A DNA stretch of 64,000 bases. Source: Marvinbryantia formatexigens (GTDB lineage Bacteria > Bacillota > Clostridia > Oscillospirales > Ruminococcaceae). The first letter of the stretch is position 1. Every line of letters starts with the position of its first letter. The stretch lies in the NCBI GenBank assembly GCA_021771035.1, contig JAETPU010000009.1:62001-126000 (forward strand), in the 5' to 3' direction. The notes below the pieces were generated by a model, which saw only the letters and a program-made list of their open reading frames with translations, was not told the origin of the DNA and made no database searches. This document shows, piece by piece, positions 1 to 64,000 of this stretch. The position numbers were made by a program, and so were the translations under genes.

Positions 1-406
1 GGGAATTTGCCTTTTGGCGGTTCTGGTAGCCGATAGTGAGCTTTTTGCCGGTTTCACGGGCGGCCTCAAGCATTTTCTTGGCCTCAGCATAGGTCTTTGC
101 CATGGGCTTTTCACACATCACGTGCTTGCCCGCGTGCAGGGCGTCCACTGTGATGAAGCTGTGGGAACGGTTGGGAGTGCAAACATGGACGACCTCGATT
201 TGGGGATCCTTGAGCAGCTCCTGATAATCGGTGTACACCTTGGCGCCCTCGGCTCCATACTCCTTGCAGGCCTTGACAGCGCGCTCCTCGATAATATCGC
301 AGAAGGCCACCATCTGTACATTTTCCAGCTTCTTCAGGCTGGGCATATGCTTGCCGTTGGCAATGCCGCCGCAGCCGATGATTCCGATTTTGACAATTCT
401 CTCCAT
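1..406 (-). CDS. Gfo/Idh/MocA family oxidoreductase (N-terminal part, cut by window edge)
   Basis: This is the N-terminal 135 residues of a predicted NAD(P)-dependent sugar or polyol dehydrogenase; the frame runs open off the left edge. The start ATG at 406 follows an AGGAGA ribosome binding site. A Rossmann nucleotide-binding motif (IIGCGGIANGKH, residues 9-20) opens the protein, and the family's EKP motif is at residues 99-101 (VMCEKPMAKT). Substrates in this family range from inositol to glucose and amino sugars, so the substrate cannot be named. It sits 47 bp downstream of a LacI regulator on the same strand, and a second LacI-type operator lies just before its start, so it is probably controlled by that regulator. 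Confidence 0.9.
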   Translation of the reverse strand, partial: MERIVKIGIIGCGGIANGKHMPSLKKLENVQMVAFCDIIEERAVKACKEYGAEGAKVYTDYQELLKDPQIEVVHVCTPNRSHSFITVDALHAGKHVMCEKPMAKTYAEAKKMLEAARETGKKLTIGYQNRQKANS

Positions 407-423
407 GACTGTCGTCTCCTTTT

Positions 424-437
424 TTTACACGTTTAAA
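424..437. promoter_or_regulatory. Candidate LacI-family operator before the Gfo/Idh gene
   Basis: TTTACACGTTTAAA is a 14-bp palindrome with a central CG and one mismatched pair. Read on the minus strand it agrees with the operator at 1501-1514 at 10 of 14 positions. It lies 18-31 bp upstream of the oxidoreductase ATG. That the neighbouring repressor binds it is inference. Confidence 0.5.
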
Positions 438-453
438 ATATGATTGATTTGGC

Positions 454-1470
454 TTACAAGCGCCCGGTGGATTCCCGGATTTTCAGCTTGTGCTCCAAAA
501 AAATAACGGGTTGATTGTCCTGGGGCCCTTGCCCATCCTGCCGTGAGATCTGCCCGAGCAGCAGTTCTGTGGCCATGGACCCCAGCTCCGCCCTGGGCTG
601 GGAAACCGTTGTAATCGAGGGAAGATACATTCTGGATAAAGCGGTGTCGTCAAAACCGATGACTGAAATTCCGCCTTCACCCACGCGCCGGCCGTGAGTC
701 AGCAGGAAATTAACCGCGCCCACCGCCAGGCTGTCCGACACCGCAAACAGCGCCGTGGGCGGCTTTTGCAGATCCATCAGACCCCTGCAGGCCTGGATTC
801 CGTCCTGGTAGCTGTAGCCCCCGTCCTCCCGGACATATTCCCCCGGCACCGCAAGCCCCAAATCCCGCATGGCGTCGGAGTAGCCGTCCCGGCGCACCTG
901 CGCCGATCCATAGCCCTGGGACACCCCCAGAAAGGCAATCCTCTCATGGCCGAGGCTGTGCAGATAGTCCACCGCGTCCCTGGCCGCCCGGTAGTTGTCG
1001 ATACTCACAGTGGGAAGTTGTGCCCCCTGCACATATTCGCAGCACTGCACCACCGGATACCGCTGAGCCAGCTCATCCAGCTCCTGCGCGCTCTGCTCAC
1101 TGGTGAGGAAGATGACGCCGTCCACCAGCCGGGTGCGCAGCAAATCCAGGTAGCGCTCCTCCTTCTCACGGCTGGAGCCCGTGACGCACAGCATCATATT
1201 ATAGCCGTTTTCACTGGCCCGCTTTTCAATGGAGGAAACGATACGGGAATAAAACATATTGGAGACCGTCGGCAGCAGCACTAAAATTTTATTGGTGCGG
1301 GACTGCCGCAGGTTGCGCCCCAGAAGATTGGGGTTATAGTCCATCTCCCGGATGGCGTCCAGCACCCGCTGGCGCGTCCTGGGCGTCACTGTATCGCTTT
1401 TATTCAGTACCCGGGAGACCGTGGCAACAGAGACTCCCGCTCTGCGGGCAACGTCCTTGATGGTCGCCAT
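454..1470 (-). CDS. LacI family transcriptional regulator
   Basis: A 338-residue DNA-binding repressor of the LacI/GalR family. The N-terminal helix-turn-helix and hinge are textbook (TIKDVARRAGVSVATVSRVLN, residues 3-23), followed by a periplasmic-binding-protein-like effector domain with the usual SIDNYRAA and VIGFDDTALS segments. The ATG at 1470 is preferred over an in-frame TTG at 1479, because the G-rich ribosome binding site is about 10 bp from the ATG and only one base from the TTG. It has its own strong promoter with an operator at the expected start of transcription, so autoregulation is likely. The downstream oxidoreductase is the obvious target. The inducer is unknown, probably a sugar or sugar derivative. 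Confidence 0.95.
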   Translation of the reverse strand: MATIKDVARRAGVSVATVSRVLNKSDTVTPRTRQRVLDAIREMDYNPNLLGRNLRQSRTNKILVLLPTVSNMFYSRIVSSIEKRASENGYNMMLCVTGSSREKEERYLDLLRTRLVDGVIFLTSEQSAQELDELAQRYPVVQCCEYVQGAQLPTVSIDNYRAARDAVDYLHSLGHERIAFLGVSQGYGSAQVRRDGYSDAMRDLGLAVPGEYVREDGGYSYQDGIQACRGLMDLQKPPTALFAVSDSLAVGAVNFLLTHGRRVGEGGISVIGFDDTALSRMYLPSITTVSQPRAELGSMATELLLGQISRQDGQGPQDNQPVIFLEHKLKIRESTGRL

Positions 1471-1500
1471 TGTACGCAATCCCCCCTTGCAAAGCCTTGA

Positions 1501-1514
1501 TGTAATCGTTTACA
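1501..1514. promoter_or_regulatory. LacI-family operator at the lacI-type gene's own promoter
   Basis: TGTAATCGTTTACA is a 14-bp CG-centred near-palindrome (one mismatched pair), the typical shape of LacI/CcpA-type sites. It begins 6 bp downstream of the -10 box on the minus strand, where a bound repressor would block initiation. A half-site like TGTAATCG recurs at 1523-1530, overlapping the -10. Confidence 0.65.
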
Positions 1515-1520
1515 GTCCCT

Positions 1521-1549
1521 ATTGTAATCGGTGCCATCCACATTTTCAA
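1521..1549 (-). promoter_or_regulatory. Promoter of the LacI-family gene
   Basis: On the minus strand there is a -35 TTGAAA (1544-1549), exactly 17 bp, then a -10 TACAAT (1521-1526), matching sigma-A consensus. Confidence 0.75.
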
Positions 1550-2063
1550 GGGGCTGATTTAAAAAAACTGTACCAAAGTTCCCCTTGGATTTTTGTCTGT
1601 ATTGCCGCAGGCCAGCTGTAATCCCTCCCCCTTCCCGCTTCGCCGCGCAGTGCCATACTCTTCCAATCGGTTCAGAGTATCCGCGCCGGACAGGTTTGGC
1701 GGTCATATGAGCAATGGGTTGATTGAGCCCGCTTCCGGCTTTGGTACCGGGCGCCTGAAGCCCTTACCGGACTCAAAGAGCCGCGGCCGCCGTCCGGGCA
1801 CTCCCTTTTTTAAGGCGGCGCTGAACCGGGGGAACTGAAGCATGGAGCCTTCGAAGCCCTGGGCAGCCCCGTTTGCAGCGGCTTTCAATGCCCCGGCAGC
1901 CCCAGCGCCCTCTCGCCGGCAAGCCTATCAGCGCCGCGGATGCCAGCGGGCGGCGTGCCCTTCGGGGAGTGAACCCCAAACCCGCGTCCCGTGTCTTGAG
2001 CGCCTATCGGCAGACGGCGTGGGACCTTCGGCGCCAGGGGCGCTCAGCTTGGAATATTGAGGG
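1550..2063. other. Spacer without supportable gene
   Basis: About 510 bp of GC-rich sequence between the divergent LacI and TetR promoters. Several short open frames cross it on both strands, but none has a ribosome binding site plus a recognisable protein. No transposon ends, tRNA or clear terminator were seen. Confidence 0.5.
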
Positions 2064-2092
2064 TTGACTTTACGTGGAGGCCATGTTACGAT
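2064..2092 (+). promoter_or_regulatory. Promoter of the TetR gene
   Basis: -35 TTGACT (2064-2069), 17 bp, -10 TACGAT (2087-2092). The TetR operator begins three bases downstream, over the expected start of transcription. Confidence 0.65.
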
Positions 2093-2094
2093 AA

Positions 2095-2115
2095 ATACAT
2101 ACTAACGGTATGTAT
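2095..2115. promoter_or_regulatory. Inverted-repeat operator of the TetR gene
   Basis: Arms ATACATAC and GTATGTAT are perfect inverted repeats separated by TAACG. The shape fits TetR-family sites of the CATAC..GTATG type, and a related repeat occurs before the neighbouring exporter at 2917-2933. Both share ATAC(T/C)(A/G)ACGGT. Confidence 0.65.
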
Positions 2116-2128
2116 CGAGGTGCTGTCC

Positions 2129-2788
2129 ATGTCACGAAACAAATATCCGGAGCAGACGGTGAACCGAATCCTGGAAGCCGCCCAGGCGCTGTTTTTGGAA
2201 AAAGGGTATGAGAACACCTCCATTCAGGACATTCTGGAGCGGCTTGGCAATCTCTCCAAAGGCGCTATTTATCACCATTTCAGCTCCAAGGAGGATATCC
2301 TCAATGCAGTTGGGGACCGCTATAACCAGCAGCTGGTCCAGGAGCTTATGGCGGTGCGGGACGACAAGTTCCTGAGCGGCCGGGAAAAAATCAAAGAGAT
2401 GTTTCGGATTTTCCTTTCCGGTTCCGATCGGGACATTCTGGCGAGTGTGGCGCCCGATATGATGAAAAACCCTAAACTTCTGGTGTTACAGTTACAGGAA
2501 ATTTTTCAGGTTGTGGTTCCGGATTTTGTGTATCCCGTAGTAGAGCAGGGGCTCAGGGACGGTTCTATCCGCACCCAGTATCCCAAAGAGCTCTCCGAAG
2601 TTATCACGCTGCTGGCAAACATCTGGCTGAATCCTATGGTACTCCAGTCCAGCCCTCAGGAATTGGTGGGGCGCGTCAAATTTTTCGGCGTCCTGCTAAA
2701 CAATATGGGCATGGATCTGCTGGATGAGGATATGCTCAGCCGGTATCTTGATTTTTGCAGCCGTTTTAAAGCCGCTCAGACTGAGTAG
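2129..2788 (+). CDS. TetR/AcrR family transcriptional regulator
   Basis: A 219-residue repressor. The N-terminal TetR helix-turn-helix is clear (VNRILEAAQALFLEKGYENTS, then IQDILERL and KGAIYHHFSSKEDIL, residues about 10-55); the ligand-binding C-terminal half is divergent, as usual. The ATG at 2129 is chosen because GAGGTG lies 6-12 bp upstream and the helix-turn-helix begins right after it; an upstream in-frame start would overlap the promoter and operator. It is followed after 334 bp by an MFS exporter on the same strand whose upstream region holds a similar inverted repeat. The pair is therefore probably a drug- or metabolite-responsive repressor and efflux pump. Confidence 0.93.
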   Translation: MSRNKYPEQTVNRILEAAQALFLEKGYENTSIQDILERLGNLSKGAIYHHFSSKEDILNAVGDRYNQQLVQELMAVRDDKFLSGREKIKEMFRIFLSGSDRDILASVAPDMMKNPKLLVLQLQEIFQVVVPDFVYPVVEQGLRDGSIRTQYPKELSEVITLLANIWLNPMVLQSSPQELVGRVKFFGVLLNNMGMDLLDEDMLSRYLDFCSRFKAAQTE

Positions 2789-3122
2789 CGCCCGTCCTGT
2801 CAATGGGTGCGGGAGGTTGATGCAGCCGCCGTCAGGGTCACCCAGCGGCGCCTGCCTTCCTTTTATGTTCAGCAAATCCTGCTCCCTACCGGAGCAGATA
2901 TTTTTTGCCACATTACATACCGACGGTTGGTATATAGCTTGTTCCATTTTGTTCGGTACGGATTGCAGCTGGGGATATTGAGGATTCAAAGTTTCCGTGG
3001 GGGAACAGCAGGTTTTCAAAACGGAACGCCTGTTTTTCCGGGAATCCCGCCCTCGGCTGTGCGCCCATGGGCAAAGCCTGGAAAGGCAGCCAGCCGCAAC
3101 AACGAAAGGATGCGTGTTCACA
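2789..3122. other. Intergenic region between TetR and MFS genes
   Basis: 334 bp without a gene. It holds the second TetR-type inverted repeat (2917-2933) and presumably the exporter promoter, although no clean -35/-10 pair was found. Confidence 0.5.
2917..2933. promoter_or_regulatory. Candidate TetR operator upstream of the MFS exporter
   Basis: Arms ATACC and GGTAT flank GACGGTT. The core ATACCGACGGT resembles the left part of the site at 2095-2115. It is AT-flanked and lies 190 bp upstream of the exporter start, so a promoter here with a long leader is the likely arrangement. Confidence 0.5.
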
Positions 3123-4406
3123 ATGGCCAATCCCCGCCTGTTCCGCCGCGACTTCACCATGGTGGTAATCGGACAGATTATCTCCCTGTTCGGCAATGCG
3201 GTTCTGCGCTTTGCCCTGCCTTTATACCTGCTCAATCAGACCCAGTCCCCGGCCCTGTTCGGCATTGTCTCAGCCTGTTCCTTTATCCCGATGATCCTGC
3301 TCTCCCCTGTAGGCGGAATCATCGCCGACCGCATCAATAAGCGCAATATTATGGTGATACTGGACTTTGCCACAGCGGGGCTTGCCTTACTCTTTACCCT
3401 GCTGCTGGGAAAACTGGATCTGGTGGTGCTGATTGTCTGCACACTCATTCTCCTGTATGGAATTCAGGGAGCCTACCAGCCCTCTGTCCAGGCCAGCATT
3501 CCGGCCCTGGTGACTGCCCAGCAGCTGGTGCCAGCCAATTCCGTGGTGACGCTGGTCAATTCCCTCGCCGGACTGATAGGCCCTGTCATTGGCGGCGCCG
3601 TATATGGGTTTTATGGGATTACACCGGTTCTATGGGTGAGCATATTCTGCTTTTTCGCCTCCGCCGTCATGGAGATCTTTATCCATATTCCCTTTGAGAA
3701 AAAACCGGGCGCCGCAAGCATCGCCGCCCTCGTACGGCAGGATATGGCGCACAGCTTTCGCTTTATTAAAAACGAAAAGCCCATCATCGCCAAGATTGCG
3801 CTGTTTATCGCCGCTATCAACCTGGTTTATTCCGCACTGCTAATCATTGGCCTGCCCGTTATCATCACCCAGAAGCTGGGCTTTGAGGAACAGCTGGGAA
3901 ACCAGCTGTACGGCGTGTGCCAGGGGGTTATGGCAGCCGGCGGCCTTGCGGGGGGCATTCTCTCCGGGGCCCTCTCGAAAAGGCTGGATGTCTCCCAAAG
4001 CCATATCCTCCTGTTCGGCTGCTCCTTCCTGCTCTTGCCGGTGGCCCTTGTCCTCCTTTTGCCGGTGCCCGGCCTTGCGGCCTACATCGTGATTCTGGCC
4101 TGTTGTTTTCTGGCAATGGCAACTTCCACCATCTTTTCCATCCAGATGATGGCCTATGTCCAACTGATTACCCCGGGGGAGCTCATCGGTAAAATCATGT
4201 CCCTGGCCCTGTGCGTATGTATGTGCGCCAGCCCGCTCGGCCAGGCCGTCTATGGATGGCTCTTTGAAGCAATGTCAGGCCAGCTTTCTGCCATTTTCCT
4301 CGTCGCCGCCATTCTTTCCTTCCTGATCGCCGTTCTTTCCAGGCGCTCCTTTGCCCTACTGAGAAAGCCTGATCCGGCACAGCCGGCCTGCGGAGAACGG
4401 CTGTAA
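3123..4406 (+). CDS. MFS transporter, probable drug/metabolite exporter
   Basis: A 427-residue integral membrane protein of the major facilitator superfamily with about 12 hydrophobic segments. After a short RRDF-type N-terminus the first helix carries VVIGQIISLFGNAVLRFALPLYLL. The loop after helix 2 has GGIIADRINKRNIM, the family's G-x-x-x-D-R-x-G-R-type motif A. The pattern fits the macrolide-efflux-like exporter branch. The ATG at 3123 is used, but a GTG at 3114 is also possible: AAAGGA lies 12 bp from the ATG and 3 bp from the GTG. TetR neighbour and matching operators suggest inducible efflux. Substrate unknown. Confidence 0.9.
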   Translation: MANPRLFRRDFTMVVIGQIISLFGNAVLRFALPLYLLNQTQSPALFGIVSACSFIPMILLSPVGGIIADRINKRNIMVILDFATAGLALLFTLLLGKLDLVVLIVCTLILLYGIQGAYQPSVQASIPALVTAQQLVPANSVVTLVNSLAGLIGPVIGGAVYGFYGITPVLWVSIFCFFASAVMEIFIHIPFEKKPGAASIAALVRQDMAHSFRFIKNEKPIIAKIALFIAAINLVYSALLIIGLPVIITQKLGFEEQLGNQLYGVCQGVMAAGGLAGGILSGALSKRLDVSQSHILLFGCSFLLLPVALVLLLPVPGLAAYIVILACCFLAMATSTIFSIQMMAYVQLITPGELIGKIMSLALCVCMCASPLGQAVYGWLFEAMSGQLSAIFLVAAILSFLIAVLSRRSFALLRKPDPAQPACGERL

Positions 4407-4411
4407 GCCGC

Positions 4412-4431
4412 CCTCCCGCAAAAAAACGGGA
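4412..4431 (+). terminator. Weak hairpin after the MFS gene
   Basis: CTCCCG and CGGGAG pair around an A-rich loop 5 bp after the stop codon. No U-tract follows, so termination activity is doubtful. Confidence 0.3.
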
Positions 4432-4729
4432 GATGGGATGTTCAAACGGAATTTTCTTTTTCTAGCCTGAACGGCCCCGTGTGAAACAGAAGATTCCTCC
4501 TAAATTCCATACGCACTCACCGTCATGAGCGCTGGGCCATAAATGGCGAGCCCCGGTACTCTCCATCCAGGCCGCCCCAGAGAGCGTTTTCTCGGATTTT
4601 CATCCCCGGTTTTTTTCCACTTCTCCAAATTTCAGTCCAAAATTGGGACAGTTCTCCCCAAGATTCACAAAAATTTCATAAAAGCGTAAAAAAGGGTGAA
4701 AAGCACTATGGATTTTAGCTCTTTTACGT
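4432..4729. other. Spacer before the NSS transporter
   Basis: About 300 bp, becoming AT-rich towards the promoter at its right end. No gene, repeat or RNA was recognised. Confidence 0.5.
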
Positions 4730-4735
4730 TATAAT
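4730..4735 (+). promoter_or_regulatory. -10 box of the NSS transporter gene
   Basis: Perfect TATAAT about 90 bp before the start codon. No good -35 lies 17 bp upstream. Confidence 0.45.
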
Positions 4736-4753
4736 AGGGTAAAGCATTTCTTA

Positions 4754-4790
4754 CCAGCCGTGTGCGTCATATCCTGCGGCTGGCTTCTTT
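4754..4790 (+). promoter_or_regulatory. Attenuator-like hairpin in the NSS leader
   Basis: CCAGCCG (4754-4760) pairs with CGGCTGG (4777-4783) and is followed by CTTCTTTT, between the -10 box and the ribosome binding site. This could terminate transcription early, but the stem is only 7 bp with a 16-nt loop. Confidence 0.35.
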
Positions 4791-4821
4791 TATCCCGAAT
4801 GTTACAGGAGGACTTGGACAC

Positions 4822-6183
4822 ATGGAAAAACGCAGTAAATTCAGCGGGCGCCTCGGTTTTGTTTTGGCCGCGGCAGGTTCCGCAGTGGGCCTGGGAAATA
4901 TCTGGCGGTTCCCCTACCTGGCCGCAAAATACGGCGGCGGTGTTTTCCTGCTCATCTACATTATTTTAGTGGTTACCTTCGGTTTTACCATTATGGTGGC
5001 TGAGGTGGCCTTGGGACGCAAGACAGGAAAAAGCCCCATTGGGGCCTTTCGGAGCCTGAACAAAAAATATACCTTTATCGGTGTGCTCTCCTCATTGGTA
5101 GCCTTTCTGATTCTTCCCTATTACAGCGTCATCGGCGGGTGGGTTGTCAAGTATCTGGTGGTATTCGTCACAGGAGGCGGCGCACAGACTGCCGGTCCCG
5201 CGGCGGACAGCTTCTTCTCCAATTTTATCGCCCAGCCTGTGGAGCCCCTGTTCTGGCTATTTTTGTTCCTGATTGCCGCCTTCTGTGTGGTGCTCAAGGG
5301 TGTGAAAAACGGAATCGAAAAGGCCAGCAAGGTACTTATGCCCATTCTTGTGGTTCTCTCTGTCATCATCGCCATCTATTCGATGACCCTGCCCGGCGCC
5401 GGTGAGGGAATTAAATATTTCCTGATTCCGGATTTCTCCCGGTTCTCCGGCCAAACCATTTTGGCGGCCCTGGGCCAGATGTTCTATTCCATGTCCCTGG
5501 CTATGGGAATCATGATCACCTATGGTTCCTATCTGAAAAAAGAGGACGACCTGGAAAAGAGCGTTGGGCATATCGAATTGTTTGATACCGGCATTGCCAT
5601 TTTGGCGGGACTGATGATAATTCCAGCGGTATTCTCCTTCTCAGGAGGAGATCCGGATGCCCTCAATAAGGGCGCGGGGCTCATGTTCGTCACGCTGCCC
5701 AAGGTGTTTGGCAGTATGCCCCTGGGCAACATTGCCGGGGCGGTGTTCTTCCTTCTGGTGCTCTTTGCGGCGCTCACCTCCGCCATCTCTCTGATGGAGG
5801 CGGTAGTTTCCACGGTATGCGACGAATTTAACATGAAGCGGACGAAAGCGGTCATCCTGGTGACGGTACTGGCCTTTGTGATTGCCATTCCCTCCTCCCT
5901 GGGCTACGGGGTGTGGGGCGACTTCAAGATTTTCGGTTTGCAGATTCTGGATCAGTTCGATTTTCTCACCAATTCCGTACTGATGCCGATTATCGCCCTG
6001 CTCACCTGCATCTTTGTGGCCTATGTCATCAAAACCAAGACCATCTGTCAGGAAGTGAAGCTCTCCTCCCCCTTCCACCGGGAAAAGCTGTTTGTGGTCA
6101 TCATCCGCTATCTTGCCCCCTTCTTCATTGTGGCAATTTTGGTCAGCTCGGTGCTGGATGGATTGGGAATCGTCCGCATCTAA
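4822..6183 (+). CDS. Sodium-dependent transporter, neurotransmitter:sodium symporter (NSS/SNF) family
   Basis: A 453-residue inner-membrane protein of the LeuT-fold NSS family, which imports amino acids or related amines with sodium. The signature first helix GFVLAAAGSAVGLGNIWRFP (residues 11-30) holds the NSS sodium/substrate site. The next helices follow the family pattern, for example GGVFLLIYI and the IPYYS-like LPYYSVIGGW. Bacterial NSS proteins usually have 11 or 12 helices, and the length fits. The ATG at 4822 follows AGGAGG by 10 bp. It is a single-gene unit with a -10 box, a possible attenuator hairpin and a strong terminator. The particular amino acid cannot be told. Confidence 0.93.
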   Translation: MEKRSKFSGRLGFVLAAAGSAVGLGNIWRFPYLAAKYGGGVFLLIYIILVVTFGFTIMVAEVALGRKTGKSPIGAFRSLNKKYTFIGVLSSLVAFLILPYYSVIGGWVVKYLVVFVTGGGAQTAGPAADSFFSNFIAQPVEPLFWLFLFLIAAFCVVLKGVKNGIEKASKVLMPILVVLSVIIAIYSMTLPGAGEGIKYFLIPDFSRFSGQTILAALGQMFYSMSLAMGIMITYGSYLKKEDDLEKSVGHIELFDTGIAILAGLMIIPAVFSFSGGDPDALNKGAGLMFVTLPKVFGSMPLGNIAGAVFFLLVLFAALTSAISLMEAVVSTVCDEFNMKRTKAVILVTVLAFVIAIPSSLGYGVWGDFKIFGLQILDQFDFLTNSVLMPIIALLTCIFVAYVIKTKTICQEVKLSSPFHREKLFVVIIRYLAPFFIVAILVSSVLDGLGIVRI

Positions 6184-6231
6184 CCCCGCTTTCCCCAAAA
6201 AACAGCCTGTGAAAACCAAATAGGAACGCCC

Positions 6232-6264
6232 AAACGGGATGCTGCCGGTGCAGCATCCCGTTTT
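6232..6264 (+). terminator. Rho-independent terminator of the NSS gene
   Basis: A perfect 14-bp stem (AAACGGGATGCTGC with its complement) around a CGGT loop, ending in TTTT. It is symmetric enough to act on both strands. Confidence 0.85.
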
Positions 6265-6356
6265 GTCATGGAACGATTGGGCACGGCTGCGCCCGGTATC
6301 TAAAAAACGCGCAAATTTGAAAACTTTCGTTGATAGAGTTTGTGCGCGGCAGGTAC

Positions 6357-6362
6357 TATAAT
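6357..6362 (+). promoter_or_regulatory. -10 box of the XRE regulator gene
   Basis: Perfect TATAAT 31 bp before the start codon. The best -35 (TTGATA, 6330-6335) is 21 bp away, longer than usual. Confidence 0.4.
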
Positions 6363-6392
6363 AGAGATATCAACTGATAAGGAGGGTGCATC

Positions 6393-6857
6393 ATGGATTT
6401 AGGAAACCATCTATTTCACGCAAGAAAGCGACGCGGGCTTTCACAGGAGGACGTGGCCGAAAAGCTTGGGGTAAGCCGGCAGACCATATCAAAATGGGAA
6501 ACTGATGAAACCGTTCCCGATATCCGCCAGTGCAAAAAAATGGCGCTATTGTATCATATGTCCCTAGATGAACTGATTGAGTTTGACCTGGATATCCAAG
6601 AAATCCAGGAGACTATCGACAGGACCAATGGGAAGGCAGAAGCAAACGTTGACTGGACAAAGGCGTGGGGTAAGAAATATCCCGTCCTGCTCAGTTATCA
6701 GGAGAAGGTGGACATCCCATTCTACGCCCGCAGGCTGAAGGAACTGCTGGACGAAATCCAGCAGGAATCCCAATTCAGCAGGCAGGACGCCATGTTGGTC
6801 CTCAAGGATATTCTGTACCATGTTTGGAAAAGCGGCAGGGAGAAACCGGAGCGCTAA
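6393..6857 (+). CDS. XRE-family helix-turn-helix regulator
   Basis: A 154-residue predicted DNA-binding protein. Residues 5-60 form a clear Xre/Cro domain (LFHARKRRGLSQEDVAEKLGVSRQTISKWE, then TDETVPDIRQCKKMALLYHMSLDELI), the SinR-like type found with sugar- and stress-response genes in clostridia. The C-terminal 90 residues match no domain I recognise and have no obvious membrane segment. The ATG follows GGAGG by 7 bp. It stands alone after the NSS terminator, so the target could be its own gene or neighbours; nothing in the sequence decides this. Confidence 0.88.
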   Translation: MDLGNHLFHARKRRGLSQEDVAEKLGVSRQTISKWETDETVPDIRQCKKMALLYHMSLDELIEFDLDIQEIQETIDRTNGKAEANVDWTKAWGKKYPVLLSYQEKVDIPFYARRLKELLDEIQQESQFSRQDAMLVLKDILYHVWKSGREKPER

Positions 6858-6875
6858 CGCCGAGTGAACAGAAGA

Positions 6876-6914
6876 ATGGGGAGTACCCGTTTGTTTTCAG
6901 ACGAAACTCCCCGT
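6876..6914 (+). other. Two-part hairpin after the XRE gene
   Basis: ATGGGGAGT pairs with ACTCCCCGT, and inside it CGTTTG pairs with CAGACG around a TTTT loop. No U-tract follows the stem, so it is a stable 3' structure rather than a standard terminator. Confidence 0.5.
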
Positions 6915-7305
6915 GGTTCTGCCCCTGACAGCCGCCGGAGGAGTTGGACCCAGCAGGGTTTTGTGCCGGACAGTGCCCCGGGCGCTGCCGTCCCTGTTTG
7001 TTTTGCCGCTGACCTGCGGTTCTAGCGCAAGGCGAGATGCTGTGATGCCGCTGTGTAAGCTGCGTTTGCCCATTGTGAAAGCTCCCTGGAACAGTTCCCT
7101 CTCATCCAAATTAAAAGCCATGCCCAAGTACGCTAACGCACATGGGCATGGCTTTTTCCTGGCTTATGGGTAATTTTTGCTGGCCGGCATCAGCCGTCCT
7201 GCAACGGATACGCCGTCCAGACGCACAGGGCGGGCATACCGGGAAAAACGGTATCGCTTAAATTCTCCAGCGGTATGGCTCCTTCACCGGGGCTCACCGG
7301 AATTC
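6915..7305. other. Spacer between XRE gene and ribF
   Basis: About 390 bp with no gene. The only feature is the bidirectional terminator at 7113-7156. Confidence 0.5.
7113..7156 (-). terminator. Bidirectional terminator at the end of the rimP-ribF operon
   Basis: A 14-bp perfect stem (AAAAGCCATGCCCA with its complement, loop of 16 nt) with T-runs on both strands. It lies 150 bp past the ribF stop and can also end rightward transcripts from the XRE side. Confidence 0.8.
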
Positions 7306-8256
7306 CTAACCCCGGAAAGCTGCCGGGGCACCCTCCCAGTCACCCACCAATTCCACGGCTCTTTGGGCGTCCTGGCGGATCTGGCGGGTGAGTTCCTCCA
7401 GGTTTCCGAATTTTCTTTCCTCTCTGAGAAATTCCAAGAGTTCTACCGGAATCAGCTTCCCGTACAGATCCCCGGAAAACCCCACCGCATGGGTTTCGGC
7501 CAGGACTTCCGCGGAGCCCACTGTGGGCTTAATCCCCACATTGGTGACCGCCGGATAAGCCTTGTCCCCAATTCTGGCAATGGAGGCATAGACCCCAAAC
7601 CTCGGTACCGTAAAATTGGCCGGAAACCGCTGGTTGAGCGTAGGCGCTCCCAGCTGACGCCCCAGGCGCCTGCCATGGACGACCTCAAACTCCAAAGTAA
7701 AGGGAACGCCCAGCAAATCCCGGGCCAGGCCCATTTCTCCCCGGCGCACAGCCAGGCGGATTCTCGTGGAGCTCACGATTCCGCCGTCCCGCTGAATCTT
7801 AGGCAAAACCATCAGCCTGACCCCGGCATTCTCACAGAGCTGCCTGAGCTGTAAAACGGAGCATTGCGCCCCTCGTCCGAACCGAAAATCATCCCCACAG
7901 CACAGAATCCTCGCGTGCATCCGTTCCAAAAGGATCTGTTCAAAGAACTCCTGTCCCGTGAGATTTTTCACCTGTTCAAAGGGAACGGACAGGATCTGCT
8001 GAACACCCAGGCTGTAGAGGCGTGCCTGTTTCTGCCTGGGGGTGAGCAATTCGCTGTACTGGTTCTTGGAATCCGGTACAGTTTCCCGCAGCTCAAAGGT
8101 AAAAACACAGGGAACCAATTCCCCGCCCGCCGCCTGCACCGCCTGGCGGATGACCGCCGCGTGGCCGACATGAACCCCGTCAAACAGGCCCAGTGCCACA
8201 CTGGCTCCTCTGCTTTGCTGAGACGGCAGCCGGGGGGCAATCTGTACGCTGGTCAT
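7306..8256 (-). CDS. ribF: Bifunctional riboflavin kinase / FAD synthetase
   Basis: A 316-residue cytosolic enzyme making FMN and FAD from riboflavin. The N-terminal FMN adenylyltransferase domain shows the nucleotidyltransferase motif ALGLFDGVHVGHAAVI (residues 22-37) and the later SSTRIR motif. The C-terminal flavokinase domain has the GRRLGRQLGAPTLNQ segment (family P-T-A/L-N), although the usual G-x-P-T-A-N signature is slightly diverged. The start ATG overlaps the truB stop in an ATGA arrangement, with AAGGAGG before it, so the two are translationally coupled. Length is typical. Last gene of the operon. Confidence 0.95.
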   Translation of the reverse strand: MTSVQIAPRLPSQQSRGASVALGLFDGVHVGHAAVIRQAVQAAGGELVPCVFTFELRETVPDSKNQYSELLTPRQKQARLYSLGVQQILSVPFEQVKNLTGQEFFEQILLERMHARILCCGDDFRFGRGAQCSVLQLRQLCENAGVRLMVLPKIQRDGGIVSSTRIRLAVRRGEMGLARDLLGVPFTLEFEVVHGRRLGRQLGAPTLNQRFPANFTVPRFGVYASIARIGDKAYPAVTNVGIKPTVGSAEVLAETHAVGFSGDLYGKLIPVELLEFLREERKFGNLEELTRQIRQDAQRAVELVGDWEGAPAAFRG

Positions 8257-9191
8257 AGGACTGCTCCCTCCTTATCCTCAACACGCCCGGGCTTCTCCTC
8301 CAGGCGGGAAAACAGCTTTTTTACCCGCAGCAGCCCCATCTCATCCACATAACCAAGGCCCAGGAACCGGGGAATTTCCCCCTGGGCCAATACGCAAAAC
8401 AACCCCTGGATCTGCCGGCAGCCGAAGCGGTCCGCCTGCATCTTCAGGCCATTGCAAAAATAAAAGGCATCCCGGCGTTCCAAAACAACCTGCGGCAGCC
8501 GGGAAAAGGCTGTGTGAACCGGAAGAATCCATTGTTCCAGCGTTCCGGCATCCCGGGCGGCTTCAATTTCCTGCAGCGTATGGCAGTCTTCCAGGGCATA
8601 GCCCGCCGCCTGTGTCCTGGTGAGCTCCATCAGGGCGGCCCCGCAGCCCAGCGCCTGTCCCAAATCGTCGCACAGGGTGCGGATATAGGTTCCCTTAGAG
8701 CACTCCACAAGCAGCGTATAGTCCGGCGCGGCTTCCTGGATTAGATGAATGGAGCGGATTGTCACCTGCCGGGAGGGGCGCTCAATTTCCTTCCCCTGCC
8801 GGGCCAAATCGCACAGCTTTCGTCCGCCTATCTTCACGGCGGAATACATGGGCGGCACCTGCAGGATGGTTCCGGTAAATTGGGGAAGCAGTTTCTTCAG
8901 TTCGGACGCCCCCACCGTGACGGGAGCCTTTGCAATGACAGTCCCGGTGCGATCCAGGGTATCGGTCCTGATGCCCAGGCGCAGAACCGCCCGATAGGCC
9001 TTATCGGAGTTGGGGAGAATATCGCAGGCTTTGGTGGCGCTCCCCAAAAACACGGGAAGAACCCCGGTCGCCATGGGATCCAACGTCCCCGCATGGCCGA
9101 TTTTTCTCGTTTTCAGGATTCCCCGCAGCTTTGCCACCACGTCAAAAGAGGTAAAACCCTGCGGTTTGTCAATCAGCAGAATTCCATCCAT
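8253..9191 (-). CDS. truB: tRNA pseudouridine(55) synthase TruB
   Basis: A 312-residue enzyme that converts U55 of the tRNA T-loop to pseudouridine. The N-terminus DGILLIDKPQGFTSFDVV and the catalytic motif HAGTLDPMATGVLP (catalytic Asp in GTLDP, about residue 39) are diagnostic. RSIHL and GTYIRTLCDDLG follow in the right order. A C-terminal segment of about 60 residues resembles a PUA RNA-binding domain. The ATG at 9191 is chosen because GGGAGGAG lies 6 bp upstream and the conserved protein begins there; the frame is open further upstream. Overlaps ribF by 4 bp. Confidence 0.95.
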   Translation of the reverse strand: MDGILLIDKPQGFTSFDVVAKLRGILKTRKIGHAGTLDPMATGVLPVFLGSATKACDILPNSDKAYRAVLRLGIRTDTLDRTGTVIAKAPVTVGASELKKLLPQFTGTILQVPPMYSAVKIGGRKLCDLARQGKEIERPSRQVTIRSIHLIQEAAPDYTLLVECSKGTYIRTLCDDLGQALGCGAALMELTRTQAAGYALEDCHTLQEIEAARDAGTLEQWILPVHTAFSRLPQVVLERRDAFYFCNGLKMQADRFGCRQIQGLFCVLAQGEIPRFLGLGYVDEMGLLRVKKLFSRLEEKPGRVEDKEGAVL

Positions 9192-9273
9192 GGCGCCTCT
9201 CCTCCCTATCGTTTGTGTGAACATTTCCCTGCGTAAACGCATGGGCATTTGAAAAGCTTATTTTTTCAGAGGC

Positions 9274-9315
9274 AAGCCGCCCTTTTGTGTCCCAAACAGG
9301 ACCCGGAGGCGGCTT
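9274..9315 (-). other. Hairpin between nrnA and truB
   Basis: AAGCCGCC pairs with GGCGGCTT, with an inner GTCC/GGAC stem. No U-tract on either strand, so probably an RNA stability or processing element inside the operon mRNA. The remaining 253-bp gap holds nothing else recognisable. Confidence 0.45.
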
Positions 9316-9444
9316 ATTTATGAGTTTGAAGTTTTCCCGCAGGGCGGCGGCCAGAAGGCTTCCCGAATCCAGCCGCTCTGTCCCTGATCCCCGGCAGTCC
9401 GTGCCGGAGCGGATACGCTGGAGAATGGGCCTTCCCTGCCGGCC

Positions 9445-10455
9445 TCAGTCCAGCAGTTTGGGGCCGGAGGGAATCCTTTTTGGTGAAGACTGTCCCGCCA
9501 AGGGAGAATGAACCCGGGCCAATTCCAGCCCGATGAGCTCCACCAAAGTCCGCACGGCCTGGGGCAGAGGCGCACGGATTACACAGCCCGCAGCCCGGAA
9601 ATGGCCCCCGCCGCCCAGCTTGGCGCAGAGCGCCGCGGCATCCAGCGCTCCGCCGGTATGCACGCTCACCTTAAAGCTGTCTCCCCGCTGCCGCAGGGTG
9701 ACACCGATTTCCACGCCCTCAATCTGCCTTGGCAGAGAGCTGAGCGTTCCCAATTCCGACTGGGTGGCCCCGGCCTTCTCCACCATCTCCTGGGTGATAT
9801 AGATGAGCGCGCAGGTTCCGCCGTAGTAGTAACGCACCGTATCCAGAACCATCCGTTCGATGGCGATACGCCCTTTGGATTTGATGTCAAACATCCGGCG
9901 GTTGATCCTGTAAGTATCGATGCCGGTTTCCATGAGGCGCGCCGCCGTGCGGTGAAGCTGCGCGGTGGTATTAGAAAATTTAAAGCAGCCGGTATCCGTC
10001 GAGATTCCCGTATACAGCCCGGCGGCAATCCGCTTAGTGAGGGGAACGCCCATCACATCCAAAAGCCGGACAAGAATCTCCGCGGTTGCGGCAGCCTGAG
10101 GCTCCAAAAGCGTCTGCCGCGCGTACAGCGTGTTGGAGGGATGATGATCGATACACAGATCCACATTGCCGGCATAGCGGCGCAGGCGTTCCCCCAACAG
10201 GCGCTCATCCGCCACATCAACCGCCACCACAAAGGGCTGTGTCAGTGCCTGGGAAGGGGCCTTAGGGTATAAAAAGGAGAACTGCGGGGGAAAACTGTCG
10301 CACAGAACCTTGACTGATTTCCCCAGCCCGCGCAGCGCCTCGCATAACGCAAACCCGCTGCCCAGGGTATCCCCATCGGGATCCTGGTGGCATAGAATCA
10401 GAATTTGCCGGTGCTCCAACAGGCTTTGAGCGGCTTGGCGCAAATCAATCCTCAT
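9445..10455 (-). CDS. nrnA: DHH-family bifunctional oligoribonuclease / pAp phosphatase
   Basis: A 336-residue DHH/DHHA1 phosphoesterase of the NrnA type, which degrades nano-RNAs and dephosphorylates pAp. The manganese-binding motifs are present in order: HQDPDGDTLGSG (residues 20-31), VDVADERLLG, and DHHPSNT (the DHH motif). The DHHA1 domain ends with LGGGGHFRAAGC, the substrate-binding GGGH motif. It overlaps the rbfA stop by 11 bp, with AAAGGAAAGAGGA before its ATG. This position, right after rbfA, is the standard one in Firmicutes. Confidence 0.94.
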   Translation of the reverse strand: MRIDLRQAAQSLLEHRQILILCHQDPDGDTLGSGFALCEALRGLGKSVKVLCDSFPPQFSFLYPKAPSQALTQPFVVAVDVADERLLGERLRRYAGNVDLCIDHHPSNTLYARQTLLEPQAAATAEILVRLLDVMGVPLTKRIAAGLYTGISTDTGCFKFSNTTAQLHRTAARLMETGIDTYRINRRMFDIKSKGRIAIERMVLDTVRYYYGGTCALIYITQEMVEKAGATQSELGTLSSLPRQIEGVEIGVTLRQRGDSFKVSVHTGGALDAAALCAKLGGGGHFRAAGCVIRAPLPQAVRTLVELIGLELARVHSPLAGQSSPKRIPSGPKLLD

Positions 10456-10804
10456 GTTCCTCTTTCCTTTTAATGTCCATCAGGACCTTGTTAATTTGGG
10501 CGCTGTACTCAATGGAATCATCCTCCACAAAGTGGAGCTGCGGAGTATACCGCAGCCGCAGACGGCTGCCCAGCTCATGCCGGATATAGCCTGCCGCACT
10601 GTTTAAGCCCTTCACCGCCTGTTTGGCGGCCTCAAGCCCATCCATCGAGCTGATATGCACCTTACAGGCGGAATAGTCATTGGACAAATCCACCTTGACG
10701 ATGCTCAAGAGCCCATTGACCCTGGGATCCTTGACAGTGCGCAAAATTGCCGTCAGTTCCCGTTTTACATCCTCAGCCGTCCGGCTGAATTTAAAAGAAG
10801 CCAC
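10445..10804 (-). CDS. rbfA: Ribosome-binding factor A
   Basis: A 119-residue KH-fold protein that matures the 5' end region of 16S rRNA in the 30S subunit. Family features are FKFSRTAEDVKRELTAIL at the N-terminus, DPRVNGLLSIVKVDLSNDYSACKVHISS in the middle and the RHELGSRLRLRYTPQLHFVEDDS block near the end. GTG at 10804 is taken as the start: AAGGAG lies 7 bp upstream and the conserved protein begins at this residue. Directly coupled to nrnA. Confidence 0.95.
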   Translation of the reverse strand: MASFKFSRTAEDVKRELTAILRTVKDPRVNGLLSIVKVDLSNDYSACKVHISSMDGLEAAKQAVKGLNSAAGYIRHELGSRLRLRYTPQLHFVEDDSIEYSAQINKVLMDIKRKEEHED

Positions 10805-11323
10805 GTGTGTTCTCCTTCCATCAGGTGTGAACATTCGGGAGTGTTACCCACAGGCCCTTTGGCGCCGGTCAAACACCAGCAGGCGCCAAAGGGCAGAACG
10901 TTCCGGTTGATTCGGATATTCTATCAGTGATTTTGGGTTGGCGAAGATACACGCCGGCAGCAGCCCGGCGGACGGCCCCGTTGATACCGGCAGCCGTCAT
11001 CTGCGGCTCTTGCGAAACGCACAGAAAAGCGATGGCATCCCGCGCCAATGTGCTGCTGCGTGTTTTGAGGCGGTGCCCTGCCGATGCCGCCAACCGGGTT
11101 CCGCGAAACAGAAAAGCAGGCGGTAAGGGCAGCCCTGCGCTATCCCCATGCCGCCCGCTGTTTTCATTCGCTGCACGTCAGTTTGAGCCCCGGCAGCTGC
11201 TCTGCCGCGGGATATGCCATACCGGATACCGGACCGCTTTAGAACCCGCGGTTTGGAAGTGGGGTGTCATGCCGGCCGGTTTCTCCCGCCGCGCGGTATC
11301 CGTCCAATTGTGCCAGTACCCGT
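10805..11323. other. Spacer between infB and rbfA
   Basis: A 519-bp gap inside an otherwise tight operon. It contains the perfect hairpin at 10854-10894 and no supportable gene. Neither strand shows an RBS-led coding frame of recognisable type. Confidence 0.55.
10854..10894 (-). other. Perfect 13-bp hairpin in the infB-rbfA gap
   Basis: GCCCTTTGGCGCC pairs fully with its complement around a 15-nt loop. There is no U-tract on either strand. It could be a processing or stability element for the operon mRNA. Confidence 0.55.
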
Positions 11324-14221
11324 TTAGTCTTCCCGGTATTCCTCTACTTCATACGCCTCAAAGACATCGCCTTCCTTGAGATCGCTGAACTTCTCCAGGC
11401 TCATGCCGCATTCGTAACCGCTGGCAACCTCCCGCACATCATCCTTGAAGCGCTTGAGGCTGGCCAGCTTGTCGTCGGCCACGATGATACCGTCGCGCAC
11501 AATCCGGATATTGGCGCTGCGGGTGATTTTGCCCTCCAGCACATAGCATCCGGCAACCGTACCCACATTGCTGATCTTGTACACCTGGCGAACCTCGGCG
11601 CGGCCCAGATCCACATCCCGGAACTTGGGAGCCAGCATACCCTTCATAGCGGACTTCACGTCCTCGATGGCATCGTAGATAATGCGGTACATCCGCAGTT
11701 CTACGCCGTCCCGCTCCGCCATGTCCCTGGCGATGGGATCCGGGCGCACATTGAAGCCGATGATAATGGCATTGGAGGCGGTGGCCAGCATGACGTCGGA
11801 TTCGCTCACGGCACCGACAGCGCCATGGATGACCCGAACGCGGACCTCGTCGTTGGAGATTTTCTCCAGAGACTGTTTGACGGCCTCCACGGAACCCTGC
11901 ACATCCGCCTTAACGATGATGGGCAGTTCCTTCATCTCACCCTGTTCAATCTGGGAGAACAGGTTATCCAGAGTGACCTTCTGGAAGGACTTAAAGACCT
12001 CCTCCTTGGCCTCCTGTTTACGCTGCTCCACCAATTCGCGGGCCAGGCGCTCATCCTCGACGGCGTTGAACACATCGCCCGCCGCCGGGACCTCCGCCAA
12101 ACCGGTGATCTCCACCGGAACGCTGGGGCCGGCCTCCTCAATGGTATTGCCATGGTCGTCGGTCATCACGCGCACACGGCCCACGGCAGTACCGGCGATC
12201 AACACATCGCCCGTATGCAGAGTACCGTTCTGTACCAGCAGAGTGGCAACGGGTCCGCGGCCCTTATCCAAGCGGGCTTCAATGACAGTACCCTTGGCGC
12301 GGCGGGAGGGATTGGCTTTGAGCTCCTTCATATCCGCAACCAGCTGCACCATCTCAAGCAACTCGTCGATTCCCTGGTGGGTTTTGGCGGAAACCGGAAC
12401 GCAGATCACATCTCCGCCCCATTCCTCCGGCACCAGGCCGTACTCGGTGAGCTCCTGCTTCACGCGCTCCACATTGGCGGCTTCCTTATCAATTTTATTG
12501 ATGGCGACAATGATGGAAACTTGGGCGGCCTTGGCATGGTTGATGGCCTCAACCGTCTGGGGCATGATGCCGTCGTCCGCCGCGACCACCAAAATGGCGA
12601 TATCCGTAACCTGGGCGCCTCTGGCACGCATGGAGGTAAATGCCTCATGGCCCGGAGTATCCAGGAACGTGACGGAACGATCCTTCACCTTGACACGGTA
12701 CGCGCCGATATGCTGGGTGATGCCGCCGGCCTCCGTGGAGGTCACATTGGCGTTGCGGATGGCGTCCAGCAGAGAGGTTTTACCATGGTCAACGTGGCCC
12801 ATCACCACCACGACCGGGCTGCGGCCCTCCAGATCCTCTGTGGAGTCGTCGGAATCGTCAATCAGGCGATCCTCGATGGTGACGACCACTTCCCGCTCCA
12901 CTTTGGCGCCAATTTCCATGGCCACCAGGGCCGCGGTATCATAGTCGATAATATCGGAAATGGAAGCCATCACGCCGTTGAGCATCAGCTTCTTGATAAT
13001 CTCGGAGGATTGAACCTTCAGGCGCAGGGCAAGCTCTCCCACCGTAATCTCGTCGGGGATGGTGATCTCCAGCTTCTGACGGCGCTGGCGCTCCAGCTCC
13101 AGCTTGCGCATCTTGGCCTCTTCCTTCTCCTTGCGGGACTGGAAGGGCTTATTCTTACGGGCGGATTTCTGGTTGAGCTTCTGCTTTTTCACCCCATTGT
13201 CCTTGCGTGCCAGATTGGTGGGGGCGATGGTCTCATAGCGCTCATTGTACTTATCCAAATCCACCGAAGCGGCCTTGATGTCAATATGGCGGCGCTCCAT
13301 AACCTCCACACCGTTTTCTTTTACGATAGTGGGCTGGCGGTTGACCACCGGACGGGGCGGCGCTGCCGGAGTTTTCGGCGCGGCAGGACGGGCGGGACGG
13401 GAAGTATTCTGATTCCGATCCCCAAATCTCGGGCCATTGCTGCGCGGGCCGTTGTTATTGAAGGTGCGGTTATCGCCACCGCGCGGGCCGTTGTTACTGA
13501 AGGTACGGTTGTCATTGCCGCGCGGGCCGTTGTTATTGAAAGTCCGGTTGTCATTGCTGCGCGGGCCGTTGTTACTGAAGGTGCGGTTGTCATTGCTGCG
13601 CGGGCCGTTGTTACTGAAGGTGCGGTTATCGCCACCGCGCGGGCCGTTGTTACTGAAGGTACGGTTATCGCCGCCGCGCGGGCCGTTGTTATTGAAAGTC
13701 CGGTTGTCATTGCTGCGCGGGCCGTTGTTACTGAAGGTACGGTTATCGCCGCCGCGCGGGCCGTTGGAAGCCGGGCGCTCCTCAGAATTCCCTGCCGGGC
13801 GTTCCGGCGCCTTGGCGGCTGGCTGGCTGGGGGCGGGCGCCGCCGCAGGTTCCTTGGCTGCGGCAGCAGGCGCGGGAGCTGCAGCGGGCTTCTGGGCCTG
13901 CTGGGGCTTCTCCTGCACCGCGGGGGTTTGCTGGACTTCTGCTTTCTTTTCTGTCATGCTGTCTTCCTTTTTATCCTGAGACTTTGTAGGGGCAGGTTTT
14001 GGTTCCTGCGGTTTCTGATTTTGAAGGGCAAAGTATTCATCGAAACTCTTCACCTGGTTTTTCTGGGTGAAGTGCTCAAATACCACATTGAGTTCCTGCT
14101 CAGTCAGTGCGGTCATATGCTTTTTGGGAGTGTCAAAGTGCTTTCCCAAAAGATCAATCACGTCTTTGCTGGGCACGTTGAGATCCTTCGCCACTTCATG
14201 TACGCGATATTTTACTACCAT
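11324..14221 (-). CDS. infB: Translation initiation factor IF-2 with expanded linker
   Basis: A 965-residue GTPase that delivers initiator tRNA to the ribosome. An IF2_N domain is at residues 4-55 ([22 protein letters not shown]). A long low-complexity linker rich in A, P, E and Q follows, then eight tandem 13-residue repeats of the form NGPR(G/S)(G/N)DNRTF(S/N)N, then a second IF2_N-like segment ([18 protein letters not shown]). The G domain begins with [12 protein letters not shown] near residue 475, with DTPGHEAF and NKIDK following, and the C-terminal domains are complete. The ATG at 14221 has GGAGGAGG upstream; the open frame further upstream lacks conserved sequence. Linker length is unusual; the rest is ordinary. 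Confidence 0.96.
13454..13765 (-). repeat. Eight tandem 39-bp repeats inside infB
   Basis: Eight complete in-frame 13-codon units plus a partial ninth ([10 protein letters not shown]) encode the asparagine-, glycine- and arginine-rich linker of IF-2. Units alternate between GG, SN and GN at two positions and S or N near the end, so the array is not freshly amplified. Adjacent near-identical units make copy-number change likely. Confidence 0.9.
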
Positions 14222-14381
14222 ACGATAAAATCCTCCTCCGTAGCCGTTATTCGCTTTCTCTATGCTAAGAACTATCCCGCCGGGCGGCATAATTCGTTGT
14301 ATCAGGTTTGGCCCGGAACCGGCCAGGACATTCGGCCCCGCCGCAATTCCGGAAACGCCTCTCCCAAGCTTACTCTGGAGT

Positions 14382-14744
14382 TTACTTGGCAGAACTGCCC
14401 TCACCCTTGGCCTGCTCCCCATTCCACTGGGCACAGAGGACACGCAGGCGCTTATTCATCCCGGGATTGCACACGGTAAGCACCCCGGAACGCTTGGAAA
14501 CAGCCCACTGGATCTCCTCCATGCTCACCGGCAGCACCGTAATCTGGGCATCCAGCTGGGAGCAAAAGTATTCCACTTCCTTTTTCGACTTCGGGGAAAG
14601 ATCCTGTGTGACAAACACATAATCCGTCCTGGAGGCCATCACTGTATCCTTTACCAAATCAAACCCCAGCACCAGCTGTCCGGCACGTTTGGCCAGGGAC
14701 ACCATGTTGAGTATTTTCTGCCTGTCTCGTTCATTCACCGGCAT
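14382..14744 (-). CDS. ylxQ: YlxQ-type L7Ae/L30e/S12e/Gadd45 family ribosomal protein
   Basis: A 120-residue protein of the L7Ae family, probably an RNA-binding ribosome-associated factor. The segment [26 protein letters not shown] (residues 9-34) is the conserved N-terminal helix-strand region binding kink-turn RNA, followed by [19 protein letters not shown]. It overlaps the rnpM stop, with GGAGGAACTGA before the ATG. In Firmicutes this gene always lies between ylxR/rnpM and infB, which supports the assignment. Confidence 0.92.
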
Positions 14745-15003
14745 TCAGTTCCTCCTTCAGCCGCTCATACACCTCTTGGGGAATCTGCATGGAGAAGGAG
14801 CGCTCCAGGCGCCGGGCCTTCTGGGCCTTTTGCAGGCACTCCGGATTTTTGCAGACATAGGCTCCGCGGCCCGCCTTACGGCCTGTCAAATCCATACTGA
14901 TTTCTCCCTGCGGGCTTTTGACAACCCGAACCAGCTCACGCTTGGGCTTCATCTCCCCGCAGCCGCTGCACATTCTCATGGGTACTTTTTTGGTCTGCAT
15001 CAT
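14731..15003 (-). CDS. rnpM: YlxR family RNase P modulator RnpM
   Basis: A 90-residue basic protein of the YlxR (DUF448) family, reported to bind and modulate the RNase P RNA. The family's conserved MRMCSGCGEMKPKRELVRVV near the N-terminus (residues 9-28) and GRKAGRGAYVCKNPECLQKA (residues 41-60) are both present, including the GRGAYVC motif. The two adjacent methionine codons at 15003 follow GGAGAGGAAA; either could be used. Located between nusA and ylxQ as usual. Confidence 0.93.
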   Translation of the reverse strand: MMQTKKVPMRMCSGCGEMKPKRELVRVVKSPQGEISMDLTGRKAGRGAYVCKNPECLQKAQKARRLERSFSMQIPQEVYERLKEELNAGE

Positions 15004-15032
15004 TTTCCTCTCCTTCCTGCTGCAAACTCTAT

Positions 15033-16130
15033 TTACTCAGCCGGGGCCTCCTGGGGCTCCTGCTGGGCCTGCTCGGGCTCAGGTTCCTGCTGGGCGGCGC
15101 TCAGAGGCCGGATATCAATTTTCCATCCGGTCAGACGGGCCGCCAGGCGGGCGTTCTGGCCTTTGTTTCCAATCGCCAGGGAAAGCTGAGAATCGGGAAC
15201 CGTGACCTTACAGGACTTGGGCACATCCTCGCACACCTGGACATCCAGCACCTGGGCCGGGGACAGTGCCGCACAGATGAGCTGCGCAGGATCCTCGGAA
15301 TATTTGACCACGTCGATCTTCTCGCCGCCCAGTTCCTCTACGATGCGGGCCACCCGCACTCCTCTGGCGCCGATACAGGCGCCCACCGCGTCCACATTGG
15401 GGTCCTTGCTGGTGACTGCAATTTTCGTTCTGGAGCCGGCCTCCCTGGAAATGGCCTTTACTTCGACCGTTCCATCGAAAATCTCCGGAACCTCCATCTC
15501 AAACAGGCGCTTGACCAGTCCCGGATGGGTTCTGGAAATCATCATGCGCGGGCCCTTTTCCGTCTCGGCAACCTCGACCACATACACTTTGATGCGGTCG
15601 CCCTCCCGGAGCTCCTCACCGGGAACCTGCTCGCTCTTGGGGAGAATGGCCTCATTTTTGCCCACCTCCAGGGTGGCGGTTCCGCGCTTGGAATCCGTGC
15701 GCAGCACAACTGCGGAGAGGATTTCATGCTCCTTGCTCTGGAACTCCTGCAGCATCTGTCCGCGCTCCGCCTCCCGGATGCCCTGGCGGATGACGTGCTT
15801 TGCAGTCTGGGCTGCAATGCGTCCGAACTGCTTGGTCTCCAGGTGAATTTCCACATTTTCACCAAGCTGCACGGCGGTGTCGTATTTTCTGGCGTTTTCC
15901 AATAAAATCTGAGTTGCGGGGTTTTCCACTTCCTCCACGGCAACCTTGGTCATGTACACATCAAAGCGGCTGCGCACCGGGTCAATATCCACGACCACAT
16001 TTTCCGCTCCGCCGTAATCACGTTTCACTGCGATGGAGATGGCGTTCTTTATTTTTTCCAGCAGGTAGTCCGCCGGAATGCCTTTTTCTTTTTCAAGGAG
16101 TGCCAGTGCCTCAAAAAATTCGGTATTCAT
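15033..16130 (-). CDS. nusA: Transcription termination/antitermination protein NusA
   Basis: A 365-residue RNA-polymerase-binding factor. The N-terminal domain (EFFEALALLEKEKGI, residues 4-18) contacts polymerase. The S1 domain includes GTATLEVGKNEAILPKSEQVPGE, and the two KH domains include GARGVRVARIVEELGGEKIDVV and SLAIGNKGQNARLAARLTGWKIDI. It ends in a short E/Q/P-rich tail and lacks the C-terminal acidic repeats of proteobacteria, as is normal in Firmicutes. Excellent AAGGAGGAG ribosome binding site. Follows rimP. Confidence 0.97.
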   Translation of the reverse strand: MNTEFFEALALLEKEKGIPADYLLEKIKNAISIAVKRDYGGAENVVVDIDPVRSRFDVYMTKVAVEEVENPATQILLENARKYDTAVQLGENVEIHLETKQFGRIAAQTAKHVIRQGIREAERGQMLQEFQSKEHEILSAVVLRTDSKRGTATLEVGKNEAILPKSEQVPGEELREGDRIKVYVVEVAETEKGPRMMISRTHPGLVKRLFEMEVPEIFDGTVEVKAISREAGSRTKIAVTSKDPNVDAVGACIGARGVRVARIVEELGGEKIDVVKYSEDPAQLICAALSPAQVLDVQVCEDVPKSCKVTVPDSQLSLAIGNKGQNARLAARLTGWKIDIRPLSAAQQEPEPEQAQQEPQEAPAE

Positions 16131-16265
16131 AGTTTTAAATACTCCTCCTTCTTATTCTCGCTTATGGGTGGGCCAAAAATTAGTGCCGCCGGGGCGCTTT
16201 GACGTTATCTGTCCCGCACGGCATCTTCCTGCCCATCCGCTGTCAATCAGCGGCAAGCCGCCGGA

Positions 16266-16763
16266 TTAATCCTGCAGTTCGGGGATTTCCCCCTCATATT
16301 GATCCACCAGGCGGATATAGGCCGCCTCGCTTTTGAGAACCTGCATTTCCAGGTCATCATCTAAAAGGAGTGTAATCCCTGCTTCCTCGCAGCCGGTCAT
16401 AATCCCGGTGAAATCCCGGATGCCCTCTACCGGCCGGATGAGGCGTACCTGGACCGGGGAGCCCACATACTTCTGGAAATGCCAGTCCTTCACCAGATCC
16501 CGCTCCACCCCGGGGGACGAGACCTCTAAAATGTAACTCTGTTCGATGGGATCCGCCTGATCCAAAACGGGGCTCAGCGCACGGCTGACAGTTTCGCAGT
16601 CGTCGATGGTGACGCCGCCCTCCTTATCCAGGTATACCCTCAAAAACCACAGAGAGCCTTCTTTTTCAAACCTCACATCCCACAGTTCAACCCCCGCCTC
16701 ACGCACAATCGGTTCCACAAGCTGTGTGACGGTTGCCACTGTGTTTGGTTTTTTTGTCGCCAA
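16266..16763 (-). CDS. rimP: Ribosome maturation factor RimP
   Basis: A 165-residue protein required for 30S subunit maturation, first gene of the operon. Family features are VTQLVEPIVREAGVELWDVRFEKEGS (residues 12-37), LRVYLDKEGGVTIDDCETVSRALSPVLDQ and YILEVSSPGVERDLV. The start appears to be TTG at 16763: AAGGATAGGTG lies about 10 bp before it and no ATG or GTG precedes the conserved start. The gene is preceded by a long leader with a conserved-looking hairpin and a consensus promoter. Confidence 0.94.
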   Translation of the reverse strand: MATKKPNTVATVTQLVEPIVREAGVELWDVRFEKEGSLWFLRVYLDKEGGVTIDDCETVSRALSPVLDQADPIEQSYILEVSSPGVERDLVKDWHFQKYVGSPVQVRLIRPVEGIRDFTGIMTGCEEAGITLLLDDDLEMQVLKSEAAYIRLVDQYEGEIPELQD

Positions 16764-16835
16764 GTTTTACAACACCTATCCTTCATCCTTCCGCTGTTTC
16801 CAAGAAGGGTTCGCGGAAATAGTCCTTAACATAAA

Positions 16836-16869
16836 GGAAAAGAGCGGGTTTTTACTTCCCACTCTTTCC
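16836..16869 (-). promoter_or_regulatory. Leader hairpin with U-rich 3' arm upstream of rimP
   Basis: On the minus strand GGAAAGAGTGGG pairs with CCCGCTCTTTTCC around an A-rich loop, starting about 25 nt after the promoter's -10. A GAGTGGG/CCC(A)CUCUUUU hairpin is, from memory, common before rimP-nusA in Firmicutes, and could act as an attenuator read through by elongation factors. Function here is inference. Confidence 0.55.
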
Positions 16870-16891
16870 TCACCATTCGTATTCTAAATAT

Positions 16892-16920
16892 AATTTACCA
16901 TACTTTCGGGTTAAATTCAA
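16892..16920 (-). promoter_or_regulatory. Promoter of the rimP-nusA-infB operon
   Basis: -35 TTGAAT (16915-16920), 17 bp, -10 TAAATT (16892-16897) on the minus strand, in AT-rich sequence. Confidence 0.75.
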
Positions 16921-17028
16921 GCGTCTGGCAGGAAGAAATCGGTTTTTATCAGGACTTTTTGAGATTTTTGGCAGTTTACACGAGCCCCGGGGGCTGGTGT
17001 CCTGTTTTTTCGTCCAATCCGACTCCCA

Positions 17029-17574
17029 TTATTCCTCCATCTGCCGGCCTAAAAACAGAGCCGCCGCCTGCATCAGCTTGGAATTGTCCGCGGCGTCCTC
17101 GGAAGGGGAATCCCCGTCCATCATCAGGATAGCCCCGCATACATCCCCGGCTGCCAGAATCGGCATTGCCGCCAGCGCGTAGCGGTCCACACCCTCCACA
17201 GGCTGCATCCCCGGGACAGAGTTCTGGCGATCCCGCAGATAGTTTTTGCGTTTCTCCATGAGATCCTCCAATTCCGGGGCAATCCGGCGCTCCAGCATCT
17301 CCTTTTTGGGGATGCCCGATACCGCGATGACGTGATCCCGGTCGCACACAACCACCGGGTTCCCGCTCACCTTAAAGAGCACATCCGCGTACTGATGGGA
17401 AAAGGTTCCCAATTCCCCGATGGGGGAATATTTCTTAAAAATGACCTCGCCGTCGCTGTCCGTATAGATTTCCAGGGGATCCCCCTCCCGGATCCGCATG
17501 GTTCTGCGAATCTCCTTTGGGATTACAACACGCCCGAGATCATCGATTCTTCTCACTATTCCAGTTGCCTTCAT
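17029..17574 (-). CDS. spoVT: Stage V sporulation protein T
   Basis: A 181-residue forespore transcription regulator of the AbrB family. The N-terminal swapped-hairpin DNA-binding domain is MKATGIVRRIDDLGRVVIPKEIRRTMRIREGDPLEIY (first 37 residues), almost invariant in the family. The C-terminal GAF-like domain includes NPVVVCDRDHVIAVSGIPKKE. The ATG at 17574 follows GGAGGATG; an upstream in-frame ATG would add eight residues not in the family. In Bacillus spoVT is sigma-G dependent, and a GCATA / AATACTA pair at 17639-17667 fits that. Confidence 0.95.
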   Translation of the reverse strand: MKATGIVRRIDDLGRVVIPKEIRRTMRIREGDPLEIYTDSDGEVIFKKYSPIGELGTFSHQYADVLFKVSGNPVVVCDRDHVIAVSGIPKKEMLERRIAPELEDLMEKRKNYLRDRQNSVPGMQPVEGVDRYALAAMPILAAGDVCGAILMMDGDSPSEDAADNSKLMQAAALFLGRQMEE

Positions 17575-17638
17575 GCAGCCATCCTCCATCAACTTCAAAA
17601 TAAATCGCCGGCGTCCCAGTGGCCGTCCGCTTTATTTC

Positions 17639-17667
17639 TAGTATTTACCCGGTTGGAAATTTTATGC
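17639..17667 (-). promoter_or_regulatory. Candidate sigma-G promoter of spoVT
   Basis: On the minus strand GCATA (17663-17667) matches the sigma-G -35 (GMATR). After 17 bp, AATACTA (17639-17645) matches six of seven positions of the -10 CATWMTA. It lies 65 bp before the spoVT start. Confidence 0.5.
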
Positions 17668-17939
17668 CGCCGCCGATGGAAAAATCCTCTGGAATTTTGT
17701 TTTCCCCGTTTCCTGAACACCAACACCCATCCTGATTTACATTCTGAAAATGAATCATTTTATCAAAGAAAACCGCTGGATTTTCATACCCAAATGAACA
17801 AAAGCTGGATTCAGTCAAATCACAATACTATTAAATTAATATCTTATATATGCGTAAGTCAATTTTAAGTTATAATAAATCTACCGTATACTAAATTTGG
17901 TTTCCAGGAAAAATGCCGCCTATGAGAGGAGGAAAACCA
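17668..17939. other. AT-rich region upstream of the pentapeptide gene
   Basis: About 270 bp, distinctly AT-rich from 17730 onward, unlike the rest of the window. A perfect TATAAT is at 17871-17876, 64 bp before the next start codon; no good -35 was found. No gene seen. Confidence 0.5.
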
Positions 17940-18596
17940 ATGGCAAACATTACCCAAAAAGAATTGGATGATATGATCCAGCAACACGAGGAATGGATTC
18001 GCAGTGGAGAAAAAAGAAATAGGCCTGTTTTTTCAGGTCTGGATCTATCAGGCTTGATATTCAGCAGGGCCAACTTATACCACTCAGTTTTTTTGAAATG
18101 TAACTTAACAAATGCAAACTTTAAATATTGTAATCTCACTCAAGCTGACATGGCAGGCTCAAACTTAACAAAAGCCAATTTAAAGAGTGCCAACCTATTT
18201 CGTTGTAATTTATATCAAGCTGTGTTGGACAATGTCAAGGTAAATGAGTACACGCAATTCTATTTTCAATTGTGTCCTGAAATGGGGCAATTTATCGGCT
18301 TTAAAAAAGCACAGTCAGATATCGGACAGTATTCTATTGTAAAGCTGTTGCTCCCTGAGGATGCCAAAAGAAGTTCTGCCACAACATACCGATGCCGGAC
18401 GAATAAAGCTGTTATACTTGAAATCGAGGATCCGTCAGGAAAACGCATGAGTAGGGCGCAATCCAAAAGAAATAAAAATTTCATTTATGAGGTGGGACAA
18501 ATCATCAATGTCCCCAACTTTGATGAAAACCGATGGCATGAATCTGCCGAAGGAATCCATTTTTATCTTTCTAAAGAACTCGCAAGGCTTTACTGA
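17940..18596 (+). CDS. Pentapeptide-repeat protein, AT-rich, probably acquired
   Basis: A 218-residue cytosolic protein. Residues about 33-102 form some 14 pentapeptide repeats of the A(N/D)LXX type (FSGLDLSGLIFSRANL, CNLTNANFKYCNL, SNLTKANLKSANLF), which fold as a right-handed beta helix. The C-terminal 110 residues (QLCPEMGQFIGFKKAQ onward, with a KAVILEIEDPSGKRMS segment) resemble the domain appended to phage-associated pentapeptide proteins (DUF5758-like, from memory). GAGGAGG precedes the ATG. Base composition is much more AT-rich than its neighbours, with no partner genes, suggesting horizontal transfer. Function unknown. Confidence 0.85.
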   Translation: MANITQKELDDMIQQHEEWIRSGEKRNRPVFSGLDLSGLIFSRANLYHSVFLKCNLTNANFKYCNLTQADMAGSNLTKANLKSANLFRCNLYQAVLDNVKVNEYTQFYFQLCPEMGQFIGFKKAQSDIGQYSIVKLLLPEDAKRSSATTYRCRTNKAVILEIEDPSGKRMSRAQSKRNKNFIYEVGQIINVPNFDENRWHESAEGIHFYLSKELARLY

Positions 18597-18604
18597 AGCC
18601 TAAA

Positions 18605-18636
18605 AATCCCCGGAGAAGAACACCTCCCCGGGGATT
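18605..18636 (-). terminator. Terminator of the metallophosphoesterase gene
   Basis: A 9-bp stem AATCCCCGG/CCGGGGATT. On the minus strand it runs into TTTTT, 29 bp after the metallophosphoesterase stop. On the plus strand it lies just after the pentapeptide gene but lacks a U-tract. Confidence 0.75.
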
Positions 18637-18664
18637 CCCCATTCTCATGGTTCCAGCCGAACAC

Positions 18665-19648
18665 CTATCTTTTTCGGATAGGAATGATGCGGGATGTCAC
18701 CTTGGCTGTCACGGGAGCCGGATATCCCAGCTCCTGCGGCAGAGGCGGTATCAATTCGCTGCTGACGCCCTGGATGCGCACACAGTCCTCCTGTACGGTG
18801 ACGATGGCGTAAACCGGATCCCGGTATGGGGCGGTATAGCGGACATCCGGGCATTTCGCCTCAATTTCGTCCTCATACCGCTGCGCCGCGTACTGCTCCC
18901 CCAGCCACTGGTTGGAAATACTGTTGAGCATCACATAGGCGATGCCATCCTCTTCGGAATACGCATCGATATGCTCGTGGCCGTTCATACACAAAATGAC
19001 GCCGCCGGGCGCATTTTTCAGAATTTCATGGGGTTCTTTATGATTGCGGATCCCCCTGGGATCATGAGCCAGGCTCTGATGGGAAAACAGGATACTGGGG
19101 TAATTTGTTTTGGCTAAATCCGCCTTGAGCCAGTCCAGCTGTTCTTTCGGGATGATGGGGAAATCCCCCTTCGCCGCATCGAAATAGTTGCCGTGGTCAT
19201 AGGAAACCTCTTCCCCGTCCCGACGGAAATAGTTGGCGTCCAGGACAATAAAATGGGTTTGGCCGCAGTCGAAGGAGTAATAGCAGTCATGTCCGCCGTG
19301 AAACGCGCAGATATCCCGCTTGGCGCACATATCCGTATCATGGTTGCCGATAACATGATAGGCTGGTTTCGGGAACTCCTGCCAAGCTTTGACTATGGCT
19401 CTCTTATCCACCCACGGCTTCGTGCGCAGGCCGTTGGCAATATTGACCGGCATATTCTCCTCTTTGCAGGTGACGAACCGGTTGTCGTCCGGGTAGCAAA
19501 AATCTCCCAGTTCCATGATAAAATCCACATCATGCTCCCGGCAGTCCTTTAAAAAGATGTCCAGCCTTCTCTGGGTGTCCGGCATAATATCCACGTGCAA
19601 ATCTGCCAGTACGCCAAATCGGATGGATTGCTTGCGTGTATGCTCCAT
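18665..19648 (-). CDS. Calcineurin-like metallophosphoesterase
   Basis: A 327-residue predicted phosphohydrolase with the complete dimetal site of the calcineurin-like family in order: LADLHVDI (D-x-H, residues 14-21), ELGDFC (GD), VIGNHDTD (GNHD), LFSHQSLAH and NGHEHID (GH-x-H). No signal peptide, so cytosolic. Clostridial homologues of this length are usually unassigned. The ATG at 19648 has GGAAGGAA upstream; the in-frame start before it would overlap that site. It is transcribed alone from a good promoter and ends at a strong terminator. Confidence 0.9.
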   Translation of the reverse strand: MEHTRKQSIRFGVLADLHVDIMPDTQRRLDIFLKDCREHDVDFIMELGDFCYPDDNRFVTCKEENMPVNIANGLRTKPWVDKRAIVKAWQEFPKPAYHVIGNHDTDMCAKRDICAFHGGHDCYYSFDCGQTHFIVLDANYFRRDGEEVSYDHGNYFDAAKGDFPIIPKEQLDWLKADLAKTNYPSILFSHQSLAHDPRGIRNHKEPHEILKNAPGGVILCMNGHEHIDAYSEEDGIAYVMLNSISNQWLGEQYAAQRYEDEIEAKCPDVRYTAPYRDPVYAIVTVQEDCVRIQGVSSELIPPLPQELGYPAPVTAKVTSRIIPIRKR

Positions 19649-19821
19649 CGTATGTTCCTTCCTTTCCATTCGTGCGGGGCCCGGCACCGGGGAACGCCTC
19701 ATCGATACGGCTGAAACCTGCGGTGTGCGCTCATCCTGTGAACCTGGCCTCAGGCGCCGCTTCATGCGTCCAGGCCAGCCTGGCCAGAGCTTTCCCAGTC
19801 CTCTTTTTGGCCTTTGCCCTA

Positions 19822-19850
19822 ATCATACCCAGCAGAATCCGGAAAGTCAA
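19822..19850 (-). promoter_or_regulatory. Promoter of the metallophosphoesterase gene
   Basis: -35 TTGACT (19845-19850), 17 bp, -10 TATGAT (19822-19827) on the minus strand, about 170 bp before the start codon. Confidence 0.7.
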
Positions 19851-19878
19851 TGGAAAATTCCTTGTCCGCGCCCCGGCG

Positions 19879-20673
19879 TTATCCCAGCGCCACATCCAAG
19901 ATCATCATGATTAAAAATCCCGCCATCACGCCGATGGTGCCGGAGTTGGAGTGCTCGCCCAGATGGGCCTCCGGGATTAATTCCTCCACCACCACATAGA
20001 TCATCGCGCCCGCGGCAAAGGAGAGCAGCCAGGGCATAAGCCCGGTGATGGAACCCGCCACAAAGACCGTCAGCACACCGAAGATGGGTTCTACAATTCC
20101 GGACAGGCTTCCATAGAGAAAGGCTTTCCAGGAGGGCATCCCCTCCTGGCGCAGCGGAAGGGCAATTGCGGCCCCCTCGGGGAAATTCTGAATCCCGATG
20201 CCAATGGCAAGGGCCAACGCGGAACTGAGCATCACCGTATCCCCCTGGCCGGCAGCCATCGCAAAGGCAAGGCCCACCGCCATTCCCTCCGGGATATTAT
20301 GAAGGGTGACTGCAAAGATAAGCATGGTGGTCCTGCGAAGGGAGGAGGGCATTCCCTCCGGCGTATTGCTGCCGGGGTGCAGATGCGGCAGCAGCCCATC
20401 CAGGAGATATAAAAACAGCCCGCCCAATACAAAACCGCCGGCGGCCGGAATCCAGCCTATCTGCCCCATCTCCTCAGCCTGCTGAATGGCGGGAATCAAC
20501 AATGACCAGACGGACGCCGCAATCATTACGCCAGCGGCAAACCCCAGGAACACCCGTTGGATTCCCGCGCCGATCTCCCTTCGGAAAAAGAACACCAGGC
20601 CGGCGCCCAGCGTGGTCATGAAATAGGTAAACCCTGTTCCGGCCAATGCCGCCAAAACCGTAGACATCTCCAT
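19879..20673 (-). CDS. ZIP family metal transporter
   Basis: A 264-residue membrane protein with eight predicted helices, of the ZIP zinc/iron importer family (ZupT-like). The two metal-binding signature helices are visible: TLHNIPEGMAVGLAFA and IGIQNFPEGAAIALPL, supplying the H, N, E and P-E-G residues. A loop between helices carries PHLHPGS. The ATG at 20673 follows GAGGAGAG; two methionines in MEMS make an ATG 6 bp later possible. The gene has its own consensus promoter. Likely zinc or manganese uptake. Confidence 0.93.
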   Translation of the reverse strand: MEMSTVLAALAGTGFTYFMTTLGAGLVFFFRREIGAGIQRVFLGFAAGVMIAASVWSLLIPAIQQAEEMGQIGWIPAAGGFVLGGLFLYLLDGLLPHLHPGSNTPEGMPSSLRRTTMLIFAVTLHNIPEGMAVGLAFAMAAGQGDTVMLSSALALAIGIGIQNFPEGAAIALPLRQEGMPSWKAFLYGSLSGIVEPIFGVLTVFVAGSITGLMPWLLSFAAGAMIYVVVEELIPEAHLGEHSNSGTIGVMAGFLIMMILDVALG

Positions 20674-20853
20674 AGCTCTCCTCATTCCTTTCTGGAACCC
20701 GCACCGGCTCCCTTTCTCCGGCTGTGTGCCCAGCCTGGGCCAGCCGCTGCCCGCACCCGCCAATCCGGAAAAAGTATCTTCTGACTTATCATATCCCAAA
20801 CAGGGCGGTTCCATGAATGAACCGGGACGGGTTCCTGTCAATTTTTTCAACTG

Positions 20854-20866
20854 TACTTTTTAAGTA
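20854..20866. promoter_or_regulatory. Short inverted repeat at the ZIP promoter
   Basis: Arms TACTT and AAGTA around TTT lie just downstream of the -10 box on the minus strand, where a metal-responsive repressor could sit. It matches no metalloregulator consensus that I can name. Confidence 0.35.
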
Positions 20867-20867
20867 T

Positions 20868-20896
20868 ATTATGCCGGGTCCGGCAGGGAATGTCAA
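20868..20896 (-). promoter_or_regulatory. Promoter of the ZIP transporter gene
   Basis: Perfect -35 TTGACA (20891-20896), 17 bp, -10 CATAAT (20868-20873) on the minus strand. Confidence 0.75.
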
Positions 20897-21029
20897 GGGG
20901 ACGCAGGATTTGAGGTCATATTTCTTACTGTCCCGCCCTTCCGACGGCATCGGCGGTGATAGAAACGGCTGAAACCAGAGGGAAAATCGTCATCAGCAGC
21001 CGCATGCAGGAACGCCACCAAGAGGCGGA

Positions 21030-21510
21030 TGGCCTGACGGTCTTCCGCCATTGGGAAGCAGACACTGCTGCTTCAAAAACAGGCTCTGGCTAACTTGTCA
21101 CCATCACAGGCCGAGGCAGGCGGAACTTGCCGGCCCGAAGGATACCCAAGAAGATTTGGGCGCCGATTGCCGACGGGATGATCCCGTTGCTGTCCGCTCT
21201 GCCGAAGGAAAAGCGCAGAACCATCACGCCTGACCGCGGCGAAGAGTTTTCCAAGCACGACTTTGGAGCACAGGCGTTAAACGGGATGCCATTTTACTTC
21301 CCGGATCCCCATATTCCCTGGAAGCGCGGCACCGACGAAAGTACCAATGGCCTGCTGAGGGAGTACCCGCCAAAATCGTTTGCTACCGCCCTGCCCTCTG
21401 ACTATGATATTAGTTCCTTCATTAAAAAGCTCAGCTTCAGGCCGCGCAAATGCCTGCGTTGGAAAACGCCTTATGAAGTCTTTTATAATCTATCGCTGCA
21501 CTTGACTTGA
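21030..21510 (+). pseudogene. IS30-family transposase remnant
   Basis: Degraded C-terminal part of an IS30-type transposase. Recognisable pieces are RHWEADT (around 21047-21067, the first DDE aspartate region), a TPDRGEEFSKHDF segment (second Asp), and a C-terminal PHIPWKRGTDESTNGLLREYPPKS that carries the final Glu, ending WKTPYEVFYNLSLHLT. An in-frame TAA at 21091-21093 interrupts the conserved region at a place where family members read SGLLVTIT, consistent with a TTA to TAA change. The N-terminal helix-turn-helix part and clear terminal inverted repeats are missing. Non-functional. Confidence 0.8.
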
Positions 21511-21515
21511 CACTT

Positions 21516-21565
21516 CAGGATATAGAAACGCCCCGGTGCATTGACCAGGGCGTTTCTATATCCTG
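21516..21565 (+). terminator. Strong 18-bp hairpin between IS30 remnant and rnr
   Basis: CAGGATATAGAAACGCCC pairs perfectly with its complement around a 14-nt loop, followed on the plus strand by TTTTATT. It begins 5 bp after the transposase stop and ends 2 bp before the rnr stop, so it may end transcripts from both sides, although only the plus strand has a T-run. Confidence 0.75.
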
Positions 21566-21567
21566 TT

Positions 21568-23703
21568 TTATTCAGACAGGGTATTGTTTGCTTCCTCATG
21601 AGGCGGCAGGACAAAATCCACCTGCCCGGCGGAGACGTTGGCAGCGGCTACCCGGATACGGATGGGATCCCCCACGGTATAGGAAATTCCTCCCAGAGAG
21701 CTGCGCATACTCACCTGGCCGTCGAACTCATAACCTTCGCCCAGCTCGGCGACGCGGATCATGCCCTCCACGGTGTTGGGCAGCTGCACATACATTCCGA
21801 AGGAGGTGACAGAGGTGATAACCCCGTCCAGATCCTCCCCCACATGGCGCGTCATGTATTCAGCCTTATAGCAGTCCTCACAGTCCCGCTCGATGGTCAT
21901 GGCGCGCTGCTCCATCTCACTGGAGTGCTTCGCGGCGCGCGCCACAAATTCCCCATACTTGCGCTGGGCCTTTGTGGAATCCATCCCATCCAAAACCGAA
22001 GTCATAATACGGTGGATGCACAGATCCGGATATCTGCGGATGGGTGAGGTGAAGTGGGCGTAGTTTTTGAGCACCAGGCCGAAGTGCCCGATATTGGTGG
22101 GGCTGTAGATGGCCTTGGCCATGGAACGCAGCAGCTGGTTATTGACAATCATCGAATATTTGGTTCCTTTTACCTGCTCGAGCACTCCTGCAAAGGTCTT
22201 GGACTGCACCGGCGGATGAATCTCCCTGGCGTCCAGGCCCAGGGCCTGGAGCAGCTGGGCCAGCGAGGCCAGCTTTTCCGGAGTGGGGGTATCGTGCACC
22301 CGGTAGATAAAGGGAATCTCCTTTTGCATGGCAAAGGTGGCAGCCGCCTGGTTTGCCAGGAGCATAAAGTTTTCGATGATCTCCTCAGATTCTCCTCTCT
22401 GGCGCGGCACCACATCCACCGCCATCCGGTTTTCGTCCAGCAAAACCTTGGACTCCACGGATTCCAGCTCCACACTGCCCCGCTCCCGCCGTGAGGCATC
22501 CAGCCGCCGGGAAAGCTCCCTCATCTGGGCAATCATGGGGAGGAGCTCCTTATATTTTTCCCGCAGTTCCTCCCCGGCACTGCCGTCCAGAATGGCGTTG
22601 ATTTCCCGATAGACACCCTTCACCCTGGAGCGGATCACCGACTTGCAGAAGGTAAACCCACGCAGGGTACCGTCCTCCTCCAGCTCCATGAGGGCGGAAA
22701 AGGCAAATCTGTCCTCCCCGGGATTCAGGGAACAAATTCCGTTGGAGAGCGCCTTGGGCAGCATAGGAATCACGGAATCCGCATAGTAGATAGAGGTTCC
22801 CCGCTCAAAAGCCTCCTCGTCCAGAGGAGTATTGGGGCGCACATAGTGGCTGACATCGGCGATATGCACGCCCAGCTTCCAGCCATCCTGAAGCTTTGCC
22901 AGGGAAACGGCGTCGTCCAGATCCTTGCTGTCCGCAGAATCGATGGTGAAGATGAGCTCATCCCGCAAATCCCGGCGGCGCGCAACCTCACTGGGATCCA
23001 GAGGTTTATTCCCCAGGTAGTCCGCCAGGGTTACCACCTCCTCAGGGAATTCCAGGGAAACCCCCTGGGCGCCCACGATGGATTCGCAGCAGTATTCGGC
23101 CTTATCGCTGCGGCCGTACACCTTGAGGACCTTGGCCACATGATCAAAATGCCGGGTACCCCGGGAGACAATCTGCGCCAGCACCTTGTCCCCATCCTGT
23201 GCATCCCTGGCGCTGGCCCGGCTCACCTTGACGGGGAAACGCATCATGCTGTCCGGTGTTACCTCACAGATCTTGTCGCGCTTTGTGAGCACGCCGCTGA
23301 ACAGCGCCTCGGAGGGCTCCAGAATCGCCAGGATTTCGGCTTCCTCCAGTTCTCCCCGTCCGGGGCGGCGCCGGATGAGCACCACGTCCTTGGGCATGGC
23401 CCCCAGCATGGCATGGCCCGGCACGAACAGATCCGCATCCTCCCCTTCGGGACGCACAAACCCGAAGGTGCTGTTCACCTTGACTACGCTGGCTGTCTGA
23501 AATCCCCAGTTTTTGGAGAACAGGAGCTTCTGGCGGCGCTCCACCACCTGTCCTTTCTGAAACATCTGGTCCAAGAGCTCAGAAAACTCCTTCTGTTCCG
23601 CCTTGGAAACACCCATCTTGGCTGCCAGCTCCCGGCGGGAGACCGGTGTTCTTCGAAGCCTCTCAAAAACCTCTATCATGCGTTTCGTCAAACTCTTTTT
23701 CAT
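21568..23703 (-). CDS. rnr: Ribonuclease R
   Basis: A 711-residue 3'-5' exoribonuclease of the RNB family. A winged helix-like N-terminus (TKRMIEVFERLRRTPVSRRELAAKMGV) and two cold-shock domains (FGFVRPEGEDADLFVP) precede the RNB catalytic domain with TIDSADSKDLDDAVSLAKL, the metal-coordinating Asp cluster, near residue 265. Later blocks are NGICSLNPGEDRFAFSALME, RVHDTPTPEKL and the FTSPIRRYPDLCIHR signature. The C-terminal S1 domain ends the protein. The ATG at 23703 follows GGAAAGGAAG. Neighbours secG and rnr form the common Firmicutes pair, here separated by 600 bp. Confidence 0.96.
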   Translation of the reverse strand: MKKSLTKRMIEVFERLRRTPVSRRELAAKMGVSKAEQKEFSELLDQMFQKGQVVERRQKLLFSKNWGFQTASVVKVNSTFGFVRPEGEDADLFVPGHAMLGAMPKDVVLIRRRPGRGELEEAEILAILEPSEALFSGVLTKRDKICEVTPDSMMRFPVKVSRASARDAQDGDKVLAQIVSRGTRHFDHVAKVLKVYGRSDKAEYCCESIVGAQGVSLEFPEEVVTLADYLGNKPLDPSEVARRRDLRDELIFTIDSADSKDLDDAVSLAKLQDGWKLGVHIADVSHYVRPNTPLDEEAFERGTSIYYADSVIPMLPKALSNGICSLNPGEDRFAFSALMELEEDGTLRGFTFCKSVIRSRVKGVYREINAILDGSAGEELREKYKELLPMIAQMRELSRRLDASRRERGSVELESVESKVLLDENRMAVDVVPRQRGESEEIIENFMLLANQAAATFAMQKEIPFIYRVHDTPTPEKLASLAQLLQALGLDAREIHPPVQSKTFAGVLEQVKGTKYSMIVNNQLLRSMAKAIYSPTNIGHFGLVLKNYAHFTSPIRRYPDLCIHRIMTSVLDGMDSTKAQRKYGEFVARAAKHSSEMEQRAMTIERDCEDCYKAEYMTRHVGEDLDGVITSVTSFGMYVQLPNTVEGMIRVAELGEGYEFDGQVSMRSSLGGISYTVGDPIRIRVAAANVSAGQVDFVLPPHEEANNTLSE

Positions 23704-24265
23704 ATTCTTTCTTCCTTTCCAACCATCTGGGGGCATCTCCACAGAACGCAGGCCCTGCGCCTCCAGTTTTTCCAGTATCTAAATCTTAAAAGGGCTGTTC
23801 TCCGCGGCCTTTCCTGCCGTTTTGAACGGGCAGTGCCCTATTGCTCGCTGCTGCATTCGCCGCCTAAGGGGAATTCCAGGCTTGATATCCGGAGGATTCC
23901 CTCGTTCACGGCCTGGTTCGTATACCAAATTCCGCCGGGGGGGTATCCTAAGAGGACAAAAATGGGAAGCTCCGCTGTCCCGAATGGGGGAACCTTCAGT
24001 TCCCGGCGGGATGATACCAGGCCGCGCCGCCCGCAGGCTCGCTCCCCTTCTATACGCTGCGGCATCAGCATGGTTCTTCGTTTTTGAATTCCTGTTCTGC
24101 CGTTTTCTACCTTAGTATAGCCGTCCTCCCGTAAAAGATGCCGCTTTCGCTTGGGCAAAAGCGGGAGCCATCGCTGGCAGGGCGTCGTCAAGGTAGATTT
24201 TTTACAGCGCCGATTAGGCATACCGGCCGGAAGCCCGGTGGGAGCATTTCCTCTTCTTTCAAAAA
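23704..24265. other. Spacer between secG and rnr
   Basis: About 560 bp of GC-rich sequence. Open frames exist on both strands, the longest on the minus strand (23838-24296), but it lacks an RBS and family features and overlaps the secG terminator. A TATACT on the minus strand (24115-24120) may be an rnr -10 box, but no -35 was found. Confidence 0.5.
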
Positions 24266-24293
24266 GAAAAGCCCCGCTTCGGCGGAGCTTTTT
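24266..24293 (-). terminator. Terminator of secG
   Basis: On the minus strand AAGCTCCGC pairs with GCGGGGCTT (one mismatch) around CGAA, then TTTTCTTTTTG, starting 8 bp after the secG stop. Confidence 0.8.
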
Positions 24294-24300
24294 CATGTTC

Positions 24301-24546
24301 TCATTTCAGATAGACAACCAGGATATTCATCACCAGAGTCAAAACAAAAAAAACAATCGCTGCATATTTTGTTGCCTTTGAAAGCATCACGTTTAATGTC
24401 TTGCTCTGATTCCGTGAGCTAACCTGATCCACTTCGCCGAATGCGCCACCCATGGTGGTGTTATGCTCCTGCATCATAACGACGATGATCATAAAAACGC
24501 TTGTAAGCACAAGCAGAATACCGCCAACAATTTCCAACGGGCTCAC
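24301..24546 (-). CDS. secG: Preprotein translocase subunit SecG
   Basis: An 81-residue two-helix subunit of the SecYEG channel. The first helix (EIVGGILLVLTSVFMIIVVMMQ, residues 5-26) is followed by the family's conserved loop with GGAFGEVD and SSRNQSKTLNVMLSKAT, then a second helix (IVFFVLTLVMNILVVYL). The start is GTG at 24546, with GGAGGTG 7 bp upstream. A consensus promoter and a terminator make it a single-gene unit. Confidence 0.94.
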   Translation of the reverse strand: MSPLEIVGGILLVLTSVFMIIVVMMQEHNTTMGGAFGEVDQVSSRNQSKTLNVMLSKATKYAAIVFFVLTLVMNILVVYLK

Positions 24547-24587
24547 TAAATTGCACCTCCGTTAACTTCAAACACTGAACTTAAAGT

Positions 24588-24616
24588 ATTGTAGCATAAT
24601 CCCAGCCGGATTGCAA
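24588..24616 (-). promoter_or_regulatory. Promoter of secG
   Basis: -35 TTGCAA (24611-24616), 17 bp, -10 TACAAT (24588-24593) preceded by TG, an extended -10, on the minus strand. Confidence 0.75.
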
Positions 24617-24931
24617 CCATTTCCCCGGTTTCCCGTCAAACTTTTCCTTTTTAGAACCAAGCGCAGCAGAAAAAATTTCCATACATAGCCCGCAGCGGCC
24701 CACACATACTAATACCAGCCTTACGGGAGCTGCAAGCTCCACGTTGCGTTTGTAGATTTTTGCATCTCTTACGACTCGTCAGGCCCGGCTATTCGGACCA
24801 AAGGAATCGGAAGAACGCTCCTAGTTTGTTTCTCCCCTGCAGCATTTGCTTGAATACAGAAGAACCAGCGCGCATTGGCGCAGCTGCACCTCTGTGTTGA
24901 GCCGTCTGTCCTGACAGGCCTGCCGCATCCG
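24617..24931. other. Spacer upstream of secG
   Basis: About 315 bp without a gene. It has small inverted repeats such as GGAGCT/AGCTCC (24728-24742) but no recognisable RNA family. Confidence 0.5.
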
Positions 24932-24960
24932 TTGAAGCCTATCATGGAGCACGGTGTAAA
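24932..24960 (+). promoter_or_regulatory. Candidate promoter of a small RNA
   Basis: -35 TTGAAG (24932-24937), 17 bp, -10 TGTAAA (24955-24960), directed towards the orphan terminator at 25006-25044. Confidence 0.35.
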
Positions 24961-24966
24961 AATTTG

Positions 24967-25044
24967 TAAGGCCGGGCCAGAATCCGGTGCCCCAAACCGG
25001 TTGTACCCGCCCATGGGCAATCGCCCATGGGCGGGGTTCTTTTT
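24967..25044 (+). ncRNA. Candidate small RNA of about 80 nt
   Basis: A short plus-strand unit bounded by a plausible promoter (24932-24960) and a strong intrinsic terminator, with no open frame led by an RBS. It contains a small CCGG...CCGG stem (24984-25000) before the terminator hairpin. It matches no RNA family that I recognise. The region could also be just the 3' end of an unrecognised longer transcript. Confidence 0.35.
25006..25044 (+). terminator. Orphan plus-strand terminator
   Basis: A perfect 13-bp stem CCCGCCCATGGGC with its complement around AATC, followed by GTTCTTTTT on the plus strand only. No plus-strand coding gene lies upstream. Confidence 0.75.
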
Positions 25045-25075
25045 ATATGCCACGGCAATACATGGGGCCCATGCC

Positions 25076-25342
25076 CTACAGCGCCGTTATCCCATTGAGT
25101 TCCTTAAACTCCTGGCGTACCCGCAGCAGTTCCCGTGAGATTGCATCCAGCTGTTCGGGCCCGTACTCGCAGCCCTCGCCCGCAAGATAGCTGATAGCCT
25201 CGTCCATATCGCTCAGGGCTTCCAGCACCTGGGAAGCATCCTCACAGTCCAAAAGCTCCTGCGCGTCATAGGGCAAATCCAAAACCTCATCCTCAAAGTA
25301 TTTTTCAATGAATTCCCGGTGTGCCTGTGTGAAGGTGACCAT
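25076..25342 (-). CDS. Small acidic conserved-type hypothetical protein
   Basis: An 88-residue, strongly acidic protein with no membrane segment or signal, likely all-helical (HREFIEKYFEDEVLDLPYDAQELLDCEDASQVLEALSDMDEAISYL). I recognise no domain. It is probably real: AAGGAG lies 10 bp before the ATG, base composition is coding-like, and it follows the GT8 gene by 66 bp on the same strand, suggesting a two-gene operon. Function unknown. Confidence 0.7.
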   Translation of the reverse strand: MVTFTQAHREFIEKYFEDEVLDLPYDAQELLDCEDASQVLEALSDMDEAISYLAGEGCEYGPEQLDAISRELLRVRQEFKELNGITAL

Positions 25343-25408
25343 ATTTTCCCGCTCCTTTTTCCAATAGCCTCAAGCCGGCCCGCGCTGAGCGCCGCTGAAT
25401 TTTCGTTA

Positions 25409-26251
25409 TTATTCCGGCAATTCCTCCCGCGTTCCCAGGCAGTCCCGCATCCGCCGGACATTCTCCCAGTAAAAGGAATCCAGTTCCCCAAAATAGTGCC
25501 CGCACCAGGGCTTATTGCGCCCGCAGTAATGGAGGATGGCGGTATTCTGCGCCACCCAGTCCCGATCCAGGCGCCGCTGGGGATGGCGCAGGCGCTCCAG
25601 GCGGTAAATCCGCTCGCTCAGATTATAGACGATGGGATCCACGCACCGGATTGCCTGGGAATACAGCCCGCTCAGAACATCCTGATCCGGAAGCATCAGC
25701 TGGCGGGTATGCCGCTGGATATACTGAAAGATCTCCCGGGGCTGCTGGCGCTGACGCAGCAATTCCAGATTCATGAGCATCACGCCGGAATTGATATAGG
25801 GCCCGGGGATTCTTACTCCCAGGCGCGCCTCGTTGAGATGCTTGAGCGGGGCGCGGATATGGGTGCACGCCGCCAGCAGATCCCCGCCCAGGTCCAGCTC
25901 ATACAGTTCTTTCAGGGAATGCAGCACCACAATGTCCGGATCCAGATACAGAACCCGCTGCAGGCCGGGCAGCAAAAACGCCGCCAGGATACGGAAATAC
26001 ATCTCCTTGGGATAGCGCTGTGTCACGGGCGCGCCTGCAAATAAATTTCCGTCAACCGCGAGGCGTTCCAATCGGATCCGGGGAGCACAGGCCTTCAAGA
26101 GTTCTTCCAGCTGCTCCAGATGTTCCCGGGGAATCTCCTCATAGGCCAAAAACACCCGCAGATTTTCCCCCGGATGTGCCGCGGACAGGGAAAAAAGCAT
26201 CCGTGACAGCTGCAGCAGGTACCCGCGATTGCAGGTAACCAGGATATCCAT
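25409..26251 (-). CDS. Glycosyltransferase family 8 protein
   Basis: A 280-residue cytosolic enzyme predicted to transfer a hexose from a nucleotide sugar, retaining configuration. The GT-A fold start (MDILVTCNRGYLLQLSRMLFSL), the DxD metal motif in RVLYLDPDIVVL (near residue 92) and the GT8 C-terminal HYCGRNKPW are present; PYINSGVMLMNL is also typical of the family. The ATG at 26251 follows GAGGGGTGG. Family members build lipopolysaccharide-like, wall or exopolysaccharide glycans; the acceptor here is unknown. Paired with a small acidic gene downstream. Confidence 0.9.
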   Translation of the reverse strand: MDILVTCNRGYLLQLSRMLFSLSAAHPGENLRVFLAYEEIPREHLEQLEELLKACAPRIRLERLAVDGNLFAGAPVTQRYPKEMYFRILAAFLLPGLQRVLYLDPDIVVLHSLKELYELDLGGDLLAACTHIRAPLKHLNEARLGVRIPGPYINSGVMLMNLELLRQRQQPREIFQYIQRHTRQLMLPDQDVLSGLYSQAIRCVDPIVYNLSERIYRLERLRHPQRRLDRDWVAQNTAILHYCGRNKPWCGHYFGELDSFYWENVRRMRDCLGTREELPE

Positions 26252-26459
26252 AAAGCCACCCCTCTTTGCCAATTCAAAGAAAAAGGGGAACCCCTTCCAG
26301 CGAAGAGACTCCCCGTGATTCGGCGCCGTCAACCTGGAGCCTGTTTAAAACTTCCAAGTTTTGCAGACCGGCCGGGCTATTCTATCACACAGCCGCCGCT
26401 GCAGTGCCAGCCCAGCACCTGTGCAGCCGTGCCGGCGTTGATACAGAATTAGTTAAAAT

Positions 26460-27329
26460 CTAGCGCACATTCCCCATAAAGAACAGCGCCATGGTGCCCG
26501 GCCCGGAATGGGAGCCCACACTGGCCCCAACATGATTGATCAGGCATTTTTCAATTTTCAGTTTATCCCGGACCAGCTTGGCTACATATTCGGCCTCTTC
26601 CATACAGTCCCCATGGCTGATAAAGAAGATATCGTTTTCCATGCCCTGGCACTGCTTGACCATATTGTCCACCAGCGCGTTCAGCGAAGCTTTTCTGCCC
26701 CGTACCTTGCCGCAGGGCACCAGGCGCCCCTCATTGTCCACGTGCATAATGGGCTTGATTCCAAGGGCTGTTCCCACAACAGCCGTCGTACGGGAAACCC
26801 GTCCGCCCCGGTACAGGTATTTGAGATCCTCCACGGTGAAATTATGGCAGATATGCAGCTTATTGTCCTGCACCCACCGGGCAATTTCCTCCAGAGACTT
26901 TCCTTCATCCCGCAGATTCAGCGCCTTGTGCACCAAAAGCCCCTGTCCCAGGGAGGCGCATAGACTGTCCAGGACAAGGATCGTTCTCTCAGGATAGTGC
27001 TCCTGGAGCTCCTGGGCCACCATATTCACCGTATTATAGCTGCCGCTCAGCGCTGAGGAAAAGGACAGGTGCAAAATATCCTTGCCCTCCTTGAGCAGGG
27101 GTTCAAAACGTTCCCTGGCAGTCTCAAAATTCACCTGAGTTGTAGTGGGCGTAGCGCCCGCGCGCATTTTGTCATAGAATTCGCCCATGGTTATTTTTTC
27201 TTCGTCGCCGTGATAGGTGACACCCTCCAGGATAAAATCCAGCGGAAGCAGCAAAAGGCCGCGTTCTTTGGCGTAGGGCAGGGGCAAATCACAGTTCGTA
27301 TCCGTAGAAATTACAAAATTCTGGCTCAT
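26460..27329 (-). CDS. DegV family fatty-acid-binding protein
   Basis: A 289-residue DegV (FakB-like) protein. The family binds a fatty acid and presents it to a FakA-type kinase. N-terminal FVISTDTNCDLPLPYA, the PTTTQVNFETARERFEPLL region that lines the lipid, LHLSFSSALSGSYNTV (the SSxLSGT motif) and C-terminal NHVGASVGSHSGPGTMALFF (family IGPVIGTHTGPG) are all in order. RBS GGAGGAG. A consensus promoter lies 54 bp upstream. No FakA gene in the window. Confidence 0.94.
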   Translation of the reverse strand: MSQNFVISTDTNCDLPLPYAKERGLLLLPLDFILEGVTYHGDEEKITMGEFYDKMRAGATPTTTQVNFETARERFEPLLKEGKDILHLSFSSALSGSYNTVNMVAQELQEHYPERTILVLDSLCASLGQGLLVHKALNLRDEGKSLEEIARWVQDNKLHICHNFTVEDLKYLYRGGRVSRTTAVVGTALGIKPIMHVDNEGRLVPCGKVRGRKASLNALVDNMVKQCQGMENDIFFISHGDCMEEAEYVAKLVRDKLKIEKCLINHVGASVGSHSGPGTMALFFMGNVR

Positions 27330-27382
27330 ACGTTCTCCTCCAGCTGGGGCTAACCGCCTCCAGTTATGCTAAATTACCTATT

Positions 27383-27411
27383 ATTATACTGTATTGCTCC
27401 AGCTTTTTCAA
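27383..27411 (-). promoter_or_regulatory. Promoter of the DegV gene
   Basis: -35 TTGAAA (27406-27411), 17 bp, perfect -10 TATAAT (27383-27388) on the minus strand. Confidence 0.8.
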
Positions 27412-27455
27412 CACTCTTTCCAAAAGTATGGGCCGTTCTTTTGGCCCGCCATCCC

Positions 27456-27938
27456 CTATTTATGATATTTCCCATTCCCGAGAATATTCATCACCCGGTA
27501 AACCTGCTCCAGCAGCATAACCCTGGCAAGCTGATGGGGGAAGGTCATCCGGGACATGGACAGGCGCAGCCCCGAGCGCTCCTTGACCTGTCCGGAGAGC
27601 CCAAAGGAACCGCCAATCACAAATGCGATGGTACTGGTACCGCCCGCCATCCTATCCCTGATTTTTTTGGCCAGCCCCGGGGAATCCAGCATGGTGCCCT
27701 CAATGCACAGGCTTACCAGAAAAGCGCCCGGGGACACCTTTTCCAGGATGGACTTTCCCTCCTGAAGCAGCGCGGCGTCAATCTGGGCCTGGGAGGGTTT
27801 ATCCGGGAGGTGCGCCTGCGCAACCTCGATTATCTGAACGCGGGCAGAGCCGGAAAGGCGTTTGGCATATTCCTGGCAGGCCTCCCGCCAGGCCCGCTCC
27901 TTGAGTTTTCCAACGCACACAACCTGAATGGTCAGCAT
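27456..27938 (-). CDS. rlmH: 23S rRNA (pseudouridine(1915)-N3)-methyltransferase RlmH
   Basis: A 160-residue SPOUT-class methyltransferase acting on the A-site helix of 70S ribosomes. N-terminal QVVCVGKLKERAWREACQEYAKRL, the SAM-knot segment IAFVIGGSFGLS (residues 102-113) and C-terminal LSMSRMTFPHQLARVMLLEQVYRVMNILGNGKYHK are essentially family consensus. Excellent AAGGAGGAG ribosome binding site. It follows the YycJ-like gene, the usual Firmicutes association. Confidence 0.97.
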   Translation of the reverse strand: MLTIQVVCVGKLKERAWREACQEYAKRLSGSARVQIIEVAQAHLPDKPSQAQIDAALLQEGKSILEKVSPGAFLVSLCIEGTMLDSPGLAKKIRDRMAGGTSTIAFVIGGSFGLSGQVKERSGLRLSMSRMTFPHQLARVMLLEQVYRVMNILGNGKYHK

Positions 27939-28037
27939 ATGCTCCTCCTTACTGTGTCCGCCAATCGTTCGGGGCCGACAGCAGGCGCCTTTGATGCCTG
28001 CCGCTTTGCGGGGGAACCGGTTCCCACTCCCAGTTCG

Positions 28038-28832
28038 CTACAGCCGGAACATTTGGCTGTGCTCATACCGGGGCGCGGGCTGTAGGACATAGTCCCTGTC
28101 CACCTGCTTGCCTTCGCCCGCCAGGGCACACACCGCCGTCTGGTAGGCCAGCTGGGGATGGTTATTCTCCGCGCTGATATGCCCCAAAAGAATATGGCTG
28201 GTCCCCCTCTCGATGAGCTGGGCGAGTTCCTTTGCGCACTCGTCGTTGCACAGATGTCCCCGCTGGCCCATGATGCGCCGCTTGAGCGGATAGGGATAGC
28301 GCCCTGTCTGAAGCATGGAGAGATCATAATTGGATTCCAAAAGCACCATCTGGCATCCGTCCAGGTTCTCCCGCACGGTATCGGAGATGAAACCCAAATC
28401 CGTGGCGATCCCCAGCCGGACCCCGGAGTGGGTTTCAATCCGAAAGCCCAGGCTATGTACACTGTCGTGGGGCGTATCAAAGCAGCGCACCACGCCGCCG
28501 TCAAATTCCACCGGATGCTGCGGCGAAATGGGGATCATCGGGGATTGGCAGCCTGCCAGATCATGTTCCCAAAGATAATCCAGCACCTCCGAAGATGCAT
28601 AGATGGGTACATGGATCCGTTTGAGCAAAACCCGCAGGCCCCGGATGTGATCCACGTGTTCATGGGTGATGAAAATGCCCCCCAGTTCCCCGGGATCCGC
28701 TCCAATGCACCCCAGTGAATTGACTACCGCCCGGCAGCTGATACCCACATCCACCAAAAACGAAAAATTACCGACACGTCCAAAGGCGCAGTTTCCGCTG
28801 CTGCCGCTGGAAAGCGTGCAAAACTCAGTCAT
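28038..28832 (-). CDS. YycJ-like metallo-beta-lactamase fold hydrolase
   Basis: A 264-residue MBL-fold protein close to Bacillus YycJ/WalJ, implicated in cell-wall and DNA-replication coordination in some Firmicutes; its substrate is uncertain. The SSGSSGNC opening (residues 7-14) and metal ligands THEHVDHIRG (H-x-H-x-D-H, near residue 56), FDTPHDSVHS and LLGHISAENN are visible. The ATG at 28832 follows GAGGAGAC. It lies between murA and rlmH on the same strand. Confidence 0.92.
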   Translation of the reverse strand: MTEFCTLSSGSSGNCAFGRVGNFSFLVDVGISCRAVVNSLGCIGADPGELGGIFITHEHVDHIRGLRVLLKRIHVPIYASSEVLDYLWEHDLAGCQSPMIPISPQHPVEFDGGVVRCFDTPHDSVHSLGFRIETHSGVRLGIATDLGFISDTVRENLDGCQMVLLESNYDLSMLQTGRYPYPLKRRIMGQRGHLCNDECAKELAQLIERGTSHILLGHISAENNHPQLAYQTAVCALAGEGKQVDRDYVLQPAPRYEHSQMFRL

Positions 28833-28871
28833 GATTGTGTCTCCTCTTCCCAATAAACCGAAAAAGCCTTC

Positions 28872-28897
28872 AAAAAAAGGGCACGGAACCCCGTACC
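28872..28897 (-). terminator. Terminator of murA
   Basis: On the minus strand GGGTACGG pairs with CCGTGCCC (one G-U) around GGTT, then seven T, 12 bp after the murA stop. Genes further left may rely on read-through or their own promoters. Confidence 0.85.
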
Positions 28898-28909
28898 CTC
28901 CTAGTTTAC

Positions 28910-30199
28910 TTACAGCGCCTTTCCCACCAGCTCCGGCTCCTGGACATGGATACGCTCGATGGAAGCCCCCAGGGATCGGAACTTTTCCACCACGTGCTCA
29001 TACCCGCGTTCAATATACTGGATATCCTCGATCTCGGTCATACCAGTGGCGGCCATAGCGGCGATCAGCATAGCGGCGCCCGCGCGCAGATCCATCGCCT
29101 TCACCGGCGCCCCCACCAGGGTGCTGACACCTTCCACAACAGCCACGCGCCCGTCCACCTGGATGTTGGCGCCCATGCGGCGCAGCTCATCCACATATTT
29201 AAAGCGGTTGTCATACACGCCCTCTGTCACAATACTGGTTCCCCTAGCCATCGCCAGAAGAGTGGTCATCTGCGGCTGCATATCCGTCGGGAATCCGGGA
29301 TGGGGCATCGTCTTGATGCTCTCCTTAACTAGCTCGCCTTCCCGCCAGACACGAACGGAATCGTCGTATTCCTCCACATTGACCCCGGCCTTGGTGAGTT
29401 TGTCCGTGATGGATTCCAGGTGCTTGGGGATTACATTTTTAATTAACACATCGCCCTTTGTGGCAGCCGCGGCCACCATAAAGGTTCCGGCCTCGATTTG
29501 ATCCGGAATGATGGAATAAGTGGCGCCGTGCAGGTGCTCCACCCCATGGACCTTGATTACATCGGTTCCGGCCCCGCGGATATCCGCGCCCATTGAGTTT
29601 AAGAAGTTCACCAGATCCACAATATGGGGTTCCTTGGCCACATTCTCCAGAATAGTGATGCCCTTGGCCTTCACCGCGGCCAAAATTACATTGATGGTGG
29701 CCCCAACGGTTACCGTATCAAAATAGATGTGGGTTCCCACAATTTCCTGGGCACGCAGATCCACCATGCCGCCGTCCGCCAGGGAGACTGTGGCCCCCAG
29801 GGCCTCAAAGCCCTTGATATGCTGATCGATAGGGCGTACGCCAAAATCGCAGCCGCCGGGCATGGATACGCTCGCCCGTCCGAACCGTCCCAGCAGGGCG
29901 CCCATAAAGTAGTAGGAAGCGCGCATCCGCCGGGCCATTTCATAGGGGACGATGGGGATTCCCACATGGCGGGGATCAATGCGGACCGTATGCCGGTTGA
30001 GCATTTTGACCTCCGCACCGATTTCACACAGAATTTTGAACAAAACGCTGACATCGCTGATTTCCGGTATATTTTCAATGACGCAGGGGCCCTCAGCCAA
30101 AATTGCGGCTGGAATAATGGCCACTGCGGCGTTTTTTGCTCCGCTGATCTCCACTTCGCCGGTGAGCGGGATTCCGCCCTTAACCACAAACTTCTCCAT
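28910..30199 (-). CDS. murA: UDP-N-acetylglucosamine 1-carboxyvinyltransferase
   Basis: A 429-residue enzyme for the first committed step of peptidoglycan synthesis (enolpyruvyl transfer from PEP to UDP-GlcNAc). Lys22-Asn23 in SGAKNAAV and the PEP-binding cysteine at residue 117 (SMPGGCDFGVRPID) are present; the usual loop reads GGCxIGxRPxD, so the DF is a mild variation. Later HPGFPTDMQPQ, the catalytic Asp loop, is conserved. The Cys implies fosfomycin sensitivity, as in the family. The ATG at 30199 follows TAAGGAG by 11 bp. Strong promoter and terminator flank it. Confidence 0.96.
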   Translation of the reverse strand: MEKFVVKGGIPLTGEVEISGAKNAAVAIIPAAILAEGPCVIENIPEISDVSVLFKILCEIGAEVKMLNRHTVRIDPRHVGIPIVPYEMARRMRASYYFMGALLGRFGRASVSMPGGCDFGVRPIDQHIKGFEALGATVSLADGGMVDLRAQEIVGTHIYFDTVTVGATINVILAAVKAKGITILENVAKEPHIVDLVNFLNSMGADIRGAGTDVIKVHGVEHLHGATYSIIPDQIEAGTFMVAAAATKGDVLIKNVIPKHLESITDKLTKAGVNVEEYDDSVRVWREGELVKESIKTMPHPGFPTDMQPQMTTLLAMARGTSIVTEGVYDNRFKYVDELRRMGANIQVDGRVAVVEGVSTLVGAPVKAMDLRAGAAMLIAAMAATGMTEIEDIQYIERGYEHVVEKFRSLGASIERIHVQEPELVGKAL

Positions 30200-30322
30200 T
30201 GTGCGGCTCACTCCTTATTTCAGTCCATCCTGGGTTTCTATCTATTGTCTCCGGCGCAGCAACTGCGGCCGGCTCTGTAAAGTTCACAAAAAAGAAATAC
30301 TTAAAAGTTGTCTAACATTGGT

Positions 30323-30351
30323 ATTATACCACTGCGGCCTCTAAAATAAAA
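30323..30351 (-). promoter_or_regulatory. Promoter of murA
   Basis: Perfect -10 TATAAT (30323-30328) with an upstream TG extension; a weak -35 TTTTAT is 17 bp upstream (30346-30351), on the minus strand. Confidence 0.7.
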
Positions 30352-30961
30352 GATTATTTTCAAGAAAACCACCGTCTATCTTCTGAAGTTTCCCGAACAA
30401 TCCATAAAAAAAACAGGCAAACTGAACAGAAGCTTGTACTGTTATCATATCCCTATGACGCTGAAAAAGACAAGAAAAAAACAGGAAGTTCCCGCAGACT
30501 TTGCCAATATCCCCGGCGGGATTTCCTGTGATTGGCGCAAAAAGACAGCCACTGGCGCAAGATCCCGACCCGGGCGCGGGCTGGTTCTGCCGCCGGGCGC
30601 CCATAGCTGCACAATGGCTGTTTTTTTAAGTGAACGCCAATATTTTCTGATGTGTAAAAAAACGCGAAAGGCGCAAAGCCAGCCGGATGCTCTCAGGGTT
30701 ATCCTTGCCTGCGGGCTCCGGCTTTTCTGGGGCGAACGAAATCCGCGGCCTGACCGGCACAAAGCAGGCGCCCCTTTGCAGAGGCTTCCCTCTGCGGGAA
30801 CTCCAAGGGTTATCCAAAACATCAGCTGTTCCGACGCAGGGCGCATGGAGTCCACTCAAAAGGCAGCCCTTTTATTGGCCCCGGCCCCTCAGCGCCGGGG
30901 GATGTCCAGCTTTACCCCAACGCCGGGCTTCCCAAAAAAGGCCAAACGCGGTTTTCACTTT
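30352..30961. other. Spacer between murA and the DUF421 gene
   Basis: About 610 bp, the longest gap in the window. AT-rich at the murA end, GC-rich further right. No RBS-led frame, RNA or repeat was recognised. A weak AGC/GCT hairpin followed by seven T (30602-30635) may end plus-strand transcripts. Confidence 0.5.
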
Positions 30962-31678
30962 TTACTGATCCGCCTCTTTTTTTCTGCGTTTTTTGTTTTT
31001 GAACCGTTCCTTGGGCACAATATGATAGTCCGCACTGGGGTTGGCAGTCATCAGGAACACCTCCTTGAGATCCCACCCCTCCCGTTCCAGCACATTTTTC
31101 AGCCATTCCTCCCGCAGGTTGTAGGCCTTCAGGGCCGGATAGATCACCGCGCCGTCGCTGATAACGGTGACCTGGGGAAAATCCTGGGCGGGCTCATTGG
31201 GAAGCCCCAGCACCTCAGGGGTGACATTCCGGTTGCTGTAGCGCTGGTACACGCTGACCTTGCCTGTGGTCTCCACAATGGCAAAGGCCACCTCCCGTAC
31301 GTCGAATACATTGGAAATGCGCAGCTGCTCCAGAAGGTCGTCGATAGAAAACCGTAAATTGCGCAGCTCCTGCTGGTCGATGACGCCGTCCCGGATGACC
31401 ACCCGCGGCGTCCCTGAGATGATTTTGCGCGCGGCCTTGCTCTTGAGGGAGAGCGCCGAGGCCATCACCTCAAAGGTCACCAGGGTTAAAATCGGCAGCA
31501 GGCCCGCCACCAGGGGAATGTTGGTATCCTCGATGGGCAGGGTGGCAATATTGGAAATTAGAATGGTAATCACGAATTCCGAAGGCTGCAGCTCCCCTAT
31601 CTGGCGCTTCCCCATAATCCGCAGTGAAAACACGATGATTATGTAGAGCACACAGGTTCTCAGAAATACGACTGCCAT
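30962..31678 (-). CDS. DUF421 (YetF-like) membrane protein
   Basis: A 238-residue protein with three N-terminal membrane helices (VVFLRTCVLYIIIVFSLRIMG; FVITILISNIATLP; LVAGLLPILTLVTFEVMAS) followed by the soluble DUF421 domain (GTPRVVIRDGVIDQQELRNLRFSIDDLLEQLR, ISDGAVIYPAL). Relatives such as YetF and 2Duf are spore inner-membrane proteins linked to heat resistance and germination behaviour. The ATG at 31678 is chosen because AGGAGG is 7 bp away; an ATG two codons earlier would be too close. Divergent from a germinant-receptor operon, with a possible forespore promoter between them. Confidence 0.88.
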   Translation of the reverse strand: MAVVFLRTCVLYIIIVFSLRIMGKRQIGELQPSEFVITILISNIATLPIEDTNIPLVAGLLPILTLVTFEVMASALSLKSKAARKIISGTPRVVIRDGVIDQQELRNLRFSIDDLLEQLRISNVFDVREVAFAIVETTGKVSVYQRYSNRNVTPEVLGLPNEPAQDFPQVTVISDGAVIYPALKAYNLREEWLKNVLEREGWDLKEVFLMTANPSADYHIVPKERFKNKKRRKKEADQ

Positions 31679-31711
31679 GCCCATTCCTCCTGTCTTTCAA
31701 AATTCTGTCCT

Positions 31712-31741
31712 TAGCTTTCCCGACGGCAGCTCGGGATATAC
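31712..31741 (-). promoter_or_regulatory. Candidate forespore (sigma-F/G) promoter of the DUF421 gene
   Basis: GTATA (31737-31741) matches the sigma-F -35 GYWTA. 15 bp later GGGAAAGCTA (31712-31721) matches the -10 GGnRAnAnTR except one base. Confidence 0.35.
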
Positions 31742-31780
31742 CGCCGGCGCCAACAATTTTTCCCGGGATTGCCAGCTTTT

Positions 31781-31810
31781 GAATGATTGCGCCGCAGTTG
31801 GGGAAAGGTA
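31781..31810 (+). promoter_or_regulatory. Candidate forespore promoter of the ger operon
   Basis: GAATG (31781-31785) fits the sigma-G -35 GMATR. 15 bp later GGGAAAGGTA (31801-31810) resembles the -10 and is nearly identical to the GGGAAAGCTA of the divergent gene. Confidence 0.35.
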
Positions 31811-31954
31811 AGTTTAGCCTCTGAGAAAATGGGGCGGCTTTTGCCTCGGGGACTCAGCCATGGCGCGTAACGGAACTCTGTCTGCGCGCGCCAGCCGGCC
31901 GCCCTGCGGCAGATACCGCCTGTGAACCAAGAAAAACGGGAAGGTGAGTGGGCA

Positions 31955-33517
31955 ATGTTTCATTGGATACAAGAGCGCTTGGCCTATGCAAAGAATAAAG
32001 CGTACCAGCCGCCCCAGCAGGACGATCCCCAGGAGCGCTTGTCGGCGGATTTATCCCAGACGATGATTACCCTGAGAAAAAAGATCTCCAATTCCTCGGA
32101 TCTGCTCAACCGGGAGATTCGGGTGGGTTCCCAGACCGTGCAGCTGGTGATGTGCGAGGGGATGTTCGATCTGCAGACCATGACGGAAATTCTTCTGGAA
32201 CCCCTGACAACTTTGGAGCTAAGCGAGGATTCCCCTGAGGCCTTAGTCTCCTGGATACGTTCCAACGCCGTTCTGGCAGCGGATCAAAAGGAGATTTATA
32301 CCTATTCCGAGGTCTTTCAGTTTATTATGTCCGGGTTTATTGTCATCCTCATAGACGGAATCCCCTTCGGCTTTTCCCTGGGCATCCAGGGGTTCCAGTT
32401 CCGCAGTGTCTCCGAACCGTCCTCCGAGGTCAACGAGCGGGGCAGCCGGGAGGGCTTTGTGGAGCCGCTTCGGATTAACCTGACCATGATCCGCCGCAGG
32501 ATGAAATCGGAAAAGCTCAAGTTTGAATTGATGACCATGGGCACCAAGAGCCGCACCGACGTATGCCTGATATACCTGACGGACGCCGTCTCCGAAACCA
32601 TGCTCAATGAAATCCGCTCCCGCCTGAGCCGGGTAAAGCTGGACGTGATTCTAGATTCCGGGTACCTGCAGCCCTTTCTGGATAAAAAGCCCTTTTCCCT
32701 GTTCTCCGGTGTGGGAACCACCGAGCGCCCGGACACCATGTGCGCCAAAATCAGCGAGGGCCGGGTGGGCATCCTGGTGGACGGCACCCCCTTTGCGCTG
32801 ATTGTGCCTTTTTTGTTTACGGAACACTTTCAAAGCCTGGACGATTACACCCACCGCGCCTACTACGCCACCTTTATCCGGTGCTTAAAGTATATTTCCT
32901 TCTTTTTCACCATTCTCATCCCGGGAATCTATGTGGCGGTGGCCAGCTTTCATCCGGAGCTCTTTCCGGAGGCCCTGCTATTCAATATCGCCGCCTCGGA
33001 GGAATCCACCCCCTTTCCCATTGTGGTGGAGGCGCTCATCATCCACCTGATTTTTGAAATCATGCGGGAGGCCGGACTGCGGCTGCCAAGGCCGGTGGGC
33101 CATGCCGTAAGCATTGTAGGCGCCATTGTCATCGGGGACGCCGCCGTAACCGCGGGGCTCATCGGCGCGCCCATGGTGATGGTAGTGGCCCTCACCGCCA
33201 TCAGCTCCTTCGTGGTGCCCAGCCTGTATGAGCCGGTGAGCATCCTGCGTATCGTATTCATCCTCCTGGGCGGCACCTTCGGCATCTATGGCATCACCCT
33301 GGCGCTGGCTTTGGTCTTTTTAAACCTGGCGTCCGTGAACGTATACGGTATCCCGGTGACCTCCCCGGCCGCCCCCTTCCGCATCTTCGAATGGCGGGAC
33401 GCCTTTATCCGGGTGAACTGGAGGCGTCTGGGCCGGGAAAACCTGCGGGTTCAACATTTGCCGGGCTCTGAGCTGGACGAAGCCGATGAGAGCCCCAATG
33501 AGGGAGGAAACCGCTGA
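31955..33517 (+). CDS. Spore germination protein, GerA family (A subunit)
   Basis: A 520-residue germinant-receptor A subunit. The soluble N-terminal part includes SDLLNREIRVGSQTVQLVMCEGM and the ILIDGIPFGFSLGIQGFQFRSVSEPSSE region corresponding to the family's SRSVSEPxxE motif, followed by REGFVEPLRINLTMIRRRMKSEKL. Several membrane helices occupy the C-terminal half (for example YISFFFTILIPGIYVAVASFHPELFP and the AVSIVGAIVIGDAAVTAGLI block). The ATG at 31955 has AAGGTGAG upstream. It overlaps the B subunit in a TGATG arrangement. Acts in the inner spore membrane; germinant unknown. Confidence 0.95.
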   Translation: MFHWIQERLAYAKNKAYQPPQQDDPQERLSADLSQTMITLRKKISNSSDLLNREIRVGSQTVQLVMCEGMFDLQTMTEILLEPLTTLELSEDSPEALVSWIRSNAVLAADQKEIYTYSEVFQFIMSGFIVILIDGIPFGFSLGIQGFQFRSVSEPSSEVNERGSREGFVEPLRINLTMIRRRMKSEKLKFELMTMGTKSRTDVCLIYLTDAVSETMLNEIRSRLSRVKLDVILDSGYLQPFLDKKPFSLFSGVGTTERPDTMCAKISEGRVGILVDGTPFALIVPFLFTEHFQSLDDYTHRAYYATFIRCLKYISFFFTILIPGIYVAVASFHPELFPEALLFNIAASEESTPFPIVVEALIIHLIFEIMREAGLRLPRPVGHAVSIVGAIVIGDAAVTAGLIGAPMVMVVALTAISSFVVPSLYEPVSILRIVFILLGGTFGIYGITLALALVFLNLASVNVYGIPVTSPAAPFRIFEWRDAFIRVNWRRLGRENLRVQHLPGSELDEADESPNEGGNR

Positions 33518-34614
33518 TGACCTCACAAAAATCCTATATCGATACCTTTGAGATGATTCTCCTGCTGTTTATTGTCCGCATTTTTGCCGTCCTCACCTTC
33601 TCCGCCAAGGGCGGCGCGGTGAACGGCCTGGACGAGATGCTGGTGCTTCTGGGCACCTTTGCCGTATCCTTTCTCCTGATTATCCCCCTGTATTTTCTCA
33701 TCAAGCTGTATCCGGGCAAGGACATTGTGGACTGTACCGCCGTAGGGCTGGGCCAGCCCGCCGCCAAGGTGACCGCCGCGCTGCTGTGGCTCTTCTGCAT
33801 TTATACCGCGGCCAGCACCAGCAGCACCTTTGAATTCTTCATCACCACGGCGGTGTACCCGAAAAATTCCCACTGGATCATTCTGATCACCTTTTTGGCG
33901 GCCTGCCTGTATGCCAGTACACGGGGAATCGAGCCCATTGCAAGAGTTGGAATCTATATCTTTTTCGCCAGTATGCTCTCCTATTTCTTTATCCTTTTGG
34001 CACTGGCTCCCCAGGTCCGCCTTTCCAATTTTACGCCCCTGCTCTCCTCCTCCACAAAGGTGCTGGGAGATTCCGTCTTTTATTCCATGGGGCTGCGGGT
34101 GGACACCATCCTGTTTTTGATGCTCATTCCCCAGGTGAAGGGCCGCCTGACCAGGGCCTATGTGAAGGTGGGCGTGCTGGCGCTGGTGGTGTTCGAATTG
34201 CTCACCTTTATCACGGTGGGCTCCCTTGGCAACTACCTTTCCACACAGATTTTCCCCTATTACTCCGCAGCCAGCGTAGCGGAAGTCTCCTTTTTTCAGC
34301 GGCTGGACAGCCTGCATATGGCCATCTGGGTGCTGGTGTCCTTCATCCGGGCCTCCCTGTTTCTCCTGGTGGGCTCCTCCTGCCTGAATAAGCTGCTTCC
34401 CCTGCGGCTGCACAAGTTTTCCCCCTGGATTACCACCGGGGCCACCCTGGTTTTATCCCTCATTATTTCCCATAATGTGCGCATCCTGTATGCCACTATC
34501 AATTTCTGGGTCACTGTGGTTCCGGTGATGGTACTGGGAACCGTTCTGCCGGTGGTTCTCGTCATCATCGGCGCAGTCCGAAAGCACAAGGAGGCATCCC
34601 AATGCGCATCTTAA
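33517..34614 (+). CDS. Spore germination permease, GerB family (B subunit)
   Basis: A 365-residue membrane protein of the amino-acid/polyamine/organocation superfamily with about ten helices, the germinant-receptor B subunit that probably holds the germinant pocket. It starts TSQKSYIDTFEMILLLFIVRIFAVLTFSAKG, keeps the family's PLYFLIKLYPGKDIVD segment and shows helix-breaking glycines throughout. Start overlaps the A subunit stop and its end overlaps the C subunit start by 13 bp, so all three are translationally coupled. Confidence 0.94.
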   Translation: MTSQKSYIDTFEMILLLFIVRIFAVLTFSAKGGAVNGLDEMLVLLGTFAVSFLLIIPLYFLIKLYPGKDIVDCTAVGLGQPAAKVTAALLWLFCIYTAASTSSTFEFFITTAVYPKNSHWIILITFLAACLYASTRGIEPIARVGIYIFFASMLSYFFILLALAPQVRLSNFTPLLSSSTKVLGDSVFYSMGLRVDTILFLMLIPQVKGRLTRAYVKVGVLALVVFELLTFITVGSLGNYLSTQIFPYYSAASVAEVSFFQRLDSLHMAIWVLVSFIRASLFLLVGSSCLNKLLPLRLHKFSPWITTGATLVLSLIISHNVRILYATINFWVTVVPVMVLGTVLPVVLVIIGAVRKHKEASQCAS

Positions 34615-35777
34615 AAAAACTGTTCTGCATCACCCTGGCACTGCTGATGCCCATCCTGCTCACCACCGGATGCCTGCATTCCGCCGAGCTCAACGAGCGG
34701 GCGCTGGTGCAGGCCATGGGGATTGACCGCAAGAACGGGATGTATCAAATTACCCTGCAGGTGTTCGATCCCCAGGGCGGAGGCACCACCACAGCCGTGG
34801 ACGCCAGCAAGGTCAACAGCCAGGTGATCCTGGTGGAGGGCCAGACCATCTCCGAGGCATTTCTCAACGCGTCCCTGCAGCAGGGCAAGGAGGTGTTCTA
34901 TGGGCACAACAAGCTGGTGATCATCGGGGAATCCGCCGCCAGGGAGGGCATCAGCGCCATCACAAACTTTCTCAACAGCAATCCGGATTTCCGTCCCAAT
35001 GTGGATATGGCGGTCTGCCAGGGCGACGCCTCCGAGATTGTCTCCGCCCAGATAAGCCAGGGCCTGCTCCCGGCGCTGGAAATCCAGATGACCTTAGCCA
35101 ACGAGGAAAAAAACGGACAGATCTTTCGGGGACGGTTTTATCAGGTGATGCAGTCCCTGAGCTCTCCGGACCGGGACCCGTGTATGCCATTTGTGGAACT
35201 GTACCAGGATAAGCTGGGGAATTCCACGGTCCGGGTGTCGGGCACAGCCCTGTTTCACGACGAGTTTTTGGTGGGGCAGCTCAACCGTGAGGAGACCAAG
35301 GGCCTGCTGTTTGCCGCCAACAAGATGAAAAAGACCCTCGTCAACGTCCAGGACGATTCCCTGGGACTGGTTTCCCTGGAGGTAATTCGCTCCTCCACCG
35401 GTATCAAGGGAAGCTTCCAATGGGAAGAGGCCCCGGAATTCACCCTGCAAATCCGCCTGAAAAGCCGGGCGCAGGAGGTAAACGGCACCAAGCTCTCCAG
35501 CGTCAACGCCTCCAATGTCAAACAAATTGAAGAGGAGCAGGATGGGCAGATTGCAAAGACCATCGAAAATGCGCTGGAAAAAACGCTGGTGTTTTATGGG
35601 GTGGACCCCATTGGCTTGGAGCGCTACTGTCCGGCCAAAGTGCGCCGGCAGATCCAGGAAAACCGGGAACAGTGGCTGCAGGTGCGCGCACAGTCGCAGT
35701 TTCACGTGACGGTCACCAGTGAAATCGAAAGTTTTGGCCTGCAGAAAGACGGGGATTCGAAAGGAGGCCAGTCATGA
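34602..35777 (+). CDS. Ger(x)C family spore germination lipoprotein (C subunit)
   Basis: A 391-residue lipoprotein, third component of the receptor. The signal peptide KKLFCITLALLMPILLTTGC ends in a lipobox with the lipidated Cys at residue 23. The mature start HSAELNERALVQAMGIDR and later VFYGHNKLVIIGESAAREGI are Ger(x)C consensus. Coupled to gerB and overlapping the next gene by 4 bp. It is expected on the outer face of the inner spore membrane. Confidence 0.95.
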   Translation: MRILKKLFCITLALLMPILLTTGCLHSAELNERALVQAMGIDRKNGMYQITLQVFDPQGGGTTTAVDASKVNSQVILVEGQTISEAFLNASLQQGKEVFYGHNKLVIIGESAAREGISAITNFLNSNPDFRPNVDMAVCQGDASEIVSAQISQGLLPALEIQMTLANEEKNGQIFRGRFYQVMQSLSSPDRDPCMPFVELYQDKLGNSTVRVSGTALFHDEFLVGQLNREETKGLLFAANKMKKTLVNVQDDSLGLVSLEVIRSSTGIKGSFQWEEAPEFTLQIRLKSRAQEVNGTKLSSVNASNVKQIEEEQDGQIAKTIENALEKTLVFYGVDPIGLERYCPAKVRRQIQENREQWLQVRAQSQFHVTVTSEIESFGLQKDGDSKGGQS

Positions 35778-36154
35778 AACGGGTTTTAATTGCCACCGGG
35801 ATCCTTCTGGCTATCATTTCAGTCAGTCTGGGAAGCCTGGTATATATCCATTCCACAATCAGCCGCCTGGAACTTCAGATTACCGAAATTGAGGAGGAGG
35901 TTCTCCGGGAGGATTATCAGGCCGCCCAGGCGCACACCACAGAGCTGGTGACCCACTGGCACCAGGTAGAGCCGATTCTGGTGCGTCTGGTGCGCCATTC
36001 CGCTATCGACGAGACGACCGGGGATCTGGCAAAGCTGCCCTACCTGCTGGAATATGAGCACTACGGGGAATTTATGTCGGAGCTCTCCCGGGCCAAGATG
36101 ATTATCCTGCGCATCTGGGAGGACGAAGTGCCCAATCTCAAGAATATTCTATAG
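35774..36154 (+). CDS. DUF4363 family small membrane-anchored protein
   Basis: A 126-residue protein with one N-terminal membrane helix (VLIATGILLAIISVSLGSLVYIHS, residues 4-27) and a helical outside domain with coiled-coil character (ISRLELQITEIEEEVLREDYQAAQAHTTELVTHWHQVEPIL). It fits DUF4363, often linked to ger operons in clostridia. The start overlaps the gerC stop (ATGA), with an AAGGAGG just upstream inside gerC. A germination accessory role is inference from position. Confidence 0.85.
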   Translation: MKRVLIATGILLAIISVSLGSLVYIHSTISRLELQITEIEEEVLREDYQAAQAHTTELVTHWHQVEPILVRLVRHSAIDETTGDLAKLPYLLEYEHYGEFMSELSRAKMIILRIWEDEVPNLKNIL

Positions 36155-36644
36155 CGCAAAGGCCCTGCGGCGCTGCTCCGCGTGTTCCGGCAGGTTATCT
36201 CAGCCTGTGTTCCATGACGTTTTCCACTGTATTGCGCACCGCCACGGGCAGATGCAAAAGCGGCATCTCACAAATGATAAGGGCGTATGCCAAAAGAGAT
36301 ACCGGCCGCAAGCAGCCGGTATCTCTTTTTCATGGGTTGGGAAGCCAACCGTTTTACAGTAAGGGTACGCTGTCCTCTTACCCCTTCCCGTATCCGGCAA
36401 ATCAGCCTATGCATCCACCGGATTGAAAAGCAGAAAAACATGGGGCGAAGAGAGATTTGTCTGGTTTCAGGCGGCAGGGCAAGCAGTGCGCAAGCGAGAG
36501 CCTTCCAGGCTTCCCGGGTGTGCAAGTTTTAGTCCTGACAGAGCCGCTACAGCTCCCCGGCAGGGCCGGGAACCCTCTATACGTGGTGAGCCCCGGTTTC
36601 CAGCATGATACCCTGCCAAACCGGAAATGAACCTCCCTCTGCCA
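36155..36644. other. Intergenic region between ger operon and GH38 gene
   Basis: 490 bp between convergent genes. It contains the ger terminator (36292-36330); the remaining 310 bp next to the mannosidase stop show no gene, RNA or second terminator. Confidence 0.5.
36292..36330 (+). terminator. Terminator of the ger operon
   Basis: A perfect 15-bp stem AAAAGAGATACCGGC with its complement, loop of 8 nt, ending in five T. The A-run on the other side lets it work for leftward GH-operon transcripts too. Confidence 0.85.
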
Positions 36645-39600
36645 TTACCGGAACCAAAGCAGATAGGTCTGAACCTCAAAGGGGCCCAGTTCAAAGGGAA
36701 TCACACTGCCCTCGGTGATGGGGCCTATCGCCTCCTCCAGAGGATTGGACAAGGCATACCGCACCAGATCCAAATCGGAGCGCAACTCTCCCTTGGCGCA
36801 GCCGCCCCGGCACTCGTGCAGGCGAACCACCACTGCATCGCCCCGTTTGGCCTTTTTTACCGCATCCACTGTCACGCTTCGGTTATCGACGCGAAGGATG
36901 CTGCGCTCCTCCAGGACGGATTCTCCCTTGGAAACCAGAATCGGCAGGTTTAACGCGGCAGCCTCCTCGATGGTATCCCCCTGGGCTACACCGCCCTCAT
37001 GGCCCATAATGGAATAGGTAAAGTAATGTTCGCCCATATCGGCAGAGGTATCCGGGAATTTGGCGCTCTTGAGCAGGGACAGGCTCATCACGTTCCCCTG
37101 GACGCCATAGCCGTATTTGCTGTCGTTGAGCAGGCTGACGCCGTAATCGGTCTGGGAAAGATCCGCCCAGCGGTGGCCCACCACCTCAAATTTTGCCTCG
37201 TCCCAGCTGGTGTTGCGGTGATTGGGGCGCTCCACATAGCCGTACTGAATCTCATAGGAAGCCTTTGTGGAACGGATATTCACCGGGAACAGCACCTTCA
37301 GCATCCGGTTGGACTCATGCCAGTCCACACGGGTGGCAAAATCGATCCGCGGCGAATTGGCATACAGGGTCATATCCTGGATAATCTGGGAATGGTGGTA
37401 GCGGTAGTCAAAACGCACCACCACCCGCAGCGCCGAACACTCCAGCACCTCAGGATTGGCCTGCGCCGCCAGGGCCTCCCCCTTCTGGGGATAGAAGGGC
37501 TCCAGCTCCCAGGCGTCATACTCCAGCGGCTTATCCTCATACACCATCAGGCGGTTGGCGCCGGAATCCCCGGCTAAAAGCTGCCGGGCACAGCGCCTAT
37601 CATAAATTTCCCCGATGCTGCCGTCCGGGTTCCACTTCAGGCGGTAGAAGGGGGTGGTCACGACGCGCTCTTCCACATCCACAACCATGCCGCTGGGCTT
37701 TTCGGAGACCTCCCCGGGGATAAAGCGGATGGTACGGCAGCTCAAGGGTTGCATGGGCACCCGGACCCGGTAGCCCTCCCAGCCCCGCACGGCGGTGAGC
37801 TCCTCCCCCGACTGACCCACAAACCGGCCTTCCCGCTCCTCGGGGACCCAGGACAAGTCCGCCCGGGCAAAGCTGGAGAAATTATACAGGGTATAGCTGT
37901 CATTGGAGGGCGTTTCGATTTTCTCAAGCCCCGCCTGGCAGGCGCTGTGCAGGAGTTCCTGCGCCCTTTGGTATTCCTTTTGGGAATCCGCATACACCTC
38001 ATGGATGGAGGAACCGGGAATAATATCGTGGAACTGGTTGCGCAGCACAATTTTCCAGGCCTCATCCAACGCGGACTCCTCATAGGTATTCCACAGCACA
38101 TAGCTCAGAGAGGAAATCCACTCCGCCTGGCACAGGGAAAATTCCAACCGGCGGTTCTTTTGTTTATTCTGGGCCTGAGAGGTATAGGTTCCCCGGTGAA
38201 ACTCCAAATAGAGTTCCCCATCCCAAACCGGGACCTTCTCCCCGGCCTTATCGGCGTCCGCATGGATTTTTTCGAAAAACTCCCGGGAGGACGCGGCCTT
38301 GACATTGGGCAGCCCGGGCAGTCTTGCCATGGCGCGCCTCATCTTGAGCATATTGCGGTTGGGGCCGCCTCCGCCGTCTCCAAAGCCGTAGGAAATGAGC
38401 GTATTCTGAGTGATATCCTTGTTTTTAAACTTTTCCCAGCTTCCCAGCACGCTGCGGGGGCTGAGCATTCCATTGTAGGTGGCAAAGCGGGAAGTAAGCG
38501 GATGACCGATTTCCGGAGTATTGATAAAATAGGTCAAAATTTCCGTTCCATCGATTCCCTTCCAGCGGAAGAGATCGTTGGGCATGGTATTATATTTGTT
38601 CCAGCTGATTTTCGTCGTCATAAACGTATCGATACCGCATTGGCGAAGCAGCTGGGGCAGCGCCCAGCTGTAGCCGAACACATCCGGCAGCCACAGGGTA
38701 TGGCAGCGCACCCCGAACTCCTCTTGAAAGAAGGTGATCCCCTCCAGCAGCTGGCGTACTAATGATTCCCCGGAGGTTACGTTGCAGTCCGCCTCCAGCC
38801 ACATGGCCCCATCGGCTTCCCAGCGGGAATCGGAAACCCGCTGTTTTATTTTGCCGTACAGTTCCGGGGAGTCCTCCTTGATGAACTGGTACAGCTGGGG
38901 CTGGCTCTGCAAGAAGACATACTCGTCAAACTCCTCCATCAGGCGCAGCACGGTGGAAAAGGAACGCATGGCCTTTTCCCGGGTGTGCCTGAGACGCCAC
39001 AGCCAGGCCACGTCGATGTGGGTGTGCCCCACTCCCCAGACAGTAACCTTACTGTTCTTTTCCATCCTGTCCAGATCATGATTCAGGCAATCCAAGGCCT
39101 CGCCCACCGTATCATAAAAGCGGTCCTCATCCCAGTTGAGGATTGCCAGGGCCCTATCGGCGGCATCCAGCAGGGCATAGTAGTTCCCGTCGCTCTCAGG
39201 CAGCAGCTTGAGCGTCTTATAGATGGCCTTGAAAAAGTAATACAGGGCGTCGGTGTCCTCATGCAGATAGCCCACCTGCATCCGGCGCGCCTGGTGGTAT
39301 TGAGTTTTTGGCGCTCCCCCGCCCTGAAGCCCGCTCCACAGGAGCAGCTGGAGATTGACGGTTTTCCCCGCCCACTCCGGGGAAAACACAACGTCCCGAT
39401 GGTTGGCGTCAATCCCCTGGTAAGGGTGCGAATCCAGGTACAAAAGTCCCTCAAAGCCGTCGTTGTTCCCGTGCCCGGTGTTTCCGAAATCGAATATCCC
39501 AACAGGGGTAAGCCCCCGGCGCCGGGTGGGAAGCTCCAGCACCTTCTGGCACCACCAGTATTGATCCCATCCGCTCAGGAAATCCCCGGTACAGAGTTCC

Positions 39601-39755
39601 CTGCCCTGCACCGTCTGAGGCGGCTGCCGGTGAATCCCGTCCTCAACCTCAGGCGCCTCCATCAGCTGCATGGGGGAGATGTCCTGCAAGTTTACATACC
39701 GAAACGCCTCCAGCTCCCGGGTGCGTTTTTCCAATTTTTCCAGCGTAAAATCCAA
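36645..39755 (-). CDS. Alpha-mannosidase, glycoside hydrolase family 38
   Basis: A 1036-residue cytosolic enzyme. An N-terminal region of about 235 residues precedes the GH38 catalytic domain with zinc-binding GHTHIDVAWLWR (His246 and Asp248) and the nucleophile Asp358 in HTLWLPDVFGYS. The helical middle segment and the C-terminal beta domains follow (PSNDSYTLYNFSS, and YGYGVQGNVMSLSLLKSAKFPD near the end). The order and length fit bacterial retaining alpha-mannosidases acting on small mannosides. The start is TTG at 39755, with AAGGAGG 8 bp upstream; no nearby ATG is in frame. No signal peptide. Last gene of the four-gene operon. Confidence 0.95.
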   Translation of the reverse strand: MDFTLEKLEKRTRELEAFRYVNLQDISPMQLMEAPEVEDGIHRQPPQTVQGRELCTGDFLSGWDQYWWCQKVLELPTRRRGLTPVGIFDFGNTGHGNNDGFEGLLYLDSHPYQGIDANHRDVVFSPEWAGKTVNLQLLLWSGLQGGGAPKTQYHQARRMQVGYLHEDTDALYYFFKAIYKTLKLLPESDGNYYALLDAADRALAILNWDEDRFYDTVGEALDCLNHDLDRMEKNSKVTVWGVGHTHIDVAWLWRLRHTREKAMRSFSTVLRLMEEFDEYVFLQSQPQLYQFIKEDSPELYGKIKQRVSDSRWEADGAMWLEADCNVTSGESLVRQLLEGITFFQEEFGVRCHTLWLPDVFGYSWALPQLLRQCGIDTFMTTKISWNKYNTMPNDLFRWKGIDGTEILTYFINTPEIGHPLTSRFATYNGMLSPRSVLGSWEKFKNKDITQNTLISYGFGDGGGGPNRNMLKMRRAMARLPGLPNVKAASSREFFEKIHADADKAGEKVPVWDGELYLEFHRGTYTSQAQNKQKNRRLEFSLCQAEWISSLSYVLWNTYEESALDEAWKIVLRNQFHDIIPGSSIHEVYADSQKEYQRAQELLHSACQAGLEKIETPSNDSYTLYNFSSFARADLSWVPEEREGRFVGQSGEELTAVRGWEGYRVRVPMQPLSCRTIRFIPGEVSEKPSGMVVDVEERVVTTPFYRLKWNPDGSIGEIYDRRCARQLLAGDSGANRLMVYEDKPLEYDAWELEPFYPQKGEALAAQANPEVLECSALRVVVRFDYRYHHSQIIQDMTLYANSPRIDFATRVDWHESNRMLKVLFPVNIRSTKASYEIQYGYVERPNHRNTSWDEAKFEVVGHRWADLSQTDYGVSLLNDSKYGYGVQGNVMSLSLLKSAKFPDTSADMGEHYFTYSIMGHEGGVAQGDTIEEAAALNLPILVSKGESVLEERSILRVDNRSVTVDAVKKAKRGDAVVVRLHECRGGCAKGELRSDLDLVRYALSNPLEEAIGPITEGSVIPFELGPFEVQTYLLWFR

Positions 39756-39768
39756 AGGGGTTCCCTCC

Positions 39769-42015
39769 TTATTTCCTCGATATGGTAATGGTCTGACCCG
39801 CTTTCAGGGTGACACACAGAATGTCCTTCTCCCGGCATACGGCATACTCCAAGGAACAGGAGAACCCTTCCGGGAAGGGGCTGCGCAGCCGGTAACAACC
39901 ATCATGACAGGCGCTCAGCGTGATGGAGTTTACCGCGCCGCCGCACATGGAGGCGCTCACCAGCACTCCATTGGGGCCGCGGAACTGTTCAAAGGAGACT
40001 TCGCCCTCGTGCCACTGCTTTGGAATTGCCGGGAAAAACTCCAGCAGATCCCGCTGTGTGCCCAAGAGCATCTCCTGCAATGCGTCCGCCGCCGCCATGT
40101 TGGCCTCCAGGGTGAAGGGGCGGTAGTGGTACTTAGAGAGGCCCCGGCGCTGATAATCCCCGTTGAGGTGGAACCCGTTGGGGGAACAGAAATTCTCCCA
40201 GAACAGCTTGAGCTGGTAGGCCGCTCCCTCGCCGTTATGCTGCATACAGTAGAACGCGGACATCCACGGGAAGGAAAATCCCACCCAGTTTCCGGTTCCC
40301 AGCACCTCCAGGTTCTCCACCGAGGCATCGATGACGGCTCGATCCGCCTCATCCTCATAGTGCAGCTGCCGCAGGGGATACACCGCCATCATGTGGGAAT
40401 GGTGCCGGTGGGATTCCGTCAGGGATTCATCCGGCGAGAGCATCAGGACGTTTCTCTCGTTGACCGGCAGCTGGGGCAGGGCGTTTAAAATTTCCTGCCA
40501 GCGGTTCTCCTCGCCGGTGCCAAGCTGGCGGGCGAAGCGCACCAGCTGGGTAAACAGATAGCGCAGCAGGGAGAGATCATAGGTGCTGTTGGGGGTTACC
40601 CAGGCATTACTGGTATTGTCATGGATTTCCGGAGAGCTGGACACCGGCAGCACCAGCTGGCCCTCCTCATTTTTTTCCAGCAGCCCTTCCAGGCACTCGC
40701 CGGTGAGCTTCAGGTACGGATAGGCCCGCTCCCTGAGGAAAGTTTCGTCCCCAGTCAGGGTGTAGTGGCGCTCAAACAGCTGGCAGAGCCACAGCTGGTT
40801 GGTGGGGCTGTAGGAATACATACACCACCCGCCCATGGGCTTGCCCTGGATGGTCATAATAGAGGGCATACAGATGCCGGGCGTCCCATAAAACTCCCGG
40901 GCAAAGGCCTTTCCCTCATCCAGAAGGCCCCACAAAAAGTCCAGAAAGCTCTCGCCCGCCGCCAGATGGTTGGCCTTCAGATAGCTGGCATAGCACAGCT
41001 GGGTGTTTAAGTCGTTGTGGTAATCCCCCTTCCAGGGCGGCAGCTCGCCGTTATCCGCTGTCCATACGCCCTGCAGCGGCATGGGCGGGCAGCCCTTTCG
41101 GGAACAGGCCCCCAGCAGATAGTTGGTCCGGTACCAATTCACCTCAAAGAGCTCGTCCGGCAGGGTGACGGCGCTTTCAGACCAATACTGCTCCCACCAT
41201 CCGCGGTGCTCCAGATAACAGGCGTCATACCCGGCGTCCAGGCTCCGGCGCAAAGTATCCAGGGCCTGCTCCCGCCAGTTTTCGCCGTCCAGGCTGGCGG
41301 CCACCGTATAGGCTATCAGCGTTTTTCCGTCCTGTTCCCGCATATCCAGCCAGATTCCATAGGTCAGCTGTTCATCCACCTGCTGTTCGAACCAGCGAAG
41401 GGTTTTATGCTGTCCAAACACCGGCGGCGCATAGCACAGAAACTTGAGCGACCCGGCGGACACCGATTCCTCTCCCTCTTCGTTTTCCTGATTTTCACAG
41501 GTTTTGACGCCGAATTGGGGATTCTCCAGGCGAACCGAAAAACTGCCGGCAGGGCAGCTCAGCCGGATGAGCCCAACCGGGGCCACGGCGCTCAAAAAGC
41601 TCTCCAGGACAATGGGGGACTGGCCAATTTTAACGCAGGCATGGGCATCGGCCAGGTGCAGCCGGGAGGATACCGGCAGACCGGGGGCAAACTGGAGCAC
41701 CAGCTTTCCCGCCGGCAGCTTGGTGGGCGCCGCGTGGCGGTACGGGGCGTCAAAAAGCTCCAGCTGCGTGTGCATATCGCCGTCTCTGGCGGCCTGCACT
41801 AAATTTTTAAAGCGGTACCGCTCATCCGAGAGTTCCGGAGCCGGAGTATTGTCCCATAAATCGCCCCGGTCCAGGCTCAGGCGCAGCGCATCGGAGGCCC
41901 CCCAGATGAGGCAGCCCATCTTTCCGTTTCCCAGCGGCAGGGCTTCATCCCAGCTGGCAATGGCTTTTTTGGCCAGAATATCGCAGTTCTCCTTGGGCAG
42001 CTTATATGATTTCAT
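39769..42015 (-). CDS. Glycoside hydrolase family 95 (alpha-L-fucosidase / alpha-L-galactosidase type)
   Basis: A 748-residue inverting enzyme of GH95. The N-terminal beta domain begins AIASWDEALPLGNGKMGCLIWG, a family signature, and the (alpha/alpha)6 domain carries GDYHNDLNTQLCYASYLKANH, corresponding to the catalytic N-x-N-type motif. A later SSPEIHDNTSNAWVTPNSTYD segment and TESHRHHSHMMAVYPL are also typical. GH95 members cleave alpha-1,2-L-fucose or alpha-L-galactose; which one cannot be read here. Start ATG 42015, RBS GGGAGGAAC. No signal peptide, so it acts on imported oligosaccharides. Confidence 0.92.
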   Translation of the reverse strand: MKSYKLPKENCDILAKKAIASWDEALPLGNGKMGCLIWGASDALRLSLDRGDLWDNTPAPELSDERYRFKNLVQAARDGDMHTQLELFDAPYRHAAPTKLPAGKLVLQFAPGLPVSSRLHLADAHACVKIGQSPIVLESFLSAVAPVGLIRLSCPAGSFSVRLENPQFGVKTCENQENEEGEESVSAGSLKFLCYAPPVFGQHKTLRWFEQQVDEQLTYGIWLDMREQDGKTLIAYTVAASLDGENWREQALDTLRRSLDAGYDACYLEHRGWWEQYWSESAVTLPDELFEVNWYRTNYLLGACSRKGCPPMPLQGVWTADNGELPPWKGDYHNDLNTQLCYASYLKANHLAAGESFLDFLWGLLDEGKAFAREFYGTPGICMPSIMTIQGKPMGGWCMYSYSPTNQLWLCQLFERHYTLTGDETFLRERAYPYLKLTGECLEGLLEKNEEGQLVLPVSSSPEIHDNTSNAWVTPNSTYDLSLLRYLFTQLVRFARQLGTGEENRWQEILNALPQLPVNERNVLMLSPDESLTESHRHHSHMMAVYPLRQLHYEDEADRAVIDASVENLEVLGTGNWVGFSFPWMSAFYCMQHNGEGAAYQLKLFWENFCSPNGFHLNGDYQRRGLSKYHYRPFTLEANMAAADALQEMLLGTQRDLLEFFPAIPKQWHEGEVSFEQFRGPNGVLVSASMCGGAVNSITLSACHDGCYRLRSPFPEGFSCSLEYAVCREKDILCVTLKAGQTITISRK

Positions 42016-42111
42016 CTTTGTTCCTCCCAATTTGTTGTTATTTGGGCCTGTCGATTCAGAAGCATTTTGAATTGCGGCGCAGAATGCCCCCTTAGCTTCG
42101 GACAGGCTCCA

Positions 42112-44271
42112 TCAGGCATCCTGGTCCGCCAGCGTAACCGGCAGGCACAGCACCTCCATCGGCTGCAGCTTCAAACCCGAAAAGGTCCGCGTGTTGGCGC
42201 CCACGGTGATTGTGACGTCGGTTTCATTGGGCGCGGAATACAGGTTCAGTACAAAGGCCATGGCCTTCTCCCCGTCCCGGCGCAGCACTGCCCACACACT
42301 GGGGTTGGAGGTGCTGATGCAGCGGGAGGCGGCGGGTTTTCCACACCGGGAAAGCAGGCCGGTTAAAATCTCCCCGTGCTCCAGCTTGCAGTACTCCCAA
42401 TCCAGGCCCAAAAACACCGCTTTTCCACCGCCGGGGAAGGCTTTTTCCCAACAGAAAACCCCGCCGTTTTTCTCATCCCAGCCTATGGTACGCGCCCCCA
42501 GGGGAGCTTCCTCCACCGTGTAGACCCGGGACTTGGAGCAGGGGATATCCTGCATTGCATCCATCATTAAGACAGGGGCGTAGCGGCGGTCGTTGGTGGG
42601 AATTTTACTGCCTAAAAAGTCCGCCAAGACAGTGCAGGGCGCGCCGGTTTCGTCTGTCTGGGGAAGGGTGGGGGCGAGCACCAGCTTTCCGCCCGCCTTT
42701 AGAAACGCCACCAGCTTTTCCTGCAGGGAGCGTTCCATCCCCGAAAACACCGCCAGCATCAGGGGCTTGTCTGTGGGCAGCTCCCCAGAGAGCTCCACCA
42801 GCTGGGGAGAATACGAGGTCCCAAAGGCGGTGAGCAGAATGCCGTTGCGGGTGAGTTCCCATGCCTTTGCCCGGCTGACGCCTGAGGCACTGTAAAAGGA
42901 GCTGCGGGTGGACTCCCAATCCAGCCCCACATAGAAGTCCGCTTCCATTCCGGCCCCTGCCAGCCACTCATTTTCATGGAGAAAGGCGTGGTATTCCCGG
43001 ATGATTTCATAGGAGGGACGCACTTCCCCCGCAGCGGAAACAGGCGCGCAGAAGTCGTAGTACCGGCCGTTGGAACCCAGGTGGAAGGGGTTTTCCCCTC
43101 CGGTGAAAATATAGTAGTTATGCCCCTTCATGCCCAGGGCCGTGTTGGCATAGTAGGCGGCCTTCAGATCTCCGGGCGCGATGGGCGGGAATTCGGAGGG
43201 GCTGCCCCCGGGGAGCTCAAACACCGTGGGCGGATAGCCCATCAGGCGCAGCATTTCATTGGAATAAAAGCAGCGCAGGGCATATTGAGGCGTGGGGTTA
43301 TTCTGCTCCCAGCCGATATTCAGGTTGTAATAATGGTCGCTGCCCAGAAGGAACCCCTCTCCCAGCGCGTCCCGGATCTCCAAAAAGGTGCTGTTGGCGT
43401 TGGGATTGGGGGAATTGTGCACGATGGGAACCTGCATTCCCAATTCCCGCAGCCAGCCGCACAGAATTTGGGCATATCGGGCGGCGGCGGAAAAATAAAA
43501 GTCCTGATAATCCTTGAGCCTGCGGGACTGGGTGGCGCAGCGCGCAGGGGGATGAATGGGGAAAACCTCCTCAAAACTCCCATAACCGCTCTCATAGGCG
43601 GCGTTCAGGCTCCCGATGGTATCATAGCGTTCCCTTAAAAAGCTGGGCCAGGCCCCGCCGGGCTCCCCAATTCCCATGGCCTGGCGGTTGCAGTCATAGG
43701 CGTCTGTAAACCAGTAGTGGATACCCATGAGCTCGTTGTCGAACTGCACCATGGCGATGGGGCCGTCGTGATCCACCGTATAGCGGGCCAAAATGGGAAT
43801 GACCGCCTCATACCACCGCCGGGCCTTTTCTAAAAATACCGGATGCAGGTAGGAGACTGAAATTTCATTGACGATCTCCCCCTCAGGATTGCGGGCCAAA
43901 ATCTGCGGATATTCGGTCACCAGCCATTCGGGAAGGCCGCTGTACTTCATCTCCGAATACTGGTAGGGCCCCGGACGCACCAAAACAAACAAGTCCAAAC
44001 GCCGGCACAGCTGCAAAAAGCCCTCCAAGTCCCTCGCCGGGCAGTCGGAAAAGGCAAAGCTCCCCTCCTGGGGCTCGTGAAGTTCCCAGGGAACATAGGT
44101 GGCAATGCAGTTCCCTCCCGCTTTTTTCCAAAGGAGCAGCCGCCGCTCCCAGTCCTGACGGGGAACCCGGAAATAGTGAAATTCCCCGCAGCAGAGCAGC
44201 TTCTTTTCCCCGTTAATCCAATAGGCGCCCGCGGCATCCCATCGAATGCCCCGCTGTACCTGATTTTCCAT
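42112..44271 (-). CDS. GH35-like beta-galactosidase
   Basis: A 719-residue clan-A glycosidase. Residues 20-120 show the GH35 start: CCGEFHYFRVPRQDWERRLLLWKKAG, NCIATYVPWELHEP and LVRPGPYQYSEMKYSGLPEWL. Asn179-Glu180 in MVQFDNEL is the likely acid/base, and Glu352 in TVFELPGGSP the likely nucleophile; both contexts diverge from standard beta-galactosidases, so specificity is uncertain. The C-terminal half has a glutamine-amidotransferase-like Rossmann segment (KPLMLAVFSGMERSLQEKLVAFLKAGGKLVLAP), also seen in GH42-type enzymes. Start ATG 44271 by position of AAAGGAT. Cytosolic; second gene of the operon. Confidence 0.85.
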   Translation of the reverse strand: MENQVQRGIRWDAAGAYWINGEKKLLCCGEFHYFRVPRQDWERRLLLWKKAGGNCIATYVPWELHEPQEGSFAFSDCPARDLEGFLQLCRRLDLFVLVRPGPYQYSEMKYSGLPEWLVTEYPQILARNPEGEIVNEISVSYLHPVFLEKARRWYEAVIPILARYTVDHDGPIAMVQFDNELMGIHYWFTDAYDCNRQAMGIGEPGGAWPSFLRERYDTIGSLNAAYESGYGSFEEVFPIHPPARCATQSRRLKDYQDFYFSAAARYAQILCGWLRELGMQVPIVHNSPNPNANSTFLEIRDALGEGFLLGSDHYYNLNIGWEQNNPTPQYALRCFYSNEMLRLMGYPPTVFELPGGSPSEFPPIAPGDLKAAYYANTALGMKGHNYYIFTGGENPFHLGSNGRYYDFCAPVSAAGEVRPSYEIIREYHAFLHENEWLAGAGMEADFYVGLDWESTRSSFYSASGVSRAKAWELTRNGILLTAFGTSYSPQLVELSGELPTDKPLMLAVFSGMERSLQEKLVAFLKAGGKLVLAPTLPQTDETGAPCTVLADFLGSKIPTNDRRYAPVLMMDAMQDIPCSKSRVYTVEEAPLGARTIGWDEKNGGVFCWEKAFPGGGKAVFLGLDWEYCKLEHGEILTGLLSRCGKPAASRCISTSNPSVWAVLRRDGEKAMAFVLNLYSAPNETDVTITVGANTRTFSGLKLQPMEVLCLPVTLADQDA

Positions 44272-44383
44272 CTTGCGTCCATCCTTTCCTTCAGTCCCGC
44301 AGGCCCGCACCATCCCTACCGCCAAGCAGGCAGGCGTGCCTCTGGGGACTCATCGAGCGTCCTTTTATCTACTTTCCCGCCGT

Positions 44384-46303
44384 TCATTCCATCTCAAAGG
44401 GGCATTCCTCAGGCGGGAAGAAAACCGTCTTTTCCTCCCCCGGCATCAGGTGGATTTTCTCAAAGCCGCACAGCTGGGGATGCCCGTTTACCCGCCCGAA
44501 CTGCAGGACGCAGTAGTCTGTCTCATAGTCCCCGGCATTTTTGACCAGGGCCTTCCAGGGGGACAGCCAGTGCTCCTCAATTTTGGAATAGGTGAGCCCG
44601 TGCCCAAAGGGATACACCACCGGGCCATCATAATACCGGTAGGTGCGCGAGCGCATGGAGTAGTCCTCAAAGGGCGGCAGATCCTGGGCGGACCGGTAAA
44701 AAGTCACCGGAAGCCTGCCGCTGGGCGACACCTGTCCATAGAGAATCTGCGCCAGGGCTTCCCCGCCCAACGCGCCCGGATAAAAGCACTGCAGAACCGC
44801 ATTGCAGTCCCGGTCCTGCTGGGATAAATTTATGCAGCTCCCGCTGATATTCACAAACACCATGGGCTTGCCGAGCTCTCTGAGGGCCTCGAAAAGTGTT
44901 TTTTGAACCTGGGGCAGCTCCAAATCCCGCTTGTCGCCGTAATAATCGTTCTGAGCGTCCCCTTCCTCGCCCTCGATGCTTGGGGAAAGCCCCATGCACA
45001 CAACAATCACCTGCGCCTGCCGCGCCGCCGCCAGCGCCTCGTCGAGCCGCAGGGCGTCCCAGGACGGTCCGGGAGAACGGGACAGAGCGCTGCCGGGGGC
45101 ATACTCCACCCGACCCTGACTGAGCTGCAAAATGCCCTGCAGCGGCGTTACCCAGCGGGACGGAATTCCGTTATAGTTGCCCAGCAGGACTTCTTTTTCA
45201 TCCGCATTGGGGCCAATCACCGCCACATGGACGTCCGGCTTCAGAGGAAGAATCCCATCATTTTTAAGCAGGACAATGCTCTCCTGCGCCATTTTCAGGT
45301 TGAGCGCCTGGTGCTTGGGCGAATCTACCACCTCATAGGGGATGGCGTGATAGGGGCAGGCTTCGTCAAACATTCCCAAGCGCATCCGGGCGGCAAACAG
45401 GCGCACCACCGCTTCGGTGATCGTATCCTCATCTATGAGATTCATCCCCACCGCGGCCTTGAGCCACTGGTAGGCCACTCCGCAGTTGAGCTGGCAGCCG
45501 TTTTTCACCGCCAAGGCGGCGGACTGGGCGTCGTTTTCGGTGACATGGTGGTTTTTGGCAATATCACAGATGGCCCCGCAATCCGAAACCACATAGCCGT
45601 CAAAGCCGAACTCCCCATACAGGATTTTTTGGAGCAGTGTGGGGCTGGCGCAGCAGGCCTCGCCGTTGACCCGGTTATAGGCCCCCATTACAGCCGAGGG
45701 ATCCGCGTGCCGGATACAGTAGCGAAACGCCCACAGGTAGCTCTCAAAGAGATCCTCCTGCCCTACCTTGGCATCAAAGCCATGGCGCAGCCCTTCGGGG
45801 CCGCTGTGCACGGCATAGTGCTTGAGGGTGGCGTCCACCTTACGCCAGACCGGGTGCTCCCCCTGCAGCCCCCGGACAAAGGCCGTGCCCATACGGGCGG
45901 TGAGAAGCGGATCCTCCCCATAGGTCTCCTGCCCGCGCCCCCAGCGGGGATCCCGGAACAGGTTGATGTTGGGGGACCAGTAGGTAAGCCCCTGGTAGAT
46001 CCTGGTATCCCCGCCGTGCAGCCGGCGAAAGGCGTTATATTTGGCCCTGGCTTCGTCGGAGACGGCACAGGCCACCTCATACAGTAACTTTTCATTAAAG
46101 CTGGCAGCCAGCCCGATTGCCTGTGGAAACACCGTGGCGCAGCCCGCTCTGGCAACCCCATGCAGGCCCTCGTTCCACCAGTTGTAGGCCGGGATTCCCA
46201 GCCGCTCAATGGCCGGGGCATCATGCTGCATCTGGGCAATTTTTTCCCCCAGGGTCATCTGTGAAACCAGTTTTCTGGCGCGCTCAAGGAATTGCTGTTC
46301 CAT
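44384..46303 (-). CDS. Glycoside hydrolase family 3 enzyme (beta-xylosidase/beta-glucosidase type)
   Basis: A 639-residue retaining beta-glycosidase. The TIM-barrel domain shows MTLGEKIAQMQ, RLGIPAYNWWNEGLHGVARAG, SPNINLFRDPRWGRGQETYGEDP, LKHYAVHSGPE and the nucleophile Asp in YVVSDCGAI. The second domain carries GPNADEKEVLLGNYNG and the probable acid/base Glu in SPSIEGEEGD. A short fibronectin-III-like end (GFEKIHLMPGEEKTVFF) is truncated relative to most members. The WNEGLHGVAR and YNRVNG signatures favour the beta-xylosidase branch. Start ATG 46303, RBS GGGGAG. First gene after the operon promoter. Cytosolic. Confidence 0.93.
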   Translation of the reverse strand: MEQQFLERARKLVSQMTLGEKIAQMQHDAPAIERLGIPAYNWWNEGLHGVARAGCATVFPQAIGLAASFNEKLLYEVACAVSDEARAKYNAFRRLHGGDTRIYQGLTYWSPNINLFRDPRWGRGQETYGEDPLLTARMGTAFVRGLQGEHPVWRKVDATLKHYAVHSGPEGLRHGFDAKVGQEDLFESYLWAFRYCIRHADPSAVMGAYNRVNGEACCASPTLLQKILYGEFGFDGYVVSDCGAICDIAKNHHVTENDAQSAALAVKNGCQLNCGVAYQWLKAAVGMNLIDEDTITEAVVRLFAARMRLGMFDEACPYHAIPYEVVDSPKHQALNLKMAQESIVLLKNDGILPLKPDVHVAVIGPNADEKEVLLGNYNGIPSRWVTPLQGILQLSQGRVEYAPGSALSRSPGPSWDALRLDEALAAARQAQVIVVCMGLSPSIEGEEGDAQNDYYGDKRDLELPQVQKTLFEALRELGKPMVFVNISGSCINLSQQDRDCNAVLQCFYPGALGGEALAQILYGQVSPSGRLPVTFYRSAQDLPPFEDYSMRSRTYRYYDGPVVYPFGHGLTYSKIEEHWLSPWKALVKNAGDYETDYCVLQFGRVNGHPQLCGFEKIHLMPGEEKTVFFPPEECPFEME

Positions 46304-46395
46304 GGTAACTCCCCTTTTTTCCAAATCCGGACGGTACTAAATTTCCAGGTTATCCTCCGGCGGCGAACCTGTCAAAAACCGCACAATTCCTTAAC

Positions 46396-46424
46396 AGTAT
46401 ATCGGAGTAACTGGCGGGGTACAA
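46396..46424 (-). promoter_or_regulatory. Promoter of the GH3-GH35-GH95-GH38 operon
   Basis: -35 TTGTAC (46419-46424), 17 bp, -10 TATACT (46396-46401) on the minus strand. No operator-like palindrome overlaps it. Confidence 0.7.
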
Positions 46425-46474
46425 GGTTCAAAACGCCGGAAGATTTCCATTTTTTTCGTTATTTTCCACAAGCC

Positions 46475-46503
46475 TTGTCCATCCGCTTTGTTTTTGGTAT
46501 ACT
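46475..46503 (+). promoter_or_regulatory. Promoter of the O-acetyltransferase gene
   Basis: -35 TTGTCC (46475-46480), 17 bp, -10 TATACT (46498-46503), back to back with the glycosidase operon promoter 50 bp away. Confidence 0.65.
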
Positions 46504-46778
46504 CAATCCAAACAGCGCTGCACACTGCAAAAAAACGTCCCCTGCTCCAGCGTTATTTTAATAATAACCGGATTGGCATGGGGGCGCCGGCTTGCCCCCG
46601 GCGCTGCGGCATGGTGCCGCTGGTCCCGGATAGGCTTGAGGGCCCTTCCCCAGCAGGCATCCGGTCCCAGGGCAGCGCGCCTGTGGCGGTTGATGAAAGG
46701 CAATCCCCCATCCAGAACGATTGGTGCCTCTCAAAACCCACACACAGAAAAGATTCCGGCAGAAAGGCAGGACAAACG
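46504..46778 (+). promoter_or_regulatory. Long structured leader of the O-acetyltransferase mRNA
   Basis: About 270 nt separate the promoter from the start codon. Near 46580-46604 GGGGGC can pair with GCCCCC, or alternatively GCGCCGG with CCGGCGC; these two stems exclude each other, as in a switch. No known riboswitch family was recognised. Confidence 0.35.
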
Positions 46779-47378
46779 ATGACAATTCGAGAACTGATGG
46801 ACAGCGGCCGGCTGTATGCGGCCACCGGCGAGGGCTTTCCCGAAGAGCAGCTGCGGTGTAAGGAGCTGGTATATGAATTTAACCGGGCCCATCCCCGGGA
46901 CGAGGAGACCCGGCAGAAAATTCTCCGGGAACTGCTGGGGGATATGGGGGAAACCGTTTGGATTGAGCCGCCCTTCCACCTGGAATTTGGCTACCGGACC
47001 CATATCGGCAGTTTCTTCTATGCCAATTTCAATTTGGTGATTGTGGATGACGTGGATGTCTACATCGGGGACTATGTGATGATTGCCCCCAACGTCACCA
47101 TCACCGCCACCGGACATCCCGTGCACCCGGATCTGCGCATCCACGGGGAGCAGTTCTCCCTTCCGGTGCATATCCAGGATCATGTCTGGATCGGCAGCAA
47201 TGCCGTCATCCTGCCCGGTGTTACCATTGGAAAAAATTCCGTCATCGGGGCCGGCAGCGTGGTGACTCACGATATTCCGCCGGATGTTGTGGCTGTGGGC
47301 AGCCCCTGCCGGGTTCTTCGACCCATCACCCAGCGGGACAGGGAGTTCTACTACAAAAACCGCCGGGTCACCGATTAA
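46779..47378 (+). CDS. Maltose/galactoside-type sugar O-acetyltransferase
   Basis: A 199-residue acetyl-CoA-dependent transferase of the LacA/Maa type. The N-terminal helical cap (RCKELVYEFNRAHPRDEETRQKILRELLG) precedes a left-handed beta helix of hexapeptide repeats (GSFFYANFNLVIVDDVDVYIGDYVMIAPNVTI, then VWIGSNAVILPGVTIGKNSVIGAGSVV). The catalytic His lies in TATGHPVHPD. These enzymes acetylate spare sugars, perhaps preventing build-up of non-metabolised glycosides, which would suit its place opposite a glycosidase operon. RBS AGAAAGGCAGGA upstream of ATG 46779; the long leader before it is noncoding. Confidence 0.95.
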   Translation: MTIRELMDSGRLYAATGEGFPEEQLRCKELVYEFNRAHPRDEETRQKILRELLGDMGETVWIEPPFHLEFGYRTHIGSFFYANFNLVIVDDVDVYIGDYVMIAPNVTITATGHPVHPDLRIHGEQFSLPVHIQDHVWIGSNAVILPGVTIGKNSVIGAGSVVTHDIPPDVVAVGSPCRVLRPITQRDREFYYKNRRVTD

Positions 47379-47405
47379 ACCCGGCCCGATAAACCGAGAA
47401 AATTC

Positions 47406-47447
47406 GTCAAAAAAAGAGGCTCCCCATGGGGAGCCTCTTTTTTTGAC
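47406..47447. terminator. 42-bp perfect palindrome, bidirectional terminator
   Basis: A fully self-complementary sequence centred on CCCCATGGGG with seven-base A- and T-runs on either side. It ends the acetyltransferase transcript 28 bp after the stop and can also stop the convergent P-type ATPase transcript. Confidence 0.9.
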
Positions 47448-47733
47448 GGGTCTGCAGCTGTTTTCCGGCGCCGGAAAGTATGTGCCGCCGGGTACGGAGG
47501 TGTTCCTGGGGTTAAAAAACTGTACCGGCAGGGATGCCGGGCGCCATCCGGCGGATAAGCCCCCGTATTGCCCGCGGCCATCTGAGCGCAGCGGCCCATG
47601 ACCCGCTCAAAACGGGGCCGCGGATTCTTTCATGGAAGATTGTGCAAAGTTCCGCCCCCTTGGCATCCTCAGCTGACTCCGGGAAAAGAGATACCGGAGC
47701 ACGGTGAAAAGGCACTTCCCATACATCCCCGCG
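47448..47733. other. Spacer after the palindromic terminator
   Basis: About 285 bp between convergent genes, GC-rich, with no gene or RNA recognised. Confidence 0.5.
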
Positions 47734-50241
47734 CTATCGCCGGAGCCTTCGGGCCAGCTTTACAAGCTCATACCACAGGACACCCGCAGCGGCGGCTCCC
47801 AAAGCCAGCAGCAGTCCAAAAACAGACAGCGGGGCCAGTTTCAAAAAGCTGCCCAGAGGCGTATAGAGAATAATCCCCAGCAGGGCCCCGGTGCCAATCC
47901 AGCTGAACCACATCACCCTGTCCCGCGCCAGCCGTCTCAGAGACTGCCATGCAGATAGGCTCTGGGAGCTATTCACCTGCACCAGCAGGAGATTGGAACA
48001 GATTAAGGCCACAAGCCCCAGGGAACGGGCGGTGAACACCTCACCGGGAAAGCAGCGCAGCCAGCCAAAGTATAGCCCGAAGCAGGCGGCAAACATCACA
48101 ATCCCCTGTAAAACGCTCTTGGCAAAGACCGGGGCAGTCAGCAGCTTTTCCCTGGGGGAAACCGGAGGCCGCCGCATAATATCCGGTTCCGCGGGCTGGC
48201 GTTCCAGGACGATGGAACAGGTGGGATCGATCATCAGTTCCAAAAGCACAATGTGCAGCGGCAGCAAAAACAGCTGTGCGGGGCCGATTCCCAGCAGCGG
48301 GGCGGCCAGCGCGGACAGGGCGATGGGGATATGGATGGTGAAAATATAGCCCACGGCCCTGCGGATGTTGTCATAGATCCTGCGCCCGTCCCGGATGGTA
48401 TGCACGATGGTGGCGAAGTTATCGTCCATCAGGATGAGGTCCGAGGCTTCCCGGGAGACTTCGCTTCCCCGCTTGCCCATGGCAATGCCCACATCGGCGG
48501 CCTTCAGCGCCGGGGCGTCGTTTACCCCGTCCCCGGTCATGGCGACAATCTCCCCCTGCGCCCTGAGCGCCTTGACGATACGCAGCTTATGCTGGGGCGC
48601 CACCCGGGAAAACAAGTTCTCCTTTCGGACGACTGCCTCAAGCCGGGCGTCCTCCATAGTATCCAGCATCTCTCCGGTCATGGACTGTTTCCCGACACAA
48701 ACCCCAGCCTGCCGGGCAATGTGGGCCGCTGTTTCCCCATTGTCACCGGTGATCATGACCACACGGATTCCGGCGCTGCGGCAGGCGGCTATCTGACGCT
48801 CGATCCCCGGCCTGATGGGATCCTCAAGCCCCACCAGGCCCAGCAGCGTGAGGGGAATTTCCTCCATTTTCTCAGGAAGTGCCTGGGAATCCCCCAGCCA
48901 GGCACCGGCAACTGCCAGCACCCGCAGACCCTGGCGGGACATGGCTTCAAATTCCCGCTGGGCGCTATGAATATCGTCCGCATCGGTACACAGTTCAAAC
49001 AGCTTTTCCGGGGAGCCCTTGGCAGCCAGAAAGATGGAATTTCCCCGGGCCCATACGTGGCCCATACGCTTGTGCTCATTGGTGAACGGGTACTCCCTCA
49101 CCAGTTCGCCGGAAAAGAGCGCCTCCCGGGAGAAGCCCTTTTCCTCACACAGGGCCAGCAGGGCCTTCTCCATGGGATCATAGGCCTCAATCTCACAGGC
49201 CAGGCCCATGGCTTCATAGAAATCCCGCTCCCGCGCGGGAAGCCAAAAGGCCTGCCGAACCGTCATTTGGTTTTGCGTGATGGTGCCGGTTTTATCCACA
49301 CACAGAACCGAAACAGCCCCCAGCGTCTCCACACTGGAAATATGCTTGAGAAGGGACTGTTTTTTGGCTAGGCGAAACGCCCCCATGGACAGAAATACCG
49401 TAAGCACCACCGGGAACTCCTCCGGAATCATGGCCATGGCGAGGGTAACCCCCGAGAGAATGCTTTGAACCAGGCGGTCCTGGCTCCCCAGCTCTGTCAG
49501 GTTCCAATAGGTCACGGCACCTACCCCCAGCATCAAAACCGCCGCTGTCAGGGCACACGCCTTCACAAGGGCCGCTGTCTGCCGCTGGAGGTGGGTGGGC
49601 CCCGATGTTTCCCCCTGCACCTGCAGGCCGATTTTTCCATACTCCGTTTTGCAGCCTGTTTTTTCCACACGGACACAGGCAGTGCCCTGAAGCACCAGGG
49701 TTCCCGCAAAGCAGCGGTTCAGGTTCCGGCTGTCCTGTGCCGGGAGTTTCCCGCACTGTTTCCAGACCGCCTGGGATTCGCCGGTCAGGGAGGACTCATC
49801 CACACACAGATCGCTGCACTGTTCGATGAACCCGTCCGCCGGTATTTTTACGCCTTCGCTGAGCAGCATTAAATCCCCGGGCACCAGCTCCTCACTGGGG
49901 ATTCTGCGTTTTTCCCCCTGGCGGATCACCTGAATCTGCGGTTCAGACAATCGTTTGAGGGCGTCCAGCGTCCGGTCTGTCTTGAGCTCCTGGCCGATGT
50001 CGATTCCAATCATTGCCAGGATAAACACCAGCATGACGCCTCCGTCCGCCGGCTGCCCCAGGATAAAGTAAAGCCCGCTTGCCGCCAGCAGCAGCAGAAA
50101 CATCGGCTCACAGAATATCCCCAGAATCCTTTTCAAAATCCCGCCCCGTTTCTGTGGAGCCAGCTCATTTTTCCCATAGCGTTCCTGCAACATTGTAACC
50201 TGTTCATTTGTCAGTCCTGTTTTCAAAAATGCGTCGTTCAT
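47734..50241 (-). CDS. Cation-translocating P-type ATPase (P2A, calcium-pump-like)
   Basis: An 835-residue membrane pump. The N-terminal cation ATPase domain (GLTNEQVTMLQERYGKNEL), actuator motif SLTGESQAV, phosphorylation site CVDKTGTITQNQM, nucleotide-binding domain and hinge TGDGVNDAPALKAADVGIAMG are complete. Helix M4 reads AMIPEEFPVVLTVF, and M5/M6 contain an NDxxxxxD-like FTIHIPIALSAL region followed by ELMIDPTCSIV. The domain order and PEEFP fit the calcium/manganese-type P2A branch, but the ion is not certain. Start ATG 50241, RBS GGGAGG 7 bp upstream. Confidence 0.92.
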   Translation of the reverse strand: MNDAFLKTGLTNEQVTMLQERYGKNELAPQKRGGILKRILGIFCEPMFLLLLAASGLYFILGQPADGGVMLVFILAMIGIDIGQELKTDRTLDALKRLSEPQIQVIRQGEKRRIPSEELVPGDLMLLSEGVKIPADGFIEQCSDLCVDESSLTGESQAVWKQCGKLPAQDSRNLNRCFAGTLVLQGTACVRVEKTGCKTEYGKIGLQVQGETSGPTHLQRQTAALVKACALTAAVLMLGVGAVTYWNLTELGSQDRLVQSILSGVTLAMAMIPEEFPVVLTVFLSMGAFRLAKKQSLLKHISSVETLGAVSVLCVDKTGTITQNQMTVRQAFWLPARERDFYEAMGLACEIEAYDPMEKALLALCEEKGFSREALFSGELVREYPFTNEHKRMGHVWARGNSIFLAAKGSPEKLFELCTDADDIHSAQREFEAMSRQGLRVLAVAGAWLGDSQALPEKMEEIPLTLLGLVGLEDPIRPGIERQIAACRSAGIRVVMITGDNGETAAHIARQAGVCVGKQSMTGEMLDTMEDARLEAVVRKENLFSRVAPQHKLRIVKALRAQGEIVAMTGDGVNDAPALKAADVGIAMGKRGSEVSREASDLILMDDNFATIVHTIRDGRRIYDNIRRAVGYIFTIHIPIALSALAAPLLGIGPAQLFLLPLHIVLLELMIDPTCSIVLERQPAEPDIMRRPPVSPREKLLTAPVFAKSVLQGIVMFAACFGLYFGWLRCFPGEVFTARSLGLVALICSNLLLVQVNSSQSLSAWQSLRRLARDRVMWFSWIGTGALLGIILYTPLGSFLKLAPLSVFGLLLALGAAAAGVLWYELVKLARRLRR

Positions 50242-50799
50242 AAACAGAACCTCCCGGGTTCCCGCGGGGGAATGATAATCAGAGGAGCCTCACTGCGTGC
50301 CGCAGAGGGCCCCCGCCCGTCCGGTTTCCCATTCAGCCCCTTGCCTGGGGGCCCGGCCGCAGCCGGATACCGCGGCGTTCCGGCAGGAGAATTCCCTTTC
50401 CCGGAACACGCCAAGGTCGCTTTGCTCAAGGGAAACCGGCAGCCGGTGTGGGGGTGTTTGGGCAGGCGGGGATTTGTGAGGATAAAAAAACACACCTGTG
50501 GGAACAAACTCTCACTGTCCCACAGATGTGTCCTGAAAACCAGGGAACTCCTTCAAGCGCCCGCGCAGCGGTACTCATCCGGCGTTTCCTCAAATTCTCC
50601 GCATCCGCTGCCGCTGTCCTGCGGCCCGGCCCGGCTTTTGCCTGCCTGTTCAGTTACCCCGGCTGCCGCGCCGGAATTCTAAATCCGGTTTGGGGCCAGG
50701 GCGGAAAAGCAAGCGTCAAACGCCCGGTATACTATGTGCCGTTATCCGCCGCTGCAAAACCGGATATATTGCTATCCTATTCCCAAAGGGGATAAACGG
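50242..50799. other. Spacer between P-type ATPase and ferredoxin genes
   Basis: 558 bp. It contains the ferredoxin-gene terminator (50484-50531) and presumably the ATPase promoter, which was not recognised. No gene supported. Confidence 0.5.
50484..50531 (-). terminator. Terminator of the EFR1-type ferredoxin gene
   Basis: On the minus strand ACACATCTGTGGGA pairs with its near-complement (one mismatch) around a 14-nt loop and runs into seven T. It lies 270 bp past the stop, leaving a long 3' region. Confidence 0.75.
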
Positions 50800-51561
50800 T
50801 TACAAAAACAGTTCATTTTCCTTCCTCTGGCTGCAGGCTTTCTTCATCTTCTGAGCCGCAGCCTCCAAAGCCGCCGGGCTGACTTCTCTGGCGTGGCTGG
50901 GGCACACGCCGATACAGCGCATACAGGAGATGCAGGCGCTCTCATCCACTCCAGAGGGATCCTCCATGGGAATTGCCCGCACCGGGCAGCTTTTGGCGCA
51001 CATACCGCACCGGGTGCATTCGCCGCCGCCCCTGGGCTTAAAGGGGGTGCCGGCATATTCCCGGTAGGGCCGGGTTCCAGGCAGCGAGAGCCCCCGGCGG
51101 CCGCCAGCCTGGGCGGCAGTGAAAATTTTCTCCCCAAATTCCCGCAGCTGGGACATATCCCGGGCATCGGGGCGCCCAGCGGCAAACTGAGGAACAATAG
51201 AATGCTGCGCCACCGCCGCCACCGCGGCAATGCAATGGAAACCCGCGGCGGTGAGCGTGTCCTTTAACTCCAAAAGAGTGTCCTGGTAGGCGCGGTTCCC
51301 ATAGACACATACCAGCACGGCCATGGCCCCGTTTCCCCGCATTCTGCTCAGCCGCCGTACAGCCGGGCCGGGGACGCGCCCGCCATAGGAGGGCACCGCC
51401 ACAACACAGAGATCTTCCCGGGAAAACCGGAACTGGGAAAAATCAGCGCCGCTCTCACAGAGATCAATTTCCCTTCTGTGCGCGCAGCAGGACTGCATCA
51501 GAGCGTCCGCCGCCTTCTTGGTTCCCCCAGTGGGGCTGAACGTAATTTGACAGAAATTCAT
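50800..51561 (-). CDS. EFR1-type flavodoxin-like / 2x[4Fe-4S] ferredoxin protein
   Basis: A 253-residue cytosolic electron-transfer protein. The N-terminal flavodoxin-like domain has the phosphate loop FSPTGGTKKAADAL (residues 7-20) and VPSYGGRVPGPA. The C-terminus holds two 4Fe-4S clusters: CTRCGMCAKSCP and CISCMRCIGVCP (C-x2-C-x2-C-x3-C-P twice). This fusion is the EFR1 type common in Firmicutes; redox partners are unknown. Start ATG 51561, GGAGG 8 bp upstream. Stands alone. Confidence 0.92.
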   Translation of the reverse strand: MNFCQITFSPTGGTKKAADALMQSCCAHRREIDLCESGADFSQFRFSREDLCVVAVPSYGGRVPGPAVRRLSRMRGNGAMAVLVCVYGNRAYQDTLLELKDTLTAAGFHCIAAVAAVAQHSIVPQFAAGRPDARDMSQLREFGEKIFTAAQAGGRRGLSLPGTRPYREYAGTPFKPRGGGECTRCGMCAKSCPVRAIPMEDPSGVDESACISCMRCIGVCPSHAREVSPAALEAAAQKMKKACSQRKENELFL

Positions 51562-51631
51562 AGCATTTCCTCCCCCTGTCGCCTTGCCTTTATCAGCGCC
51601 AGGCACAAACCGTTTTTGGATTGCCGTCAGC

Positions 51632-51661
51632 AAAGCCCCAATGCAGCCGCATTGAGGCTTT
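51632..51661. other. 13-bp hairpin after the EIIC-EAL gene
   Basis: AAAGCCCCAATGC pairs with GCATTGAGGCTTT (one G-U on the RNA) around a four-base loop, with no long U-tract. It lies between the EIIC-EAL stop and the downstream ferredoxin start. Confidence 0.5.
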
Positions 51662-51706
51662 GGCTCCTTCTATCGAGCGGTACGCCGGCATCCAGTTCCA
51701 CAAACC

Positions 51707-53842
51707 CTAGTCGGCCTGTTTTGAACCGGGCAGCGCCTCCCGCAAGCTGTCCAGCGGCACAGCTGGGCTGTACAGGTAGCCCTGATACAGCCGGCAGCCG
51801 GCCCCCTCTAAAATTTCCCGCTGCTGGGATGTCTCCACAAACTCCGCCAGGACCCGGATTCCAAAGCTGGCCGCCAATTCCGCAATGGAGGCCACAATCT
51901 CCAGGCTTCTGGGATTGCTGAGCACATTGCGGCTCAAAGAGCCATCCAGCTTGATGCAGTCGAACACATTGGTCTGCAGATATTTAATGGAGGTATTCCC
52001 CATGGAAAAATCATCGATGGCAAAGCAGTACCCCAGCCCATGGATCCGCATGAGCCGTTCCAGAAGATCCTGATCCAGGTGGATGGCGGCCTGTTCGGTG
52101 ATTTCAATGCACAAATTCCGGGTATATTTGGGGTACCGCTGGTGCATCTCACTGAGAAAACGTTCAAACTTCGCCGTCTGTATCGTCGTGCCCGTCACAT
52201 TCACCGAAATTTTCGCCTCCCGGCCCAATACATCCAGAAGCGGATCCATATCCTTGAGGACGCGGCGGAACACGCTTTCCTCCAACGCGGTGAGCATTCC
52301 GCTCTCCTCGGCAATTTGAATCATCAGCGGCGGGTATACCATCCCATACAGCGGGTGTTCCCAACGAAGCAGGGCCTCCGCGCCGATACAGACGCCTTGA
52401 CTGTCAAACTGGGGCTGGTAATAGAGCTTTGGCAGTTCCCTGGCGAGATGAAAACGAAGATCCTCCGCCAGCGCCTTGGATACAGTGCTGGTACTGTCCC
52501 GCAGGGCGAGCAGTTCCACCGGGCGCCGTTCGGCCTCGCTCTTTTGGAGAATCCGGATGAGCTTCTCCATACGCCAGTTGGCATTGCGCAGCTTTTCCTT
52601 ATCATACAGCCTGACAAACGGCCGGTAAATGAGCACTCCCAGCACGATATTCACCAGCTGCAGAATTGCCCCGCTGATGGAACCCGTGGCCAAATATCCT
52701 CCCAGCAGCACAGGCGTGGTCCATTCCACGGTGACGGCGGGAATGGGCACCAGGCCCAGCGCCATAGCAGCCCAGCTGGTGAAAACCATCATCAGCGGGG
52801 TCAGCACAAAGGGAATGAACAGAACCGGATTGAACACAATGGGCAGGCCAAATACCATGGGCTCGTTGATATTGAACAGCATAGGCAGTGCGGCAAACCG
52901 GGATAAATTCCTGTTGCTCCGCCGGCGGCTGAAAAGCAAAACCGCAATCAGCAGGCACACAGAGGTTCCGCAGCCGCCCATTGCCACGAACACATCAAAA
53001 AACGTCTTGCTGAAAATTTCGGTGGCCTGCCCGCCTGCGGCGATATTGCCGGCGTTGAGGGCCACCGCCGGGACAAAGAGGTGCTGGGTGACGGACTCCA
53101 GGACATCCGTGCCATGGATGCCGAAAAACCACAGCACATTGGACAGGAGCACAAACAGCAGCATACTGCCCAGGGAACGCCCCATATTGGAAAAGAAGCC
53201 GTTGATCAGATTGACAAACAACATCTGCGTACTGTGGACGCCGAACAGCTTCACCAGGCACAGATTGAGCACGGCAAACACCAAAATGACCAGGATGGCG
53301 GGAATAATCGTGGAGATGGCGCTGTTAAACTCCACATCCGCCCCGTCCGCATACAGGCGCACATGGCCGGTGAGGCGCCGGCTCAGCCAGCAATAGAGGG
53401 CAGACGCCCCCAAGGCGCAGATAATGGCGGTAAACATCCCCTTGACGCCGAACGCCTCCAGGGAAAAATTTTCGGATAAAAAGTCGCTGAGAATGCAAAA
53501 GCAGATAATTGACGTAAACAGCGGGCCGTAGTGGAACTGCTGGCTGTCCATCCTCTGCTGGGAATAGCAGATGGAGATAGACGCCGTCATATACAGCGCC
53601 ATAAACCCAAAGGTGGCGCTGTGAATCGCATTGAAAATGGTGTACAGGGTTCCGCTGAGAAACCCGGTGATAAACTCCTGATACGCCGGAATGGGCAGGG
53701 AGCGCAGCACCAGTGCAAAGGAACCGATTAGCAGTACCGGAATCGTCATGACCAGGCCGCTGCGGATACACTGCAGCAGTGTGGAATTGTCCATCCAATT
53801 ATAGAGGGCGCGCATCGGATTGCCGCGGTTGGGAGTTTTCAT
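51707..53842 (-). CDS. PTS EIIC (lactose/cellobiose type) fused to EAL c-di-GMP phosphodiesterase domain
   Basis: A 711-residue membrane protein. Residues 11-415 are a PTS EIIC of the lactose/cellobiose family with about ten helices; substrate-site segments FGIHGTD (His243), GGCGTSV and FNINEPMVFGLPIVFNP (Glu327) are intact. A linker of about 50 residues leads to an EAL domain (residues 468-700) with all expected catalytic residues: E489-A-L-L-R493, Asn548, Glu580 and Glu583, Asp610-Asp611 (DDFSMG), Lys631, Glu667/670 and Gln687. No EIIA, EIIB or GGDEF is fused or adjacent. It probably binds an oligosaccharide and controls c-di-GMP breakdown. First ATG used; its RBS is weak. Confidence 0.93.
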   Translation of the reverse strand: MKTPNRGNPMRALYNWMDNSTLLQCIRSGLVMTIPVLLIGSFALVLRSLPIPAYQEFITGFLSGTLYTIFNAIHSATFGFMALYMTASISICYSQQRMDSQQFHYGPLFTSIICFCILSDFLSENFSLEAFGVKGMFTAIICALGASALYCWLSRRLTGHVRLYADGADVEFNSAISTIIPAILVILVFAVLNLCLVKLFGVHSTQMLFVNLINGFFSNMGRSLGSMLLFVLLSNVLWFFGIHGTDVLESVTQHLFVPAVALNAGNIAAGGQATEIFSKTFFDVFVAMGGCGTSVCLLIAVLLFSRRRSNRNLSRFAALPMLFNINEPMVFGLPIVFNPVLFIPFVLTPLMMVFTSWAAMALGLVPIPAVTVEWTTPVLLGGYLATGSISGAILQLVNIVLGVLIYRPFVRLYDKEKLRNANWRMEKLIRILQKSEAERRPVELLALRDSTSTVSKALAEDLRFHLARELPKLYYQPQFDSQGVCIGAEALLRWEHPLYGMVYPPLMIQIAEESGMLTALEESVFRRVLKDMDPLLDVLGREAKISVNVTGTTIQTAKFERFLSEMHQRYPKYTRNLCIEITEQAAIHLDQDLLERLMRIHGLGYCFAIDDFSMGNTSIKYLQTNVFDCIKLDGSLSRNVLSNPRSLEIVASIAELAASFGIRVLAEFVETSQQREILEGAGCRLYQGYLYSPAVPLDSLREALPGSKQAD

Positions 53843-53921
53843 ACATACCAGCCTATCTGAGCTGTTTCACACGCTCTGTTATTACCGTTCCTCGAAACAA
53901 CCGGAAACTATAGTCAGTTTG

Positions 53922-53951
53922 ATTATATTCCCCAACCGGCGTTTCCGTCAA
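53922..53951 (-). promoter_or_regulatory. Promoter of the EIIC-EAL gene
   Basis: -35 TTGACG (53946-53951), 18 bp, perfect -10 TATAAT (53922-53927) on the minus strand; leader of about 75 nt. Confidence 0.75.
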
Positions 53952-54365
53952 GCTGATCCCCGCGCTTTTGGCGTACCGTTTCCCTGTTACCGCGCAAAAA
54001 GCGGGGAAAACTGGTTCGGTAAATGTTTCCAATTTCACGATTGCCCGGCGGGCCTTCTGTATTTTCCATCCCAGTCCCTTAAAAGTGAACCCGTGCCGGG
54101 CGTGAGCCTCCGATTTCCGCGCCCTGCGGGTTTTGGCACCCTATGGAAGGCAGCAGCCCTGCCGCGCCTGCTGTCAAACCGGCAAACGTTCCTTGTTTAG
54201 GGCCGTACCCCGGCAATGAAAGCTCCGGCGTTTTCAGCCTGTTGGAATGATTACGGCACCTCAAGGGCACACACGGAACAGACAAACCGCAAACAATAGG
54301 CCCCCGGCAAATGGACTGTCCTTTTTATCCGGTACAGTCCACTAGAGAGTGGTTTTCTTCATATA
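53952..54365. other. Spacer upstream of the EIIC-EAL promoter
   Basis: About 415 bp with no gene. It holds an 8-bp inverted repeat, TGGACTGT and ACAGTCCA (54312-54342), of unknown role, about 370 bp upstream of the promoter. No known RNA class recognised. Confidence 0.5.
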
Positions 54366-54405
54366 AAAATGCCGCCGCTCTGAATTTGCCGAGCGGCGGC
54401 ATTTT
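54366..54405 (-). terminator. Terminator of the URO-D-family gene
   Basis: A perfect 15-bp stem AAAATGCCGCCGCTC with its complement, 10-nt loop, followed on the minus strand by TTTTTATAT, 23 bp after the stop. Confidence 0.85.
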
Positions 54406-54428
54406 ATGTCTAAGGATGGTTTTGGAGC

Positions 54429-55490
54429 CTACCAGGAGTATTTGCCGTATTTTTTTACGGCGTGCGCCAGGGCCTCGATATTTTCCCACGGAACCTCCGG
54501 CTCCAGAAGATGGGTGGGAGCCGCCACGAATCCGCCGCCCTTGCCCACAGTCTCGATCATGGTTTTCACGGTCTGCTCCACCTGCTGGGGCGTTCCGAAG
54601 GGCATGGTCGTCTGGGTTCCGATAGTTCCCCAAAAGGCCAGCTTATCCCCATAGAGTTCCTTTATCCTGATTGGATCCATACATTCCGGCTGAATCGGGT
54701 TCAAAATATCCACACCCACCTCAATGAGCTCGTCGATAATATCAAAGATGTTTCCATCGGAATGATAGTAGCACAGCACCTGGGGATTGGCCTGTTTTGC
54801 GGCCTGAATCACCGCCCTGGTGGTGGGTTTAATCCACCGACGCCACTGTTCCTTGCTCATCATCAGGGCATTCTGAGTGCCCACATCGTCTCCAAAAACA
54901 ATGATATCCACCCCGATTGCCGCCATTTTCGCCGCAATCTGCGCCTGAAACCGGGTCATTCTGTCCAGGCAGGCCGCAGCCATTTCCTCATCGGTAATCA
55001 TGTCGCACAGCAGGTTTTCCAGCCCCCGCAGATACCAGGTGTACTCAAACACCATAATACAGTGGAACATGGCGGCATAGCCTTCGTCGTGGATCCGCTG
55101 CACCTCCTGCTCCAGGCCCTCCCAGCGGTAATCCGCCAGCATATCCGGCAGCGGGAATTCGTAGACCTCCTCAGGCGTGGTGAAATCCTCCATGGGGTGG
55201 AGCATCTTGGTAAAGTGCTTGAAGCCGTGGGACTCCTGCCCCACTCCGTATTCGTCTATCACAGTATTGGCCGGCAGAGAGGGGTAATACCTGGAATAGT
55301 CCGCCGGGTGTCTGGAGGGGCGCAGATTGATATACCGCACCGGAATATCAAAATAAGACAGATAGTCCCTGGAGCCGGTACGGGCAAAAAAGTTGTTTTC
55401 CTGCTCCTGGCACAGGTTTAAAAACAGCGGTACATACTCGGGATTTTCCTTGCGGATTGCGCGCAGCAGGTTTTCTCTGGGTGTAAGCAT
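54429..55490 (-). CDS. Uroporphyrinogen decarboxylase (URO-D) superfamily protein
   Basis: A 353-residue TIM-barrel protein of the URO-D / corrinoid methyltransferase-like superfamily. It shows LTPRENLLRAIRKENPEYVP at the N-terminus, DVGTQNALMMSKEQWRRWIKP, CYYHSDGNIFDIIDELIEVGVDILNPIQPECMD (family H-x-x-G and NP-Q/E region), WGTIGTQTTMPFGTPQQVEQTV, and GGGFVAAPTHLLEPEVPWENIEAL. It lacks the heme-pathway context and active-site pattern of true HemE. Relatives often sit with AraC regulators and sugar genes in gut Clostridia. Reaction unknown. RBS AAAGGAGG. Downstream of an AraC gene. Confidence 0.88.
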   Translation of the reverse strand: MLTPRENLLRAIRKENPEYVPLFLNLCQEQENNFFARTGSRDYLSYFDIPVRYINLRPSRHPADYSRYYPSLPANTVIDEYGVGQESHGFKHFTKMLHPMEDFTTPEEVYEFPLPDMLADYRWEGLEQEVQRIHDEGYAAMFHCIMVFEYTWYLRGLENLLCDMITDEEMAAACLDRMTRFQAQIAAKMAAIGVDIIVFGDDVGTQNALMMSKEQWRRWIKPTTRAVIQAAKQANPQVLCYYHSDGNIFDIIDELIEVGVDILNPIQPECMDPIRIKELYGDKLAFWGTIGTQTTMPFGTPQQVEQTVKTMIETVGKGGGFVAAPTHLLEPEVPWENIEALAHAVKKYGKYSW

Positions 55491-55921
55491 AGCGGGTTCC
55501 TCCTTTATTTCCTGAAACCGGCCCCGGCATCTCTGGATTGGCCAGCCGGATACTGCGAAAGAATATCATCGGGCCCCATTGCGGATGGGGAAATGGGGGT
55601 TCTTTGCGCGCCAAGGCCGGCTTTGCGGCTCGGGTCAAGAAACGCCCCTTTAGGCCTTTTAGTACAAAGTTCACACATGATGTGAACAGCCGGCGCCCAA
55701 ACGACGGCCCTGCCCGTTCTTTCCGATTCTATGGTACCACACTCTTGCCGCGCTGTATTTATCCTATTCTGCCGGTTATTTGCACTTTCTGAGCAAATCC
55801 CCGTATGCCGGATTCAGCGAATCCCACCGGGCATAAAAACGGCCCAAACCGCCCGGGAGTTTCCATGAACCGCAATCCAAATTCCCAATGACGAACAGCC
55901 GGTTTCAGAGTACCGGCGTGG
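55491..55921. other. Spacer between AraC and URO-D-family genes
   Basis: 431 bp without a gene. It carries the inverted repeat at 55669-55687; no clear -35/-10 pair was found. Confidence 0.5.
55669..55687. promoter_or_regulatory. Inverted repeat upstream of the URO-D-family gene
   Basis: Perfect 7-bp arms GTTCACA and TGTGAAC separated by CATGA, 180 bp before the start codon. It could be an operator; a TTCACA on the minus strand within it might also serve as a -35. Confidence 0.4.
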
Positions 55922-56803
55922 CTATTGGCAGCGAATGGAATTGCTGTACTGCCGGGGGGACATCCCGTATTTCTGCTTAAACGCGCGGGAAAAATAGTGA
56001 ACGCTGGAATAGGAGAGCGCCTGGGCCACCTGGGTCACGTTCATGCCCGATACCGCCAGCAGCTCCTTGGCCCGCTGCAGCTTTTGCGAGGAGAGATATT
56101 CCCCCACCGCCATACCGCACTGGTGATGAAACGCCCGGTTCAGCTGTGACTGGCTCACATGGACATGGCGGCACAGGGCCGGGATTTCAATCCTCTCCCC
56201 CAAATGTTCGCGGATATAATCCGCGGCTGTCTGGAACACCAGGGCCTGGGTTCGGTTGCGGATACTGGAAACGCTCTGGGGCGCCTCCCGCTGCGGCAGA
56301 CAGGTGCGGTAGACACAGATCAGCAGCTCTGTGAGGTACAGCTTGAGCAGCTGCTGGGCAAAGGGGGCGCTCCCCTGCTTAGGCTCGCCCAATTCCAGGG
56401 ACAGTTCCCCTCCAAAGGAGGCTACACGCTCCGCAAGCAGCTTTTTTAAAATTGCCTTGCACTCCTCCCCAACTAGAAAACGGCGGTGCTGGAACAGCTG
56501 GGGATGCGGGAACTCCATGGCAAAGCCCAGCGTCATAAAACAGGGGGCCACCGTGGAATCCGACCACACAATATGGTGCTGGTTGCGGTTGAAAAAGAAC
56601 AGTTCGCCCTGGTTGACCTTATAGCCCTTGTCATCGATTAACAGGTATAAAAACCCCTTATCCAGGTAGATGAGCTCCCAAAAATCATGCGCTTCTCCCG
56701 CAAAGAGGAACTCAGCGCCCTTCTCCTGATAGGTCAGGGAATAAATTCCCTGGATCGTAATTTCGTCACGCAGTTCCATCATACGGTAAACGGGTTTTTC
56801 CAT
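55922..56803 (-). CDS. AraC family transcriptional regulator
   Basis: A 293-residue regulator. The N-terminal cupin-like effector domain includes EAHDFWELIYLDKGFLYLLIDDKGYKVNQGELFFFNRNQHH (residues 36-76). The C-terminal AraC DNA-binding domain has two helix-turn-helix units: IEIPALCRHVHVSQSQLNRAFHHQCG and MNVTQVAQALSYSSVHYFSRAFKQKYGMSP. Such proteins usually sense a sugar. The ATG at 56803 follows GGGAGGGAG. It has a consensus promoter and is followed by the URO-D-family gene, its likely target. It is divergent from a small helical-bundle gene. Confidence 0.93.
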   Translation of the reverse strand: MEKPVYRMMELRDEITIQGIYSLTYQEKGAEFLFAGEAHDFWELIYLDKGFLYLLIDDKGYKVNQGELFFFNRNQHHIVWSDSTVAPCFMTLGFAMEFPHPQLFQHRRFLVGEECKAILKKLLAERVASFGGELSLELGEPKQGSAPFAQQLLKLYLTELLICVYRTCLPQREAPQSVSSIRNRTQALVFQTAADYIREHLGERIEIPALCRHVHVSQSQLNRAFHHQCGMAVGEYLSSQKLQRAKELLAVSGMNVTQVAQALSYSSVHYFSRAFKQKYGMSPRQYSNSIRCQ

Positions 56804-56855
56804 TTTGCTCCCTCCCAAATCAGGCGATTCAAACTAAAAAACTGGAGCCGCTCAC

Positions 56856-56884
56856 ACTGTGCCAGAAAAACACAAGCTTGTCAA
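56856..56884 (-). promoter_or_regulatory. Promoter of the AraC gene
   Basis: Perfect -35 TTGACA (56879-56884), 17 bp, -10 CACAGT (56856-56861) on the minus strand. Confidence 0.6.
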
Positions 56885-56943
56885 GCTCCCGGAATAGTTT
56901 CCCCGGCGGCGTGAGGGGAAAACACAAAAATCGCACAGCCGCG

Positions 56944-56972
56944 GTATGGTTTTTGCCGCCCGGGACATACTA
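56944..56972 (+). promoter_or_regulatory. Candidate sigma-G promoter of the helical-bundle gene
   Basis: CATACTA (56966-56972) is a perfect match to the sigma-G/F -10 CATWMTA. GTATG (56944-56948) 17 bp upstream fits the -35 GMATR in four of five positions. It ends 18 bp before the start codon. Confidence 0.5.
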
Positions 56973-56990
56973 AGCCTGAGGTGATGAATC

Positions 56991-57416
56991 ATGCGCGATA
57001 TCGAATTGCTCCAGTATATCCACGAAACCGCCGCCATGGGAATCGAAGGGCTTCAGGACGTCTCGGGCCGGATTCACGACAGCGGCCTGATGAAGTGCGT
57101 CCAGTCCCAAATACGGGAATACCAGTCCATTGCCATCGAAGCGGCAAAGCTTCTTAAATCCATGGGGGAAACCCCCAAGGAACCCAGCGGGATGGCCCGT
57201 ATGTCCGCCGGGATGATGTCCGCCATGCAGACCATGACGGACTCCTCCGCCTCCAAAATTTCCGAATTGGTCATCAACGGCAATCACATGGGAATTACCA
57301 AGGGGCTCAAGCATCTGCACGACTATGCCGGGGACGATGACCGAATCCGGCGCCTGGCCGAAAAGCTGCTGGCCACTGAGCAGGCCAATGTGGAGCAGAT
57401 GAAACCGTTTTTGTAA
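56991..57416 (+). CDS. Small four-helix-bundle protein (DUF2383/ferritin-like)
   Basis: A 141-residue, probably all-helical protein. Four amphipathic segments are visible (ELLQYIHETAAMGIEGLQDV; CVQSQIREYQSIAIEAAKLL; SASKISELVINGNHMGITKG; IRRLAEKLLATEQANVEQMK), with Glu and His spaced as in ferritin-like bundles (Y-I-H-E, R-E-Y, N-H, T-E-Q). It resembles DUF2383-like proteins; a metal site is inference. GAGGTGATG precedes the ATG. The promoter suggests forespore expression, so a spore-associated role is plausible. No terminator was seen. Confidence 0.75.
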   Translation: MRDIELLQYIHETAAMGIEGLQDVSGRIHDSGLMKCVQSQIREYQSIAIEAAKLLKSMGETPKEPSGMARMSAGMMSAMQTMTDSSASKISELVINGNHMGITKGLKHLHDYAGDDDRIRRLAEKLLATEQANVEQMKPFL

Positions 57417-57856
57417 AAAACACTTCTACGGCTGAAAATTCCCAAGAACCGCCCGCAAACCCCAGGGGCAGGACAGATTGCAGCCTTGGGGCGTATGGCT
57501 TTTTCCCGCAGGCAGAAGCCGGGGGGATTCGGAGAGCACGATACCGGCTTTCCGCCGGAAAACCCCTCGAGAGCACCCAAACTCAGGCTGCCTGTTTGAC
57601 TTGCCCCGCAGCCTGTAAACAGGCGTTTATGTCCCGGGCAAATCCTTGTGCCGCAGCAAAATCCCTTTCTTTCCCGCTTGGCTGAATTGAAGCTCACGTT
57701 TTTATATCTTATCGGCTACGGAGGGGCAACGACCCACCGTGGCCCGCATCGTGCGGTGTCATTCTCCGCTGACGCTATGCGGCGGCCGAACGTTGGGTGA
57801 TACTGTGCCCAGCACAGCCGCAGCCGGAGATTCCCGCAGCGTCAAAGCAATAGACA
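57417..57856. other. Spacer upstream of the purC terminator
   Basis: About 440 bp, GC-rich, no supportable gene or RNA. Confidence 0.5.
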
Positions 57857-57895
57857 AACCCCCTGTGGTGCATCAGCCGGGCACCACAGGGGGTT
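57857..57895 (-). terminator. Terminator of purC
   Basis: A perfect 15-bp stem AACCCCCTGTGGTGC with its complement, 9-nt loop, followed on the minus strand by TTGTCT, 32 bp after the purC stop. Confidence 0.75.
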
Positions 57896-57927
57896 GTTTA
57901 CGCCTCGAAAAAATCAGGGGCTATCCC

Positions 57928-58614
57928 TCAGCCGATTTTCTCCAGGAGCATCTTTGCGCAGTCAATCTGGTTGGGGATGTTGCCGTTTTCATCCTTAATA
58001 CGCCAGATGTCGGGGGTGATTTCATCCGCCACATACATCTTGCCGGTTTCGTCATAGCCCACTTCGATCTTCAAATCGATGAGCGTCAGGCCCAGCTGAG
58101 CCAACTCTTTTTTGAGAACCTCGCCCACTCTGGTAAGGATCCCCAGCGCCTCGTTGTACTGGCCCTCCCTGAGAAGGCCCTTCATGATGCACAGTCTCTC
58201 GCTGATCAGGGGATCGCCCTGCGCGTCGTCCTTCAGGGTAACCTCCAGGTAGGGGGGGTCGAACGGGATTCCCTCTTCCAGGGAGAAGCGGCGGCACATA
58301 CTGCCCGCGGTAAAATAACGCAGCACGAATTCCAGCTTCGGCACGGTGAGGGAGCGCACCTGCATCAGGCTCTTGTCGACATCCGCATTCAGATAGTGGG
58401 TGGGGATGCCGTTTTCCTCCATGAGCTTAAAGAAATACTGGGAGATTTTCAGCCCGGTTTTGCCTTTTCCCTCCACGCTGCCGCCTACTGTGTTGGAGCC
58501 CGGATCGAACACGCCGTTTTCTCCGGTGGCGTCATCCTTAAACAGCAGATAGACATTGCCGGTGGCTTCGTCGGTCAGTACATTTTTGGTTTTACCGTTG
58601 TATAGAACCTTCAT
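57928..58614 (-). CDS. purC: Phosphoribosylaminoimidazole-succinocarboxamide synthase
   Basis: A 228-residue ATP-dependent enzyme of purine synthesis (CAIR + aspartate to SAICAR). The N-terminal KVLYNGKTKNVL is the usual YxGKxK phosphate loop. Later blocks are PKLEFVLRYFTAGSMCRRFSLEEGIPFD, DALGDPLIS-like DDAQGDPLISERL and IDLKIEVGYDETGKMYVADEITPDIWRI. Length and order are typical. AAGGAGAA precedes the ATG. It is alone, with its own promoter and terminator; no other pur gene is in the window. Confidence 0.95.
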   Translation of the reverse strand: MKVLYNGKTKNVLTDEATGNVYLLFKDDATGENGVFDPGSNTVGGSVEGKGKTGLKISQYFFKLMEENGIPTHYLNADVDKSLMQVRSLTVPKLEFVLRYFTAGSMCRRFSLEEGIPFDPPYLEVTLKDDAQGDPLISERLCIMKGLLREGQYNEALGILTRVGEVLKKELAQLGLTLIDLKIEVGYDETGKMYVADEITPDIWRIKDENGNIPNQIDCAKMLLEKIG

Positions 58615-58654
58615 TCCAAATTCTCCTTTTGTTTTTATTCCGTGGGTAACTCTT

Positions 58655-58683
58655 ATTATAATATAAAATGGAGGAACAATCGA
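58655..58683 (-). promoter_or_regulatory. Promoter of purC
   Basis: Perfect -10 TATAAT (58655-58660) in AT-rich sequence with a weak -35 TCGATT (58678-58683) 17 bp upstream, on the minus strand. No purine riboswitch fits in the 35-nt leader. Confidence 0.55.
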
Positions 58684-58986
58684 CCTTTTTTAAAATTTTT
58701 TTACAAAATCTAACCGCCGGCGGCCTGGAACTCTTCCCCAGCCCCACGGGTTCCACACCCGCCGGCCCTGAACTGGTGCATCTGCGGCTCCGCGCGCTAG
58801 GGAACGCCAAAGCGGCGGCGCAGAAACCGCTGACGAATTTCCTGCCGCCTTTCCCACTCAGGGACTGTGGAGTCTCATTCCTCTCGCGCCGGCCCAGGAG
58901 AGCTTTTCTCCCTTAGGGACTTCCCCCGTGGGAAAACGGCTTTTATGCCTGAGGCAATTTAGAAATTCCAATGCCCCGGCAAAACC
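58684..58986. other. Spacer between purC and thiC
   Basis: About 300 bp, no gene recognised; bounded by the thiC terminator. Confidence 0.5.
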
Positions 58987-59024
58987 AGAGCCCCGCATGG
59001 ATCTGCCAATCCATGCGGGGCTCT
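58987..59024 (-). terminator. Terminator of thiC
   Basis: A perfect 16-bp stem AGAGCCCCGCATGGAT with its complement around a 6-nt loop, followed on the minus strand by GGTTTTG, 50 bp after the stop. The U-tract is short. Confidence 0.7.
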
Positions 59025-59074
59025 GCCGGAGATTTTGCACTGAGGACGCCAATTCATACCGGGCCGCAAAGGGC

Positions 59075-60382
59075 TTAAAGGATGTCGATATACTCCCCAT
59101 TTAACGCCTTATTCATACTGCGCACCGCACAGAATTTTCCGCACATGGAGCAGGTGTCGTCATGCTCGGGGGAACGGTCGTCCCTCACAGCCTTGGCGGT
59201 CTGCGGATCCAAAGCACAGGCGAACTGCCCTTCCCAGTCCAGGACGCGGCGGGCGTCCCCCATCCGGTCGTCAATTTCCCGGGCGCCCCGCACCCCCTTG
59301 GCGATATCCGCCGCGTGGGCCGCGATTTTGCTGGCGATGATGCCCTGTTTGACGTCCTGCAGATTCGGCAGCGCCAAATGCTCCGCGGGCGTCACATAGC
59401 AAAGGAAGGCCGCCCCGTTCATGGCCGCCATGGCCCCGCCGATGGCCGCGGTGATATGGTCATAGCCGGGGGCAATATCCGTCACCAATGGGCCCAGCAC
59501 ATAGAAAGGCGCGCCCATGCAAAGCGTCTCCTGCACCTTCATATTGGCGGCAATTTGATCCATGGGCACGTGCCCCGGGCCTTCCACCATCACCTGTACG
59601 TCCTTCTCCCAGGCGCGCTTGGTGAGCTCTCCCAGGCGCACCAGCTCCTCAATTTGGCAGACGTCCGTGGCGTCCGCCAGGCAGCCGGGACGGCAGGCAT
59701 CCCCCAGGGAGACCGTCACATCATATTCCCGGCAGATGTCCAGGATCTCGTCATAGTATTCATAGAACGGATTTTCCTGGCCGGTCATGCACATCCAGGC
59801 AAACACCAGGGAACCTCCCCGGGAGACGATATTCATTTTACGCTTATGTTTGCGGATCTGCTCGATGGTTTTGCAGGTGATGCCGCAGTGCAGGGTGACA
59901 AAATCCACGCCGTCCTGGGCGTGCAGGCGGATGACGTCGATAAAATCCTTAGCTGTCAGCGTATCCAGATCCCGCTGGTAATGGATGACGCTGTCATAGA
60001 CGGGAACCGTGCCGATTATCGCGGGGCATTCGGACGTCAGTTTACGGCGGAAGGGCTGTGTATCGCCGTGGCTGGACAGATCCATAATGGACTCGGCCCC
60101 CATTTGGACCGCCCAAAGCACCTTCTCCATCTCCACGTCGTAGTCCTTGCAGTCCCGGGAAACGCCCAAATTCACATTGATCTTCGTGCGCAGCATGGAT
60201 CCGATTCCCTGGGGATCGATGCAGGTATGCAGCCGGTTTGCGGGGATTGCCACCTTGCCGCAGGCCACCAGGGGCATCAGTTCCTGTACGCTCATCCTCT
60301 CCTTTTGGGCCACGCTTTCCAGCTGGGGGGTGAGAATCCCGCGGCGGGCCGCGTCCATCTGGGTTGTATAGTTGAGTTGCAT
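59075..60382 (-). CDS. thiC: Phosphomethylpyrimidine synthase
   Basis: A 435-residue radical-SAM enzyme converting AIR to HMP-phosphate for thiamine synthesis. Family blocks: [60 protein letters not shown] and [17 protein letters not shown]. The C-terminal C-x2-C-x4-C cluster motif is CSMCGKFC. It is the shorter Firmicutes form without the plant/proteobacterial N-terminal extension. RBS AGAGGAG. Follows thiD by 21 bp. Confidence 0.97.
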
Positions 60383-60403
60383 ATTCTGTTCTCCTCTCAG
60401 TTA

Positions 60404-61213
60404 TCAGGCAAATGGTAACTCCATATACCGGCTTTTCGCATCAAAGATATGGTCAACAGGCCCGGAGCCATGCCCCAAATCCAGCATACTCTCCAGAGCG
60501 CCGGTGAGATAGTCCTTGGCCAGGCGGACAGCCTCCCGCAGCCCATACCCCTTCGCCAGGTTCGCCGCAATGGCGCTGGAGAGCGTACAGCCCGTACCGT
60601 GGGTGTTGGGGTTCTCCACCCGCTTTCCCCCAAACCAGGTGTACTCCCCGCCGGCATAGAGCACATCGCTGGCGTCATCCGCCAGGTGCCCGCCCTTGCA
60701 CAGAACCGCGCAGCCGCAGAGATCCCCGATTTTTTTCGCCGCCCGCTCCATATCCTCTTTGGTTTCAATGGGTATCCCGGAGAGAATTTGGGCCTCCGGG
60801 ATGTTGGGGGTGACGAGCTGGGCCATCGGCAGCAGCTCCCGGAGCAGCCCCCGCACCGCGCTGTCCCGGGCCAGGACTGACCCGCTGGTGGCAGCCATCA
60901 CCGGGTCCGCCACAATATGCTGGGCCCGGTATTCCCGCAGGGCCTGTGCTGCCGCCGTCACCAGCTGCGGGGACGGGATCATCCCGATTTTTACCGCATC
61001 AGGGCGGATATCCTCAAACACCGCGTCCAGCTGCTGCCGTAAAAACTGGGGCGTCACCTCCAGAATTGCCGAAACGCCGGTTGTGTTCTGCGCTGTCAGG
61101 GCGGTGACGGCTGTCATGGCATAGACGCCGTTCATGGTCATGGTTTTGATGTCCGCCTGAATTCCGGCGCCCGCGCTGGAATCGCTTCCGGCGATGGATA
61201 ATGCTGTTTTCAT
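60404..61213 (-). CDS. thiD: Hydroxymethylpyrimidine/phosphomethylpyrimidine kinase
   Basis: A 269-residue ribokinase-fold enzyme that phosphorylates HMP and HMP-P. N-terminal ALSIAGSDSSAGAGIQADIKTM, VTALTAQNTTGV, DPVMAATSGS and the anion-hole motif NTHGTGCTLSSAIAANLAKG (residues about 205-224) are diagnostic. The family usually has 260-275 residues. The ribosome binding site is weak (GGGAACGGGAC). It begins a two-gene unit with thiC, separated by 263 bp from thiE upstream. Confidence 0.95.
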   Translation of the reverse strand: MKTALSIAGSDSSAGAGIQADIKTMTMNGVYAMTAVTALTAQNTTGVSAILEVTPQFLRQQLDAVFEDIRPDAVKIGMIPSPQLVTAAAQALREYRAQHIVADPVMAATSGSVLARDSAVRGLLRELLPMAQLVTPNIPEAQILSGIPIETKEDMERAAKKIGDLCGCAVLCKGGHLADDASDVLYAGGEYTWFGGKRVENPNTHGTGCTLSSAIAANLAKGYGLREAVRLAKDYLTGALESMLDLGHGSGPVDHIFDAKSRYMELPFA

Positions 61214-61476
61214 AGTCCCGTTCCCCTATCTCATCATTTGGCTCATGGATTAAAAAATCTGTCCGGACCCGGCAGTACAAAAACAAGGAGGAGCGCCGCT
61301 GATTGAGGGCTCTGGCCAAACAGCCCGCTGCGCTTTTTCTTCCGCTTTCCATCGGGCTGCGCTGCCCGCACAACAGCGCCGCCGGGCCGTGAGAGCCCCC
61401 GCACTTTGTGTTCGGGGCCTCAGTGTTCCCGTTTTCCGGGCTGCGCAGGTTTTTAAAGCAGTCTGTGCGCCTGTCC
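61214..61476. other. Gap between thiE and thiD
   Basis: 263 bp with no gene, TPP-riboswitch signature or clear promoter; a T-run on the minus strand follows a very short stem near 61250-61270. Confidence 0.4.
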
Positions 61477-62118
61477 TCAGCGGCCCACCAGCTCCCGCGC
61501 CATCTTTGCAAGGCGGGCCGCCGCCGAACCGGGAGATTGCGACGCAAAGATGGCGGATACCACCGCAATCCCCGCAATTCCGCTCCCCCTGAGCTGGCCC
61601 AGGTTTTCCTCGGTAATCCCGCCGATAGCCACCGCCGGGATGCTGACCGCCCCGCAGATTTCCCGCAGCTGCTGTGTGGTAATGCGTACGGCGTCCTTCT
61701 TGGTTGGAGAGGGGAACACCGCGCCCACGCCCAGATAATCCGCTCCGGACTGCTGGGCGCTGCGCGCCTGCTCCACGGTCTTGGCGGTGGCGCCGATGAT
61801 AAACTCCCGGCCCGCCAGCCGGCGGATCTCCCGGACAGGCTGATCGGAGGCCCCCACGTGTACGCCGTGGGCTCCGCTTTTCAGAGCCACCTGCACATTG
61901 TCGTTGATGATGAGCGGTACCCCGTAGCGGCGGCAGAGCTTAAGTACCTGCACGGCCTCGTCAATAAACGCCTGCTCCTCCATGTTTTTTTCCCTCAGCT
62001 GCAAAAGCGTTACGCCGTTCTGCAGAGCCTCTTCAATCTGGCTGAGAAACGATATATTCTGAGTGCCCGAACGGTCGGTCACCGCATATAAAAGCAGCTG
62101 TTCCCGGTTAAAGGCCAC
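61477..62118 (-). CDS. thiE: Thiamine-phosphate synthase
   Basis: A 213-residue TIM-barrel enzyme joining HMP-PP and thiazole phosphate. Active-site segments are all present: NGVTLLQLREKNM (R-E-K), IINDNVQVALKSGAHGVHVGASD, IGATAKT, VGAVFPSPTKKDA (the T-K-K phosphate loop) and VAIGGIT. Start is GTG at 62118, overlapping the tenI-type gene by 11 bp, with AGGGGG upstream. Confidence 0.95.
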   Translation of the reverse strand: MAFNREQLLLYAVTDRSGTQNISFLSQIEEALQNGVTLLQLREKNMEEQAFIDEAVQVLKLCRRYGVPLIINDNVQVALKSGAHGVHVGASDQPVREIRRLAGREFIIGATAKTVEQARSAQQSGADYLGVGAVFPSPTKKDAVRITTQQLREICGAVSIPAVAIGGITEENLGQLRGSGIAGIAVVSAIFASQSPGSAAARLAKMARELVGR

Positions 62119-62719
62119 CCTGCATCCCCCTTTCCAGCTGGTTTAAATAGCCGCGCACATCGCCGCGCTGCATGGCCGCGCTCATGATACACACGCCCTT
62201 GGCCCCGGTACCCCGCAGAGATTTCACAGTCTCAGGGGTAATTCCACCGATGGCGAAAACCGGTATTTCCACCGCATCCGCCACATCCTTTAAAAATTGT
62301 ACGCCGCGCCCGGGCAGCCCCCTTTTGCAGCCGGTTTCAAAAATATGCCCGGCTGTCAGATAGGTACAGCCCAGCGCCTGGGCCTCCTGGGCCTCCTCAA
62401 CACAGTGGCAGGAGGCGCCAATACAGGAAAACGCCGCCTTTTGCGCCTGTGTCAGCCCCCGCAGAACCGGCAGCGGCAGATGCACAGCCTTTGCATGAAG
62501 CTTTATCGCCGCATCCGCGAAGCCGTGCAGGATGCAGGGGACGTGCCAGCGCTCACAGATTTTCTGAACCTGCCGTGCCAAAACAAGGTACTCCTGCTCG
62601 GACAAATCTTTCTCCCGCAGCACAACCCCGGCGGGGGATGCACCCGCTAAAAGCCGTATCCTCTCCAGAAAATCCTCCCGGCACAGCTCACGGCTGGTAA
62701 AACACAAAACCTTACACAT
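62108..62719 (-). CDS. tenI: TenI-like thiazole tautomerase (ThiE paralogue)
   Basis: A 203-residue paralogue of ThiE. It keeps the fold (VVLREKDLSEQEYLVLARQVQKIC, CILHGFADAAIKLHAKAVHLPL, IGASCHCVEEAQEAQALGCTYL, VFAIGGITPETV) but the ThiE phosphate loop is replaced by TAGHIFETGCKRGLPGRG, the TenI pattern (GH-x-F-x-T-x-CK-x-G-x-P-RG). TenI isomerises the thiazole made by ThiG. It sits between thiH and thiE, overlapping both, which supports a role in thiazole formation. Confidence 0.85.
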   Translation of the reverse strand: MCKVLCFTSRELCREDFLERIRLLAGASPAGVVLREKDLSEQEYLVLARQVQKICERWHVPCILHGFADAAIKLHAKAVHLPLPVLRGLTQAQKAAFSCIGASCHCVEEAQEAQALGCTYLTAGHIFETGCKRGLPGRGVQFLKDVADAVEIPVFAIGGITPETVKSLRGTGAKGVCIMSAAMQRGDVRGYLNQLERGMQGGL

Positions 62720-63965
62720 ACAGATAATCGTTCAGAACCGGCTGCAGGCCCTCGCCCGCGATGTCCCGGTACATCCGCTCAAAGCTGCGCCCGTCACAGA
62801 TTTCGAACTGCTCGTCGCCCATCGGCCCGTCTGACTCCTTCCCCGTATATTTACTCTCGTGATCGCCTATTCCTGTGGAAACCCCGGCGGAAACCTTGGT
62901 TGCCGCGATTTTTACAATCCCATTGCGAAACTCAGCGCTCTCCCGTGAGGAGACGGTAATCCCCACAAAGGGCAGGAAAATACGGTAGGCGCACAGAATC
63001 TGGCACAGCTGCTTTTCCCCTACATCCAAGGGGTTAATTTTCTCATTATTGAGAATGGGGCGCAGCCTGGGGCAGGACAGGGACATCTCCGCCCAGGGAT
63101 ACTTGCGCTGCAGGTAGTATACGTGCAGGGCGCTTGCCAGGGCGTCCTTTCGGAAATTGGACAGCCCCAGCAGGGCCGAAAAGGCCACGCCGCGCATCCC
63201 GCCCATCAGGGCCCGCTCCTGGGCGTCGAACCGGTAGGGCCACACCCGCTTATGCCCCATCAGGTGCAGGGTTTCATATTTATCGGTATCATAGGTCTCC
63301 TGGAACACCGTCACATAATCCGCGCCGCACTCGTGCAGATAGCGGTATTCGTCCGTGTTCACCGGGTAAATTTCCAGCCCCACCATCCGAAAATATCTGC
63401 GCGCCAGCCTGCAGGCCTGGCCGATATACTCCACATCGCTCTGGGCACGGCTTTCCCCGGTGAGGATAAGGATTTCCTCCATGCCGCTTTGGGCAATCAC
63501 CTGCATTTCATGCTCTATCTGCTCCATGGACAGCTTCATGCGCCTGATGTGGTTATAGCAGTTAAACCCGCAGTAAATGCAGTAGTTTTCGCAGTAATTG
63601 GCGATATACAGCGGAGTAAACAGGTATACGTTATTTCCGAAATGCTTTTGGGTTTCTCGCTGCGCCTTTTTTGCCATCTGCTCCAAAAAGGGCTCTGCCG
63701 CCGGGGAGAGCAGCGCCTTAAAATCCCTTAGAGAGCAGGTTTCGTGCTCCAGCGCAGCCTGTACGTCCCGGGCGGTATATTCCGAAGGGTCATAGCTGTT
63801 CATCTGAGAGAGCACCCGCTCACAGATATCGGAGTGAATCTGCTCCATCCCGGGCAGGTATTCCATGTGGTTTTTCCGGGAGCTGGGATCGTGTTCCAGA
63901 CGGTGCTTTTTTTCCAGCGCTTCCTTGGAGAGGTACTGGGAATCCACTAAAAATTCATTTTCCAT
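62712..63965 (-). CDS. thiH: 2-iminoacetate synthase ThiH
   Basis: A 417-residue radical-SAM enzyme cleaving tyrosine to dehydroglycine for the thiazole ring. The cluster motif CENYCIYCGF (C-x3-C-x2-C, near residue 127) sits in LFTPLYIANYCENYCIYCG. ILILTGESRAQSDVEYI, GLEIYPVNTDEYRYLHECGADYVTVFQETYD and the C-terminal GDEQFEICDGRSFERMYRDI are family-typical. ATG 63965 with AAAGGAG 13 bp upstream. thiG is probably just upstream, outside the window. Confidence 0.96.
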   Translation of the reverse strand: MENEFLVDSQYLSKEALEKKHRLEHDPSSRKNHMEYLPGMEQIHSDICERVLSQMNSYDPSEYTARDVQAALEHETCSLRDFKALLSPAAEPFLEQMAKKAQRETQKHFGNNVYLFTPLYIANYCENYCIYCGFNCYNHIRRMKLSMEQIEHEMQVIAQSGMEEILILTGESRAQSDVEYIGQACRLARRYFRMVGLEIYPVNTDEYRYLHECGADYVTVFQETYDTDKYETLHLMGHKRVWPYRFDAQERALMGGMRGVAFSALLGLSNFRKDALASALHVYYLQRKYPWAEMSLSCPRLRPILNNEKINPLDVGEKQLCQILCAYRIFLPFVGITVSSRESAEFRNGIVKIAATKVSAGVSTGIGDHESKYTGKESDGPMGDEQFEICDGRSFERMYRDIAGEGLQPVLNDYLYV

Positions 63966-64000
63966 TGGTATTGGCCACTCCTTTCTGGGGTTCTCTCCGG

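Follow-up and report, generated by a model that had tools for sequence, protein, structure and literature searches.

In Bacillus subtilis, mutants lacking the DUF421 genes yetF or ydfS show reduced resistance to wet heat and chemicals and slower receptor-dependent germination; in the passages of PMC10126465 on which this summary draws, yetF is the second gene after lplD with a sigF promoter of its own, and ydfS is a single gene. Double loss of YetF and YrbG causes spontaneous germination early in sporulation, in which the normal receptors are described as not involved (PMC12548441, in part). According to the same portions of that paper, B. subtilis YetF-GFP forms 5-7 spots, which outnumber germinosomes and lie at positions inconsistent with the germinosome, YdfS-GFP of B. 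megaterium gathers in one focus of indeterminate relation to the germinosome, and a stabilising role in germinosomes is termed not inconceivable. In Clostridium difficile a sigG mutant shows lowered expression of the DUF421 operon CD1789-CD1788, and the excerpts of PMC3789822 cited here report that no gerA-type operon was found in this genome and that its sigF and sigG patterns are closely alike and also resemble those of B. subtilis. PMC3789822 assigns the CD1789-CD1788 promoter to sigG, and PMC7438776 describes it as sigF-like (both in part). CD1788 peptides were identified in cell and spore proteomics and the product was termed a membrane protein (PMC6174930, in part).

Here we describe a DUF421 gene that shares a 270-bp divergent promoter region with a germinant receptor operon, in a 64,000-nucleotide stretch of Marvinbryantia formatexigens DNA (the window). 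We consider it probable, at about 0.72, that this is a forespore locus in which a Ger receptor and a YetF-type membrane module are expressed from two back-to-back sigF/sigG-type promoters.

Organisation of the locus

30962..31684, minus strand: DUF421 (YetF-type) protein, 240 aa (PF04239, 122.4 bits, cut-off 23.6)
31685..31954, both directions: shared divergent promoter region, 270 bp (read directly)
31712..31741, minus strand: candidate sigF/sigG promoter of DUF421, GTATA-N15-GGGAAAGCTA (13.5-15.7 bits, p 0.005-0.016)
31781..31810, plus strand: candidate sigF/sigG promoter of ger, GAATG-N15-GGGAAAGGTA (7.5-10.1 bits, p 0.058-0.094)
31955..33517, plus strand: gerA, germinant receptor A subunit (PF03323, 543 bits)
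33517..34614, plus strand: gerB, spore permease-type B subunit (PF03845, 85.4 bits)
34602..35777, plus strand: gerC, C subunit (PF25198 and PF05504; TIGR02887 exceeds its cut-off)
35774..36154, plus strand: DUF4363 gene, fourth in the ger run (PF14276, 73.6 bits, cut-off 27.5)

The DUF421 gene, which starts with the minus-strand ATG at 31684, is the single PF04239 match in the genome. A profile built from 46 DUF421 relatives matches the YetF structure PDB 3c6f (E 4.8e-30). Pfam gives DUF421 alone, and the C-terminal DUF1657 domain is absent from this protein. Three candidate membrane helices are predicted in the N-terminus at residues 2-23, 34-47 and 58-81, where the pLDDT blocks reach only ~62-76.

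On the other side of the gap, gerA, gerB and gerC stand in order with overlapping genes, as the A, B and C subunits of one operon, although the NCBIfam GerXA and permease models score the window genes under those models' own cut-offs. The gerA reading frame opens earlier, at GTG 31922; ATG 31955, which GGAAGGTGAG, resembling a ribosome site, precedes, is most likely the start. The gerC product is probably a lipoprotein, judged by a lipobox-like LLTTGC. The gerC stop overlaps the start of the DUF4363 gene by 4 bp, and this is the one PF14276 match in the whole genome.

The genome holds two GerA-domain genes. The second (L275:6149-7558, 469 aa) has no gerB or gerC alongside, and the surrounding 13 kb that was fetched gave no match to GerB, GerC, DUF421 or DUF4363; we presume that it may be a SpoVAF-like orphan. 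With no GerB or GerC near that gene, the window operon looks to be the only one of the GerA loci found that encodes a full receptor.

Candidate promoters in the divergent gap

An earlier note on this DNA had claimed a GGGAAAG(C/G)TA box on each side of the gap, with a -35-like GTATA or GAATG at 15 bp, and both are present exactly as claimed when the sequence is read directly. On the minus strand GTATA (31741-31737) is followed after 15 bp by GGGAAAGCTA (31721-31712), 27 bp from the DUF421 ATG. On the plus strand GAATG (31781-31785) is followed after 15 bp by GGGAAAGGTA (31801-31810), 144 bp from the gerA ATG. The listing of sigma-70-like sites contains none within 31685-31954. The bare box GGGAAAGSTA occurs twice in the 64 kb against 0.30 expected, and 5 of 100 shuffles reach 2. 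The combined pattern GNATR-N15-GGGAAAGSTA occurs twice in the window and in none of 100 shuffles; its only two occurrences in the 3.27-Mb genome are both in the gap (one for the reversed-pattern control), a rarity that overstates the case because the pattern was written post hoc, with the sites already seen.

As an independent test, a motif model that had originally included the window was re-estimated from 182 other loci. The DUF421 site scored 13.5 bits and ranked 20th among 127,932 positions (p 0.016), and the ger site scored 7.5 bits and ranked 172nd (p 0.094); a ger-side model gave the latter 10.1 bits (rank 114, p 0.058). With window-free models built from random starts, the DUF421 site reached 15.7 bits (p 0.005) and the ger site 8.4 bits (p 0.059). 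The DUF421 site is thus a credible match to a sigF/sigG-type motif near the start, and the window ger site by itself is near chance. The ger site is the top plus-strand site in the gap (the runner-up has 4.3 bits) and lies 141 bases from the start, against a median of 31, by the same measure, for relatives' ger sites of at least 12 bits. If it is used, the ger leader would be ~140 bases long (31811-31954), exceeding most relatives'.

A forespore-type motif upstream of DUF421 and ger genes

A two-block motif search with no preset pattern was run on the upstream regions of 183 DUF421 genes. It returned GnATAat, N13-14, nnnAtAaTA (mixture weight 0.89), which we take to be the forespore sigma pattern. 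Four of four seeds regained this motif from random starts with the window left out; a window-free run with 10 starts became stuck in a poor optimum, and more starts regained the motif. Scores of at least 12 bits were found in 120 of 183 held-out DUF421 upstream regions, in folds initialised from the full model; dinucleotide shuffles reached this score in 22/915 cases and the starts of other genes in 35/808. Strict random-start folds gave 106/183, compared with 27/915 mononucleotide shuffles, although one fold in five did not find the motif (poor optimum, 10 starts); close relatives were split across folds, and the 183 cases are not independent. As to conservation of the boxes in relatives, on which the earlier note had staked its reading, the looser motif is conserved, whereas the exact letters GGGAAAG are not the relatives' consensus.

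The DUF421-trained model also recognised the ger side, where 50 of 101 regions reached at least 10 bits with the DUF421 site masked and some regions containing coding sequence; ~5% of shuffled sequences did so, and the opposite strand gave 9 of 101. The median distance from site to start, for sites of at least 12 bits, was 28 bases for DUF421 and 31 bases for ger. The first motif found de novo on the ger side was the DUF421 promoter read in reverse, and that site was then masked; the next two were coding motifs, because some gerA starts had been set too late. The ger test therefore relies on the DUF421-trained model.

For SASP genes, the de novo motif was a ribosome site, and they were kept solely as a control. 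The DUF421-trained motif recognised their promoters at 12 bits or above in 14 of 24, against 6.5% of mononucleotide shuffles (30 loci were fetched, and the remaining 6 had no SASP pattern match). In 16 of these 24 upstream regions (from L234-L263) the best match to the -35 element begins with T, where DUF421 and ger have G; this difference may separate sigG from sigF use in the order.

The top motif site of the window (GCATA...AAATACTA, 23.6 bits) precedes a spoVT-like gene at 17029-17667 on the minus strand (TIGR02851 217 bits, under the cut-off of 235.9; PF15714 126.7 bits, over the cut-off). Together with a C. difficile passage in the cited part of PMC7438776, this site serves as an unplanned positive control. 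At 56944-57416 another strong forespore-type site (GTATG...GGGACATACTAAG) directly precedes a possible uncharacterised spore gene, whose 141-aa product matches DUF2383 below threshold.

Linkage of DUF421 and ger in the family

DUF421 homologs are present in 132 and GerA in 133 of 148 genomes of the taxonomic family; 130 genomes have both, 13 neither, 2 DUF421 only and 3 GerA only. Co-occurrence of SASP and GerA in the family genomes is at least as tight, so that the co-occurrence of DUF421 and GerA can reflect sporulation generally.

The adjacency noted earlier in this one genome recurs in related ones. Among 131 family loci fetched (the window, 120 and a further 10, the weak DUF421 match of G039 being excluded), gerA lies divergently beside DUF421 in 87 and codirectionally in 1 (L166); none is in view in 34, and 9 are cut too short. 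Adjacency is therefore missing in 34 of 122 informative loci. Cultured relatives with the divergent layout include Ruminococcus bicirculans 80/3 (L059) and Hydrogenoanaerobacterium saccharovorans An564 (L050). The 80 named loci comprise 31 divergent, 4 codirectional, 35 with none and 10 uninformative. By DUF421 sequence, 17 of 201 loci duplicate others. We found no mention of DUF421-ger adjacency in the literature searched, which leaves out most subscription journals.

Across 121 loci the commonest neighbour families were GerA (75), DUF4363 (75), GerC (63), GerB (57), an nrdR-like gene (40) and an unnamed family (29); the clustering behind these counts undercounts, and the nrdR-like gene was named by eye from its sequence. 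Retention of this nrdR-like neighbour in 40/121 indicates that plain synteny explains part of the DUF421-ger linkage.

Twenty GerA genes were sampled from 18 family genomes in which adjacency had not been seen and which were chosen for a full-length GerA elsewhere; 17 of these genomes show none in view, and in the remaining one, G118, the contig is short. No DUF421 lay beside any of the other GerA loci fetched from 18 genomes. In a quick tree, 15 of the 20 sampled genes nest among the divergent ones, a placement that fits repeated separation from DUF421. A separate GerA clade with the order A-C-B (L338, L341, L342 and L351, from G115, G033 and G049) is unlinked to DUF421.

DUF4363 as a third partner

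The earlier note overlooked a third partner, DUF4363, which is near-constant beside DUF421. Of the 131 family loci, 127 have it after DUF421, the four exceptions being the window, two contig edges (L142 and L269) and a locus whose DUF421 is a weak match (L272). Among 118 genomes of the class, DUF4363 and GerA are both present in 74 and both absent in 26, with one only in 18; the corresponding numbers for DUF4363 and SASP are 68, 26 and 24. DUF4363 thus tracks GerA and SASP and behaves as a spore gene without need for an adjoining receptor. Its product is likely a spore protein.

The predicted structure of DUF4363 has four helices, the long first helix holding a hydrophobic stretch (pLDDT 92.7). 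Foldseek returned no match to this fold at E <=0.001, and VIA-align matches, with Z up to 13, have scores that helical bundles can reach simply through a similar arrangement; we therefore draw no function from them. The best match of the DUF4363 profile to PDB sequences had E 0.028. No paper on DUF4363 was found in the literature searched, again without most subscription journals.

Rearranged loci and more distant relatives

In four rearranged loci gerA still adjoins DUF421-DUF4363, and a strong site stands before the leading gene. In L064 and L061, DUF421-DUF4363-gerABC forms one operon with a site before DUF421 (16.9 and 19.1 bits), and in L064 there is no comparable site before GerA (4.2 bits). 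In L105 and L166, GerA runs directly into DUF421, with a site before GerA (12.2 and 14.4 bits) and nothing before DUF421 (1.2 and 3.6 bits); gerB-gerC is oriented oppositely in L166, and neither gerB nor gerC was found within view in L105. At a fifth rearranged locus, L095, GerA lies ~1.5 kb upstream and no site exceeds 8 bits.

The window layout is distinct, since its DUF4363 ends the ger operon instead of following DUF421. In L114, from the only other sampled genome of the genus, DUF4363 follows DUF421; this contig ends within gerB, and a further DUF4363 copy is possible there. A search beside the window DUF421 gave no DUF4363 relic (best 3.5 bits), and the two window junctions have no repeat longer than 12 bases in common.

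At the order level DUF421-ger adjacency was seen in 1 of 27 fetched loci, best-scoring only. At the class level it was seen in 0 of 29, the best-scoring non-window DUF4363 matches, with ~0.8 kb upstream of DUF421 in view. DUF421 immediately precedes DUF4363 in all 29. Together with the 34/122 family loci lacking adjacency, this indicates that DUF421-DUF4363 needs no adjoining ger operon. Twenty of the 29 class loci reach 12 bits, a raw count, and AT-rich genomes inflate such scores. DUF421 neighbours on plasmids were viewed for 3 of 174 matching records. Plasmid pBM700 bears ger genes and a YetF homolog (PMC12548441, in part), and its incomplete gene table lists no ger gene closer than 8 kb to that homolog.

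Discussion

Joint expression of DUF421 and ger, as the earlier note suggested, is borne out in part: the family motif on both sides and the recurrent adjacency speak for it, but the window's own ger box is near chance. Co-expression is well supported for the family and partly supported for the window. During sporulation, sigF/sigG-type promoters would drive DUF421 leftwards and gerABC-DUF4363 rightwards, and all products would be expected in the spore inner membrane. There GerABC would be the receptor that senses nutrients, while DUF421, being of the YetF type, would stiffen the membrane and stabilise the proteins in it. DUF4363, a predicted helical bundle tethered through a single N-terminal helix, would be the partner of DUF421. 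The linkage would then match receptor and stabilising module in dose and timing. The likeliest mechanism is that the receptor and the membrane-stabilising module are expressed together in the forespore; a direct complex may also exist. The gene identities, the recurrent linkage and, across the family, the conserved motif on both sides are established by the comparisons. We infer that sigF/sigG transcription occurs in this organism and that the products lie in the membrane; contact between the proteins, and a functional link or physical partnership of DUF421 with the receptor, are likewise inferences.

Chance resemblance of the ger box has to be weighed against this reading. DUF421 alone might be forespore-expressed in the window, with gerABC driven from another site, and the p values of 0.058-0.094 and the distance of the ger site from the start point that way. 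We hold this to be a serious alternative, if on balance doubtful, since the site is the best on the plus strand of the gap (next 4.3 bits), no sigma-70-like site is listed in 31685-31954, the motif stands on half of the relatives' ger sides (50/101) and the exact site pair is unique in the genome. Much the same weight goes to the view that DUF421-DUF4363 and ger, both forespore genes, have been neighbours since the family ancestor and do not cooperate. It would account for the nrdR-like gene, equally a common neighbour (40/121), for the 29 class-wide DUF421-DUF4363 loci without ger in the ~0.8 kb in view and for the many lineages where GerA is apart from DUF421. It sits less well with GerA topping all neighbour families, tied only with DUF4363 (75/121 each), with the four rearranged loci that retain gerA beside DUF421-DUF4363 and a site before the leading gene, or with a DUF4363 that in the window belongs to the ger operon.

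DUF421 could also serve general spore heat resistance only, through membrane stiffness and with no particular link to a receptor. The lost wet-heat and chemical resistance of yetF and ydfS mutants (PMC10126465), the sigG-run DUF421 gene that C. difficile retains without a known gerA-type operon (PMC3789822) and the YetF-GFP positions that differ from the germinosome (PMC12548441; all three in the parts cited) agree with this. We nevertheless regard it as unlikely, for germination triggered by receptor-dependent germinants is slowed in these very mutants (PMC10126465, in part) and the family's ger linkage would be left unexplained. A stronger version of the link, in which DUF421 joins DUF4363 in a single complex of the spore membrane that both binds and tunes the Ger receptor in this family, DUF4363 having been recruited in this lineage as the fourth subunit of the receptor operon, seems to us improbable. 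Were it true, germination across Clostridia would involve a protein family that is widespread but unstudied. A taxonomic family that usually ties a close DUF421 relative to a ger operon offers a genetic handle on the YetF-type effect on germination.

Among described systems, B. subtilis YetF/YdfS (PF04239; PDB 3c6f) shares with the window DUF421 the C-terminal domain and, by prediction, a helical N-terminus and a forespore-type promoter, whereas the window gene shares its promoter region with ger. C. difficile CD1789-CD1788 likewise has a forespore-controlled DUF421 gene, first in a two-gene operon; in that species no gerA-type operon is known from the cited part of PMC3789822. The 2Duf protein of spoVA2mob also links a DUF421 domain to spore membrane genes; it ends in a DUF1657 domain and is carried along with spoVA genes (PMC10126465, in part), whereas the window DUF421 is without DUF1657 and linked to ger. 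The gerABC receptor operons have the same A, B, C subunit order as the window, to which the window adds DUF4363 in fourth place and, transcribed in the opposite direction, a DUF421 gene.

Follow-up and report, generated by a model that had tools for sequence, protein, structure and literature searches.

The gene at 51707-53842 of the window (the whole 64,000-nucleotide stretch of DNA that was analysed) is a single intact gene, which joins an EIIC membrane domain of the PTS to a full EAL domain. The preliminary description had placed a fusion of these two domains here. Its coordinates hold, but the gene is read from the minus strand; the plus strand contains six stops across the same interval. 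Both claimed domains are matched in a Pfam search of the 711-amino-acid product, PTS_EIIC at residues 27-349 (2.3e-33) and EAL at residues 466-693 (2.6e-54), each far above the cut-offs. The N-terminal part has the sequence features of the lactose/cellobiose family, these being an NCBIfam TIGR00410 match over the whole domain (residues 19-420, 257.9 bits against a cut-off of 236), the sugar-site histidine and the NINE glutamate. The nearest solved structure to this part is 3qnq (B. cereus ChbC), and the C-terminal part is nearest to many EAL domains. The features of the gene are as follows.

51707..53842, minus strand: EIIC-EAL fusion coding sequence, 711 amino acids, start at 53842; complete copies in at least 24 further genomes and at two additional loci
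52583..53788, minus strand: EIIC membrane domain of the lactose/cellobiose family, residues 19-420 (TIGR00410 above cut-off, PF02378, 3qnq match)
51764..52447, minus strand: EAL c-di-GMP phosphodiesterase domain with a complete catalytic set, residues 466-693
53315..53359, minus strand: TM4-TM5 loop, residues 162-176, between predicted helices 133-164 and 170-200
53114..53116, minus strand: codon of His243 in the EIIC G-[IVML]-H-G motif, invariant in 27/27 fusions
52862..52864, minus strand: codon of Glu327 in the EIIC NINE motif, invariant in 27/27 fusions
52448..52582, minus strand: linker, residues 421-465, from structure prediction and the fusion alignment
53922..53951, minus strand: sigma-70-like promoter, TTGACG-18-TATAAT, 11/12, by consensus match alone

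The fusion is found among an EFR1-like ferredoxin gene (50800-51633), a P-type cation ATPase, a URO-D/MtaA-like protein and an AraC regulator. These neighbours were scanned with Pfam and NCBIfam and none is a PTS gene, as the claim that no EIIA or EIIB is adjacent had it. The promoter-like site matches the sigma-70 consensus at 11 of 12 positions and precedes the start by about 80 bases. Riboswitch control of the fusion gene was ruled out, there being no Rfam match near its start. Across 12 fusion loci no operon or neighbour is shared, and glycoside hydrolases occur only as scattered single neighbours (GH53 in L002, GH18 in L058/L059). Conserved neighbours that might reveal the ligand are therefore ruled out, and no ligand can be named from the loci.

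Several other genes in the window are of interest in their own right. A NiCo riboswitch (RF02683, 50513-50663, minus strand, 38.5 bits, above gathering) lies directly upstream of the P-type cation ATPase gene (50241-47734, minus strand), which is a probable metal-responsive efflux pump. The URO-D/MtaA-like methyltransferase gene that neighbours the fusion (54429-55490, minus strand) has no recognised corrinoid partner in the ORFs scanned. A run of glycoside hydrolases, GH95, GH35/42 and GH3 (40001-46324, minus strand), points to beta-galactoside/fucoside degradation in a genome where no PF02302 EIIB or PF02255 EIIA was found. These genes, at 40.0-46.3 kb, are not adjacent to the fusion and are no proof of its ligand.

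The architecture was surveyed across the Clostridia and is conserved in relatives. A protein search found the full-length fusion in 11/298 genomes of the same family, and a profile search found it in 15/391 genomes of the class, spread over about ten families; both counts include the window's own genome. Two additional fusions came from GTDB contigs (L001 and L002). An assembly artefact is ruled out because at least 24 other assemblies independently contain a full-length fusion. In phylogenetic trees the EIIC halves of the fusions form one group against the stand-alone EIICs (support 100/99), and the EAL halves also form one group (support 96/93). The two trees agree on the deep branching, with L030 and L065 branching first and L066 next. 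The sole apparent stand-alone EIIC within the fusion clade, L067, was rejected as such; it carries the fusion linker and its sequence ends where the contig end cuts the gene. Since each half forms one clade and the deep branches match, a single joining event followed by joint inheritance of the two parts is most likely. In the fusion tree, representatives of the window's family are dispersed, which suggests either horizontal transfer or many losses.

The key residues of both domains are invariant. EIIC His243 and Glu327 are identical in 27/27 full-length fusions, as are EAL residues E489, R493, N548, E580, E583, D610, D611, K631, E667 and Q687. Every key residue that had been named beforehand is therefore present and unvaried, with E583 in addition. 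The fusions are only about 35-50% identical overall and the closest relatives found are about 50% identical, so this invariance indicates strong constraint. A degenerate EAL domain is ruled out by the intact metal ligands and the ten catalytic residues shared by all 27 fusions. The metal, substrate and loop-6 anchor residues are all present, and these, together with the fold match to solved EAL structures, are what the domain shares with the EAL phosphodiesterases (PF00563); it is predicted to be catalytically competent. Its input differs from that of other EAL phosphodiesterases, being a transporter-derived EIIC rather than a PAS, CACHE, GAF, REC or similar domain.

PTS components were sought in carrier genomes with PF02378, PF02302, PF02255, EI (PF05524) and HPr, and the same searches gave the expected matches in the controls E. 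coli, B. subtilis and L. lactis. The window's genome, which is 100% complete, has no PF02378 EIIC besides the fusion, and the cognate EIIA and EIIB of a functional PTS permease were not found in it (PF02255 and PF02302, respectively). An ordinary transporter served by neighbouring EIIA and EIIB genes is thus ruled out, such genes being found neither beside the fusion nor, by these two families, elsewhere in the genome. One EI is present, with no PTS gene beside it, and there is a full-length HPr which retains the GLHARPA histidine and the regulatory serine stretch. The lactose/cellobiose-type EIIA (PF02255) is absent from 24/25 carriers and present in one. EI is present in 15/25 carriers and was not found in the other 10, eight of which are among the 19 carriers with a completeness of 90% or more; the single-contig genome G444 is one of those lacking EI. 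No PF02302 EIIB was found in 8/11 carriers examined, and in the remaining three the match lies within a frame of 640-677 amino acids which also holds another EIIC. Carriers without EI therefore have no working sugar PTS, and with EIIA missing from all carriers except one, PTS phosphoryl transfer to the EIIC sugar would not take place in many of them. The fused EIIC thus does not appear to be tied to PTS phosphotransfer. Evidence for a single, widespread EIIC-EAL clade that is apparently decoupled from the PTS is new.

Two high-completeness genomes in which no EI was found, G131 (carrying L046) and G116 (carrying L047), encode an HPr with an intact GLHARPA histidine. HPr in these genomes would have no phosphoryl donor; perhaps its role is in HPr-kinase/Crh-type regulation.

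The EIIC domain has been remodelled at one loop. The 24 stand-alone EIICs nearest the query were used as a baseline, in which 46 positions are at least 80% conserved. The fusions have lost 12/46 of these positions. The losses include every one of the six conserved positions in the TM4-TM5 loop at residues 162-176 (K, P, V, P, V and F; hypergeometric P for the loop 1e-4) and both conserved N-terminal positions, P12 and A14, compared with 4/38 elsewhere, one of which is merely K to R. Positions 12 and 14 vary widely among the fusions, as expected under lost constraint. In the loop the stand-alone motif K-MP..VP..V...F has given way to a fusion-specific DG-A[DN]..F, which in the window's fusion is DG-AD..F, so that none of the six loop residues of a functional PTS permease is kept. 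The replacement falls on one branch of the tree, it is therefore one event and not many.

Structure prediction places this loop between the TM4 and TM5 helices. The topology of the EIIC family is N-in, which puts the TM4-TM5 loop on the cytoplasmic side. The glucose-type EIIC, a related protein, has a cytoplasmic TM4-TM5 loop that extends over to the adjacent protomer (PMC12900739). In stand-alone EIICs of the present family the loop presumably helps EIIB to dock. The deepest fusions, L030 and L065, have less altered loops and both come from EI-positive genomes, which is consistent with a stepwise uncoupling from the PTS. The deepest-branching loci in general (L066 and L065/L030) have a less altered or different TM4-TM5 loop and are informative for the order in which PTS coupling was lost.

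The last predicted EIIC helix extends to residue 437, and a short helix leads into the EAL domain. In every fusion, 63-67 residues separate the last transmembrane helix from the EAL domain. Residues 439-451 of the linker form a low-confidence break in the predicted structure, which therefore does not show a rigid connection along the whole linker. When the model is superposed on 3qnq, its EIIC domain fits poorly (TM 0.47, rmsd 11), too poorly to support any statement on its conformation.

We think it likely that the fusion is a PTS-independent sugar receptor, derived from a lactose/cellobiose-type EIIC, which sets the rate of c-di-GMP hydrolysis by the EAL domain. ChbC and MalT transport by an elevator mechanism (PMC7329351). 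A sugar, probably a beta-linked disaccharide to judge by the EIIC family, would bind at the conserved EIIC site (His243 and NINE-Glu327) and cause either an elevator-type movement of the transport domain or the arrest of that movement. The signal would travel through the remodelled TM4-TM5 loop and the final helix to the EAL domain and set its hydrolysis rate, and phosphoryl transfer from EI, HPr, EIIA and EIIB would not be needed. Enzyme activity, the identity of the sugar, the direction of control, the coupling path and any remaining sugar passage are points that we infer. The preliminary description had proposed a transporter turned sensor, driven by sugar binding or by phosphorylation-linked movement. 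The first idea is well supported, cognate PTS parts being absent in most carriers while the sugar-site residues are kept; the second finds no support, with EIIA missing from 24/25 carriers and EI from 10/25. Counting against the receptor reading, the window's own genome has both EI and a full-length HPr, and the retained Glu327 could mean that a phosphorylating or transport function persists in PTS-bearing carriers. A stronger form of the hypothesis is offered more tentatively. Here the clade would consist of non-transporting, PTS-independent receptors, in which the presumed EIIB loop has become an output-coupling element, the bulky aromatic residues F172, F217, F230 and F256 may hold back the elevator, and c-di-GMP turnover depends on sugar occupancy even without EI.

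Three other explanations were considered. The EIIB of another system might phosphorylate the EIIC-bound sugar, so that PTS flux or phosphorylation state controls the EAL domain. The kept EIIC histidine and glutamate would fit such a PTS-coupled sensor, as would the EI and HPr of the window's genome, the presence of EI in 15/25 carriers, and the origin of the basal, less altered loops of L030 and L065 in EI-positive genomes. We nevertheless regard it as unlikely: a lactose-type EIIA occurs in just one of the 25 carriers and 10 lack EI, eight of 11 have no PF02302 EIIB and the other three have it within one frame along with another EIIC, and the loop motif shared by stand-alone EIICs is gone. 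EIIC is also not known to be a phospho-acceptor protein. Control might instead run in the reverse direction, the EAL domain sensing or degrading c-di-GMP to gate sugar passage through a c-di-GMP-controlled facilitator. Facilitated diffusion is compatible with the intact sugar-site residues and general fold motifs of EIIC, but a full catalytic set that is invariant in 27/27 fusions would be superfluous for a mere c-di-GMP-binding switch, and no sugar-metabolic operon or kinase gene is consistently beside the fusion in the loci read; this makes the reverse direction rather improbable. That EIIC is a mere membrane anchor or dimerisation platform for a constitutive EAL domain would suit a solitary gene with its own promoter-like site and no conserved neighbours, but is very improbable, as an anchor needs none of the EIIC signature residues (His243, NINE-Glu327 and others) that are invariant at about 35-50% identity.

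The proposed receptor resembles several known systems. It shares a whole-domain match, the GIHG histidine and the NINE glutamate with the PTS lactose/cellobiose EIICs (TIGR00410; ChbC, 3qnq), but it lacks a cognate EIIA and EIIB and its carriers often lack EI; it has also lost the TM4-TM5 loop motif and the N-terminal P.A, and gained a C-terminal EAL domain. By analogy, the closest functional precedent is Ks-Amt5, in which a transporter module fused to a histidine kinase binds ammonium without translocation and drives the kinase (PMC5764959). In both a whole transporter would be reused as the receptor for a fused cytoplasmic signalling enzyme, and in both a cytoplasmic loop is suspected in coupling. 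Ks-Amt5 combines ammonium with a kinase, whereas EIIC-EAL would combine a presumed sugar with a c-di-GMP phosphodiesterase, and no homology is claimed. In V. cholerae EIIA-Glc and PdeS tie sugar status to a c-di-GMP phosphodiesterase (cited in PMC8846402); as presented in that citation, this system acts through phosphorylated EIIA and protein-protein contact and requires an active PTS, unlike the mechanism proposed for EIIC-EAL.

A survey of C. difficile from 2011 reportedly lists EIIC-EAL proteins, and our literature search found no experimental study of this architecture. The expectation that similar architectures exist in databases is borne out by a 2022 review, which catalogues PTS_EIIC with c-di-GMP enzymes as rare and treats PTS_EIIC as a phosphoreceiver (PMC8846402). 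The Pfam combination is the same, but the genome content of the fusion clade argues against a phosphoreceiver role, and because EI is absent from some carriers the statement cannot hold for those. If the receptor reading is right, the published description of such EIIC domains would need correcting for the EIIC-EAL clade. In the class to which the window's genome belongs, only a minority of c-di-GMP enzymes have a known input, and the fusion would provide a direct one-protein link there from external sugar to c-di-GMP. It would also clearly exemplify a PTS permease that became a receptor and has outlived the PTS itself. The parts of EIIC that serve EIIB could then be told from those that serve sugar binding by experiment, and a modular sugar sensor would be on offer.

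GGDEF proteins are present in 25/25 carriers; each carrier therefore probably makes c-di-GMP and could plausibly use it in signalling. Two genomes that belong to one genus, G461 and G576, have a GGDEF gene directly upstream of the fusion, with overlap between the open frames of the two genes.

L055, 191-1495: upstream GGDEF gene, frame overlapping the EIIC-EAL gene
L057, 3615-4889: upstream GGDEF gene, frame overlapping the EIIC-EAL gene

This arrangement suggests a cyclase/phosphodiesterase pair in these two genomes.
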